Source: Branchiostoma floridae (Eukaryota; Chordata; Leptocardii; Amphioxiformes; Branchiostomatidae). Taken from it: a stretch of 64,000 bases of DNA. Within the stretch, counting starts at the first letter, position 1. The number at the start of each line of letters is the position of its first letter. Made by a program: the position numbers and the translations under genes. Where the stretch lies: the NCBI RefSeq assembly GCF_000003815.2, contig NC_049996.1:8164012-8228011 (forward strand), in the 5' to 3' direction. The notes below the pieces were generated by a model. That model did no database searches, was not told the DNA's origin, and saw nothing but the letters and a program-made list of their open reading frames with translations. Shown here in pieces: positions 1 through 64,000 of this stretch.

Positions 1-2786
1 CAGAGAAGACAAAAAGTTTAAACCAACATCATGATTCATAAACAATATATCAATGATAAAAAGCTTCACAATCTCAGCACAACTAAAGCCATGCACTAGC
101 GTTCCATACAAATTGTTTTTAATGATTCTTATCATTTTCAACATGAGTCTTGAAACACTAAAGCACACAGCAGCTACTGAAGTCATAATTATACATGTAG
201 CAGCATCACATTGGGACAAGCTAAACAACATGAGAACTACATGAATAACAACGCCTGGTCAGCAACAAAAGTAGCTCAAACAAGCAGTGAGTATGACTGG
301 GAACAATTTGAAACCTTTATCAATAATCCCTTTTGTGCTATTCATAATTTCCAGGTCAACTTTCAGAGGCACTGATGAGTCAGTCAGGCCTGCTTACGTT
401 ATGAGACAAGCTTCAATTTAATTTGGCACAGTCTGAATTTGTAGCCACATGTACACTCGATCAGCGACTGTCAATCAGTATTTTTATAGGTCTGGAGGTT
501 GTACAGCCGTACGTGTCATTTTGGGAGTCACTTTAGTTGAAATTTGTATTATGAGTGATGATAAAAACCAATGAATCCTCACTCCGTAACTGACGTATTA
601 TAATGGACACAGCAGATTCATTCTTTTCTATTTTTTTTTGCAGCCGTACATGTAAGATTAAAACAATAACTTGCAACAATTTTGCAGCAACAGAATATTA
701 ATTTAAAGCTGCAACTATTCTAACTGATACATTATGCCACCTGCAATAGATAAATAGACAAATAAACAAAAGAAGACGACAGGACAGAACCCGACAGAAG
801 GAGACACTGCAGGAAGGAAGATGGAATGATGGGACAGAGAGCCAGAAGGGGCTGGTTAGTGGGGAGGGGGCGGCTTCTCCTGACAACCTGACGGGCAAAC
901 ACACCAGGAGGAACAATCATTGGACTCAACTTTCCTGTGTGATTTCAAAGTGGTATCCTAAGCTAATTTTAAGCTTTACAGACTGTATGTTTTGTTTGAC
1001 AATTTCTGACCATCTTAATTTTCTTTGCAGAAAAAGAAATGTACATTTAAGAAACTGCTTTTAGTTTCCTGTTTTGCTTCTCCGTTCGGATGATTATGAG
1101 CTTGGAAAAAAACTGGTAGTGGCTATTGCACAGGTCTTTCCTTAGTTATGGCCTATAAGATTTAAGGTTTTATTAAACATAATGATACCAGTAGATGCAA
1201 CTTTAAATGTAGAAAAGTAATAATGGTTAATCAGGACTTATTGTCATCACAATTCTTGTTACTACAATGAAGAATTAAATGAATCTTGGGCCTGTTACAT
1301 ACATTGTGGAGATCTATCAAATAAACAAATAAACATAATTTTCTACTTTTCCCCAATGCTGGTTTCTCCATTATTACAAGATATGTGATGAATTATGATC
1401 TTTACATGCAACAATGTTTTGACACTAATGTTACGTAATGTTTTGGTTAATAAAATGATTTTGTTTGTCAGAATAAAATAAGTTAGGATGGCAGGGATGG
1501 ATCAAATTATTTACTTTGAAAATGACCTAAACTTCAGCCTTTTAATCCAAATCTTAGTCCCAACAATACTTGGGCTGGGTAGACATTATGTGTGCAAGGC
1601 TGTGAACACTGGTAGACATACACGTTTGTTAAGAGTTATGTACTTGTTAATTGTTTTAATAGTCAAGATGTATTGCACGATCATGACAGACAGATGAGCA
1701 TGAAGCAGACAGAAATTAGACAAAAAACACAAACAAAAGGTTATAACCAAAAAAATTAAAAACAAATCCTGACCCTGAAGCAAAACTAAAAGATAGGAAA
1801 TGGTGGCGCTTACGAATGGGCGTTTTGAAGGTTTTCCAAGTGCATTTGGAGAAAGACTGCACGTAGCGAATATGATCGCCGCACCAGTCAGGTGTGTGCC
1901 CGACTATACGGATCTCGACCGGACACACTTGTAGTTTCAGTCCTAGCCAATGGGAGTGTGCGAAACAGGTTGGAGGATGATAGAGGGAGAGAAAGGAACA
2001 GAAAGAAAGAAAGAAGAGTTTTAAAGAAAGGAAGACGGGGTGAGACAGAGAGAGTGTGAACGTGCTGAAAGAGTCCGTGCAAGTTAGTATATCCAGTAAG
2101 GAGGATATCTTAACTTGCAGTTTGTATAAGGCAATAAACCCACTTACATCAAAACACCTAAATTCTACACTTTTCATACAAATATTAATTTGTCAAATTT
2201 GGAGAAATGCTTTGAATCGGACTTAAACTACTTTGCCCTAGTCATAAGAAACCTTTTAGACAATAGTATTCTGAAACAGACCTTTTTATATTAAGTACAA
2301 TGGACAAGCCAACATCTAAATATGATTACCATAATGATTGACTGTTTTTAGATGATCAGATTTATTAAGAGAACTTTGTTTTATAGTTGATATTATACTA
2401 CAGTGGTGTTAAAAATATGACATATTGCTCCTAAAAACTACAAGTGTATTTGACGTAAATATTACATTTCAGGGTAAGTTTAATTCTTCCTTGAACATTA
2501 CAGCTTTTAACGAACATAACATAAGCTACGAAATTGGTCTTCCTCCTCAATACCTGACTGTATGGAAGCTTTCTTACACAAACCCAGAGGATGATTTGAT
2601 CATGAAAGTATAATGTAAGCTCTGCATAAGGTATCCTTCAGTGTCAGGAGCTTTGTGAATACAAAAAGCCAATCTTACAAAGCTCGCAGCAAAAACCACA
2701 TTAAACAGCCAACTGTTATTGTTTCCTTACATGTGAGAACAATATCCTTAAGTCATAACAAAGCGTTTCTGAGAAGTTGTCCTTAC
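1..2786. other. Left edge, neurabin intron or 3' region
   Basis: AT-rich with a purine-rich stretch at 1970-2060. Apart from the uncertain exon at 1814-1942 I see no exon, RNA gene or element. Confidence 0.5.
1814..1942 (-). CDS. Possible neurabin exon 16
   Basis: 129 nt open frame, phase 1 in (acceptor GGCTAG) and phase 1 out (donor GTAAGC), so it could follow exon 15. It contains VEIRIVGHTPDWCGDHIRYV and SFSKCTWKTFKTPI. There is no recognised similarity, and the flanking pyrimidine-rich tract is only moderate. Confidence 0.3.
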
Positions 2787-2849
2787 CTGTACTGAACGTA
2801 TAGCTGCCTTCCTGTGTGGACGACTCGTCATCTGAGATATCATCCAGTC
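2787..2849 (-). CDS. PPP1R9: Neurabin exon 15: acidic segment
   Basis: 63 nt, phase 1 in and out. Encodes [21 protein letters not shown]. It resembles the acidic DMIDDEI-type stretch between the coiled coil and SAM of vertebrate neurabin-1. It is the last exon I support well on this side. Confidence 0.82.
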
Positions 2850-5800
2850 CTAGACAATAACGTTCCAATAAATGTAAGTACTCATGTCTTACTGTTACAT
2901 GTAACAAGGGTAATGTTCATGCTAAGATTTTCAATTTTCTATGACTAGCCTAAGGGTACTAGTACATTAATCTCCATTCTACAATGACAACCTTGCTACA
3001 ATATCTATACTTTTTTCTTGGCCATATCGATATAGACTTTGCCTTGTTGTCAATCTACGTGGGACCACATATACATGTACATGAATTAATATATGTAATT
3101 CTAAAGTCAAATCAACAATATATTGTTCCAAAGTTCAAACAACACTCTGACATTTGAATATAGTTTATAACATGGATACTTGCAAGTTTTAATCTGTTAC
3201 ATTTTTTTTTTTTTAAATTGCTGATTGCACTGGTAAACATACAAAATATCAATCATTGACAAGAGTAGAAACTGTTGTACACTGCAAATCTATACGAAAT
3301 TCATATCAAAGTTAAGTGTTTAGTGCACAAAAAGTAACTTGCCATCTCTTACAGGTTAATTCATTATAGTTTACAACAAAGCATTGTATGAAATCTCAAT
3401 CATAATGCATGGCAGCAACACTCAAAAACAATACATATATGCTTGTGCTGAACGGGATAGCAGGAAGATGATGGCAATATGAAATAGGCAATAAAAATAG
3501 AGAGCATGTATTTGATACAACGACTGTAAAACAGGAATGTTTAACAGGGATAGTTGTCAAAGGGTACAAACAAAAGCAAATGATGATCATGCAACTGAAA
3601 TTCCTATCAGGTACTATAAGCCAATAAGGAAGGGACTGGAGGGAAATGGTGTTAACTTATTAAAAGTTACATAGTACCAGAAACAAGAGGTGCACATATT
3701 CACAACGGAGAACAACCAAAGGAAAGGATTTTCTCAAGTTACTCTCTGGGCCAAGTGAACGAAAGACAAGCTACAGGGCTATCAGAAGGATGGTGAAACC
3801 TATAATCTTCAGAAACCACCAGAAAAGAGTGTCAGAGCACCCACCCCCTATAAGTGCCACCAAAAGGAGCCTCAGATGTAAGCAAACAAAAAACAAAAGG
3901 AACCAACCAAAACTTAAGCCAAGGGGACAAAAGTAGGGAGTATCACTCTTTAGAGATGGAGATAATTTTTGGAGAAATAAAAAGTGGTTGTGCCATTGAG
4001 AGACAGTCATGTTGGACACAGACACAAATAGCAAGCCAAAAATGAACACCTTGGTCCTTTGCTGAGGGTGAGTGCTGGGGTGAGGCCCCCAGGGCCGTTT
4101 CTGGCATGTCGCCCATTGCGAGAACCTCCTCAAATGAGAAGCCCTGTTTCCGTAGCAACACCACGCCCTCACCCCCGGCTGGCGTGTGGGGAATGCAACA
4201 GTGCGTTCTCAGCTTCAATGTCAATCAAAGTCTCAACAATACGGCCAGTTTTGTGAGTTAGGAAAATATGATGTATATCAATCTGTGAGCTAATTCAACA
4301 AAAAAATATGCGCTACACTTCGTACAATGTAAATAAAAGATAGGGAAATTAATATGTGACGTGACAAACAAAAAAAAGGCTGTTGCACAATCATGCAGTT
4401 CTAAGCTAGGTTACCCCCATGTTTGGTTGGACAGAGTTGCCACATGCGTACACATGCAATGTGCTTAGACATACAATGGTACTGACTCACATACAAGCAA
4501 CATCCTAGCAATGCCTGCATGCAATATAGAACAATATAGTACATGTATGTATAAGGCATGGCATACTGTGTCAATTGCTACACTTACAGCATCAACCATA
4601 CATTCCCTAACGACATGTCTCAATGACAATAGATGTGAACTACCGAAGTGCCAGAAAACAAACTTGGTGACCTACCTGCGTCGTCAGGGGCCTCTCCTAG
4701 CTCGTTAACAGCAGTGGCTGCTAATTTGTGAGCCTCGTCAAGTTCGGACTGCAATGATTGAATCTGCAGAGATCATCAACAGACTTGTTAGACATGAGAC
4801 AGGATTTAAACAGGAGAAGTATTGCAACATCAATAATCATTGATGTGCAAGTATTAGTACTGAGTGTCTCCATGTAAATTTCTCCATTAGAGTCATGCTT
4901 TTCTGTATACATGTACAATAAACCCTGGTGATCACAGACACATCAACTTTTTCAATTTTTTCTCTCAGAATTGTAATTTATTCAATATAAACATATCACT
5001 TTTCTACAACACATTTTCAGGAAACTTATTCAAGCTTTCATGAATGACGTCCTTGGCTGACCCAGGGTTAATGGTACATTGTATACATGGTGTATATTGG
5101 TTATATCAGTGCAGGAGGAGGGGTTAGTCAGGTGAGGGTTAGTGCTGTTCAGTAGCTGCTGCACCTTGCATTACCCTGAAACAATACGTGTTGTTCTAAC
5201 CTTCTTCTGTGTCTGCAAAATTTCAAACTGGAACAAAACGAAGTCAACAGCTGTGATATATACCAAAAAGTGTCCTCGTCGTTGTGTTAATTCTAACATG
5301 CACACTCCACGCCAGTTTCACTCTGGTAAATACATCACGACTTATTCCTTGAGTATTTTCAAAATGATATAAAATCTAGTAAAAGACCAGGGGTGCCTAA
5401 GCATTCGCACGAACCCTATGAAATTCGTACGAATATTATGTGATACACACGAATCACTATGCGTTAACGCACGAATATTATGAAATTCGCACGAATCACT
5501 ATGCATAAACGCACGAATATTATGAAATTCGCACGAATCACTATGTGACAAACACGAACACTATGTGATTCGCACGATCCTTATGCGAAATTGCGAAACC
5601 TCGGCCGGGGTCACGTGACAGACGGAGCGGGATTTTCAGATGGCGGCTTCGCCGCTTCGGCGACGGAAAATACGATGTAACACGCTGAAATGAAGCAAAA
5701 CAGTAGCTCACAGGCTATCAAATACATCTTTGCGACGGTAAATGTCCATTCCATGCCTTGAAATATAAATATCACGGGTAGAAACGCTCAAAATCATGCC

Positions 5801-8800
5801 TCCTCCCGGCCGCTGGTTTCGCATGAGGATCGTGCGAATCACATAGTGTTCGTGTGTGTCACATAGTGATTCGTGCGAATTTCATAATATTCGTGCGTTT
5901 TTGCATAGTGGTTCGTGCGTGTCACATAATATTCGTACGAATTTAATAGGGTTCGTGCGAATGCTTAGGCACCCCTGAAGACACTGTCTCATATCTGACA
6001 CAGCTTTATTCATAGTAGGATACTTCATGACAGTCATGGACGAGAAATGTCATAATTTTTCCACTAACTGACGATGATACAACACCACAGCTATGAGGCA
6101 CCTGTCTTTATAAATCACTTTTAGCACTGCAGCTGTGGTTCCTGACAGTATTATATTGTTATTTGACCCTTCCACATAAAAACATGTACTATAGCTTCAG
6201 CATAGTTCTACAATAGAAAACACCATGTTGTAGCCAAAATATCTACCTGCTTCCTTTTCCCAAAATTTGTTTGAGAACACTAAAAACATCACCCACCTAC
6301 TGTTTTATTTAGACAAACTACTAGAGTGGATTTGTTTCAAGGATATGTGAGCGGTAAGTTAATGTTCCTACCTGTTGTTTGAGCATGTTCACTTCTCTCT
6401 TGTGCTGTCGGTCCTTTTCTTCCATCTGCCTCAAAGTCTCCTCTTCTCTCTTAATCAACTCTAGTTCTCTGTAGGTTTTAAGTGTTCAGTAATATCAGTA
6501 AAACTGGTATCACTGGTCTATACTTATGGTGGAATGTTAAGTAGCAATCACAACTATTGCAAAATAGAACAAAACTTTTCAGTCACACATTATTTAGAAA
6601 AGATTAATAAAAAGAAACATAGGATATGTTTAGTAGGCATCTTTCATTATTTTCATCTCATTCTTACCATTCTCTATACCTTACTGGATATAAAAATATT
6701 ACTTTAAATTCAGCCAAACAAGTTCAGTTAATATTTCATACTTCAGCTTGTCATTCCTTACTGTTTTACACTTAAAAGAATTAAGATACTGTAACACTTC
6801 AAGACTTGAACATCTTCAATATCTTAAATACAACTTAATTTTACTAGCAGACACATTTTTACCTGTCAAGTTACACATGCCAACACTTCAGGTGTGTTAA
6901 GTCAAACATTAGGGTTTTAGGTATCTTTTCATCTTGTTTTCCTGTGTGTTAATGCCAGGATGAAGGTACATGCTGCTGTGTACACTGCAGTGAGGGTTGT
7001 GTGGTGGTGGACTTGAGGGTTACAAGTGGGGACAGTGGGCAGACATGGTGCAGTGTAACCTGACAAAGACAGCCTTTGTTTTTATCTGTTTTTGGACTTT
7101 TTATGCCACCTTTATATACATGAACATGCAGCCTTGCTGGGGTCATGACTTGTACAATTACTGTCACCTGTAACCTGAAAAAGTTTGAAATATTTCAAAG
7201 CTTTTGAAAATCAAGAGACAGATTTCAGCATCAGGAAACAGTCAAATTGGCCACAAACTTTTCTGATTTTTTAGTTCCTTTCACTTTGATTCTATGACCA
7301 CAAAAAAAGTTCAACAGTGTACAAATCATGACTAGCATCCAGCTAGAAGCCAGAAGTGTTAAATTGAACATAAAACAGTCAGACGTTTTCAAACGGCCCG
7401 GTCAGGTTTTCCTGTGAGAAGACAACACAGTTGACGCTCTAGCTGGAACATACCTAGCCTTATGTTCTTTCATGAGCTTCTGGACCTTGTGGTAGGTCTT
7501 TTGTAGTTCGAGGTATGTGTTGTCCAATACCCTCATTTGGCTGAGGGGTGGGGAGGGGGAAGGATACAAGACACAGCGGAAAAAAGGAGACAGGTAAATG
7601 AAAACTAAAAGCAGCAACTAAAATCAGTTTCTCTCAACCAGTCTTTTGTAACACCCCCGTTTTAGAGTCTTGTGGTCCAGTTTGCCATGAATTTCAGACA
7701 AGGTTTGGTCCAGATGACTTTGAAATGGGGGTGCACGGTTGTGCATGGTTTCAAAGAAATGAAAAGCAGCAAAGGATAGCAAAGCAAGACAGCAGAATGA
7801 AATATAATGAAACATGCAAGCAGACACAAAGGAAAACGTAAGACTCCTCTATTCTTCAAGTGCAACAGAGAAGGCATCGGTCTTCATCACACAAAAGAGA
7901 AAAACAAAGCACTCAAGCAATAAAAACTATGTATAAAATTGAGCATGAAAAAACTAAAAGGGAAAGACATTTCTTGAGGTGACTACCCTATGAGCTTTCA
8001 AATTCAACAGCCCTTTGTGCTACATGTATTTCTACTTCTGTAATCTACAAAAAGTCATACCAAGCCACTGTGCAGGAAGAAATGGTGTCAAACTGATAGA
8101 AAGCGAACTGTCATACCCAGACGTTAGGAACATTGAGAAGTGTAATACAAGAAGTCATCTAATTTCACACCTCATTTGCTAGCATATTTTGTGCAATTAT
8201 CCAGGTGGTGCAACAATGTAAATTATCCCGCTAGACTTTTTAAGTTTGGGATTTCGTGCAATTAACAGAAGTGTGCGGTATATCTGTTGTGCAATTAACC
8301 GGCTTCTACTGTACTTGGGTATTATGGCTAGACAGAAGCAACACTGTGTTTGAAGCACACAAAAGTGATCAAGTGAGGTGAATGTGAAATGACAGTGAGC
8401 AAATGACATTGTGTACCTGTGCAGCATAGCGGTAAGAAAGTTGGAAAAATTGTCCTTGGGCTCTGGCATGTCTATGGGGGTCATGCCGCTAACGGTTTGG
8501 GAGGCTTTAGGGGGGGTCTGAGCGCTCAGCGGTGGGCAACTCAATGTTTTGGCTGGTAGCAACACTTTAGGGTGGGGAGACGAGACATGACTGAGGAGGA
8601 ATACGCACGAATACAGAAGAAGAGACAGAAGAGAAAGAGGTTACTAGAGGGGTGGATTACAATTGGCAGCTGTCAACCAAATCTTTTCCTGTGTTTTTTT
8701 CTGCAAAACCTTGGAGTGGAGCCCATTTTTAGGTATTCACTTGCCAACCCAAAGTGTTGCCATGCAATATGATAGATCTTGTATTGCAATGTGAGATTGA

Positions 8801-11800
8801 CAGCTGTCAATAAAGCATGATAAAGACAGTTGTCAACCACCAGAATTTTTCAAATACTAACTATGATCGTGCCTGATAACTTTGTAGATTTCTAACTGTT
8901 CTTATATTGTCCTATAAACTTTACGAAAAAGGGAATAGTAGCATTGACGGATGCACTAACCGGTGCAAGAAAAACCTTGTAACCCATGGATAATGCAGCA
9001 AAGTCATACACAATGAACTTTAAGTTCTGCGTCAAATAATCTTAGGCTGTGCCACCAAATGAAGAAAATCATATACTTTTCAATATTGAATATTTTAAAA
9101 GAGGAATTAATTGTACCTTGCATGGTATTCTTTAATGAGTTTCTTGGCCTTGTGGTACTTCTTCTCCAGACCAGTGTACTGTTCCTTGGTATCCTTCAGC
9201 TGGCCTTCCAAGTTTTCTACCTGCACTTTTGAGTCCGTCAGCTAGGGGGAGCAAAATGTTTAAGTTGAGCATGTGGCAAATACGTTTCAAGGGGGTAGGA
9301 AAAAATGTTGCGTTTCTGATTTTAGTCTTGGAAAAAATAGGGTCCGTAGGTACAGGTTCTCCTTTTGATGCAGCAGCCAACAAAAATGTGGTCAGGTTTT
9401 GCTAGGGTCAGTAGGGCAATCGGAAACGTAACATTTTTTCCTAGGCCAACGCAAGTTTCTTTCCGGAAAAGGTAATGTGTGTAAATATGTGTAAATTCAA
9501 AAGTTACGGAATCAAAAACCCCATCACAGCACAGCTGCTTTTGCTTCAAAAATCAACAGCAAACCATTAAAAGAGACCACATTGCAGCAAAAGATGCATT
9601 TTGTATTTTTCATTTCTGATTGGCTGATTTCTGAGCAGATTAAGACCCCAGCTCTCCAGCTAACACCTTCTGCCAGCAATCAAGGAATTAAGAGATTTTC
9701 TTTATTATAAGACGTTTGAATGAACCATCACCACGGATAATCATGTTTTGCCCTTGTAAATTTGGAATTAGTCACGTTGTGTTAAACATTGGCCTGAGCG
9801 AGAACTCTTGGAGAATGTGTTCAGTACCTGACCATCCTCTACATCTGAGTCTGAGTCTGCTGCATTTTGTTCTCCCTAAAAAGATCGGGTCTTCTGTTAC
9901 TATTAACGTCATTATGTGAAACATTATTGTAACTGAGCTATGTGTATATGGAGATTTTTACTTTGGCATCTTAAGAATCTGTTAAAGTTTTAGGACAATA
10001 TTGATACTTTGAGAAACGTTTTACAACCTCTGAGTTTTTCATAAGGTGTAGTTCACAATACAAGAGATAGGTGGCATTGTTACACTGTCAATAATTGTCT
10101 TTTATGTGGGACAATAACCCTACAGAAAAATATATATGGACAGATACATAGTAAACATTTTGGAACATACATTTGAATATCTATATCTTATCTCACATAT
10201 TATATCGTTTTATACTATCTTAAAGAACCTTAGACAAGCATACATGTACCTGTGCCTCGACTTCCTGCGCTTTTTGAGACGTCTTTTCCAATTTCTGCTC
10301 CAGGCGTTTTCTCTCGTCTTGCCAGCCTTCTGACTGTAGTGCCTACAAGAAACACAGACCAAAATATTTTCATGGAAAAATTTCGTGTTACGAAATAAAA
10401 TAAGAACAAAAAAAGACTTCAGTTACTTGAAAATCCGTACATTAATTCTGAATTTTTTTAAAGATTAGAACTGATGGATAAGAAACTGTACCTAAAACAT
10501 ACCACCTAAGGTTGAACTAGAATATACAATGTCTGACAGAGCCTAAATTTGACAAGCAATGGTAACAAGAACAAGTTCATCTGTCCAACCCATAAAACAA
10601 GAGTAACACAATATGAAACTCTAGGAAACCATTCAGACGACTTTCAGGGTCAGGTTACGTCCCATGCTCGCCAAACTTGGAGGTGCCAAAGGCAGCTTGT
10701 GAGTCACCATTAAGCATGTTTGCCTGGGTAAGTCACTGCCTCGCTCCCACTCAATCTATACTTGTGTTGGCAAAAACCTCAGACAAGTGGACTTTCTCAG
10801 ACAGGAAGTGTAGGGTGACCTTTTGACCCCTACTTCCTGTCTGGGGCTGCACTGGGACAGCCTACATTTGCAGAGTCACTGAATAATTAAGACTTCAGGG
10901 AGCTATGATATATCTACATAATCTTAGAAAACCATACTGACAAAGCCTTCTGTCTTCCTCCTACCAGTGAGCATTAAATGCAGGCTTTCAATTGAAAGAG
11001 AAAGTAGTCAATGCCTTGGGGCAAATTAGTCAAAAAGTTGGGCAACTGCCAGCAAGTGGGAACATACTGTCAAGACAGTATAGGAAGTGCACAAGTTGGT
11101 ACATGGCCAAAATCATTCACTGACTGAGCAACTCCTTACATTTTGCAGGAAATGTACTGGGGAAGTTTGAGTCTATGAACTGGACATAGTCAGACAACAG
11201 TTTTGAACCATGTAGAGTCTTGTCAGATCAAAAGTATGCAGAACCAAATGACAAAAGATAAAGGAATGGTTTAGAAATTCCAATAGAAGATGGAGGAACA
11301 TCTTAATAACCCACGGATGCTAAAACTGATGGAATTCAAACCACCCTTATTCATTTAAAACTGTAACAGATTCATGCCAATGGACCGATCCCGTAGCCCC
11401 GCCCCCTGTTCGATCATGTTCTATTTCGAACACCTCCGTCAAAAACACCGCTTGTCGGACAGAACTGGCCGCTACCGCTGTTTAGCTGATAATGACGACT
11501 GACTTCGGTTTAGCTTTTTTGAGCCATGAAATCCTCTCAGACCTGGCCGAAAAAAATTGCGCTGCCTTTTTTGTTATGGGCTACATCCACTGCGTACTGT
11601 CGTTTGAGAATTGGGTTGATACAGGTGCGATAAGGGCGTTATAATTTCAGACAAAGCGGAAGCGATGGGCGCTCCATAGCATTACCTTGTTGGTGGGCCG
11701 AAGTGCCCGGTTTCTGACATGCGATCCATGCATGTGGAGACCAGGGTACATAAATCTGTAACAGGGTTTCTGCTGCATTTGTTGCATGCATAAGAGCTGC

Positions 11801-14800
11801 ATGCATGCTCATGATAAAAACAAATTTGAGAAGACAGAAGCTCTGGCACTCGTGGAGAGGGAGCTTGTACTACACGCCAGCTAATAGGACCCTTCTACAA
11901 AGACTGCTAGTGCAGAGTCCCGTGTCTTATACATACCCTGCTTTACACGTGCATTCAGCCAATCAACAATGTAATGCTATGCAGTGGCTCTGCCTCCCAA
12001 AACAACAATACTCGGTGGGTGTAACCTTCAATAAAGAATAGTATAGCATTTTTCTTTGGCCATTTCTGTCCCACTGGGGCTGTTTTTGACGGAGGTGTTC
12101 AAAATAGAACAAGGGGTTCTACCTGGTTCTATTTGTTCGATATGCGTTCGATCGGGATCGGTCCATTAGGGTTTAAGTACCATTATTGGAAATGAATAAT
12201 TCCCAAAGGATTACTTATTATTAATTACAGCAATACAATCAAGGGCACAAAACGTCACATTCAAAATTCATCCGTCACCAGTAAAGGATTTTACCTTTAT
12301 TTTCATCTGGGCGAGTTCTGCCTCAGCAATAGCGTGCTTGTACTGAAGCTGTAAGAAAAAAGAACATCCTTTAGTAACTAGATACACATTCATGGACAGT
12401 CCCTTGGTATACAGACATGCTAAGTCTACAGAACAGACTTCATCTCAAAAGTTCATCTTGTAATGACTACAAACTGAAACATGATAAATATCATACCGTC
12501 CACTGTTGTGGAAAAGCTAAATAAATAAATAACTGAAATGTTATTTCAATGTTAACAGAATTATACCTACCACCCTGAACTTACCCTTATAAATAACCAC
12601 TACACATTCTAAATGTAATCTAATATAATTACAAAACACATAGGTCAGGGTCAACCTAGTTGGCAAACATTGAGCCATGGCAAGGGTATATTTTGGCAGG
12701 ATGGCAGGCTGGGTCAACTTTCTCACCCTCACATGGATGAAGTGTCAAAAATCACAATACAACTAAAGTAAAAGTAGATCTAAGTCATGATTCAGTTTTT
12801 TTTACAATAGGGGGGAAAGACTGAGTGTTTAAATTTGTTGACATAATGAAAAAGAAAAGCCACCAATATGGCCTTCCTGATTCAATAGAAACATGTAACT
12901 ATAGTTACTGATCTGAGGGTCATGATTGAAAATTTATTGAGGGGAGGATGCCCTGAGACCCAAGTGGCTTCGCCGTAATGAAATAGCTATTATAAGTTAT
13001 AAAATTATATGCTCTGAAAAAATCCTGGTGAGAACTCTCAATGCCATACAACAGGAATCTATAGGAGTGTGAGAACCCTGCCTCATATTACGATTCAATG
13101 GAGTTACAGGAAACTCTCCGCATGTTTTACCTCCTTCAGTTTGAGGCGTACTTGGTTGGCATTGTTCCTACTATAATCATAGGAGAACTGCTGCCTACCT
13201 GTGTCAGGGACCCCAGCAGCAGTATAAATCAAATAATAGATACCACTAATGCAAGACAACTATAAGCCTGTTCTACCTCCTTCAGTTTGAGGCGTACTTG
13301 GTTGGAGTCTGCATCGTCCATAGGAGAACTGCTGCCTACCTGTGTCAGGGACCCCAGCAGCAGTATAATCAAATACTGGATACTACTAATGCAAGACAAG
13401 AGGAAACTCTAAACGTCTTACCTCCTTCAGTTTGAGGCGTACTTGGTTGGAGTCTGAATCGTACCTAGGAGATCTGCTGCCTACCTGTGTCAGGGACCCC
13501 AGCAGCAGTATAATCAAATACTGGATACTACTAATGCAAGACAAGAGGAAACTCTAAACGTCTTACCTCCTTCAGTTTGAGGCGTACTTGGTTGGAGTTT
13601 GCATCGTCCATAGGAGAACTGCTGCCTACCTGTGTCAGGGACCCCAGCAGCAGTATAATCAAATACTGGATACTACTAATGCAAGACAAGAGGAAACTCT
13701 AAACGTCTTACCTCCTTCAGTTTGAGGCGTACTTGGTTGGAGTCTGCATCGTCCATAGGAGAACTGCTGCCGCTGCTCTCGTCAAGCTCAAACACATCGA
13801 TCACCTTCGGACCCTGCGGGGACTCGTCTGAATCCTCCGTACGAGTTTCTGTCACCGTCGCGCCCTGCAGGTTCAGGATCACCTGAGAACAGAGAAAAAT
13901 TTTAATTCTCTAAGAAAAAGAAAAAATTTTTAGATTTACAATTACAAAGAGAAGTACACCAAGCCTTATCACTGAAATGATTCTACATTGCAATACAGAC
14001 TTCAACAAGTTAGGACTTGGCCATATTCGTCAGAGGTCGTCGTACAATTTTGATGTCTTAGGAGTTTAAGCAGGCTGTGACAGAACCAACTGCCAACATA
14101 AATCTAAGACAAGAGCTGAACGTTTTATGATACCTTCAGGAATGCCCTTACTGTAGTTTGCCAAAGTATGACAATTGTACGACAAATGTAACTACACCCT
14201 TAGCAAAAATTCAAACAATACAACTCATGCAATTAAGTACATTAAACCTGCAAAGAAGTCAACTGTCGATTCACTGAATGTTGAGTTGAGCTGAACTGAA
14301 CTGAAGAGGACAAGTAAAGCGACTGTTGCAAAGGGTGTTCAGGACATGCGGACATTCCATTGTGTCATTCGTCAATGGTTACTTCCTGGAAACTTTCACT
14401 ACAAGTCGTCTAAATGATGCCTGGCCCTTACTCGAACTATTTGCAGGTCCTTGAGAAGAATTTCTTCGCAATTAAGTAATTGACAGATTGTCCTCTTAGT
14501 AACTTTGGGCAACATACTTTTGGAATGTGACAGCTCTTAAACACAAATTCTACACTATTGACATTGGCTAATTAACCTGTAGCACCTTTGACACAAATAT
14601 GTGACATGTACCCTGTATGCCAGACTGTTTCCAGGGCCAAACAAGCCAACTGATTTATACCCTGATAAACGATGAGCACGATAGATATTGAGATCAGGCT
14701 GGGGGTATGGAATCCAGGCTATATGACAGTCATGCAAATACCTGGCAATACAGCATCCATAAACTTCTAAGGGTTAAAACCAAACAGGAAACATGCAGTG

Positions 14801-17800
14801 GAATGATGTGTTTTGTAAAAATCTGAAGGTGAAATGGGAGGATAACATAAACTTACTGAGGCTCCTTGTAGGGTGAGCAAGGTCTAAAGACAAGGTTGCA
14901 CATGGGGAAATTAGTACACAATACATTAGTAAAGGGGAATATATGGTTAAAACTAAAAACAGCATTTGTATCAACAGAATGAAATTCATTGCGGGAAAAA
15001 TGGACGGGGTAGGATCAGAACTGGTCTGTTTGCTTTAGCTCAATTCAATTCTTGGCAATTACATTTTGATTCTTATAACCTTTTGACAGTACAGTGCAAG
15101 AGAAAACTACCTCTCAAGTACAAAAACAATTGAAAGTAAAGTTACATGGACAAGGTGTGGAAAAATACATGTATCACCATGCAGTATTTATAGAAGTTAA
15201 AAGTAACTTCAGGAAGAGAACAAATAAAGCGGCATACATGTATGGATAACTGACCCATTTCCTCCCTGTCGACATGTCAAACATATATGGTGAAGACTGC
15301 TATATGAGTAAGGCAGGATGGTTCTAACAGATCTATTCTTCATGTGGAGAGGTAGTTGATGTGACTTGGTGCCGAAGACCCACCTTTTCAGTCCCTTCTG
15401 GACTTGTTGGCGACGCTGCGGGGGCAGCGGGAAGGTCATTCCAAGATGGCGGGGTCTGGGACTGGGCCTCGACCTGTGTCCACGCGCTAGCCTGCGCCAG
15501 AGCCTGCCGTGCCAAAAAAAGACATCAAGCACTTGGCATATCACAGGACAGTGTACAGAAGAGATATTTTATAGCTCTCCTTTTGGGCAGAGCTCCTAGT
15601 GGGAGGTTCTACTAGGGCATTCTTCTCTTTGATCTGTTAGACTACTGTACATCTCATTTGTTTTCTCTGGGTTGCACACAATTTTGCAGTAGGAATAAAA
15701 AGCAGGTTTTCACTGTTTCAAGTTCACAGCTGAAACACCACTGAAGCACAAAAACACATACTTGCAGTGTCCTGATTTTGAGGTAGAAACAAAGTGTGAG
15801 AATAAAAACACCAAAACTATTTCAAGTTTTACAGTATGAGGGAGCAGCCTGGAAATAGCTCTGGTGGCCTGGACCAAGTCACAGTTCACCATTGCCATCA
15901 CAGTAATCAACTCTCATGGGTTTGACAAGTTGATCTGGCTGTGGAATTAAATACTTGGCCATGTTACAACTAGTAATGCCCAAGGCAACATGTGTTGACT
16001 TAAATCTGGACAGATGCCATCATTCTTGGGTAGAGTCCAAAACCTTCTGTTCAATTCCAATTAATTCTGAGAGGACAGACATGTTTTGAGTGGACATGTC
16101 CCTTCATTAATATGACTTGTTAATATGAAAACAGTTAAACTTGTATTTTGCCCATGGGTGAAAAGGATAGGGTGTGAAATGCTGATATTGTCTCATTTTT
16201 ATCACAGAATTCCTTATGGCACTGTTATATGGGCCTTTGGCCAAGTTATACCATTTCTCACACTCACAGACAACATGCAAACTGAATGATAGCCAAGCAT
16301 GACATACCATGTATGTGGTAGCGGCAACTAAATATCTAGATTTTCCTGATTATCCTAATGTCGGCTTACCAGCTTTGTACATAATAGGTAACATCAGAAG
16401 TAAGTTTTGAATTTATTGTGTAAAGAAGTTGATTTTTGGCATGGTTTTATCATCCAATTACTACTGTTCATTAATTTTTACGAAGTCTGAAAATTAGGAA
16501 AAAAGTATGTTCAGTCTCATTTTGTAAACATATGTGTGATTTATTTCTAGTCTACACAAATTTCTCCTTTGAATTAAGGCTCTATGCTATAATTTTGTAG
16601 TACTGGTTGTACTGATGCCATTTTCTGTTGGCAAATTGGTACCAAAATAACTCTAGTTTCCTGGTTTTCATAATAGATGTTACATTTTATTGGTATATAT
16701 ACATCTAATATGGTAAGACTTAGTACAAAGTTTACCTGTGCCTGTGCCAAGGCCTCTGCTCTCTGCTTGTCTCTCTCCAGTGATTGGCTGATCAGGGCAG
16801 CCACTTCGCTGGGGGTGTCATCTTTCTCCCGCCCAATATGGAAGTACACCTGTTTGGAATGGACACAGTTTGGGTCTTCACTGCAGAATTACTTTCACAT
16901 TTATATTGTCTGACTGGGATTGTATTGTTGCCATGATTTGGTCTCTCTGCTTAAGTGTATGTGCTGTCAAAGCTGAAATCATTTCAACAGAACACCAGCT
17001 TCAGTTCTAGCTTACTGAATACTGAATACTGAAATCTAGGACCAATTCTCTAGAGTATATTTTTTTCTTTACATTTACAGTATTTTCCCCAAGGGTGATA
17101 TAAAGAAGTTCAACCATGCAGGGTTTTTGTAGACTTGATTACAAACCTTCAATAGAAAAGTCCTTTTTTTCACTTTGGGAAGTCTTCATGAATGACGTAG
17201 AATCCTGCTGCCCTCCCCCCAAAAAGAAAACAACACAGAGCGTCACCCTTACCTTGCCTTTGGTGTTCTTGAGTACCTGGGCAGCGTAGGCCTGCGTTAC
17301 TCCCACCAAACTCTTGCCATCCACCTCTATGATCTGATCGTTCACTTTAATCCTGTTGAAATAAACAACATATTATTCATATCATCATATCATTAATGTC
17401 TGTACACGATTCTGACGTTATAGTCTGCCAAAAAGGGCCACAACTCCCTTTGAGAGATTTTACATGTATGTGTACGACACTCCACACCCTTTGTAGTCCA
17501 CACTACTGACACTGGCACTCTGCCATCTATAACAAGTGCAGAGCAGTGCATGGCATAACACTGAATCCTTCAGTTCACCACCTTTACAAGTAAGTGGCAT
17601 TCAACATCACAGGTTTCTTTGATTCTTTCATGTCCCAGTAATTTCAAACAGTGAGATATAGAAAAGGAACAGGAGCGCACTTTAAGTGTGAACGCCCGAA
17701 TGACTGTTGTAGTGTTGTTACTAGAAGATTAACTACACAAAAATGCTGCTTTAAGTATGAAAAAACACTGTGATTTGCTAGATTATGTCAATCTTAGGAA

Positions 17801-20800
17801 ACAAAGAGATACTAGAGATACAAACCTATCAATGCCGGTTGAAATCATGATATAGTACTCAGAAACAAATGTGCTTTCTTCAAAACAACACAGGCTACCA
17901 CTAGTACCAGAAACAGTTTTAGTTCTAAATCCACTTTGAAGTAGATGATGTCATCCTCATTTCAATAACAAAGGAGGCCATCAAGTAAGTGGGACCATTG
18001 ATTAGCATCCTGCTAATTGACATTAATGACATGTTTTCTGCCAGCGTAATCTAATACTTTAACACAAATGGTTTTGTGTACACACGGAGACAGCACTTGC
18101 ATGTTGAGTACTGCGCAAATTTAATCTGATATTTGCACGACAATGGAAAGGCTCGCAAGAGGAGCACTGCAAAAATTCCCATCGCAGTGTGATGTTTGTG
18201 TTCTGACATCTTCATACATATCTTTATATCATGTAATGGACCAGGCCAATTCATGAACTTCAACTCACTTTCTACAATCAAGGAGGTTGCTACAATATGA
18301 AAAAAAAACACATCTAAATTTGACTATGTTATGTAGCAGTAATACAACTATAAATAGACTGTGCACTCATTTGTTTTTCAAACTCAAAGATTTAATTTTG
18401 TGGTAGGACTCCTAGAAGTGTAAAGGAGCTTTACAAGTTGTTTTAAGTTTGCAGCCTAAACAATGCTGTATAATAAAATCACGTACTCATTGACATAGTA
18501 TAATAATTGTAAGGTGGACTGGCACTACAAAAACGGCAAAACTAAAACTACTGCAGGATTTACAGAGTTACATCAAATATGTTTTTTAAATTTTTTTTTC
18601 ATGCTTTATCAGAAACCATCTTACCTCCCGTCCTTCTGAGCAGCCCCATTCCCGGTGATGGTTTTCACAAAGATGCCGAGTTTCTCCAGCCCAGTGTCCG
18701 CACCCACCCCCATCCCGATGATACTCAGACCCAAGCCATCCACTCCTGTAAGTTCGATAATTATCAAGAGCTTTACATTTCAATCACTTACTCTTTTGCA
18801 CATATAGATACACAAGTCTGCATGTAATAAGTAAGAAATATCATTCCTACTAGCATCAACGAAATAAAAATGCTGAAAATTTGACGGTCAAAACTTTCCA
18901 GACAACAATTGCCTGTAGTACTTCAACCAGGCACTAGAGGGAGTTTTTGACTGGAATTTTGTTCCCATTCCATCCAAACAATGCAAACAAAGAACCCTTC
19001 TCTCACCCTTTCCTCCCCTAAACAGGTGCATTTAACATTTGAGGCAGGCAGGAAAATGTGGCACTTCACTTGGGCAACTGGAAATTTCCACTTTTCACAC
19101 ATGTGTCTATCCATTTCTCTTGGGTGGTCTTTCGGTGGGGCTTAAATCAATTTATACTGTCAAAAGCATTGGATCATATTCAACTGATCTTTTGAATGAT
19201 AATTCAATTGAGAATGCTCATGAATATAAAATTTCATCCATACTAAATTAGTTTTACTTAATATACAAAGTTTGCTTTAACTGTCATAAGTTTGGTTTGT
19301 ATCAATCAAACATGCAAACATCTGAAGGAAATTATCAAATCTACATTTTAAAAAATTCCTTCAGATGTTCTTTGATTGATGCAAACCAAATTCATAACAG
19401 TTATAGCAAAGTTTGTATTAAATGTGACAAATCTTCTATCAATCAAAGATGTGAAAATCTGAAGGAAATTATTTTTACCCTTTTCCAGTTCCACAGGGAA
19501 GATGTCCAGTTTCTCCACCCTCTTCTCCAGCTCATACTCAGCTGATGCAGACACTGGGTCCACATCCTCATTCCTCCTGTCGTAGTCATCTATGGAGTAG
19601 GTGGTGAAAACCTAAATGGCACAGAGATGCACACATGTAAGGTACAGTACCGGAAATGTGTGATCTTACGAATTCACAATTGTAGACAAGTTACAGTCCT
19701 AGCAAAAGGCCTTGACAAGAGAAAAATGCTTTTCCAAGATGTTTTCTATTCTGTTACATTCAGAATGGAAGCAACAAGGTTCTACGATAAAGTCATCTAT
19801 AGAATAGTTGGTGAAAACCTGCATGGCACAAAGAAACACACACAGATGTAATATACAAGTTACAGATCTAGCAAAGGGCTGGACTGGACAAAAATGTTTT
19901 CTATTTAGTTGAAATGTAAGCAACAAGGTTCCAAGATAAAGTGGCTACATTCCAGATCAAATACAACTATAAATATAGACCTCAGAGTCTAGATAATATG
20001 ACAACTGCTATGTTTAGGAATAGGTAAGAGGTGACATATACAGTATATACATAGACACTGATTTGCAAGGACAACAATGGCTAATTCTCTATAGCCATTG
20101 TAATATCATGAAATCAGAACTTTAACATTTACATATTTCTCAAAACACAAGCAGTAGTTTTTCTATATTGCTTAAACAGACTGCTATCAAAGGATTTCTT
20201 CTATAAACAGTTATATGATACTGGGTATTAACTTATCATGGGAAAGGAAGTCTTATACCCACAGTCATATGAGTGATAAGTAAGTGATAAAAAATGCTTC
20301 CATCAACAACACCAGAATCAAGAAAAATGTTTCAGAAAGCTATTATTGATAGTCCCTCTATTGTTATAAAAATATTCTTTTTAATCTACTCAACAACCTC
20401 AACTCTTGCCTTTATTGCTTTGATAATGATTTGATACTGTAAATGCAGAAATGTTTGCAGTGGATTAATGTTTGCGGTTTTCGCGGAGAACACTTCACCG
20501 CGAATTTAAAACCACCGCGAACATTTTTCTATTGTGATATTAGATTGCAGTCTGTGGTGTTACCGCGAACTTAAATCCACCGCGAAAAGTCCTTTTTCCC
20601 GCTACCGCGAAATTAAATCCCTGCGAAATTAAATACATTTACAGTAGCTATATCCTTGTCCTAAATGTTCTGAACTATATCCCCTACTTTGAAATATCCT
20701 GCAATCTAGCTTTTCAGGGTTTAAGGCATACAGGTGCTGACATGATAATGCAATCTCTGCTTCTATCGACTTCTGGCACAAAATAGTTCATCCTCTTATA

Positions 20801-23800
20801 CCCGTCTTCCGGTGGCCCACTATCCATTTGTCTTATAGTATCAAAGATTAAAGGCCTAAGTACACAGTCTTCTTCCCATGCTGGTCTTTTTTTTTTAAAT
20901 AACCAATTTAAGTATGTGTCTAGCCATTCTGTTAGCTATCTTTACTGTTGTATGTTACTTGGTATACACTAAACAATTGTGTAGACAACAACATTCACCC
21001 CAGACATGTACTATGTTGAGTATAGCTTCGGGTGTCATATTTATGGGTTAAGTAGTGAGATCCCCACCTCGCCATGCCGGTGAGAAATCTGATCTGTACT
21101 TAAGCATGTACCAGGTGGGATATGCACACCTCAGCTTGTCCACACCCAGGGGAATACCTTATAAGGTAATGTTTAGAAACGGTGCATCCATGCTGGCATG
21201 TATGTGGGGATGGGACCCACAGACTGTGTGCTATAGGCAGACAAACTGTGTGTCCAGCAAACATAACCATCTCCAACAGCAAAAGAACAATGGCAAAACT
21301 ACAATGCAGTTGTTCGTATTGTTGTTTTAGCGTACTGAAAGGACATAATGCAGTGGGATGGATTGCAGAATGTTTATGGTATTGATGCAGGTATGCTTTG
21401 TTCTAGACCTTGACTTACAATACGGGGTACCACTATGGGAGAATGCAGCGCGTACGTTCGTGGCATAGAGGTTAACCACGGTTCACGGGTAACGGAAAAA
21501 ACGGCTTCACCAAATACGGGGCACGCCGTACAACCTTTGTGTTGGACGTGGAGTCGGGGCGCAAAAATAGAGCCGTAAGGGTCTCCACTTTACAACTGGT
21601 CAGAATGGATCACTGGGGAACAATGAAGACACGGATTGTTTTACAGTTTATATAGGAACAACTAAAGCCCCATTTAAACGGCCTTGGCATCTAATGATGG
21701 ATGATGGTGTTGTGGTTCTGTCAGAGAAATACACTCAAACTTTCAACATCACAACTCATTTGCATACATTGCACAAGATGCCATTTTGCTTTGCATATGT
21801 ATTATACTAAATGTATGCAACCAATTTTCAGGCCTAAAGCAACACTTCAAAGATTAAGATAAATTACACTTCAGATGCGAACCATTCTATGCATGCCGAA
21901 GTTTTCCCCTTTGTTGCCCGTCACAAAATGTTTTGCTCCCTTGCCTGTCAATCGTGTATTTGTACAGCTTTACAGGGAACTGAATCCTGAGGAATGTGAA
22001 AGAATTCCAACATTGAATGCTACCTGCAGCAAACTCTATTCCCCCATCTTTGACCTCATACATCAAGCAACAAACAGATCAAGCCTGAGTCTCAAGAATG
22101 TTCTCATTCCGTCACTTTCAGATTTGTCGACGTCGACGACATGACCCGTCCCATTATCTCCAAACAGAAATTTGCTTGTTGGGACAGACAAAATTTTAGC
22201 CTGGTATCCAGCCGTAATATAGCTCCCGAGTCTCTTTCCTCTTTGCAATTACGTAATTGCAAAGAGGAGAGAAGAGACTCGGGAGCTATATTACGGCTGG
22301 ATACCAGGCAAACAAAATTTCAGCCCATCCGTCCCAAAACCTGAAATTCACAATATGGTTTTGCTGCGCTTAAAATGATAGATTTGGCAACAAAAATGAA
22401 CAACATTGGATCCCAAATAATGTGCAGGAAAGAAGAAAACTAAAGCTAGAGACAGCCCTGGTTACTTTGTACTGCACCCTAATCTAAGACAGGAGATCAC
22501 AAATTTATCTCCAGCAGGTAGCCAGGGGTTACAATGTCAGGAACACTGGCTACTGGCAAACTTCGCTAGATAACCAGGACTGACACTGACAGATGAGGCC
22601 ATCCTGTACCAACAGACTCAGTGAACTTACTGTCTTCAGACGGAGGCCCTGCACATCAAGGAACTTGAACTTCCAAGTTCAAGAAGAGTCCAAGGTCAAA
22701 GTCCTTAACGGGCCACAAATTTTCTTGGTAGAGGACGTTAACAGACACAGAGTAGCTTTCAACTTAAAGTAACTGCAGGCTGGATGCACTTTAGGAGAGA
22801 TGAAAAAGACTTCCTTCTATAGCTTCTTGGAGAAGGTAATACAACTACCCATAAAGAAGTAAATCTGACTATTAATTTTAACGTTGAAGTTCCACTGTGT
22901 TGCAAAACAATATCATGAACAAAACAGTAAACTTTGCAAAACGAACTGTAACATTGGATTGAATTGGGACTCACCTAATACATCTCAATGTTCATATTTG
23001 TTTTCAGTTTTATACAATTATTGTAGATCTGCATATATAACAGGTACAAGTTGGCAATATCCTTATGCTCAGCTTTGTTTCAAACCAATTATACATATTC
23101 AATTTTAATTCAAATGAACCGACAGACTGCACACAATAGCAGCAGGGATCTTATACAGACAAGGTACAGGTACACATTTACATGTGATGCTGACTTATGG
23201 AGAAAATCCCTTTACTATAATCTTATTACCACTTACCACCAGGAGAAGCTTTATGCATCACTGTTGTCACAAGATAAGGAGAAAGGGTCTTGGGTACTAA
23301 CATTTGTTCATAAATAACCTTGTAGGAACACCAGCCAAACAGGATTGAAACAATACATCTGGACTTAATAATCCAGTCTTCTATCAGTCCACTCTCAAAA
23401 TCCTATTCCCCTAGTTTCTTAATTTTACAGATTCATACAAAATGCTTACAGAATCATGCCTTTAGATTTGTGATGGCGTAATTTCGCATTAAGGAGAAAA
23501 TATGGAGTTTGCAGTGGTTTTACATTTGCGATAACATAGTACAGTGACGAAAAAAATGGTTTCAAACATGAAACTACTGCGAAAAGTTAAGAATTACAGT
23601 ATTTGTCTGAATTTCGTACAAAGAACAATATTCATTCATGAATATCAATCTGAGGCCACTGAATACATGAAAAAGCATTGTGTTATAGAATAGGGTAACA
23701 GGTGCACCAAACATTTCCATAAGAATAGCTTTGAAACAAAATAAAGCTGTTCATGTCACATTCCTTTTTAAGGACAACTCTCTCTTGACCAGCTAGAGGA

Positions 23801-26800
23801 AATTTTATCCTTTGGTAAAATTTTCGGTAAAATTTTCTTGTAAAGAACAATTTCTTTGATGACTTAATAGTTAACAGGGATCGAAATACTTTTTTTTGCT
23901 ACATGCAAAATTGCAAGTTGGCAAAAATTTTACATGCAATTTGAAAAATTTACATGCAAAATACAACTAAGCGGCGATGGCGACGAATATCGCTAGCTTG
24001 AATCGGTGAATTTTGATTACATCTAGTAAAGTTACCGGAGAAAGTTACTGGCAAAAACAAGAAAGGATAAAGACACACGTCCATTTGTCTTTTTGTCTAA
24101 GAGTAGGGGGTCTAATTCCTCAGTATTTTTCTAATAGGCCAGGTATTTGCAACATGCAAGATTGCAAGTTCAGAATAATTCTACAAGCAAATCTCAAAAA
24201 TTATGTGCAAATTGCAAGTTAAGTATGTGCATTTCCAACCCTGCTTAATATAGACTATATGTCAAATATCAGAACAATCTATCCACAGCTTCTTGAGCTA
24301 CAAATAATTCAACCACAAACATGTCACAACCACACACAAACAAACAAAACACAGTACCAAAACATATTGACCTTCATGACGAAGGTAAAAAGTAGGTTCC
24401 AAATAACAGACATGTTGCCAAGGGCCTCTGACATGATCTACATTCTTCCCTAACTTACCAGGAGGTCAAAAGATCCGTGTGCCCCTCCTACCAACAAACA
24501 CTCTCACTCACATGGCAAATAGTTCAGCTGCGAGGAACATGGCCAGATCAACAAGACAACATCCGGACACTGACCACTGCATTTTTTAACAGACTGGATG
24601 GCAGAATGACCTAGTGCCAGACTGGTAAAGCTACATCTAGGCTTGCTTATTTTGATAAATACCAGCATTACAAATACAAAGGCAAAGTTCCCCTTTATTA
24701 CATGTAGAATAGCAATATGCTGCTAATCCCATTACACATTTTTGAGGACTATAACTTATAAGTACAACTATCTTTCTGTTCTTCCCTATCTGTACCTTTG
24801 GTAACAGTACAGATACCAATACATGGTCACTACTTCCAGTGGAATTTCACATACACAGCAAGAATCTTCCTTGACCAGGAGCAAATTTGGCGATGACCTG
24901 AAGTAAAACACATGGTGCCACTGCAAACCACTTCCAAATTTCGATTCAGCAGAAAACTTCAACAATCTACCAATTGAATGTATTCTGAACATAAGGAATA
25001 TCTTTCTATTCAGGCATTTTGGATTCAAATGGAAAATACCAACATGTGTCTGACAACATCCTTCACTTACAAGTGACCTACATAAAATAAGTCACATAAA
25101 TTTTATGTGTGACATATTCAAAATGTGCAATGAAAAAGGTATAGTACTTTTTATATATTGTGCAAACAGCTTGATATTAATGCATACCTTTCATTCATTA
25201 CAATGGTTAACCACGGTTCACGGGTAACGGAAAAAAAGTATAGACAGTATGAATGGCTGGTATAAGTGTCTATAATTATAACCTCTGTCCAGTCCACAAA
25301 GGGGTAACACCACTGACCAGTCACACCTGACTGACCATGAATCTGTCGCCTTCCACAAATTGTTGTCCTTTGTGTCAGACAACATTTTACTGTGGAAACA
25401 AGTCTATCAACATCTTAACTCACACAGGGCTGGAACAATAATAAACTGTGGTTTCTCTGTACTACAGGGGGACAGACCTGTCCTTGGTTATAATGCAAAT
25501 GTTTATTGCAAGTTCTTGCCTGTGGGCTAATTGCAGGTAACATGGAAAGGTACAGACAAAAGTGTATAACAACGTAGCATGTGTCGACTCTAGTCTGAAG
25601 GCTAACTCTGCATTTTAAGTTATTGGGTTCGACTTCTTTTTTTAAGACAGTGGAAGACAAATAATCCAACTTTTCCTGTTTGTAGCATTAATATGTCTCT
25701 TAATTCAGCGTTCTAATTTTTTTTATACATGTATGTTTGTCACACCCATACTTCTAAAGTAGTATTATTATTACTAACTGTGTAGATACACTACATCAAT
25801 CAACAAGTCAGGGCTCGAAATCCTTTTTTCTGCATATCCGCACTGGTGCAGGTGGCATCGAAAATTACCTGCACCAGACAAAATTTACCTGCACCACTCT
25901 GAATTTAGGAAGTATGGATCATACTGAAATTGTTCAGGAACCATTATTTTATACTTATTAGGTTGTACCAGTCAATGCAGCTAATAACAATCCACATGCA
26001 CCTATACCATATTTATGTGTAAAACCCAGTACATGGACCTGTGCAGGTTAGATGCAGGTAGACACCAGAAATACCTGCACAGCTCCAATTTTACCTGCAC
26101 TAACCTGCATATGCAGGTGGTATTTCGAGCCCTGCAAGTATATATACAAGGTCTGCCTGTTCATGTTTAAATGCACATTATGTAGTTATGCAGATAACAG
26201 CAGTCCCTGACCTTTCAAACTTAAGGCAATGAAAACACCAAGTGTGAAAGGTCAAACCATTTGTCACCTTAAAGTTTATGCTCCACACACATGCTAATAC
26301 TAATGGTCCTATCACTATCAGTGCTTATACTAGTGCAAAACGCAGTACAAGAAAAGGAGATTCAAACAAAGAGGTTTAAATGAACAACAAGTAAACCTTC
26401 TGAACAGGGCAACGAAGTCTGCAAACAAAGATTCATAACAGACTAGGTCTTATCCATGACTATCCTCTGGCTGACAAAGCATAAGTATAACTAGAAATGC
26501 TCTAATAAACCTCTGATCTTGTACAAATTTAGCTTCATTATTGAACAATCGTCACCAGTAACCCAAGCCACCAGTGATAAGATAGACATAAAGGAGACAA
26601 GGGGAAAGCCTCTCCTCCATGATAATACTTGTTCATTATCTATGGCTGTTATCAACAGCCCCTAAGGGAGAGAGAACATGTCTTCCCTTCCTGATCTACA
26701 GTAGGCACAACCCATCTCTGATGGCTATCTGTCTGCATGGAGGAACTGGATAAATGCTTTGGAAAGGTTCCAGCAACAGTTGGCACCATTGTTCCATGAT

Positions 26801-29800
26801 ATACAGGGGTACTTAAAATGCCCCTCACTGTTCTTGGTGATTCCCACTGGGCTAGGGGCTACAGTGTCTGATCTGTCTCTGGGACTTGGTCCTTCTCCAA
26901 GTAGGGCCGGGAAAATACAACATTTATCACATTTACCTGAAAGGGAATTGTGACTAATGAAAACATTTTGTTCAGGCTCAGTTTCTTCTTCATCCTCTTC
27001 TTCACTTCTCCAATTTCCAAACGAATAACCTGGACTAGACTGCTGTCACCATGGTTACCAATGGTGTAACAGATAGACTCTGGTGTTTGATTACATAATG
27101 TAGTAAGTGGTCCTATTGGACATCTGAAATTGTCTTCATTCATAGTTAGAGTATAAAAGACCTGTTTCTTGCAGATCACTTCAGTGTCACTGACGAAGGA
27201 AAGTGGATTCTTTCCGAAACGTCTGACCGTTTCAAAACCATATCCAGTTGCTTGAGTAACTATTTTTGGCGTAATGTAGTAAGTGGTAGGCCAGGGCTGG
27301 AGGGCTGGACATCATGTTGTATATAAGAATAAACAATGTGACCATAGGAAGGTTCATGTAAATATCATGTATTTGCTTGCGAATGTTATCTTAAAGTTTC
27401 TAGTTTTGGGCTGCCTTTCAAACCTGCTTGACACAAATCAAGAATGAATCAATGATCTACCGTGTCATGTCAAAGGTTCAGTGTACATGATTTCCCATCA
27501 TAGCCATGGGCAATAAAATGTCAATAACATTTTGTCACCCTGTGCATCTTCTTGGTATAACGCTTTCAAAAATCAATACAAGTGTCTATCAAGCCACTCA
27601 GTATTGCTTTGACATGGGAACGTTTTCCTTGCACAAGTCAATCACAATCACTAACCTGTCAAACCTTTCAAGTTGTAAAATCTGTAACCAAATGTCAGAA
27701 TAAAAAGTCCGAAAGAGTTGCATATGAATATGGTCAGCACGCACCATGTGCACAGGTTGTTAACATCCATAATTTGAATAAAAGGAACTTTTGAATGCAA
27801 CTTGAGTGATAAAGACAGATATCTATTGTTGTATATGTGCACTGCATAAGTCCACAAGAATAGGAGCACACATTACGAACAGACACAAATTTTACATATT
27901 TGGTGCACATGTTTCTTTATTTGTCTGTGAAAAACAGTTGCCTCAAGACCTTCAGACTGCACAAATTTACATTTTTATTATCCGTCTGTTTCTCAAGTCA
28001 TTATCAAAAGTGACTGGACTGGCCTACCACAACAAAGGGGATCCCCCATTAGCACCTAGGTGAGGGTGTCTAATGGTGTGATATGGGTGGGGTCAACCAT
28101 TAACTCATGCTGGGTGTGGACAAGGACTGGTGACTTCAAATTATACCTTGGAGGACACATGTTTTAGTGCCTGAAAGACACAATTACTGTGAAAACCCAG
28201 ACGACCCTGGAGCATAAACTACATTAATCTTGGTCTTGAGATGATGAAAGCTGAATATAACACTAAACATGCAATACCAATTCTCAGAGCAAAATAATGT
28301 TAACGACAATTTTTGTCCCTTTTTATTCTGTTCGAACTTACAGAAAGGAAAAAGAACTTAACATATCTTGGGGTGTTTTACTCTTACATTAAAGACAAGC
28401 TGCACATACATAAAATCATCATAATCCCATCTTAATGACATACTATTGCTTGTGTTTTGAACCAAGTACCATTAGTATCTAAGTGACACTGTGTGAAAGC
28501 CAAGTGCATCTGTATGTACGAAATTTGCATTAACAGTGAAGCATAGCTAAAGTGCTGGGGATGGCACATGTGAACTCTTGGCTATCAATTTCAAGCTCCA
28601 GTAATCTCATTTCAATACCCTACTGATACTTGACTCCTGTATATTCTGAACATGTATAAACTTCAAAATCGTCACTGGTAAAAAAAAAATACTAAAATAT
28701 GTGAAGAAGCTGAAATGCTGAAAAATGCCTTTGAGATGTTTTAACGGAATAGAATGACACAGCCTTACATTAGATATAACATAATGATGCACCTGTCTAA
28801 ACCGGATTATAGTGGGCTACAGAACTTCTCCATACAAGGAAAACACTGGTGGTAGTAGGGAGCTAGTGCCAGGGAAAATAGACAGTTACGCACACTGGGA
28901 GATATGCCAATACTGTAAACGACACTCAAATTCAAACTTCTGCATACCATCTGACACCCATACATTGAGGCAGTTAAGAAGGCCTAACACCTTCTACACT
29001 ACCATTAGGCAAATAGCTAGTCACCAGTATTTACTTTGATGATCTAACAACAAATGTTGTTTACACTGATGGTAATGCATTATGTAGGGTATGTTAATCT
29101 GCCCGTATTAAGTCCTATCTGATCTAAGGCATTTCAGAATACAGTTGCTAAGTTGGACTACTCCTTGTACCATTTCAGACAAGCACTATAGATCTCCAAC
29201 AGATATTCTAAACTATGTCAAACAGTGCATTATTGTTGAACCAGGCTAAAAGCTTGGTGGCGTCACTACACTGCATGTCTCAAAACATTTGCGTCACCAC
29301 ATATCTCAAAACATTTGCAGTTCTTGGAAGTGTGGAGACATAGCTGCGAGACACCATCCTTGTTTTCTCATGCATGTAGCCGAGAGTTTCTCTGAGGAAA
29401 GACAAATATGAGGAGGGATTCCCGAATGCCAGGGAAGGCCAAGTGGCCAGAATGTCCAGACCAGGCCTCCATCTGGTACTGTAACTGGCAAGAGTCAACA
29501 CATTTCCCCTGTCATTTTCCACATCATTACATACCAGGGGTACAGGATGGGACTTGTGGTCACTTTATCAGGGAATAAACACAGCACAAATCAACATAAA
29601 CCCATGGGAGTATTCAAAGAGCATCCTCAGATGATATAGAATTCGAGGATGTATCTGCTGAATTTAAAAACTTTACATGTAGAATCTCGCTGTTACCTCT
29701 CTGGCACAAAATGTTGACACTGCATGTGTACTACAGAAGAATTGTTCTAAAAATTGTGAGAACTTCTTTGCCCCTCCTACAGTATGAAGTCCCCAGAAAT

Positions 29801-32800
29801 GGGGATTTTACAGTAACGCCACTGAGGTTCACAGTGATAGCTACGCCCTGCAATCCTCGTCATAAGAAATGCGGCATCAGAATTAATACTTTATGGGAGC
29901 AATAAACAAGCGATTTATACATCCACAGTAAATAAAGGCACAATCAGTCTAGCTCCCTTCCCCAGAGAACTACAGTGAGACATTTCCATAAACAGTAATT
30001 AGGGCATGTGTACCTAATCCTGTTAAGGTACAGACAACATGTTCGGTATTAGACAAAACAGTGTTTACAGAAAAAGCAGATTATGTAATTAGAGAATTTA
30101 AAGCAATTTGGCTGTACAATTTTCTCATTAAAAGTAAGATTGCATTTTTAGTACACATAATAATTTAGTTTTGCCCATACCTTTTATTAAAAAATTACAC
30201 TTCTAGATTACAAATTGATTATATTACATCTATTCAAATCATACTTCTACATCAAAATTACAGTGTAAAATGTAATATTTACAATGTAATCATATAAAGT
30301 GTAGTTTACTGGTGCAAATCTTGTAGCAGATGGTCCATGAAATGCTTTATTTTAAACTTACCAATTAACTGTGTCTTTGTCACTTTGACTAAATATAAGG
30401 TGTCAACCACAGGGAATACTATTATTATCATCATACCCAAAGTAGCAGCTTTTTGACTGGCATATTAATAATTGCCCCAATTTACTTTGCATAATGTAGG
30501 AAATAGATTACACAATAAACTCTCATGTCTATACTTTGTTGAAGGTTTTCAATGACAACACACTTTAACCATCCCAACTCAGCTTTACCATATTAATCAA
30601 CTGTGATGATTAAAGGGTAAAAGTAACATAATTTCAAAAGTAAAAATCAAATTAAAACATCACAAACGGAGGCATTTTCTTCTTAAGGAATTCCGAACCT
30701 GCATAACAAATCATACCCTTTTAATCCATTGAAGTACACATTTGGGAGAGCAGGCTTTCCCATATGTAGCTTCCAATGTCAACTATTACCACATCTTTCA
30801 ACAACTAAAGGGTTGGTCCTTAATTGGTGAAACGTCTGCTAACTGAAGTTGCACACTGGGGGATACAGAAACTCAAATTGGATTCAGACTCAATTCTTCA
30901 CATCTCCGAGCTGGGATAAGTTTCTTACATTAGTTGTTAATGTACTCTCTGCACTCTGGGCTAAACAAGCCAGACTGTCTGTCTACCATTCAATATGAAA
31001 CCCAAAAGGTGGTGTCTGAACTTACTGTAATGTGATTTGTAAAGGCAGGCCAATAATAACCTGGGCCTTGTTCACATGTCAAAGGATGCTCCGGGCTACT
31101 GAACTGATAAATATTTGATGTAGGCATTTTGTGTTGACCGCATTCTTTGGAAATATCATAATGTTAACTCTGTCCATATGAAAGAATTACCATTAATACT
31201 TTCTAAACATGAAGGCAAAGATCAGGTACAAAATAATGTTGCTATTTGTGGCTGACTGCATTGGTTTAAATACTGTGTAATCAAAGCAGACATTGTGATG
31301 TGAAATAGTCTGAATTTTTCAGGTAGCTAATAAGGTGAACATTCTGCATAATGTTGCTTTCTTTGCACCATCATTCTACTTTTACTGCATGAAAATTATC
31401 AAAACTGAAAATACATATGATGCACTTGAACTGGGGAGATACATACATGTATGTACACCCCCCCCCCCCCCCCCAAAAAAAGCATGACTTCAAGAGTATT
31501 TGAAACAACATTTTTGTCTAGTTCTACTTGAAAACAAATACACTTCACAATAAACCTTTAAACTATTATTTCATTTATATCATTTCATGGTACAGATTCA
31601 GACTCAGAGATTGCCAGGTACTAGATACATAATACCTGACCTGTACTTTGGAAATATTCTAGCCCTGAAAACTTCCTGGCCCATGGTAGAAAATCCCTTT
31701 ACATCCACTGTGAGTTGACCCACATACATCTACTTACTTCAAGATTATTACATGGTTCCGCTTTACTACAGATAACATTTTGATCATTATTAAGTGTGAC
31801 AAATAATGATAAAACATAATTCTTCTTTGTCAGAAGCATTTCTCAATCTAAGCACTATGTCCTCTGCAAATAGACCTGGACACATTGCTCTGTAATAGAT
31901 ACACTTGGGAAGGCTCTTGGAGTAAGTGACTCTACTTTTTCCTGCACATACATTGGTAATGATTATCCCTATGTTTGTGCTGGGGCACCATTACACAAAC
32001 CAGAATGTCACGTACATGGGGATTTAGTTCTCAACATGGATGGCAAACATTGAGACTTCTTGATGTGATTTAGTGAGTGACCTATTTACTTTTCTGAATT
32101 TCGCTGATGTGTATGCCCAGAAAATTTCTGAATTTCGCTGATGTGTATGCTCATAAATTTTTCTGAATTTCGCTGATGTGTATAGAAATAAATCTTTTTG
32201 GCAACAATTTTTTCTACAAATTGTAATTGGAACATCCGCAAAAGCATATACTTTTGCAGGTAAACAAAGCACCAGTAAGGGTAATACCGTATCTATTCAC
32301 TGCGCTGAAAAATCATTTGTATAAACACAACAGGAATGTTTTTCAACACAAGCTATCCCATTATAGCCAACTATGCTATATTTTAGATCTAGAACTTTGC
32401 GATGACATGTTTTAAAGAAAATACATTTTAAAGATCCATACGCCATTGTCCATACATACTTGTCATAAGTACCTACAAAAACCCCTTGACTTTTCAAGTC
32501 TAGGCCCAGTGTAGTGGGTCTAAGCTTGCCGCTATTCTGCTCTGTTGTTCTGGGAGGCTGTGCTTCAACAGGGCGGGTCAGGAGTGTTGGCACAGAGCAT
32601 ACCGTGGTTATCCTCCATATCTGCTGACCTGTTAGGGCCTTACATATCCAGGCCACACCTCACGCTGCAACACGGATCTACAAGCAGATGTAAGGTCTGG
32701 CACAGAGCATACCGTGGTTATCCTCCATATCTGCTGACCTGTTAGGGCCTTACATATCCAGGCCACACCTCACGCTGCAACACGGATCTACAAGCAGATG

Positions 32801-35800
32801 TAAGGTCTGGCACAGAGCATACCGGGGTTATCCTCCATATCAGCTGACCTGTTAGGTCCTTACATATCCAGGCCACACCTCACGCTGCAACACGAATCTA
32901 CAAGCAGATGTAAGGTCTGGCACAGAGCATACCGGGGTTATCCTCCATATCTGCTGACCTGTTAGGTCCTTACATAACCAGGCCACACCTCGTGCTTCTA
33001 CATGGATCTACAAGCAGATGTACGGTCTGGCGCAGTGTTTTACAGAAGTTTAACAGGTTTTGTACATCTTTCTAGTGGTCTGTGTCACAAGGGAAAGTAA
33101 GATGCTGCCCACTAAAATGGCAATGAAAAAGCCTACAAAGAACATCTGCTTGAAGACTACTCAATGCAACTACAATGAGAAATATGTCAAGACAACCTGA
33201 AAAGAATAACCAACAGTCTATAGTACAAGCTAGAAGTCAAATTGAAATTAGGATTGTACAAAAAGTATATGTAAGATAAATATGTTCATTACATATCTGA
33301 TAGTATTCACTTGCATTAATAGAGCATTATCCGAAAATACAATGAGCCATTTTACCACAAATAATCTTCAACATTTGTGCACACTGGAAAGATTAATGTC
33401 CTCAACAACAAAAGACAGCAACGCAGACTGAACTAAAAAGTTTGAATGGGATAGAGATAGTGGTTGAGGTTGGGGCTCTTTGAGTGTCAGGCACGGCAAT
33501 AATGCCAGCTGTCAGTAGTTTTTTCCACCAACCAAAAGACATCAACTTTTTCCATTTTAAGCCCCTGAACAGTCATTGGCATATATATGATATACTTCAC
33601 TGAAGCACTATGCTGTGACTGTCTACTATCCGTTCTAATAGATTTGCTGTCTTTTCACAATATAATCATAACGTTTTATCCAAAATATACATATTCAAAA
33701 CTGAAGCAAGCAGGTGCAGGCAAGTGTGAAACTCTGTATTTCACAATGGCCATAAATTATCTCATACAAAACACTGGATAATTTCCTTTTTCATAGGTAC
33801 AAAGGGACTAAAAATTATGCTCGCCTACATGAAAGACAATCTCTCTAAATATTCAGTCTAAGCAATTGAGGAGAATCAGTTGTAAACAATGTCAACACTG
33901 TATATACGACTTCCCAACATTTATACTTGGTCCTTTAGAACTCTTTGTGTACATGTAAGTACAGTATATAACAGTTGAATGTTATGGTAATAAAGGGAGG
34001 GAATAGTTTTAACTTTCTTTGTCACCTAATCTGTCCCCTTCTTTATGCTTAACTGCCTGTTTTCATTTTTTCGTGCACTGGAAATCTTGAAACTATCACA
34101 ATGGTTTTATTTCCCCAGTTCATGATATCAGGAATATTTGTTTGACTACTGCTATATAGTAATAGCAGCTACATTTGCAAACTTGCTTTCTGACACAGGA
34201 AAGTTCACAGGAAAAACCTGGGGACATAAAACCCCCCGCAAAAGTTTCAAGGTTTACAGCATTTTAAAACATGCACATTGTGGCAGGTGGAATTTCAGAA
34301 GCCAGTACAGCGTCAGCGTGCAAAATACGCACTTGCACACTTGCACATTGCAACCACTTTTTGCTTGGTGCAACTTACTTCTAAACTCAGGTTGCACAGG
34401 ATGCCAATTAGATTTTGAGCCTCTAAACTCGATTTTGTTGTCAATTTACTTGGAAGAAATAAATTGACCGAGGCAGCTCCGTTTAATATCAGCCAAACAT
34501 GTATGTATTGTACCTTTTTTTCAGAAATTAGTGAATTGTATGAGGTGGTGCAACTTGAAATTCAGTTGTGCAACCTAGTTTTTGCCCCAGGTTGCACACT
34601 GTGCAACCTGGCTCAGAAAAGTATTTTGTACACTGAGCATAAAGGAGACAGATGAGGTGACACAGAGATAGTCAAACTATTTCCTCCCTTACTGACACAG
34701 GAAAAAGCAACGACAAGTCAGGATTTATAGCCAAAAACATCCCCTGCATGGAACCCCTGGAAATTTGGGAAGCGTATAACCGAGGAAGGAGGAAAGAGCT
34801 CCCTTCTCTGGTTTCTCTGTTTATATTTCAGATTTTTGCTTCAAAGCAAAGAGACTACAGTACTCCTAAGTCTCAAGACTTGTATTTCAGGAAAAAAATA
34901 AATACACTCACTACAGAGGATATGGCAATACACCATATAGATTAAAGGGAATTCATACACGGCATTATGTATTCAACTCAAAACATTCAATGTACAAAAT
35001 GTAATTCTAATTGTTATGGACAAATTAGGCTGGGAAAAGGTAGCTAATTAGAGCCTTCTTTTGTTAACGATGGATAATTTCTAATCCCATGCATAGGCAT
35101 GCTCTATTAACTAGGGCAAAGCACATGCTCCATAATAATCAATTACTTATTAAAGGTCTCAAACAGAGTGTACTGTTCGCATAATTGATGACCTTTGTCT
35201 ATTAGCCCCCCTCCCACTGCTACTGGGTTTACAAACAGTATTATACAGAAGGGCGGGGAAAAGTGCATCGTCCATGGCAACCCACCAGGTAATATTTGGC
35301 CAATGGATGAACTAAGAACATCGGAATCTACACGATCACAGGGTCACATGGTGTTTTATTGCAGCCGCATGCCAGCATGCAAGCGAACAGGCCCTTTTTT
35401 AGCACGCAAGAGCACACATATACACAAACACAAGAACACACGCTCCCTCGCCATGCCTAGGTAAAAGTCACTGCCGTACCGGCTTGGGTAGGGGTCGCCA
35501 GGGGTCATTACGGTACACACCGGGACGAGGGGGCTTGCTCAGAGCCTTCATGGCCCTCCCGGCCAAAACTCGGGTCCCATCACCTAAACTGGCACCCCGG
35601 GCGTGGGGAAGACAGACAGGGCGAGTGGCAACGCCAACAGCACAAAAATGGCTGGTATTTCCTCAACACCAAACCCCCCTAACCTCACAGCTATTAATAC
35701 TGCAACAACGGCTCCCACAATATTTTCATACCAAAACTGTTGATATGACAAACATCAACTCTTTTCTTCATTCATATTCCTGACACATTAATAGTCTTAC

Positions 35801-38800
35801 AACCATATTGTACCGAGAAAACCAAAATGTTAATGAAATAACTCAATCTGATACTCAGTGATAGTCACATTTTCCCACTGTGATGACGATAACAATACAT
35901 GTTCAGGTATAACACTTAACAATTCTTTTGTTATGATGTCAAAGCTATAATAGTATGCAGGATATCCTCCACTCCTAGTGATATAGCTGACTCATACAGG
36001 TGTGTTCATACACCCAGGGTTACCAGGTTACAACACTTCCTTCCCTCCTTTTCCTGTTAGCACAAACATTATAACCTAGTAGAAACAAGACTTTGGCAAT
36101 TTGACTGCATGCATGAAAGAAATACACATCTAAGTTCTAACAACATTGGTGCAAGTAAGACTCACAAGGGAAAACTTGCTTTTGTGCTACCTGTGCCAAA
36201 ATATACAATGTGAAAGATGTAAGACCAAAACCCATTAGAAGGAAGAAATAGGCCATGTCTTTAGGCTAAAATTCCATTTTCAAGGACGGGAGAAATCGAA
36301 CAACATAAAACATTAGTGCAGATTTCAAACTATAACTACTCAATAATATCACTGATTTAATGTTACATGTTACAGCCCGATCACGTCATTCAATTGTCAT
36401 GCAATTCGCAAGCATTCCTGGGATAGCCATATATTACATGTGTCCTGCAAGGTTCAGCTGTCTTGTTATATAAAAAAGGGTGTCTTAGATCCAAGTTACA
36501 TCTGGATTCTTGTCAGCAGTTGGTTCTGTCACATTCTGCTTGCAATATCTATGCTACGGAATCAAAATCGTACGATGGCATGCGACGAAATTATTGTAAC
36601 ATAGGTCAGCTCCTACCATATAGATAGTCATGTTTGCCAATTAGAATTTTAGTTTATTAGTCCGTCAATGATTCTACTGACTCAGCAAGCCTGGCTGACT
36701 ACAAATACATGTTTATGTACTTGACTGTCATTCTTAGTCAACACCTATGGCTATAACCTTCCAATAAGCAATAAAACCAGTCATTCCATTACATTTATGG
36801 CATGTACTTGGGAGCTCTTGAGATAGAGACAAGCATTACAGATAATGTATATGGACACAGAGAAGCAATAGCATGTGCCTATAGTGTATATCGGCAATGG
36901 TCATTGCCACCCTCTTCACAAGTACATTACTAACCGGCCATGGATGTAACAAGTGACCCATGAAGGGGAATATACAGTACATGTAGACAGCCAGTACGTT
37001 GTAAAGAGAGAGGTGGTGATGGGAAGATACATAAAGATGACCTCCTTTCATGTGTAATACTAGTAATAGTGCCATGGCAAGACTTGGTTTGTCTTGTGCC
37101 TGAAAATTAGGTCACAGTCTAGACTTGAAATGGGCAAAAAGCACTCATTCCAGTAACTGGATATGATTTTAATAATCCAGTTGCTTGAGTAACTGCTTAT
37201 CTTATTACCTAGATGTCTAACCTTCATTCAGTACACCTGAGATGGTTAACAATTACCAAATTGGGAGTTAGGGATCAGGAAAAGTCATTAAAACCAGCGT
37301 CTCAATCTTAAATGTGTATACTAAACAATAAGCTACATACCAATCGTTATGCAACATGTCAGGATATTCAAGTGGTCAGAAAGTCAGATACATTTAACGT
37401 AAAGCCAATTGAAGACAACGTATTGCACAAGGACTATTAAATGCAGTGCCCATCATTACCGAAGTACTGTACAATATATTGATTTAGATCTACAGCTGTA
37501 TCGCCTGTATGAGGAAACTAGTTCTCAAGGCTATTTTCAAGTAATGATGGCAGACACACGGACGGACGGATCAATGTATGGTACCATGGGCACTTTTCCA
37601 AGTTGACTTGGGAAATGGGGGCAGAAACTACCCATTTCAAATTCTGGCATGTAGTGGGCAATTGCCACTCAAATGTCAGAGAGAAAATTCAATTTTTAAC
37701 TTGGATATACTCTAACTCCATAAATAGTTTGGCATAGGAAGGCATGATGATGGCACCCACGAAGGGTCAAAGTCTGTAATGCAACCCCGAGGTCTTCAGA
37801 TGGCCGAGCAGTTTGTTTGCGCCATCTTTGGACAGCAATAACAATATCAGCTGACAAGATAGCGGGTCAAAGGTCACTCCAACAGCTGCTCACAGGTCTT
37901 AAAATCAAATATAGCCATAATGTCTTACACAACCTTAAGGCACCTCATGTCCTTTTTAGTTTGCAAAATTTCTTTTGATGTGACCCTTCAAGGAGCATAT
38001 ATGTAGAGCAAGCCCTGTTAAAACTAAAATACAAAGCAACCAATAAAACTGGTGGGCCATGTTTCAGACTGCACTAGAAACTTGAGAGGTGAACCCTATA
38101 TCTTGTGTTCAAAATTAACCAACCCCCCATTGAGAATTGTGTCCTGATACTAAGGACAAACAGTTTTGTGATGTTGTTACTACAGATTTTTGTGCAGTAA
38201 TCTTAAGGATTGTCTTACCCACAATGCATCATAGTACATGTATTTATGTTTCAACTGTTTTTTGTACCATCATGCATTGTGGCTAGTGTTGATGGGGAAT
38301 TTCTAGGTGAAGTAAACAACAACAATAACAAGACTAACCTTGATGGGTTTCTTGCTGAACTTGACCTTTGGCACCCTTCCCATCATGTTCATATCTTCGT
38401 CCTCGCTGGAGATGCCTGGCATCTCGCCCTGAGCCCAGTAATCCACGGGGAATTCATTCTCACTGTCGTCCTCACCTTCCGTGGTCACCTCAGACTCGGA
38501 CATCCGCTCACTCCCTACATCCTTCTCTATTCTATCCTGGGGTGTGAACCCACCATGGAATGAGGTAGATTGTGCTTCTACAGTAGGAGAAGATCCTTCG
38601 AAGACGTCGCCGTCGGAGAGGAACTCATCGCTCGCCCTCTTACTGCGGAAGGCCGTCACGTCTTCTTCTGAGCTGTGCGAGCTGTGGTGCTGGTACTCCG
38701 CGTTTCTACGCCAGCGATTCGGGGTCATCGGGGGTTCCTCGGGCTCGAGTTGCTCATCGCTATGCATAGGCTCATCTTCATCTTCTTGCTGCAAGGGTTC

Positions 38801-40552
38801 ATGGGATTGTGCTTGGAATGCTGGGTAACTCTCAACTTCTGCTTCATCTTCCACAGGTTCTTCTTCCTTCAGCAAGGCATCAGCGAGAGACTCCGTCGTA
38901 GAGGAACTGTTGAAAAGTCTGTGTCTGCTTTCGTTGGCTTCTTCGTAAGGCTCCGGGGAATCCTGCTCGAAATTCGGCGCCGTCTCGCCCTCTGCTGGTT
39001 CATGCTCCGCATCCACTCCAACCTCGTTTTGATCCACGGTGACTAGCTCGGCGTGTAACAAGATGTCGCCATCCTCTGCTGGCGACATCACTTCCTCTTC
39101 TCGTTCATTCCTGTAAACGGAATCTGCAGGCTCAACGGTTCCTCTCTGGCCACCAATCCACTCTGATGCTGTCTCGCTATCACTAACACCCTTCGAATCT
39201 TTGATATCACCATTTAGAGTCCTCCCATACCTTGGCTTTGGTACATTCTCTGGTTGCTCTTGCCTTGGTTCCGTGGTTCTCTCCTTTGCTATAGGGGAGA
39301 AACTGTCCTCTCTGTCTCGGGAGTACTCTTTAGCTTTTGGTGACAGACTCTCTTCTTCATCATGAGGCATGTGCAGCCTTGTTTTGGGAGTACTGTTCTG
39401 CTGCTCCCAATGTCTCAAACCTGTTATTTCCTCTGTATCCTCTTTCTCAAAGCATCCCGAAATCCTTCGTTTCTTCGCTTCATCCTCCTTCGCTATCAAG
39501 TCTCGCAAGTCGGCTACGTTCACTTTTGGCGACACTTTCCTCGTGGGCGACATCGGTGGTGATTTCAGATCTGACCTCTCAAAACTATCGGAATATCCTG
39601 ACAGCCTTCTGGAAATCGGGCCTGGGCTAACATCTGGGGTCCTATCAATGATGTGGACTGGTTTCTCTCTTGGAGGATCATCTAAGCTGTCTAAAGAATC
39701 GGCGCTACTGCTACGTATTCTTGAGTCCCACTTATTGGTGATCCCATTTTCGCGTTTATCTGATTCGGACGTTTTCCTATACCTGGACTCCCGAATAGAC
39801 CTGGACATGTTGGAGTCGCCATCTTGCAGAATCTCACCTGAAAACCTCTTCTCCAGCCGATCGGTACTCGCAGAACGGTAACGATTCGTCGGCACCTTCT
39901 TGTCTGCTGTGGCCTTCTTTTCCAGATTCTCAAAGAGTTTCCGTGTTTCCGAAAACCTGGCTGCGTGGGAAACCGTCTCATATCTATCCATCTCTCTACT
40001 CAGCCGTCTTTCTATGTTTTTCTTGGCATCCTCACGGTTCCTGTAGGTTCGTTTTTGCGGCGGCTTGCTAGAATCTACAGTGGAATTAGGTTGTACTGCA
40101 CTAGTACTACTACTACTGCTGCTGCTGTTGTTTTTTATTGAGGCACTTGTGTCTGCCTTGTTCCCAGCCTGCTGAGCGTTTGTGCTCGCGGCATTTAGCT
40201 TGTTTGGCTCACTGTTTTCCCTTTCCTCGATCCCTCCCCCATGTGGACTGAAAATAGACTTGAGTTTGGAAATGTTGGTCCCAACTTGATACTTGCCCTC
40301 CCCATATCTCTCTGCGCTTCGCGACCTTTGGATGGCGGGTTCTCTGCTTCTCTGGGCCAGAGGCCTGTCGCTGCCCTTCTGGAAGGTGGACTTCAAGGCG
40401 TTGATGTCGACAATCGGTCGGGAACGAAGCCTTCCTGTCTCGGGATCCCTCGGCGTTCGAGTCCGTGCGGTGGCCCGCACCTCGCTGTAGACTTCCTCGG
40501 CTGCCTTCGACCTGTGGGACCGGGACAGATCATGTAACGTTACGTCGGTCAT
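2787..40552 (-). CDS. PPP1R9: Neurabin/spinophilin-type PP1- and actin-binding scaffold, C-terminus beyond left edge
   Basis: Fifteen exons joined by GT-AG introns in consistent phase give about 1209 codons. In order: N-terminal F-actin region (NALKSTF near residue 51, SKLKSIF near 95, then [12 protein letters not shown]), a long acidic low-complexity region, the PP1 RVxF-type motif KVKF at 729-732, the conserved linker that starts [13 protein letters not shown], one PDZ domain at about 774-864 with carboxylate loop [10 protein letters not shown], then coiled coil including [14 protein letters not shown] and [15 protein letters not shown]. Family members tether protein phosphatase 1 to F-actin and membrane receptors. 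Three RRxS sites (RRLS twice, RRIS) in the first exon fit PKA consensus; PKA control is known for mammalian neurabins. Vertebrate neurabin-1 adds a SAM domain after this point; none is visible here, and it would lie left of the window. It is diverged head to head from the sarcoglycan gene. The family call is firm; neurabin versus spinophilin cannot be decided. Confidence 0.94.
2850..4675. other. Neurabin intron 14
   Basis: No gene seen. A GC-richer patch at 4050-4210 has short overlapping open frames on both strands but no recognisable product. Confidence 0.6.
4676..4763 (-). CDS. PPP1R9: Neurabin exon 14: end of coiled coil
   Basis: 88 nt, phase 0 in and phase 1 out. Encodes [20 protein letters not shown] and then ELGEAPDDA. 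The acceptor is CTGCAG and the donor GTAGGT. Confidence 0.9.
4764..6371. other. Neurabin intron 13
   Basis: Holds the foldback element at 5388-5977; the rest is unremarkable. Confidence 0.7.
5388..5977. mobile_element. Foldback transposon with subterminal repeats
   Basis: 590 bp bounded by inverted ends CAGGGGTGCCTAAGC / GCTTAGGCACCCCTG and a 5-bp direct repeat AAGAC (5383-5387 and 5978-5982). Each arm is about 160-200 bp of repeated ACGAATATTATG / TTCGCACGAATCACTATG units; the left arm has one extra unit. The roughly 230-bp core is GC-rich with TCACGTGA and GATGGCGGC. It has no coding capacity and sits in the intron between neurabin exons 13 and 14. Confidence 0.85.
6372..6468 (-). CDS. PPP1R9: Neurabin exon 13: coiled coil
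   Basis: 97 nt, phase 2 in and phase 0 out. Encodes [20 protein letters not shown] and then [12 protein letters not shown], matching the KELDFIKRQEAER stretch that follows KKLIKDF in vertebrate neurabin. Confidence 0.93.
7454..7540 (-). CDS. PPP1R9: Neurabin exon 12: coiled-coil exon homologous to exon 11
   Basis: 87 nt, phase 2 in and out. Encodes [20 protein letters not shown] and then KLMKEHKA. It aligns without gaps to the end of exon 11 ([10 protein letters not shown] versus [10 protein letters not shown]) and both end in the same split Arg codon. By phase it can be included or skipped. Confidence 0.85.
8417..8488 (-). CDS. Possible extra neurabin exon (phase 2 cassette)
   Basis: 72 nt between a TTAG acceptor (8489-8490) and donor GTACAC, phase 2 in and out, so it fits between exons 11 and 12 without shifting frame. 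It would encode [20 protein letters not shown] and then MLH. The peptide is not recognised and does not continue the heptads. Support is frame and splice signals only. Confidence 0.3.
9117..9241 (-). CDS. PPP1R9: Neurabin exon 11: coiled coil with [15 protein letters not shown]
   Basis: 125 nt, phase 0 in and phase 2 out. Begins [20 protein letters not shown] and ends [17 protein letters not shown]. It matches the vertebrate LEKKYNKAKKLIKDF segment closely. Confidence 0.94.
9828..9875 (-). CDS. PPP1R9: Neurabin exon 10: acidic mini-exon
   Basis: 48 nt, phase 0 in and out. Encodes [16 protein letters not shown] behind acceptor TTTTTAG and before donor GTACTG. The acidic insert would break the coiled coil. 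It is removable by frame, so it is probably a cassette. I recognise no vertebrate counterpart. Confidence 0.65.
10250..10342 (-). CDS. PPP1R9: Neurabin exon 9: coiled coil
   Basis: 93 nt, phase 0 in and out. Encodes [20 protein letters not shown] and then [11 protein letters not shown], with heptad-like charged helix. The acceptor is TTGTAG and the donor GTACAT. Confidence 0.88.
10798..10843. repeat. Short hairpin
   Basis: CAGACAGGAAGTGTAGGG and CCCCTACTTCCTGTCTG pair around a 10-11 base loop. Too short for a typical miRNA precursor. Confidence 0.6.
11379..12167. mobile_element. Non-autonomous TIR transposon, about 790 bp
   Basis: The left end AATGGACCGATCCCG is repeated inverted at the right end. 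Further in, GAACACCTCCGTCAAAAACA (left) is matched by its reverse complement near 12083-12104. No transposase was recognised inside, and the target duplication is unclear. Intronic, between neurabin exons 8 and 9. Confidence 0.75.
12295..12348 (-). CDS. PPP1R9: Neurabin exon 8: coiled coil
   Basis: 54 nt, phase 0 in and out. Encodes [18 protein letters not shown], which joined to the preceding KE matches the KELQIKHAVTEAEI heptads of vertebrate neurabin. Confidence 0.93.
12349..13129. other. Neurabin intron 7, unique part
   Basis: AT-rich, no structure seen before the tandem array. Confidence 0.6.
13131..13190 (-). CDS. PPP1R9: Neurabin duplicate mini-exon 7A (diverged; alternative acceptor needed)
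   Basis: The oldest-looking copy has a 5-base insertion, so the acceptor used by its sisters (exon start 13198) would give 68 nt and a frameshift to a stop. A CAG eight bases further in gives a 60-nt phase-0 exon encoding [20 protein letters not shown] before donor GTAAAA. It could be a functional variant or a decaying copy. Confidence 0.35.
13277..13339 (-). CDS. PPP1R9: Neurabin duplicate mini-exon 7B (candidate cassette)
   Basis: 63 nt, phase 0 in and out. Encodes [20 protein letters not shown] plus E, the same residues as the exon 7 end apart from the first two. Its downstream donor is GTAGAA, weaker than the GTAAGA of the other copies. Confidence 0.45.
13422..13484 (-). CDS. PPP1R9: Neurabin duplicate mini-exon 7C (diverged candidate cassette)
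   Basis: 63 nt, phase 0 in and out, with the same acceptor and donor as its neighbours. Encodes [20 protein letters not shown] plus E. It differs from exon 7 in four residues (SSPMDDA becomes RSPRYDS) but has no stop or frameshift. Confidence 0.5.
13567..13629 (-). CDS. PPP1R9: Neurabin duplicate mini-exon 7D (candidate cassette)
   Basis: 63 nt, phase 0 in and out, between acceptor CTGACACAG and donor GTAAGA. Encodes [20 protein letters not shown] plus E. It is nearly identical to the end of exon 7 (one Asp to Asn change). The 82-nt flanking introns are short but spliceable. Coding use is inferred from intact frame and splice sites only. Confidence 0.55.
13712..13882 (-). CDS. PPP1R9: Neurabin exon 7: linker ending in coiled-coil start
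   Basis: 171 nt, phase 0 in and out. Contains [19 protein letters not shown], matching the EVFELPE stretch that precedes the coiled coil in vertebrate neurabins, and ends [13 protein letters not shown]. Its last 60 or so bases are the source or sister of the tandem array immediately downstream. Confidence 0.92.
15384..15503 (-). CDS. PPP1R9: Neurabin exon 6: Ala/Pro/Ser-rich linker
   Basis: 120 nt, phase 0 in and out. Begins ALAQAS, continuing the ALAQAQ of the previous exon, and ends [13 protein letters not shown]. It is low complexity and would be dispensable by frame. The acceptor is CGGCAG and the donor GTGGGT. Confidence 0.85.
16736..16849 (-). CDS. PPP1R9: Neurabin exon 5: end of PDZ and start of helix
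   Basis: 114 nt, phase 0 in and out. Encodes [20 protein letters not shown] and [23 protein letters not shown] is the usual end of the neurabin PDZ; the EVAALI helix follows as in vertebrate proteins. Confidence 0.93.
17253..17352 (-). CDS. PPP1R9: Neurabin exon 4: PDZ second half
   Basis: 100 nt, phase 2 in and phase 0 out. Encodes [20 protein letters not shown] and then [13 protein letters not shown]: the PDZ NDxI turn, the VDG motif and helix B. Confidence 0.95.
18625..18745 (-). CDS. PPP1R9: Neurabin exon 3: PDZ core
   Basis: 121 nt, phase 1 in and phase 2 out. Encodes [19 protein letters not shown] and then [19 protein letters not shown]. It contains the carboxylate-binding loop and strands B and C of the PDZ fold. 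Confidence 0.95.
19267..19413. repeat. Imperfect inverted repeat next to neurabin exon 2
   Basis: About 60-base arms (TTGGTTTGTATCAATCAAA... and ...TTTGATTGATGCAAACCAA) face each other across about 20 bases. A third partial copy (ATCAATCAAAGATGTG, ATCTGAAGGAAATT) ends within 10 bases of the exon 2 donor. Confidence 0.8.
19479..19611 (-). CDS. PPP1R9: Neurabin exon 2: PP1-docking linker and start of PDZ
   Basis: 133 nt, phase 0 in and phase 1 out. Encodes [13 protein letters not shown], then [20 protein letters not shown]. This is the highly conserved stretch after RVxF that wraps PP1 in neurabin/spinophilin. The acceptor is TTTAG and the donor GTAAAA. Confidence 0.95.
19786..19818 (-). pseudogene. 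Decayed partial duplicate of neurabin exon 2
   Basis: About 200 bases upstream of exon 2, the acceptor and first 27 or so bases of that exon are repeated with changes: GCATGCAG acceptor, then [10 protein letters not shown] in place of [10 protein letters not shown]. The copy also includes upstream intron sequence (TGGCACA, CAACAAGGTTC). A weak GTAGAA could end it in phase 0 after 33 nt. Most of exon 2 and its real donor are missing, so I treat it as a broken copy. Confidence 0.6.
20435..20646. mobile_element. Small MITE with CCGCGAA repeats
   Basis: Ends TACTGTAAATG and CATTTACAGTA are exact inverted copies. The interior repeats CCGCGAA/TTCGCGG motifs. The TA-ended arrangement suggests a Tc1/mariner-type MITE. 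A diverged relative may lie at about 23440-23605. Confidence 0.7.
21470..21501 (+). repeat. 32-bp dispersed repeat, copy 1
   Basis: GGTTAACCACGGTTCACGGG followed by TAACGGAAAAAA; an identical copy lies at 25205. No boundaries are visible beyond the shared block. Confidence 0.6.
22199..22309. repeat. 111-bp near-perfect palindrome
   Basis: GCCTGGTATCCAGCCGTAAT on the left returns as its exact reverse complement on the right, centred on ATTACGTAAT. The arms differ only around TCTTTCC versus its longer partner (3 bases). It is probably a MITE remnant and would form a long hairpin. Confidence 0.88.
23875..24243. mobile_element. hAT-like non-autonomous element with TGCAAGT repeats
   Basis: Ends CAGGGATCGAAAT and ATTTCCAACCCTG are imperfect inverted copies of the CAGGG...AAAT type. 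The interior repeats ACATGCAA / TTGCAAGTT. No clear target duplication. Confidence 0.6.
25205..25236 (+). repeat. 32-bp dispersed repeat, copy 2
   Basis: Same 32 bases as at 21470, with a longer A run. The flanks differ. Confidence 0.6.
25809..26134. mobile_element. hAT-like non-autonomous element with ACCTGCAC repeats
   Basis: Perfect ends CAGGGCTCGAAAT and ATTTCGAGCCCTG flanked by direct repeats CAAGT (25804-25808, 26135-26139). The interior is rich in TTACCTGCACC and GTGCAGGT. Such ends are typical of hAT MITEs, although the visible target duplication is 5 rather than 8 bp. Confidence 0.75.
27112..27271 (+). mobile_element. 5'-truncated non-LTR retrotransposon tail
   Basis: 160 bp flanked by an exact 16-bp direct repeat TAATGTAGTAAGTGGT (27096-27111 and 27272-27287). 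It contains CTGACGAAGGAAAGTGGATT and CCGAAACGTC, then CCAGTTGCTTGAGTAACT, a pattern common in retrotransposon 3' tails. The same last motif recurs near 37180. Confidence 0.7.
31458..31481 (+). repeat. Poly-C/poly-A tract
   Basis: About 17 C followed by 7 A; simple sequence. Confidence 0.9.
32091..32185 (+). repeat. 35-bp tandem repeat, three copies
   Basis: TTTCTGAATTTCGCTGATGT followed by GTAT recurs at 32091, about 32125 and 32160. The minus-strand open frame here is a translation of this repeat. Confidence 0.85.
32589..33028 (+). repeat. 110-bp tandem repeat, four copies
   Basis: Units start at 32589, 32699, 32809 and 32919 with GGCACAGAGCATACCG. The first two are nearly identical; the fourth is the most diverged. 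They are GC-richer than the surrounding intron. Confidence 0.92.
34300..34620. repeat. Block of repeated GTTGCACA/GTGCAACCT motifs
   Basis: GGTTGCACA, GTGCAACTT and GTGCAACCT recur at least eight times in about 300 bases. It is probably another degraded MITE-like element, but no end repeats were identified. Confidence 0.45.
35480..35551 (-). CDS. Possible alternative first exon of neurabin
   Basis: In a locally GC-rich block of the big intron, an ATG in good context (GCCATGA) opens 24 codons: [20 protein letters not shown] then LPKP. It ends in phase 0 at a GTACGG donor. That phase would join directly to exon 2, giving a short protein with the PP1 linker and PDZ but lacking the actin region and KVKF. 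The frame stays open well upstream of the ATG. Inference only. Confidence 0.25.
37178..37222 (+). mobile_element. Second fragment of the same retrotransposon tail
   Basis: Contains ATCCAGTTGCTTGAGTAACT, shared with 27242-27261, then GCTTATCTTATTACCTAGAT. Boundaries not determined. Confidence 0.5.
38339..40552 (-). CDS. PPP1R9: Neurabin exon 1 (coding): actin-binding and PP1-docking region
   Basis: A 2214-nt exon of 738 codons starts at the ATG at 40552 ([11 protein letters not shown]) and ends in phase 0 at AAG before GTTAGT. It is the only long open frame in the window. It holds the actin-binding N-terminus, a serine run, RRLS/RRIS sites, a long Glu/Asp-rich stretch and [10 protein letters not shown] at the end. 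Having the PP1 motif at the end of the first coding exon, with the PP1-docking linker in the next exon, matches the family. Confidence 0.95.
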
Positions 40553-40859
40553 TCATGAACAATCTATCGATCTTTTCTACGAGTAATGTTACAACAACAA
40601 AGCGAGTACTCTTCTCTAGCCTGCCCCTGGAAGATGATAGCACCGTGACAAGGCAAAGTATACACGCAGGATTGGGTAAAGTCGTCATGCTTTGGGGAAT
40701 GCCAAACAAAACTTCAAGCCAAATCGAACGAGGAAAAAACTGCGAGCAAAAACCGTCTGCGGCCAAACGCGTACATTTTACGAGGCACAAAAGGGATATG
40801 CCTGGTTGAAATACATCAACAAGCAATAGTAGACCCTTAGGAAACGTTTGAGTGATATT

Positions 40860-41225
40860 TAAAGCTACGGCTTGGGAAAAGATCGCGATATTTGGACGGT
40901 TTACGCGAATCAGATCACCGCAAACAACTCACATCATACTACAGCGGCGTTGGAGGTTGGCCAAAAATTGTGGAGCGATCGGTCGCGGTAATGGTGGATT
41001 CCAGCGACCGAGACGGGTGGTGGTGGTCCGGTGGTAGGTCGTTCAGACCCCGGGCTTGCTGTTGGCGGATGGAGGAGACTCTGCCCGCGAGACGAGGCTT
41101 CATTGCAGCAGGACAAGGGCAGGAAGGTGGTGGGAACCCTCCACGGCTCGTGCAATGGCCGCCATTACAACTATGGGATGGTACAATCAGGACCACCTAC
41201 CCCTCCGTAGTAAACGCTGATTAAA
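40860..41225 (-). promoter_or_regulatory. Probable neurabin promoter / 5' leader region
   Basis: A GC- and CpG-rich block starts about 300 bases upstream of the neurabin ATG, in otherwise AT-rich DNA. On the minus strand near 41155-41165 it contains AATGGCGGCCATT, a YY1-type site common just after start sites. The open frames here on the plus strand look like composition artefacts. Confidence 0.4.
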
Positions 41226-43375
41226 GTTTTATGATGATTAAGGGAGTAAAGTTTTACTATTCTGATAATATCTTTCATAATTGAGTATGAATCTTAAGTT
41301 TTTCTTCTATGTAATCATTTTATTGTTTTAGAAATCTATTTGGATGGAGTAAGGAGTTGAAATAAAAAGATCAGGTAGAAATTTGTTGGAGTACTGGGGC
41401 TTGGTAAGCCTGCAGGAAGCGCCGCTCCTTTGTGCGCTTCCTAAAAGCGTCCTCAATCCAAGGCTAGCAGTACTGCAGCCTGTCAGACGTCACAAAACTG
41501 TTGAACCTAAACAAATATTTCACCCGTCAATCTTATGAATATATCACCTTTGTAATTGATTTTGGGAATGATATGCCACGAAATGGTGTCGCAAGGGTCT
41601 GAACTTGACAGACCTTGAGCCTTAGAGGAACGCCCTCAAGGCGCAAAGTTGCTGGCTTTGTGGTGCCATATTAGCCTGGTATGATGGATATGACAGGGCA
41701 GAAAGGGGCAAGCAGGTGCAATCGGACGCAGACATATATGGATATGCAATACATAAACACATCGCTTGGAGGAAAATGTAGCAACTGCCCCGTTCAGTTC
41801 AATATTACGTCAATGCGTGTGTAAGCGGTAATTTTACACTTGGCGTTGAGCCATGGAGGCGTTGGGATCAACAGTAGGATGACGGGGGCGTGACTTGAGG
41901 AAATCATGTGTCGCTTCGTGTCAACAGTAAGATTCTTTTGATGGTAATTGTCACGTAAGAAAAGATGGGATGTTATAAGTTCGTACTAAATACACAAATC
42001 AGAAGAATATGATGTGACTGACATCTTACGCAAGAGCACATCGATCAGTAGACAAATTCTACGCGATTTACGTTTGCATTGACGCTTTAAAAGTCTCAGT
42101 TTTGCTGAAGCGCATCACATATTGTGCACTTGTAAAAGAGCGACAATCAAGAGTTGCTACGAAATGGATTCCACTGCAGGGGGTGGAAGGAAAATCAATC
42201 AATCATATAAATGGAAATGGAAATGGAAAGATAAAGAAAGCATGACGCATGAAGTTTATTGAAGATTTGAAAAAAAGAAACCCTAACGTTCTCGTCTGTT
42301 GGTGCATTTGCTGATAAAATGCGTCCAGTTTACAGACTGCCTGAAACCGCAAAGCGCTGAATCCAAGACAATACAAAAGAAAGTCTTCTTTTCCAAGATA
42401 TTGAGATACAAAGAAACATATCCTCACATATGCGTCCATAGTCAGCATTGCATATAAAAGGCTTGGCGATACATTCTGTTCGACCGTCGCTAGTCGTCGC
42501 TGTTGATCCATCAAACTGATTTTCTGGAAAATGTGATCCTGCCCCTCCCCCTTCGTACTTCAACATGGTATCAACCATTATCAAGCAATGCATTTTGGGA
42601 CAGATTCCGCCATATTTGTTTTTCTTCGCCGTCTGGAAAATTGAGTTGCAGACGATTAAATTTTCTCCAATTTTTGCAGCCGTACGAGCGTATCCAACGG
42701 AAAAAGGCAAACACGATCCATTGATCAGGTGCCACAGCGTTGCCGAGTCACGCGAAGAGGAGAGAAAACGACGCTAAGATGTTGAAAAGCGGGTTTGCCG
42801 TCCTGTCGGGTAAGAAAGTTCAGAATCTCAGCTAGACATTCTCCGCATAGTTTCTCATTAGTAGGGACGCGGGCCAGACTTGAACCTCCATAAATCCTAA
42901 CCCTGAGATCTGTAGATTTCACAGTATACAATATTCATCTGTGTATTGATTATGTTGAGTGTATGAGTCATCGTTTCCTGAGGAAGTTTGAGGGAGAAAG
43001 TAGCTAATAGATTTATAACGGTACATTCGGGTACCGTTATTTTGTTAGGTTCGGGGCGCCGCGAAGGGACATAAAATTTTGATAGCCCTAAACTCTGAGG
43101 AACGCAAGGGGGTTTCAGATAAAATAGGGCCTTTTCTAGTCTTGAAAAGAGAACTTTCTTCAGAATTAGAAGACGTAAATGCATTGCCAATGTGTCATAT
43201 ATTCCCAGTTTACGAGAGAAAGTCTTTTTTCCAAGACATTTGAGAAGACATCTAGACAGTCCAACAAGGAAGCAAATTTTCCAACAACAAGACACTACGT
43301 CTATCGAAATTATAGACGTTAAACCACAACAACAACAACTTCAACTGTTACCAAGGAGGTTCCAGCTTTTGATGA

Positions 43376-43534
43376 AATTTAATGTGCAAAAATTGAAAAA
43401 AAAAATTTTTATTGTGATTGGCATGGAATCTAAGCACATTTTAGTAACATGGAATCTAAGCACATGTTAGTAACATGTGCTTAGATTCCATGCCAATCAC
43501 AATAGAAAATGTTTCAATTTTTGCATATTAAATT
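43376..43534. repeat. Inverted repeat, hairpin 1 in the divergent intergenic region
   Basis: Outer arms AATTTAATGTGCAAAAATTG / CAATTTTTGCATATTAAATT and inner arms ATTGTGATTGGCATGGAATC / GATTCCATGCCAATCACAAT are near-perfect. ATGGAATCTAAGCACAT is also directly repeated on the left side. MITE-like. Confidence 0.88.
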
Positions 43535-43539
43535 ATACT

Positions 43540-43632
43540 AAATTATACTAAATACATTTTATACCCAGAAATTGTAATGGTAACATGTTACCATTACAGT
43601 TTCTGTGTATAAAATGTATTTAGTATAATTTT
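43540..43632. repeat. Inverted repeat, hairpin 2 adjacent to hairpin 1
   Basis: AAATTATACTAAATACATTT pairs with AAATGTATTTAGTATAATTT, centred on GGTAACATGTTACC. It starts 6 bases after hairpin 1. Confidence 0.88.
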
Positions 43633-46209
43633 GAGGATCTAATTTTGATACCTGAGTATTGCAACATAAAGATTTGGGGAGCAAATTGCTAGTATCATGC
43701 TTCAATTTCCTGCACAGTGAAAGTAACAAAATAATTGTACAGTAGTGCTAGTATGCAAAATATTGAAATAACTGCTTTCTAAAAGATTTCAACAAGCTGT
43801 GAGCCATATTATCAAATGTAGCTGTCCTTTCATGTAAAATCTAACTTATACATGTACTAAGCTATGAGATTGAAATCATCAGATACATGTACATTAAAAA
43901 TGATTTCTTTGAAAACATCCCACCCCAAATGTTGTTATTACCTGCAACTCTAGTGTAACCAGGCAATTTTATTCTTCATTGTTCTTGACAAAAATAAAAC
44001 ATATTAATAATCGTCGGACACAATACAATTCACAATTTTAGATCCATAAAAGCACACAATTGTACAAAAACTGAGAACCTACCCATTTCCCATATCCACC
44101 ATTCCCTACCAGATGTTATATCATGTACCTTCAAGAAATGATTACCCACAACAATATCTATCTTAAGTTGTGACTCAGGCCATACTCATAGTCATATATA
44201 AAGAATATGGTAAAAAGAATATGGCATGAATCTTGATAGACCGCATTATTGTAAAAGATACATTTTGTATCTTTAATACTACATGCCCATGCCTTTATAA
44301 CAATTTTTCTCAATGAAAATGCTTCTTCAATATTTATCATAACTCTACATAAAGGATCAGAGTTGTAAATACGAGTGGTTATTTTGTTGCCTACCTTTTA
44401 ACCAGCCAGTAGCCCCACCCCGTGCATTCCTGTGTGAGTCCCACACATGTAGTGATGATCACCAGTCGATAACGTAGGACGTCATCTAAACAGGTCCATT
44501 AGAATTCAGCCAGGCTGCCGTCACCCCGGTTATAGGAGTCACCCGGCGCCGGTATGACTCATCGCTCTTGGTTACCTAATTTCAGGACAGCCAGCCCCCG
44601 TTAACTTGATTGGCGTTGATGAATAATTGAATTTCAAACTGGAGCAGTTCCAAATGTCCTGGAGTTTTGCTGTTCCTGGTTTCCCTAGTTGTGTAGACAG
44701 ATGTTCTCTGTAAGGTTGGGAGACTTCTGTGTTTGTACGGTAATAATCTGACAGTGCAGAAACCGGCTTTTCACACCATGACCAGACTCAAGTGCCAGAC
44801 TGATTGTTAATTCATGGAATTTGAAAAAGCTTTTTGTATAAATGCAGTTACAGCATCTCGCAGGCATGTACATGTACATGCATATTGATGACTTTTCAAG
44901 ATTTTATTTGTAAAAGGAAGGATGGTGTTGAACGTGGGGCTACTTTTACTGCCTCCTCGAGGGATGAAGACCTCAAACTCAAAGGGCAAAAGGACAAATT
45001 TTGATTAAATTGAGACCCAAAATGTACAATCCCCTGTGGGGTCCCTCTATTGGCTGTTCCGTTTTGTGTCAGACCCATTTTGCCTGATGTCACCAATTCA
45101 GGTCGAACCTACTGTTGCATTACTCAGCATATGAAGATGTTATGATTTCATAACTACAAAATGCTACAAGAGGAATTAAATTATTTGTGTTCAAGCACAC
45201 TGTGTTGCCTCAGTATCTTTATAGCTATATAATGTTAGGAAATAGATTAGAATGGTTTTTATTAGATTTCCTGCTCACACACTTCCTGGTTACCTTTATT
45301 CATAAATTAAGAATGGGGTAGTCCTAGTTTACTTGTACTAACACAACTGGAATCATGTTGTGGACTTGAACTCTTCATTTTGTTTGGCTGCTGTTCCACT
45401 ACCTAGAGGTGACCATGACGCTTTTGACCTGGGGTCGACTAAACAACAGTCCATAAAAGTGTGTTTTGAATTCCTGAACTGTTATTAATACAGCTGGATG
45501 GGGGATTTCTAACATAAGCAGGGCTGGACATACTTAACATTCATGACTACCAAGTCACAGTAAACTGAAAACATACATGTCTATACAAAACAGACTTTGA
45601 TTAGAAAATGGTACTAAGTAATCTAATGGCTGATTGACAGAGTTATAATTGACATGGCATGGTCGTAACCTTAATGACATCTGAATAGTAAAATACTCTA
45701 AAAGTGAAATGTTCTTGGTGGTTTTATGCTCCTGTTTTTTTCCAATGATGTCTTCACTGGAACCTAGAACCACTGTGAAAACTGGTTACCTGCCTACCCG
45801 CTTGTTTCAACCACTGGAAATCCCTGCAAACATTTCCCCATTTAGTTTTTAGTCATCAAATTGTATATTTTCATGACTCAATTTTTAGACCTACATCGAA
45901 AAGTAAGATGAAAGATAACAATTATAGAATAGAACTCACCTTGTTATAAACCAGTTGGCTTTAGATTACACTGTATCCCCCAAAGTGTGAATTTGCAGAA
46001 GTGTTCCTCGTATTACCCGTACCTCAAATGCTTCAGTGAGTTTTTAACAGAAATGAGAGGAACTAAAACATGACAGAGTAGACATAGGAAATGAGAACAA
46101 AGCAAAAGCAATCAATAATACATGAATAAATGTCTCATTTTACCATATGGTTGTGTACGTTTGTAGCTGTTGTATTCAATTATTCTGAATAATTCTCCCC
46201 TTAGTCAAG

Positions 46210-46216
46210 TATAAAG
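46210..46216 (+). promoter_or_regulatory. TATA-like box of the sarcoglycan gene
   Basis: TATAAAG about 100 bases before the sarcoglycan ATG, at the right distance for a short untranslated leader. It is a single motif match with no transcript evidence. Confidence 0.35.
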
Positions 46217-46313
46217 TGGCACTATACAGTCTGTGCTGCTTTCCTTCTTCACTTGTTCAACAGAAAAGTTCCAACATTACAAGGGTTTGAACAGAAGTGT
46301 TTGATATACTGCA

Positions 46314-46464
46314 ATGTGGATGCTCTACTTTTCTGCAGGATTGTTGCTGGTGTTTCTGGTTCCTGATGCCCTGGGGAACACATATCCCGCACGAGTGGGG
46401 TTAAACTTCATGTACCGCCTGGATAGGGAGACTTACACTGCCATACTCAAGCCTGACAACACTG
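46314..46464 (+). CDS. SGCE: Sarcoglycan exon 1: signal peptide
   Basis: 151 nt from the ATG, phase 1 out (ACTG before GTAAGG). It holds the signal peptide and the start of the ectodomain (NTYPARVGLNFMYRL). An upstream stop-rich leader and a TATA-like site support this start. Confidence 0.92.
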
Positions 46465-49400
46465 GTAAGGTCCTATATCCTATGTGCACTGCAGGGTCCT
46501 TACTAGTTTAGTGTGTACTGTGTAAATTCATGTAAGATTTATAGAATATATATTTGAAGGTCTCAAGTCTGATGCAGAACAAAAATAGCTAGAACTCCTA
46601 CATGTTTAGGTAGTAGCAGAAACCAAGCTCTTTTTATTGTTACATTTCTTCTCTGTAATTACTGAGTTACCCTTGTAGACTCGTTCCATTGCATGCAATT
46701 ATACAGTACGTAGTTGAATGCAAATTTTGCAGATTTTTTGCTGCAGTACTACCTTTAATCACAAGAGGTCTCCCTTAGACTGTAATGAACCTTGCCCTCT
46801 CCAGGTGCAGTGGACCCCATTGTGTACACTCCCACCCTGAAGGGACATCCCGGCCTGCCCGACTGGCTCCACTTTATCCAGAGGAACAGCACGACAGACG
46901 GATACATGTATGGCACACCCACCAAGGAGGACCTGGGTCCTGTCAATATTGAGGTACAGGAAACAAGGATGGACATAGAAGAAATGACTTTGTCTTACTA
47001 AAGTACTGCAAATTGTGAAGACATAGAACATAGAATCTGTGTTTGTTTTACTGAAGTACTGCAAATTGTGAAGACATAGAAGAAATGTATTTGCCTTTTT
47101 GTCTTACTGAAATACTGCATATTGCAAAATATTGATTTCATGTGTGTAGTTTTTAATGTTACCTCTCAACCACAAAGTAATTATACCGTAAACATTGGTT
47201 CTGTCTTCTGCCCACCACCCCTGTATATATTGATTCAACAACGAAATCGAAGCTACCACAACTTTGGCTGGCTGGTTTTGGCTTTGAGAATATGTACAGA
47301 AATAGCAGAGGAAAAATACAAGATTTGGCATTGAAGTTACGGCAAAAGGTTCTCAATTTGCAGGAAGTTTTCTTTGTTTGTTTTTCAGATTGTTGCCTTC
47401 AACAAGAATACATTTGAGACAAACATCACCACTTTGACCATAAATGTAGAGGACAATGATCGTGAGTGTATTTCATTAGCTTATGAAAAGTGTGTCTTAG
47501 GACCAATAAGGTTCAGTATGTAAGAAGTTGCAGTTTTAATGTCATGGTAAAGTTGTATAGCATACCAAAATTATTCCATAGGTTTTTGTATGATAACTGT
47601 TTTGCCATTTCATTTATTTGGGCATCATTTTTATAGTTGTGGTCATTTGTTAACACCATGCAGAAAAAGAAATTGTTCCACTCCTAAATGATACTTGACT
47701 AATGTAATGCCGTAAAATAGCATAGAAATACTCAATCTGATGTATGTAATACATGTAGTTCCCTTGATTGATTTCCGTAGATTTCACTTGATATAGTCCA
47801 CTAGTATTTTAGTAACTGACATTGTTATGATATTATGTATATTGTGTAGTACTAGACTGTAAGTTTTGTTATCAATACATTGCCATACATTGTACCAATG
47901 CAATAAATATAGTTGTGCAATAAATCATTTGTTAACTTCAACTTTGCCATTTGGTTATATTTCCCTTCCTCAGCCCTTCCCTTCCAGGTCCAGTTCATGG
48001 TGGAAAACAAGAACGTGGAGGAGTTTTTCCACGGCGACACACGGACGCGATTCCTCCGAGATGTGCGGCGGGTGTGGCAACAGAACCGAGGGGATCTCTA
48101 CATCACTAAGGTGGTATCTGCTCTGGACATGGGGCACCGTAACCCCCTCCCCCTTCCAGAGTTATATGAAGGGTGCGTACCACATGTTTTCTCGTTTATC
48201 ATTGATTTCCTTTGCTGTGTGGTGATTTAATGCTGAAAGTGTCTGGCTTGGATTTACTGACACTATCAATGGCTAACAATACTAGCCGCTGTTGGAACAT
48301 CATATCAGAACTCACAGTTGATAACTGGAATATAGAAAATGTGTGATTTTTGCCATATAACAGTTTGGCTACAGATACATCCACCCATGCTGATATTGAC
48401 ATATGATAAGGATGCTTTCTGTGACTGACCAGAACATTGACATCTTCCACTTCTTCGTCACATGAACGGACATAAAGAAACATCTGCTTCATCTTTCAAT
48501 GAAATAAACAATTCAGGGTCAGGGTTCTAAATGAAATTCAACTCTTTTGTTTGTCAAAATGAATTCCTTACAATTTTTGTGGAATGTATGGCATAGCAAT
48601 AATGATGAAAGTTTTCTGCTAAAGGAGGAAAGCTTTACTTGAGATATTTAAAAGGTAGTAAGAAGTGTCACATGATCTTATCACAGGCTGTTTACAATAC
48701 AATAATTGTCTGTAGTTTTAGTTCAATCGTAATGTAATACTTTAGATCCTTGTGAAATCTGACAGACTATGAGTGGTACATAGCTTAGATTTAGACTACA
48801 TGCTCTTGGCTTTAATTTGCTTATCGTGAACCTTAAGTTGCTCTGATGTTTTTTTTCTTTGCGTAATTTTGCTCTAACTCTTCCCCCCTCCCCTGCTAGC
48901 AATTGGCCCTCGTGTAGTGGTAGATATTTCTACAGGAGGTCAATGGAGCTGATCAGAAACGCTCCTGCACATTGCAGTTTCCCTGGGTGGTGGGTGCCAT
49001 CAGACATTACCATGTACTCTCCATGTACCTAACCCGCATCAATGCCTCCACTGCACTAGTTTACAATGATTACTGAAGGTGACATGTGTAAGATATTGGA
49101 GAGAAAAAACTATGCTGTCGTTCCTTTGCTTTTCATACTCTTCACTTTTGACATAATTTGATTTTTTAAAAATCTCTTGCAATTTGTGATTGTTACAATC
49201 ATATGATGTGTACATTTCTGTTTGACTTCTTGAAAGACAAAAATTCTAGGCTTGAAAAAATTGTTTGTTAGCATTGGGATCAAAATTGAATATCATAGAC
49301 ATGAAATGATTTTATCTGGTTGAATTGTTCTGGCATCATTCAATTTGGATCTCTTTAAGTTTACCAGAAGAAAAGGTTAGGATCTCCTGAATCTTACAGC

Positions 49401-52400
49401 TGTCACCTTTAAGAAATGCTGCATGCTTCATGATACGGTACCACGAATGTGCCATACAGACTTGTATGGTGGAATGAGATACAGATACGATGACAGATAC
49501 AACTTATACCGTATAGATGTACATGTCATATCCTCAGAGCACCACAATCACTTCTAACAACATACGTTAATCGTCCCCCCTGTAAGTTTGAGTCTGTGTG
49601 CTCGGTATAGTGCAGGCATGCAGGTAGGGAAAGGTCATATCTTAGAACAGAGTCTTGGAGACGAAGTCTTAGATGTACTGACCCTACGGTTGCCTGTCAA
49701 CGCCACCGATTGAAGCACGCTGAAATAGACTCATGTCTGTGTCCAATGTCATGTGAAAGAATGTCCTCTGCCAGTCCCAGGTCTCTCCTGTGTTTTTCCT
49801 CCGTCCCTTGAGTCCTGAGTTTGCGCTGTGTTTTTCCTTTGTCCCTTGAGTTTGAGTCCTGAGTTTGAGCTGTGTCCAGCCCAGGTTTGAGTCCCAAAAG
49901 TCTGTGATGTCTGCATGTTTGTGTCATGGAGAATGTAAGAAATGAGTAAAGAGAAGTCTTGTTGCTGATCACAAAAATTGCCACTAAATTCCTTCCCAAT
50001 ACATATATGTATCATACTATGATATAAGCCATGAACTAAATGGATCCAGCTTATATACAGTCCTTGATGGTCTGTTTCTCATTTTCTTGCATGATTTTCT
50101 TTTTTCTAGGGTGTACATTCACGTTGGATCAGAACGTGGGTACTCGGCCCAGCTACAGCAGGCAGCAGGACAGGTCGCCGTCTGCGAGCTCAACCCGGGA
50201 ATCCGGCCGGTCGTTTCTATCGACAGCAGCATTCGTAACTTTGACATGAACTGGTGCATGTTCAAACTGTTTGAACCTGAAGAAACGGCCACACCTGCAC
50301 CTCTTGCACCAGGTAATTATCTACATTGTATATGAATTGTTCTTCAAAAATCTTTTTTTTTCCAGCTTCAGCCACTCTTGTTGCACCAGGTAATGAATGC
50401 TCTTCAGGAAGCATTTCATTTCTTTCAGTTTTGGCTGCTCCTATCTTATTTGTTGGTTCCTGGGTTGTAGAAAATAGCTGTGTTTACAGCTGACACAGAG
50501 GAATGTTCATGCTATTGCATACTCTGCTTACCTGAGTAAGACAGTCATGTTTTGATCTGATTTATTCAGGTATATAAAAAAAACAGGACTGCCCAACAAG
50601 CTGGAGGCTGTTTTAAAGGGATAACCCCACTAACTGCACGATTTACAGCAAACGACATAAACGGTTACAATGTACAGTAAATGAGTTTACAGATACATGT
50701 ACATGATGTAGTTTTTTAATGTACTACATAGATACATACATACATACATACATACATACATACATACATACATACATACGCCATACAAGTAAGGAAAAGC
50801 ATGTGAAGACGGTTTGTGTTTACTTCCTAGCCAAGCAAGTGTTTTTTTATCTATGCTGTGACCAACACCTCATCATTAGCAGCTGTGCTGAACTGAATAA
50901 CATTTTACAATACAGCACGCTGGAATGTAGTGCAGAGGTGGGCATTAACTTTTCATTTGAAATACTACTAGTACCTGATTCAGATCCTATGCTGAAGTTG
51001 TTTTTCTCTGTGTGTTGCAGGAGCAGGTGTGATGGGTGGGGTGTGCGTATCCCGTGAGTAAGGCATGTTAAGGTCCTGTGCTGAAGTTGTTTTTCTCTGT
51101 GTGTTGCAGGAGCAGGAGTGATGGGTGGAGTATACGTACCCCGTGAGCTCACGGACACAGGAAGAGACTTCACCTTGTACTTCATCCTCATCATCATCAT
51201 CCCCTGCATCATCCTCATCGTGCTGCTCCTGCTACTCACCTACATCATGTGTGGACGGAGGCAGGGAGTGTAAGTAGACGGGATTTTCTTCTGATACTTT
51301 TAATCTTGAAGTACATGTATAGAGAATCTAATATGACAGTGAATCCTGAGCTCCCACTCCAGGACTTGTTTTCATAGTCCAGATCTATGATTGGTCCTTT
51401 TTTCAAAAAGTAATATCCTTGTTTAGAGATGCATCAGGCCACAAAATATTACAATATAAAAATGCCATACACTGAATAAGTGTATGGCCCTTTCTGAAGC
51501 TGTTTTGTTTTCAGGAAAACAAATATTTACTTCAAACAAACATCATAGAATTTGTATTACACAAAGTTACCTAACCAAGACTCACAGTATTATTGACTTG
51601 CTGCACTTCTTCCCCTGCAGTCAGAAGCGTGACCAGGCGACCCCAGCCATCCAGCTGACCCACCACGCCTCTATCCGTGAGGCCAGTAAGGAGCTGCGTG
51701 ACCTGTCTCAGAAACGGGACATCAAGCCGCGCTCCACCCTCCCCATGTTTAATGCTGCCAGTCCTCACAGGGGTGACGAGGGAACCCCACTCACCAGGGC
51801 TCCACAGTATGTACATGTATTTATACTGGGGAAGAATTACACTCATGTTTTCAAATTGTTTACTAGTTTGGATCTCATACATATTTTTTTGCTGTCTTGG
51901 CACATTTACGTATTACGTATTGAGGACAGTACAGGATCTTTGAAAAGGCTTTGTCTAGCAGACAATAATATGAAGTATTACCGTCCACTAAGGCATTAAA
52001 ATCTTATGTTTTCTACATTATTGAATTCCTGAACAATGAACATGTATACTGACCCGTCCCCTAGAAAGTACATTTAATAATTGATATCATAGAATTCAAA
52101 GCGGACTATCACTTGACAAGACCAATGATAAATTGTTTTATATGAAGCTAATTTACAGCTTTGATCAACAGTTAAAGATACATGCAAGTTGTTGTTTCCC
52201 CATAATGTACATGAATATAATTAATCATTGACGAGGAAAAAACTGTACACTTACTGATTTCTGACAGTGATTGGATGGATATACATTGTACTTCTATCGA
52301 ACAACTCTTTTGACTAAAAATGTATACTGTTCTTGTATTGTAGTCTCATACATACAATGTATGTAAGGCATAAATAGCTGCCTCAGCTAACAGCAATTTA

Positions 52401-54022
52401 TTGCAACTTGAAGCTTCTTTTGAAAATGACAACCAACAGTGTTGCTCTTGCCTGTGTCAATGCATGTTTGAACAACATAATGTTTGGTTCTTTTCAGCTT
52501 GCGGTTCATATACTTGTATTCTACTATAATTGAAATATATTTGTGAACTGAGACAAATTTATCGCTCATTTATGATTTGTTTTGGACACACAGCCAGAAA
52601 AGATAAGCATAAACTTGATAAAGAAAATGGACCTGACTACCACTTTTATTTCCTAGTTATAACTAGTATCCAACCATTGGAAAGTTTGTGCAGATGACTA
52701 CAGATATCTGGTCATCTTGGTTTTTTGCAAACCTCCATGTCGCAAACAAATTTTATGCTCCTGTTGAAAAACAAATTGACAATATCATTCATACTTGGTG
52801 TTCACTGAAGGTATTGTTCATCAATATCTAGCATTGCATGTTTCAGAAAAGTGTGAACAGTTAAACGGCTGGCATGTACTGTAACATTGTTGGCATGTAT
52901 TGAAGTTTTTAAGTGTAAGTCAACACTACAAAGTGCTCACCTCAAATTTTTGGTTGCACATCCGTTGACCTTTGTTAGGATTGGTGATTCAATTACTCTG
53001 AGCACGTGACCTAGGGGCACACGACTCAAGTAAAGAATTGCAGATGCCTGGCAAATTCAAGGTGAGCAATTTGTTGTGTTGGCTGACAGTTAAAAACTCC
53101 AATATGGATTATACCAACACAGATGAGCTTTCATGCTAACATTGTTGGCATGTGTTTAAGAGACTGTGGCTGAAGCTTTGCCTTGTGTGTGCACTTATGC
53201 TACCCTGCAGAGAGCCAGCTGACGAGACCCCTCGCGCTCCACCGCCATACCGCCTCCCGCCAGACTTCCCTAACCAAGAAGAGTCCAGCTTTATGTGAGT
53301 AACGCTTGCTTGGGACTCACGTGGTACATTCAGCCTGGTACTGACATGGTACAGGTGTTATCATTGGTCACCGTAGCCTGGGACTGACATGGTACAAAAA
53401 TGTACATGTGATATCATTGGTCGATTCTGCCTGGGACTGACATGGTACATGTGTTATCATTGGTTGCTGCAGTGTTGGACTGATGCTGGTTTGGTACACA
53501 TGTTATCATTGGTTGCTGCAGCCTGTGACTGATGCTGGTTTGTTACATGTGTTATTAATGGTTACTTCAGCTTGTAGTCTACTTTGCTATATCTTTTACA
53601 GAGTGACAGGTAGTAGTAAACTTGAAATCACTTTTTTGTGTTGCTGTGTAGTATAGGAGAATAGAGCAGAGAAAAGTTGAATGTATTTTAGAGTACTTTT
53701 GGTCTTATTCAACCATTACAGTAATACAAGGTCTGATAAGAAGATACTAGCTGTTTTTATAGGCAATTTCTAATCAGAGTGTCTTTGTCATAATTATTTT
53801 CTTTTCAATTGGTCTACATGGTATCCTAATTCTATCAAATCTTTGCAATAAGATATGACATTAACTAACTTTTGTTTTGTCTTCCATTTCTGTAGAAACT
53901 CTCCTCCACGCGACAACTCCCGGGGTAACGTGAGCCAACCAGGAGGCTCGAGTAACGCCTCCCCGTCGCTCCAGCGCCGTCCGCCACCCTTCATGCGTAG
54001 CGGAGAGCAGATCCAGGTGTGA
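46314..54022 (+). CDS. SGCE: Alpha/epsilon-sarcoglycan
   Basis: Nine exons give 443 residues, close to human epsilon-sarcoglycan (437). Residues 1-21 are a signal peptide (MWMLYFSAGLLLVFLVPDAL). The ectodomain has the cadherin-like start, PGLPDWLHFIQR, sequons at N78 and N112, DPLPFQVQFMVENKNVEEF, and NWCMFKL near its end. A single transmembrane helix lies at about 279-304, followed by CGRRQGV. The cytoplasmic tail AIQLTHHASIREASKELRDL matches human IQLVHHSAIQKSTKELRDM. Sarcoglycans form a complex with dystroglycan and dystrophin that stabilises muscle and other membranes. A PPPY motif at 384-387 and a C-terminal IQV are extra. As a single gene it is probably co-orthologous to vertebrate SGCA and SGCE; the symbol is chosen for tail similarity. 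Confidence 0.95.
46805..46953 (+). CDS. SGCE: Sarcoglycan exon 2
   Basis: 149 nt, phase 1 in and phase 0 out. Contains GHPGLPDWLHFIQRNSTTDG and YMYGTP, matching GYPDRPGWLRYIQR and VLYGSP of the human protein. Confidence 0.95.
46976..47125 (+). repeat. Diverged tandem repeat in sarcoglycan intron 2
   Basis: TACTGAAGTACTGCAAATTG, with GTGAAGACATAGAA, recurs about three times. Confidence 0.7.
47389..47461 (+). CDS. SGCE: Sarcoglycan exon 3
   Basis: 73 nt, phase 0 in and phase 1 out. Encodes IVAFNKNTFETNITTLTINV and then EDND, with the N112 sequon; human counterpart ITAYNRRTFET. Confidence 0.94.
47974..48172 (+). CDS. SGCE: Sarcoglycan exon 4
   Basis: 199 nt, phase 1 in and phase 2 out. Contains LPFQVQFMVENKNVEEFF, VRRVWQQNRGDLYITKVVSA and LDMGHRNPLPLPELYEG, all with human counterparts. 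Confidence 0.95.
48173..50109. other. Sarcoglycan intron 4
   Basis: Mostly unique AT-rich sequence with the tandem repeat near 49800. No extra exon recognised. Confidence 0.6.
49760..49890 (+). repeat. Diverged tandem repeat in sarcoglycan intron 4
   Basis: GTGTTTTTCCTTTGTCCCTT and GAGTCCTGAGTTTG recur two to three times. Confidence 0.7.
50110..50312 (+). CDS. SGCE: Sarcoglycan exon 5
   Basis: 203 nt, phase 2 in and phase 1 out. Encodes VYIHVGSERGYSAQLQQAAG and IRNFDMNWCMFKLFEPEE, ending TATPAPLAP in a Pro/Ala stalk near the membrane. Confidence 0.94.
50366..50389 (+). CDS. Sarcoglycan micro-exon 5b (duplicate of exon 5 end)
   Basis: 24 nt, phase 1 in and out, behind a strong acceptor (TCTTTTTTTTTCCAG) and before GTAATG. 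It adds ASATLVAP to the stalk. It and its donor closely repeat the end of exon 5 (CTTGCACCAGGTAAT versus GTTGCACCAGGTAAT). Confidence 0.5.
50732..50779 (+). repeat. (ATAC)n microsatellite
   Basis: About twelve ATAC units in sarcoglycan intron 5. Confidence 0.95.
50984..51148 (+). repeat. 89-bp partial tandem duplication spanning the exon 6 start
   Basis: Intron end, acceptor and first exon bases occur twice (50984-51059 and 51073-51148), producing mini-exon 6a. Confidence 0.9.
51021..51053 (+). CDS. Sarcoglycan mini-exon 6a (duplicate of exon 6 start)
   Basis: 33 nt, phase 1 in and out. Encodes GAGVMGGVCVS, a copy of the GAGVMGGVYVP that begins exon 6, after an identical TGTGTTGCAG acceptor. 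Base changes turned coding CGTGAGCTC into a perfect GTGAGT donor. Confidence 0.5.
51110..51269 (+). CDS. SGCE: Sarcoglycan exon 6: transmembrane helix
   Basis: 160 nt, phase 1 in and phase 2 out. Contains YVPRELTDTGRDF, then the helix YFILIIIIPCIILIVLLLLL, then TYIMCGRRQGV (human AYIMCCRREGV). Confidence 0.96.
51621..51806 (+). CDS. SGCE: Sarcoglycan exon 7: cytoplasmic tail
   Basis: 186 nt, phase 2 in and out. Encodes QKRDQATPAIQLTHHASIRE, ASKELRDLSQKRDIKPRSTL and PMFNAASP. The donor is GTATGT after GCTCCACA; a second GTACAT four bases on would break the frame. Confidence 0.95.
51807..53210. other. Sarcoglycan intron 7
   Basis: Unique AT-rich sequence; I see nothing in it. Confidence 0.6.
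53211..53294 (+). CDS. SGCE: Sarcoglycan exon 8: Pro-rich tail with PPPY
   Basis: 84 nt, phase 2 in and out. Encodes EPADETPRAPPPYRLPPDFP and NQEESSF. It includes PPPY, a WW-domain ligand motif. Confidence 0.88.
53311..53575 (+). repeat. About 60-bp tandem repeat in sarcoglycan intron 8
   Basis: CTGGGACTGACATGGTACA with GTGTTATCATTGGT recurs about five times with increasing divergence. Confidence 0.85.
53896..54022 (+). CDS. SGCE: Sarcoglycan exon 9: C-terminus and stop
   Basis: 127 nt, phase 2 in, ending in TGA at 54020-54022. Encodes INSPPRDNSRGNVSQPGGSS and then RRPPPFMRSGEQIQV. The final I-Q-V fits a class II PDZ ligand pattern. Confidence 0.85.
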
Positions 54023-54767
54023 TTGGTTTAGTTGGTTTAGCGCCCCATGTGACGTATCGAGTAGGTATCACACTCCAACATGGCTTCACAATCTCCTGTG
54101 CTGTCTTGCAGTGGTTTTCTCTTTTGAACTTGTTTCTACCTGTACTCTTTTGTAAGGACATTGGAAATGTGCTTTAAAAGCAGGGCTGTCACCAGGACCC
54201 GTACTTCTGTTATGGGGCAAAAAGTTGCTTGTTGGGACGTAAGAATATCTGAACTTTCTGACGTGAAATGTATCGTTGTAAAATGCATGTTTAACAATTT
54301 ATGAAAATCAACAACACAGCCTCTCAAGCAATTAAAGATAATTCAATCTTGAGAAGATGGTTAAATTGGAGACAAGCCTGTTTTAAAGAAGAAATGGCAA
54401 AAGTTCCTGATTGCAAAATATGCAAAGCCACATAATTTTGTTAATCATGCAAACAAAAATTCTAAGATTTTGTTTAGAATGGTGTTTGTCTATTAACTAT
54501 TTCATTTGCTTTTGTTTGTAACAACTGACAGTTTAACAGAATTTTTAAAGAAGCTGAAGGTTTTGAATTCCTGAAGTTGCTTTCTCTTTGTTGATACCAA
54601 CTAAACGGTGTCACTCACAACCATACTTTGGTTTCTTGTACATTTGAGTGGAAGGTATTATTCTTCAAGATAGTTTTTTTTGCTTCATTATGTTGATTGA
54701 TTGAATATGAAATAGGTCTTTTATTTACAAGTAATAGAATTAATTTTCTGTATGATATTGTTTCCAG

Positions 54768-54860
54768 GGTCGCAATCAACCAGGTGATCGCGGAAGGCCT
54801 GTGGTTCGAGAGTTCACAGCCTAGACCCATGGACACTGGTTCAAATCCCAGCTACATAAA
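54768..54860 (+). mobile_element. Possible tRNA-derived SINE fragment
   Basis: GGTTCAAATCC at 54838-54848 fits a pol III B box, preceded by tRNA-like sequence (GGTGATCGCGGAAGGCC, CCTGTGGTTCGAG). The A box is weak. Confidence 0.3.
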
Positions 54861-56205
54861 GTACAAACTAAGCCATATCTTGTAACACACATGTCTGGCA
54901 AAACTACAATTTAACAGCTGTTGCAACTCTGAAAAACAACTGAGAGATCCAGGTTATAAGGCATGTATGACCAAACCTGGTATCAAAATCATCTACTCAA
55001 AGCAGAAATACACTGCTTATTATGTAGCACAGTGTTCCTTGGATAAGGAATATTATGATTGTGCTTGGTTAAAAACACATCAACTATTTTAGGGGTTTGA
55101 ACACATTGTCCAAGACTACTGGTGCGTAGTGCTAGGCATACAATATATCCCATACCCATACGATATTTATGACTATGAACAGTATAAGTCAGCTATTTTT
55201 ATAACCAGTCCGGCATATTTTGCAATACTCCCCAATCACATAGCAAGAAGAAGACACAGCTATATTATTACACTGTTGTTGCAACTACAAAGCCAGGAGC
55301 TATATGCACTGTCTGTATCATGATTTTGTTTAAATACGTAACAAGCATAACAGTGCTTTTGCTCTAACAAATCATGTATGATATGATAAATTCCTTGGAT
55401 GCCAAGTCTGTGCAGAAAATGCACGTTCTCAACTGCCTTGTAATGTAGTCAAAAGTGCCAAATGATAGCTAGTCTCTTGTATCGGTATTTGTATTTTAGA
55501 ACTAACATGACTTTTATATTCCTCACATGTGTATTTTGATATGTATTCTCATATTAAGATTGCAATTGCAATAACTACCTGTATTCTTGTCTGTTCTTTT
55601 TAGATTAGATATCCAATGGTCTGAATTAGCGAAAGTATTCACAAGTACAATAGAATATAACACGGTGCACGCCGTTACTTTCCGTATCACCTGAGGTTCC
55701 AGCCAATGTGTTCCAAGCAAAAATGTGTTCAGGTATAAGTGAAAAATCATACAACGCAGGAAATATTTTAAACATCGTCTTACGCTCTGTGATGGCTGAT
55801 TTTACTTAAGATTTACCTGCAATGCACGGGAAAGGTATAATCATAGGTACACTGTACTACATGTGTATGTGTGTGACCGGGGCTTTAGCTAGAATTCTGG
55901 ACTGATTTTAAGGAAGGAGACAGTTGAGCAAGCAGATTGATACACTCTGGGCAGAGGTTTACATAGCTGAAAAAGGGGTGTGGGGTTGATTTCTTCAAGC
56001 CATAACAAATAAGTTCCTCAGGGAGTAAGGTGTTCTTTTCTAGTTTGAAGTAAAGGTAAACTCAGGTAAAGGTATCTTAAGGACAGCTTCTCTGTATTTA
56101 CCTGTCATGTGCCATTATGCATCATATTGTGTGTTATTTTTTCATACCAGGTATTTGTGGATTGTGAAATACCCTTGGCAGCACGCTTCAATGTCCGCGG
56201 CATGT

Positions 56206-56226
56206 TTTTTTTTTGGGGGGGGGGGC
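56206..56226 (+). repeat. Poly-T/poly-G tract
   Basis: Ten or so T followed by a G run of about eleven; simple sequence. Confidence 0.9.
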
Positions 56227-58001
56227 ATACAAATAATATCCTTTTGTTGGAAGTTAGAGCATTTATTTAACCTTTGCTCTCTGAGTGTTTCCATATAACA
56301 TATGAGAGAAATATTAGTTTGCATATTACTAAGCAACTTAAATTATTTCCACTTTGAAAGTAATGAGGACAAAAACATACATTTTCAGTGAAGCTGTGGC
56401 TTTATTACTTGTCATGAATGTTACACAAGAATGGTGTTAATCGGCTTACATTAGTGAGCTAACGTTGTTTTTCATATATCTGCATTCCAAACGCCAAGGA
56501 AGGTTCAATTTTACTTGACAATGTCTTCCTTCTTAATCAGCATGTATTTACTGTTGGTTTCTGCAACCAAGGAGGTTAACCTCCTTGCTGCAACCATGTG
56601 GAAATGACATGTAAGTGTCAGAAGGAATATAGATAATGCATATAAACAGTGATAACTTTTCACGAGAATCATTAGTAAGCCAAGGCAATTACAGTTTCTG
56701 GTGATCTCTGAACTGTAATGATTTCCTATTCTGGATGGAAAGGTTGGATTCTTCAATTCCACAAAATAGTATTCAAATGTGTCTGATAATGTTGACAGGC
56801 ATTTCTTCTCTGTAATATCATGTTTTCAGACTTCCTGGCGCAGAAGGGGCATTTCCATTGGAAATGACTGGTTCAATCTTGATCTTTTTGTTTGCCTTCA
56901 ATGTTTTTCATGATCTTGACATAGCCGTACGGATCTTTAAAGCATTCACTGTCAGGCCAAAGTTGGCTTGATTATATGAAATACATCCGTGTACACATCA
57001 ATTTTCTGCGTTTCCAGAAACAAAAGCTTTTCACCATACTGTAAATCGTACAGAGCAGGTTTTCCACCATACTGCCTGAATTGTACAGAGCAGCTCCAAA
57101 ATGAGAAAATTAATGCATGCAGTAGATTGAAAAAAGATATTGGAAGACGGATACTAATCTTCTTGAATGGCAAAGTTGATTCCAAGGTCAAAAGATGTGG
57201 CAGAAGAAAAATGATGAATCTATAATTTGGTATATCACACTCTGTATTTAGTCAATTGTTCAACCTTTCTGACCACTTAGGTTTCATGATGAAGGTAACG
57301 TTTTTGGGACAAACTTTTTTTTATTCGCACACTCGCATCAGTTTTGGGGTTGCCAGAGGGTGTCATCCAATAATCAAATCAACATGGCCTTATTAAACTA
57401 TAGAGTTGATAATTACACCTCTGTTTCTTCCCTAATGCCCTGTTGCAGAATTATTTCCAGAGTACACTGCAGGTATAATGCTTACTTGAAAGCAAGGTTA
57501 AACTTACTTAAACTGCCTTGAATCTATATATTCCAGCCCTAAAATCTAAACACACAACGTAAGTCCCTGCAAAAATCCAAAGTGCTGCGTTTTGGTTACT
57601 GTGTTTTAGATGACATGCAAACTAGTTAACGTTTCCATATGTTAATTTTATCATGGCACGTACTTTTAACAATAAAGCTCTATATGTGTTATATTTTTCT
57701 ATAAAAGCACTGATCATTGCAAACAAGAATCCAGCTGTGGGAATTACATTTTCCAACCTAAGCAATGAAGCTGTACAGTTCTAAGGCGTGCATGGCTCTA
57801 CAAGGCTCTACAGTTAACATATTTGTCTATATTAACTAGAGCTTATTAAGTAGCCATATTCTACAACAAGCTCTAGGAATTTTATTTAATCTTATATAAG
57901 CACTGAAATTCTAGTAAGTATTCGGCTTTTAAATTAGCAACAACACTTATAGTATGTTATATTTGTCTTGAAAACATTAGCACTGAAAAGCTACACTACA
58001 T

Positions 58002-58311
58002 TTAACCCTCTCAGCTAGAATTTCGGTGGGAAAGGCAAACTAAACAGTGTCAAATAGAACCATTTACAGAATCTACCAACCAGAAAGCTTCAAGATTGCA
58101 TTTGTGTCCTGTTTCTAGGACTTAGGAGTGAGTTTCTGACTGCAGTTTTCTCCCATTTATTAGTGAATTGAACAAAAATAGTGACAATTTGGTGAATGAT
58201 GAGAGCTGCAAGAAATAAAATGACATGTACTTGTTAACATCATTAAGCCTTGAATTTAAAACCAGTATACTGGAATACCTGAAAGAAGTTAGCCAGTGCC
58301 GAGAGGGTTAA
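58002..58311. mobile_element. TTAA-flanked MITE (piggyBac-like)
   Basis: TTAACCCTCTCAGC at the left and GCCGAGAGGGTTAA at the right; TTAA is the likely target duplication and CCCTCTC the inverted end. No coding capacity. Confidence 0.7.
58156..58161 (-). terminator. Candidate polyadenylation signal of the lectin gene
   Basis: AATAAA on the minus strand about 390 bases after the proposed stop. It lies inside the TTAA-flanked MITE at 58002-58311. Confidence 0.35.
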
Positions 58312-58552
58312 ACAGGCTTTCACAATCTATTCACCATAGGTTATTCTTCCTAAAAGCTTTGTAATCATGAATACTACAGCAGATATTGGGAGGAAAAGTG
58401 TAACGTTTTCTGACCGCCCCAAGCCTGTCTAACATACAGGAAAACTTATCACACCTCTCCTCTCAATATCTGCTGGTTATAAGGATATAGTCACTTGATG
58501 CTGCATATTCACCACTGGTTAAGCTGGAACAGCAGACGGCCGTGTATAGATG

Positions 58553-58570
58553 TTACTCTTCCAGGCCATA
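58553..58570 (-). CDS. Lectin gene: probable terminal exon
   Basis: After acceptor TTGTTCCCTTGTAG the phase-0 frame reads YGLEE then TAA, continuing the acidic tail. It is very short, so confidence rests on the good acceptor, the right phase and a polyA signal downstream at 58156-58161. Confidence 0.5.
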   Translation of the reverse strand, partial: YGLEE

Positions 58571-61500
58571 CTACAAGGGAACAAAACACGCAACTTGGGA
58601 ATTGTTGCCCAAAACATATTCAACCTTGTCAAATTTGTAATTCTTGACACCATGACAATTTTTTGTGTAACCATGTTCGTGTCAGTGTGTGTGACTGCAC
58701 CTGTGTCACTACATGTGTGTGCGACTGTGTGTGTGTGTGCGTGCATGCGTGCGTGTGTGTGTGTGTGTGTGACTCACAGTGTCTATGTGTGATCTGTGCA
58801 TCTGTCTGACTGTGTGTGGGTGTGTCTGACCAAGGAGGGTATGCATACATGAACATTATAGTAACCTATCATAGTTGACAATGTTTTGTCTTTGATTGCA
58901 CCACTCTAGAAGAAACTAGTCAGTGCATCTATTTGTATAAGGAGAAGAGCTTTTTTGTTAACTACATACTGTATTTCACTGTATAACATACTCAATTGTC
59001 TTATAATATACAACAATTTTTGCATATGCATCATACCTCCAAGTCCTCTTCCTTGGCACTGATGTCATTCTCCAGCATCCCCAGGACCTCCTCCAACATT
59101 TCCTCCCCGTTAGCTTCCCCTAGCTCCCGCTCCTGTGGGTCAGACACCTCCCTCTTTCCGGAACCTGCCACAGCTAGAATATTGTAGTCAGAAGATTAGT
59201 ACAAACAATTGCTGTAAAATCAATTATGGGTGCTAGGATATTTGTTTTACTCCAAGGAGAGTGAAATATAGTATGTTTTTGATCTGCCTGTCTGTTTCTG
59301 ACCTAGTTTTGCAAGCAATTAGGGGTAAAGGAGCAAAGTTAACCATTTCGGATTGCCTTCTTCGCTTTCGTGCATGTTTTTGACCCACTTTTGCAGAGTA
59401 GTGTTTAAAGAGGTGAAGTCTGCCATCTCTGAGGGCCTTGTTGGACTTTGCTTTCTTCATTTACTCTGCAAGTGAAATTCAAACCCGTCCAAACTCCCGA
59501 ACTGCGTTTTGATAGATTGTCATACTCCATCAAAAAAGTCATTATTTGAGCCTAGTCAATTTTATCTAACCCATATTTGGACAATTGACTAAGAAGTAAT
59601 TAACTCTTGCATGGAATGTATATGTTGAGATCTTCTGTAAAACAAGTTATTGATGATAGTCTGATTGCAGTGAGAGCGCAGCGAGATCAAGTGAAAAGGG
59701 CCTTACCGTAATACCGAGCCTTGAACCCACGCTCTTTCTTAGAGTGATCCGTGGTGAAGACAACCTCCATGGTCCTGCCCGAGCTGGTGACCGCACCAGG
59801 ACGGGTTGTGCCGGTGAACTTTCCCAGCTGCTTGTTGTTGCATCCATCTAGAACGGTGACGTGGTCAAAGTTGTTCTCCAGGTCAAAGTCCAGAAAGCTG
59901 AGGCGCACGACTTGTCCTGGTGGGGCACTGATGAACCACCTGACAGTACAAATGGACATTATATAAATACGTCACATTTAGTTTTTCATTAAAATGTAGA
60001 CCACATATGATCACAATAATTACATCCTGACATTGCCAGGCCCAATGTCTGTTGTCATTGACAACCACCCTGGCCTATGTTCCGTCCTTCCCGCTGCGTT
60101 AATGCTGGTCTGTCATCAGCCAATCAGATCCCCCTCCTGTTGCTCTGGGAGGGAAAGTTTCTGACCAATTACATCGCCGCTTATGGTCAGGAGATGATCT
60201 GATTGGCTGGCAAGCTCTCTCCAACAGTGATCTGATTGGATGAGGGCTGGCAAACTCTCTCTAACATTGATCTGATTGGCTGAGTGCTGGCCAGCACTAT
60301 ACGAATGCAGACAAATGATGCTTGAAATAAACAGACTGCAGACATGATATGAGAGGATGGATAGTTTAGGCATTTCTAACTCACAGAGCTGGATCTAGTT
60401 GAATGAATATCAAAGTGTAACATTTAAGATAGAGTAGTCCTTTGTAGGAAAGAGAATAAAACTACATGTATAATGCAGCAATAAGTATGTCATACATGCA
60501 TCACATGTCATCTGACCTGCATTTCTGGTTGTCGCTGTAAGTTTGTGGGTAGCCGGGAGAGATGAATACACCGGAAGAACCAGGAAGATTTCCTCCACAA
60601 GAGTCAGTTACTATTAGAAATATGAATGATTATATGATAATGAATTTCAAATGTGTGCATGGAGGCTAACTGCATGTAAATAGTACATTACCTAGTAATA
60701 GCACAATAGCTGAACAAAGTTTTAGAAAAAACATTTGAGATCTAACAAGCTAATGACTGAGTCAGTGCACTGCAACATCAATTGTTATTTGACCCAATAC
60801 AACAGAAGCCGTTTGATTGCATACCCCATTTGCCATATTTCGTTATTCAGCTGGAAATAGCACCAACTTGGAATTTGGGGATTCTGTGCAGTTAACAGAA
60901 GTATACAGTAATCCATTGAGCAAGTAATAAACCAGTCTGTATTAAACTGGCTTTTACAGATTTATCTGAGGAAAGCTTACGTTGGAGAGATGTTTGGCAG
61001 ATGAAGTTCTGTTGAGTATCACACCCTTGGTCGTTCCACTTGTTAAGTGGGTCTGACCAGATCATACCACAGTCTTCGTTCCCTCCGGCCTGGTTTGGTT
61101 CCCCGGGTTTCCAGGGCTGGAAGCTTCCCAGGCGGGTCCCGTCGGCATACCGCCATCCTCCTTCCTGGCTCCGGTCGTCAAAGCCCAGCCAGAACCATGC
61201 AGCCTTGTCGACCTGATTCTTCAGGGTGATCAGGAACTGGTGGGTGGCCTGGTCGCGTGGCATGGCCAGACTCCCGCCCGCAACCCGACATGCCGCGGCA
61301 GCAGCATCGTACGACTTCTTCTCGTTATACGCCTTGTAGCAGTTGGGTCCATGCTGACTGAAGCCCGAGGGACAGCCTGAAATGAACCATGTAGAAAAGT
61401 GTTCATGTCAATGGGAGAAATGTTAAGAAAACAGACATAAGGTTCAAGATTCCTCAAGATTTCAAAATGGAAACAGCAAATGTCAATACATGAGCTGTAC

Positions 61501-63590
61501 CTCACCTGTTGGTATGACTTGACAGATGAACTTCCTTTCGGCGTTAGTACATGGTCCGTCATTCCAGGTGTTCTTTTTGGTCGGGTGACTCCCAGGGAAG
61601 TACTCGGCACAGTCCTCGTTACCTGAGTTGTTGGGTTCTCCTGGACCCCATGCCCTGAACCTTCCCAGTGCAACGTTATCCTGCCACATCCAGCCTCCCT
61701 CCTGACGGTGATCAGTCAGCCCGAAGCGGAACCAAGCGGTGTTGTCGACGGCATTCTTAAGGTAGATGAGGAACTTGTTGGTGGTGGTGTCGCGGGGCAT
61801 GGCAAGGGTTCCCCCGGCTGCAGAACAGGTCGCAGCTGCGGCGCTGTAGGTTTTCTTGTCGTTGAAGGCCTTGTAGCACAGATGACTAGGTTGATGGTAA
61901 ACATACCCGGCTGGGCAACCTGTTCAAGAACGAATCAGAATAATCGTTTGAAATTTATACCGTCTATAAGCATTGGTAGCTTTGATGTGAATAATATTAG
62001 CTTTTGCAGAATAGTTGAACACACGGTCAAGAAAAGGACAAACAAGAATACTAATAAGCACACCTGCAGGTATCATCTGACAGATAAATTTCCTGTCAGT
62101 CCGAGAGCACGGAGCATCGTTCCATGAAGTTGGGAAGAACTCGGCGCAGTCCTCATCGCCAGCGTTGTTCGGTTCTCCCGGGCCCCATGACCTGTAGCTC
62201 CCGAGGGGCGTGCCGTCTATCCACTCCCATCCTCCCTCCCGATGATGATCCACTAGGCCGAACCAGAACCAGCCAGGCCGATGCACGGCATTTTTCAGGG
62301 TGAGCAGGAAGGCGTTAGTACTAGCGTCCTTTGGCATAGCGAGTGTCCCACCGTCAGCTGCACACGTTGAAGACGCGTCACGAAAGCTCTTGGGGGTGCT
62401 AAAGGCCTTATAGCAGATGCCGTTATGCATCTGGTAGCCACTAGAGCAACCTGAGGGGAATAAAGATGACAGAGATAGGTTCTGTTCCCGACTTGCAAAA
62501 TGATGGCACCTTCATATTAAGGAGGTTTCGCTGCCCTTTTCAGCAAAATCTCCTTCGGGCTTAAACTCCCCGGAGCGCTAAATATGAGATCGGCGGGCTG
62601 AATGCCTTGTGCCCCGAATAAACTCGCTAGCTGCCCGATCCTGTCTGGCACCCAGGGTATGATTTGATATTCGGGCATTGATAAAAGGTATACTCACCAG
62701 CTTGTCGTGTTTGGGGAAGCCAGGATTCGCCACCAAATTCTTCGGTCAGCTCGCCATTCTGGTGGACAAAGTCAAGAACAAGACACATAGATTATACTTT
62801 CTGTAATACAAAGTCATACTGAAATTAAAGCGGAGGTCTTCTACAGTCCTATGGCCGCACTTGGGGCAATTACTGTCATATTGTGGTCACCTGAATGGCG
62901 CCAAATAGCAGTTCGCCCCAGACACTTGCGACAGTCGTATTGAGGTCACCTGAGTAGAGCCGAAAGATAGCTCGCTCCAGACCCTTACGAAATAGCCCTG
63001 CCTGTTGTAAGCAAGCTCCTTGAAATTCAGCCCCTGGCTGCCAAGAGAGAGCAGTTGGCCCACCCAATACCAAAATGTACCCTTGGACATTACCCTACCA
63101 AGCCACACCCTTGCCGTATGTCCGAATCACCAGGATGACATTATTACCTTTTCCATCTCGTCATTATCTCGACCAACCTGACCATCGATCAATTCTGTAA
63201 AATCAAATTTCAAAAAAGATCTTAAAGTTTTCGATATCATCATTGACAGCTGTACTCCTGAAACTATTCATGATACATCTTACTATTAGTAAGGAGCCTT
63301 CATCAGAAGAGCTCCTAAGTCTTACTTAGCCCATCATATCAGTCTATTTTCAGTCGTGCAAGTTGTTTTATACAGATGTATGCTAGTTGCACTGGTTACA
63401 AAGATCAATGACATCTAATATATATGCCCTTGCAAAGACTACCATAACTTAACTCAGCTATCTGATAGTATGACTCAGGTAACATCAACACTATAATTAG
63501 AAATTCTACCTTCCAGTCGTTCGACAAAGGAGTCAACCTTCTCTGCGATGGACAGGTCCCTTTTCTCAAGAGCGGCAAACGACTCCAGGA
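58553..63590 (-). CDS. Secreted triple C-type lectin/CUB protein, N-terminus beyond right edge
   Basis: Ten exons are in frame. In order: a charged helical segment (VLESFAALEKRDLSIAEKVD), linkers, three long-form C-type lectin domains each in one phase 1-1 exon, one CUB domain in two exons, and an acidic tail. All three lectin domains keep EPN and WND, the calcium-site motifs associated with mannose-type sugars. Two lectin domains share LAMPRD and RKFICQ. The protein is probably secreted and oligomeric, acting in carbohydrate recognition or innate immunity, but the signal peptide is outside the window. The CUB domain lacks the usual second cysteine pair. Its 3' end converges on the sarcoglycan gene. 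The domain call is firm; the biological role is inference. Confidence 0.92.
58683..58830 (+). repeat. (GT)n-rich microsatellite
   Basis: Long imperfect TG runs; both strands give meaningless Thr/His or Cys/Val open frames. Confidence 0.95.
59037..59173 (-). CDS. Lectin gene: acidic helical tail
   Basis: 137 nt, phase 1 in and phase 0 out. Encodes AVAGSGKREVSDPQERELGE, then an acidic helix MLEEVLGMLENDISAKEEDL. No known domain is recognised. Confidence 0.78.
59707..59939 (-). CDS. CUB domain, second exon
   Basis: 233 nt, phase 2 in and phase 1 out. Encodes RWFISAPPGQVVRLSFLDFD, VTVLDGCNNKQLGKFTG and KERGFKARYY, the CUB end. The position normally holding Cys in G-x-F-C-G is Thr; a lone Cys sits in DGCNN. 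Confidence 0.92.
60116..60300. repeat. About 50-bp repeat rich in CCAAT boxes
   Basis: TGATCTGATTGGCTGGCAA and CTCTCTCCAACA recur about three times in the CUB intron, giving several ATTGG (inverted CCAAT) elements. Confidence 0.65.
60517..60610 (-). CDS. CUB domain, first exon
   Basis: 94 nt, phase 1 in and phase 2 out. Encodes DSCGGNLPGSSGVFISPGYP and QTYSDNQKC, the classic CUB start with Cys 1 and Cys 2. Confidence 0.92.
60981..61376 (-). CDS. C-type lectin domain 3
   Basis: 396 nt, phase 1 in and out. Contains LAMPRDQATHQFLITLKNQV, EGGWRYADG, GEPNQAGGNEDC, KWND and NFICQ. It keeps the sugar-site motifs but is the most diverged of the three. Confidence 0.95.
61506..61919 (-). CDS. C-type lectin domain 2
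   Basis: 414 nt, phase 1 in and out. Contains GYVYHQPSHLCYKAFND, LAMPRDTTTNKFLIYLKNAV, EGGWMWQDN, GEPNNSGNEDC, TWND and RKFICQ. It is slightly longer than the others because of an insert (PGSHPTKKN) before WND. Confidence 0.95.
62064..62450 (-). CDS. C-type lectin domain 1
   Basis: 387 nt, phase 1 in and out. Long form with an N-terminal Cys pair (CSSGYQMHNGICYKAF). Contains EGGWEWIDG, GEPNNAGDEDC (EPN), SWND and RKFICQ. EPN plus WND predicts calcium-dependent mannose/GlcNAc/fucose-type binding. Confidence 0.95.
62698..62758 (-). CDS. Lectin gene: linker exon
   Basis: 61 nt, phase 0 in and phase 1 out. Encodes NGELTEEFGGESWLPQTRQA and leads directly into the first lectin domain. Confidence 0.75.
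63148..63194 (-). CDS. Lectin gene: short helical exon
   Basis: 47 nt, phase 1 in and phase 0 out. Encodes LIDGQVGRDNDEMEK between TTTTACAG and GTAATA. Confidence 0.7.
63510..63590 (-). CDS. Lectin gene: helical N-terminal exon
   Basis: 81 nt, phase 1 in and out. Encodes LESFAALEKRDLSIAEKVDS and FVERLE, an amphipathic charged helix that could oligomerise the protein. Earlier exons lie right of the window. Confidence 0.75.
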
Positions 63591-64000
63591 CTGGAATAAT
63601 AGATGAAGTAAAGACCATCAAACAAATGAATGAAAATCATTGTAAGGGTGTTATTTGGGGATGGGCACAGATACATCAAATGTAGGTACACCTGGTCCGG
63701 TTCACATCAAGAAGATTAGGTCCAGGTCCGAACCTGACCCTGGATCTGATTATCTGTGAAAACCTTGCGAATGGGCAGTACTCAACACAGTGGACCATTT
63801 CGCCTCAAAGGAATCTGTGTTGTGGAGCATCCGACTCCCACTCCTATCTTCATGTGAGCAAAGCGTAACTGCCTCTGTAAGATTAACTGCAGAAGCTTGG
63901 TAGAAAAGACAATTAACTCTTCTCTACTTTGCTCTTGATATTTTCTTTGACCGGTAAACCCCCAAACGTGTGAGCAACTGCCGATATGATAAGCTCATTT

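What the first reader, a model, noticed from the sequence alone, without database searches (positions are those of the whole stretch)
13130..13711. Five-copy 145-bp array that multiplies a 21-codon neurabin mini-exon
Each copy has a CAG acceptor, a 63-nt open phase-0 frame ([21 protein letters not shown] type) and a GT donor, with 82-nt introns. If spliced in series, 21-residue blocks would be added at the junction of linker and coiled coil. If mutually exclusive, the region acts like a variable exon. Array length may differ between alleles, giving protein length polymorphism from a minisatellite.
Basis: partly seen in the sequence, partly recalled or inferred. Interest (0 to 1): 0.82.

Follow-up and report, generated by a model that had tools for sequence, protein, structure and literature searches.

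The report
Amphioxus exon-edge minisatellite with retroelement tail
Inside an intron of what looks like a lancelet neurabin gene, a 145-base repeat has copied the end of an exon four extra times together with the tail of a jumping gene; it resembles a kind of repeat already known in lancelets and is probably spliced out, so it most likely does not lengthen the protein.

Summary
The array is real. After neurabin exon 7 (minus strand) lie four further 145-bp units. Copies 1-3 hold 63-nt open phase-0 exons; copy 4 is 68 nt, frame-shifted, with a stop, so 'each copy open' is wrong. The 3' part of each 'intron', with the CAG acceptor, is the 3' end of a dispersed retroelement (39 other places listed). 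Host and element borders coincide, with 8-10 bp shared at one junction. The mini-exon acceptors are weak (28th-31st of 132 AGs on a recalled human matrix), and all five codon changes against exon 7 are non-synonymous. Best reading: a 'mirage', the boundary-spanning minisatellite described in amphioxus Adh, TnC, globin and PGBD5 genes, reported not to disturb splicing; exon 7 then joins exon 8 directly. New here is a retroelement tail at the duplication junction, giving each unit an acceptor as well as a donor. My idea that this element family habitually makes long target-site duplications failed its control (4 of 38 copies against 98 of 1079 random points). No transcript or second allele was available.

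The parts
13712..13882 (-). Neurabin exon 7 (171 nt, phase 0); its last 60 nt are the source of the repeated exon piece. An AG at 13909 is a possible in-frame alternative start
   Evidence: Acceptor TTCTCAG|GTG scores 8.95 (third of 132 AGs), the AG before 13909 scores 9.69, donor GAG|GTAAGA 6.39, on a recalled human matrix; frame reads VILNLQ...[10 protein letters not shown]
13567..13629 (-). Copy 1, 63 nt, open ([21 protein letters not shown])
   Evidence: 1 non-synonymous change against exon 7
13422..13484 (-). Copy 2, 63 nt, open ([21 protein letters not shown])
   Evidence: 4 non-synonymous changes
13277..13339 (-). Copy 3, 63 nt, open, identical to exon 7 over 60 nt; donor GTAGAA
13131..13198 (-). 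Copy 4, 68 nt, frame-shifted with a TGA inside; donor GTAAAA
13630..13711 (-). Intron-like spacer 1, 82 nt (33 nt of host intron, then antisense retroelement tail)
   Evidence: spacers 1, 2 and 3 identical
13485..13566 (-). Intron-like spacer 2, 82 nt
13340..13421 (-). Intron-like spacer 3, 82 nt
13199..13276 (-). Intron-like spacer 4, 78 nt, diverged
13617..13678 (+). Retroelement 3' end in unit 1 (62 nt, antisense to the gene); gives the CAG acceptor on the minus strand
   Evidence: About positions 5-66 of the query window 13613-13682 match 39 dispersed places
13472..13533 (+). Same element piece, unit 2
   Evidence: place of unit 2
13327..13388 (+). Same element piece, unit 3
13186..13248 (+). 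Same element piece, unit 4 (94% match over 70 nt to unit 1)
   Evidence: end coordinate
12349..13130 (-). Rest of intron 7: opens with a diverged copy of the 33-nt host intron start (24 of 33 nt align) and no detectable element after it
   Evidence: element against the stretch after it: score 18, reached by 1135 of 2000 shuffles
12295..12348 (-). Neurabin exon 8 (54 nt, [18 protein letters not shown]), start of the coiled coil
   Evidence: Acceptor scores 9.94, best of 132 AGs; frame

Best explanation
This is a mirage: a minisatellite that arose when the end of neurabin exon 7 plus the first ~33 nt of intron 7 was duplicated, with the 3' end of a 5'-truncated non-LTR-type retroelement lying exactly at the duplication junction; the X-element-X unit then expanded, recently at the exon-7 side. 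It sits in intron 7. The spliceosome most likely joins the exon 7 donor (13712) to the exon 8 acceptor (12348) and removes the whole array; the mini-exons are near-misses with weak acceptors supplied by the antisense element. Shown: the array, the element piece as a dispersed repeat, the coincidence of host and element borders, weak acceptor scores, the stop in copy 4. Inferred: the class of the element, insertion with an 83-93 bp target-site duplication as the founding event, unequal exchange as the expansion, and skipping in mRNA.
For: Array and copies. A segment of the unit is dispersed: 39 other places among 43 rows (815 first-look candidates, 40 scored). The copies share a core that ends in ACTAC, many go on with TAC-type repeats, and they begin at different points upstream, as 5'-truncated elements do. 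Host homology stops at GGCAGCAG in exon 7, where the element begins, and after the host intron start in intron 5 no element is detectable, i.e. the order X(element X)4. Mini-exon acceptors score -1.1 against 8.95 and 9.94 for exons 7 and 8. Copy 4 has a stop. Codon changes 5 non-synonymous, 0 synonymous, while spacers 1-3 are identical. Published mirages: boundary-spanning repeats in Adh3, BflGb6 (150-160 bp units; 6 and 3 units in two haplotypes), BflGb9, TnC and PGBD5, reported or inferred not to disturb splicing (passages).
Against: No RNA evidence. Copies 1 and 2 have donors as strong as exon 7's (6.39 each), and copies 1-3 keep frame and phase. The splice matrix is human and recalled. The founding event as a long target-site duplication is not backed by the family: 4 of 38 other copies have long flanking repeats of score 42 or more (5 of 38 if the 18-23-nt repeat of L046 at score 36 is counted), which is no clear excess over the 98 of 1079 random points at 42 or more (10.6% at 36 or more); strict borders were met by 0 of 38 copies against 73 of 2658 random points. 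The left border in intron 5 is diverged (24 of 33 nt align), so it is less sharp than the exon-7 border.
Confidence: 0.77

Rival explanations
1. Serial or alternative cassette exons: copies 1-3 are spliced into neurabin mRNA and add 21, 42 or 63 residues (three heptads each) before the coiled coil; copy 4 is skipped.
For: Copies 1-3 are open, phase 0, with AG and GT; donors of copies 1 and 2 equal exon 7's.
Against: Acceptors rank 28-31 of 132 AGs; the phase match has a one-in-three chance; 0 synonymous of 5 codon changes; published mirages are reported or inferred as skipped.
Confidence: 0.1
2. Poison-exon or noise-splicing array: occasional use of copy 4 or of the downstream donors gives transcripts with early stops, lowering neurabin output in proportion to array length.
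For: Copy 4 stops in frame; reading exon 7 into spacer 1 meets a stop after 11 codons; repeated strong donors.
Against: No transcript data; same weak acceptors.
Confidence: 0.09
3. Tandem duplication by microhomology between exon 7 (GGCAGCAG) and a copy of the element that already lay in intron 7, rather than an insertion with target-site duplication.
For: 8-10 bp shared at the junction; short tandem duplications are common in the fetched loci (98 of 1079 random points).
Against: It predicts the element also after copy 4, where none is detectable; a loss would have to be added. It concerns the origin, not the function, and does not exclude the best explanation.
Confidence: 0.3
4. Assembly artefact: the number of units is an error of the assembler.
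For: The globin paper reports an aberrantly assembled mirage in an older draft (supplement legend), and PGBD5 repeat numbers differ between two records.
Against: Units differ by point changes and a block replacement, and the array lies inside an 18.6-Mb contig.
Confidence: 0.04

Closest known systems
Amphioxus 'mirages' (Adh3, globins BflGb6 and BflGb9, TnC, PGBD5)
   Same: Tandem repeats that span an exon/intron boundary in an amphioxus gene; unit size close to BflGb6 and BflGb9 (150-160 bp), and, as in BflGb6, homogenised inner units and a diverged edge (passages of PMC3087553, PMC3902484).
   Different: Here each spacer holds a retroelement tail that gives every unit an acceptor as well as a donor, so that complete mini-exons appear; the main text of the globin paper has 0 occurrences of 'retrotranspos' and calls the origin of mirages unclear.
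Antisense retroelement exonisation (as with Alu; recalled)
   Same: An antisense element supplies an AG acceptor next to a real donor.
   Different: The exon body is host coding sequence, not element; use of the site is not shown.
RTE-clade non-LTR retrotransposons
   Same: Short 3' end with trimer repeats, and relatives (67% identical over the 54-aa query) with 1059- and 1064-aa open frames; RTE-1 has a 1066-aa ORF and RTE elements have short 3' UTRs of trimer-type repeats (passages of PMC1291365).
   Different: Reverse transcriptase domain not shown for this family.
Mutually exclusive or cassette exon clusters (recalled)
   Same: Tandem exon copies with matching phase.
   Different: One copy has a stop, acceptors are weak, and no sign of coding constraint.

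Membership tests
Amphioxus mirage | Minisatellite-like tandem repeat that includes an exon/intron boundary of a gene | tested here: met
Amphioxus mirage | Genome is an amphioxus | tested here: inconclusive
Amphioxus mirage | Inner units homogenised, array edge diverged (as in BflGb6) | tested here: met
   spacers 1-3 identical, spacer 4 and intron-5 start diverged
Amphioxus mirage | Copy number differs between haplotypes | not testable with these tools
   one assembly, one locus
Amphioxus mirage | Splicing of the host gene undisturbed | not testable with these tools
   no RNA; acceptor scores only
Mutually exclusive or cassette exon cluster | All copies open and in phase | tested here: not met
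   copy 4 is 68 nt with a TGA
Mutually exclusive or cassette exon cluster | Functional acceptors | tested here: inconclusive
   scores -1.1, rank 28-31 of 132 AGs; matrix recalled
Mutually exclusive or cassette exon cluster | Coding constraint on copies | tested here: inconclusive
   5 non-synonymous, 0 synonymous changes in copies 1-3; no sign of constraint, but few changes
RTE-clade retrotransposon (the element in the spacer) | Short 3' end with short tandem repeats | tested here: met
   core ends in ACTAC and many, not all, of the 41 hits go on with TAC-type repeats
RTE-clade retrotransposon (the element in the spacer) | Long ORF with endonuclease and reverse transcriptase | tested here: inconclusive
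   relatives with open frames up to 1064 aa; no RVT_1 hit seen, by eye, near the long-frame ones among 150 scored of 4467 candidates; letters could not be fetched
RTE-clade retrotransposon (the element in the spacer) | Target-site duplications beyond background | tested here: inconclusive
   Long ones not beyond background: 4 of 38 copies against 98 of 1079 random points, 30 of them in one locus; strict borders 0 of 38 against 73 of 2658. Short duplications of about 10 bp, as PMC1291365 gives for the RTE element SR3, were not tested
Neurabin/spinophilin gene | PP1-docking segment and PDZ domain | tested here: met

The most novel reading that the evidence does not exclude
A single retroelement insertion both duplicated an exon end and supplied the missing acceptor, so that each expansion step adds a ready-made 21-residue (three-heptad) mini-exon; alleles with different unit numbers then make neurabins of different linker length, an exon nursery seeded by a retroelement.
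Probability: 0.07. Interest if true: 0.72.

Novelty: new variant of a known kind. Interest (0 to 1): 0.36.

Why it matters
The globin paper says the origin of mirages is unclear. Here the duplicated host piece is bounded by a retroelement tail, which offers one concrete origin and explains how a duplicated exon end can gain an acceptor and become a potential exon. It also warns gene annotators: an automatic predictor could read copies 1-3 as exons; the PGBD5 paper reports an annotation that took such repeats as an exon. If the mini-exons were ever used, exon birth and protein length variation could be watched in one gene.

Tried and rejected
Long target-site duplications as a habit of this element. 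Of 41 element hits in L009-L046, three were dropped before counting (L017 twice, duplicates of L016; one of two in L046), leaving 38. Five (L042, L032, L013, L037, and L046 with a 23-nt repeat) beat all 1404 mismatched pairs and were at empirical 0 to 0.0021. But 98 of 1079 points chosen away from the element in the same loci reach score 42, the level of the first four (30 of the 98 lie in L045; without it 68 of 995), L032 and L042 lie inside and L037 next to other tandem repeats, and strict borders were met by 0 of 38 copies against 73 of 2658 random points. Rejected as a general claim; kept only for this locus as an inference. In one search the neurabin array itself passes the border rule, but its one end runs into the next unit's element, so that is not an independent proof.

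Hidden element after copy 4: looked for, none detectable. A weak resemblance of intron 5 to the spacer at 67-111 nt after copy 4 (6 of 1000 shuffles in 160 nt; 45 of 1000 over the rest of the intron) was left as unclear.

RNA family in the window: no Rfam match at gathering threshold. Reverse transcriptase near the long-frame relatives: not settled. Pfam on the exon 7-8 peptide and on the element's C-terminal peptide: no family. A test of whether the published globin mirages also hold an element could not be made: the globin search did not complete and no letters remained.

Papers: PMC3087553, PMC3902484, PMC1291365, PMC2887409, PMC13295347 and PMC4042849 were seen as passages only; the Adh and TnC papers were not seen; PMC1458424 is not held. 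That this neurabin array is not in print rests on searches of one open library only; the one paper with both 'amphioxus' and 'neurabin' is unrelated in the passages shown.

Full report
What is there. On the minus strand the window carries a neurabin/spinophilin gene: the PP1-docking and PDZ exons match PDB Neurabin-1 (9gsu_C, E 3.6e-67) and Pfam PDZ_5 and PDZ. I take exon 7 as 13712-13882 and exon 8 as 12295-12348; they join in frame as ...[28 protein letters not shown]. An AG 27 nt upstream (13909) scores a little better than the one at 13882 (9.69 against 8.95) and also keeps the frame, so exon 7's start is not certain; this does not touch the array. From recall, vertebrate neurabin has the same block without an insert (VFEL...KFKELQIKHAVTEAE); no call tested this.

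The array. Tandem Repeats Finder reports 13127-13771, period 145, 4.4 copies, 92% matches. Exon 7's tail is the first, and four units follow in gene direction: copies 1-3 are 63 nt and open, copy 4 is 68 nt, out of frame, with TGA. Spacers 1-3 are identical, 82 nt; spacer 4 is 78 nt and diverged. Against exon 7 copy 1 has one codon change, copy 2 four and copy 3 none; all five are non-synonymous. That is compatible with no constraint (five are few) and gives no support for a selected peptide.

The spacer is more than half retroelement. A search of the window's own 513-Mb genome (431 contigs) with the array finds the array once, and finds a ~62-nt part of the unit at many other places. With a 70-nt query, 43 rows are listed: 4 are the array's own units and 39 are dispersed; 815 candidates were seen in the first look and 40 were scored, so the number is a lower bound. 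The copies share a core that ends in ACTAC, which many (not all) continue with TAC-type repeats. By similarity among the 41 hits they begin at different points, at most about 155 nt before the core, apart from two pairs (L016/L017, a segmental duplicate, and the two in L046). This is as expected of 5'-truncated non-LTR elements. Upstream of the core some (L031, L046) read like GRPRKTWMECVRKDIKVCGL...; a protein search finds relatives, 67% identical over the 54 residues, whose frames run to 1064 and 1059 aa. RTE-1 has a 1066-aa ORF and RTE elements have short 3' UTRs of trimer-type repeats (passages of PMC1291365).

The junctions. The element lies antisense to the gene, so the CAG before each mini-exon is element sequence. 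Exon 7 and the copies agree from GGCAGCAG onward and differ just upstream of it; the element copies carry the same GGCAGCAG, some GGCAGCAGTT, so 8-10 bp are shared at the junction. At the other side, intron 5 after copy 4 begins with a diverged version of the 33-nt host intron start (24 of 33 nt align) and then goes on without a detectable element (element against that stretch: score 18, equalled or exceeded by 1135 of 2000 shuffles). The order is thus X(element X)4, with X about 83-93 bp. This is what one insertion with a long target-site duplication, followed by expansion, would leave. A tandem duplication between exon 7 and an older element copy in the intron would leave the element after copy 4 too, unless it was lost. 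For another LINE (L1), duplications of up to several hundred nucleotides are mentioned in a passage of PMC1291365, which gives 10-12 bp for the RTE element SR3.

A general claim that failed. I asked whether other copies of this element are flanked by long duplications. Of 41 hits in loci L009-L046, 38 were kept. Five (L042, L032, L013, L037 and, with a short repeat, L046) beat all or nearly all of 1404 mismatched pairs. But 98 of 1079 points chosen away from the element in the same loci have repeats as strong as the first four (9.1%; 30 of the 98 in L045), against 4 of 38 (10.5%). Strict border rules were met by 0 of 38 copies and 73 of 2658 random points, and L042 and L032 lie inside other tandem repeats. 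So the family does not show the habit; these loci are simply rich in short tandem duplications. The long target-site duplication at neurabin remains an inference from this locus alone.

Would the mini-exons be spliced? On a matrix of human splice frequencies that I recalled, exon 8's acceptor scores 9.94 (first of 132 AGs between 12200 and 14000) and exon 7's 8.95 (third); the four mini-exon acceptors score -1.1 and rank 28th-31st. Donors of copies 1 and 2 equal exon 7's (6.39); copy 4's is 2.81 and copy 3's (GTAGAA) is not among the 14 best. The CAG|GTAGGC at the start of each mini-exon itself reads as a fair donor (4.71) (all). Reading exon 7 into spacer 1 meets a stop after 11 codons, and inclusion of copy 4 stops translation. 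The likeliest outcome is exon 7 to exon 8 with the array removed. This is inference; no RNA was at hand.

What is known. 'Mirages', tandem repeats that span exon/intron boundaries, are described for amphioxus Adh3, globins BflGb6 (units 150-160 bp, 6 and 3 units in two haplotypes) and BflGb9; the paper says their origin is unclear, that many units hold AG/GT signals, and that Adh3 data and globin RT-PCR suggest normal splicing; it also offers a model in which a unit becomes an exon (passages of PMC3087553). The PGBD5 paper adds TnC and PGBD5, with 2 or 7 and 3 or 6 units in two genome records, infers rather than shows normal splicing for PGBD5, and notes an annotation that took repeats as an exon (passages of PMC3902484). 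The neurabin array fits that kind. New here is the retroelement tail at the junction. A second case in this window is an 89-bp duplication over the acceptor side of an exon that I take for a sarcoglycan alpha/epsilon transmembrane exon; the Pfam support comes from a piece about 3 kb upstream (Sarcoglycan_2_C, E 6.2e-6), and its unit was not searched for dispersed repeats.

Organism. Its size, and 15 contigs of 17-35 Mb seen among C1-C19, agree with Branchiostoma floridae as I recall it.

Verdict. Observation partly confirmed; series-splicing reading unlikely; a new variant of a known amphioxus repeat kind. Interest is moderate: chiefly a concrete hint to how mirages and new exons may start, and a warning for annotation.

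Noticed in passing
window 50985-51147 (+): 89-bp tandem duplication (1.8 copies) over the acceptor side of an exon that reads like a sarcoglycan alpha/epsilon transmembrane exon; the upstream copy ends in a donor-like CCC|GTGAGTAAG. A second mirage in the same window (Pfam Sarcoglycan_2_C on a piece about 3 kb upstream). Unit not searched for dispersed repeats.
   Followed up: partly
window 32588-33035: 110-bp tandem array, 4.1 copies, 95% matches, between the first neurabin exon and the PDZ exons.
   Followed up: no
window 13131-13198 and 13422-13484: Differences among the exon copies cluster in the same middle part: four changes in copy 2 and a 15-to-20-nt replacement in copy 4, while spacers 1-3 are identical. 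Possibly template-switch or conversion events; not tested.
   Followed up: no
L009-L046: 98 of 1079 random points in these fetched loci (9.1%; 30 of them in L045) have a repeat of their left flank within 1200 nt downstream, so short tandem duplications are common here. Not compared with another genome.
   Followed up: partly
L042:3639-4129: A 271-bp tandem duplication whose second copy is interrupted by the same retroelement tail, with no long target-site duplication of its own seen.
   Followed up: partly
window 60892-62511 (-): Three C-type lectin-like open frames in a row; the one tested matches Pfam Lectin_C (E 6.5e-17).
   Followed up: no
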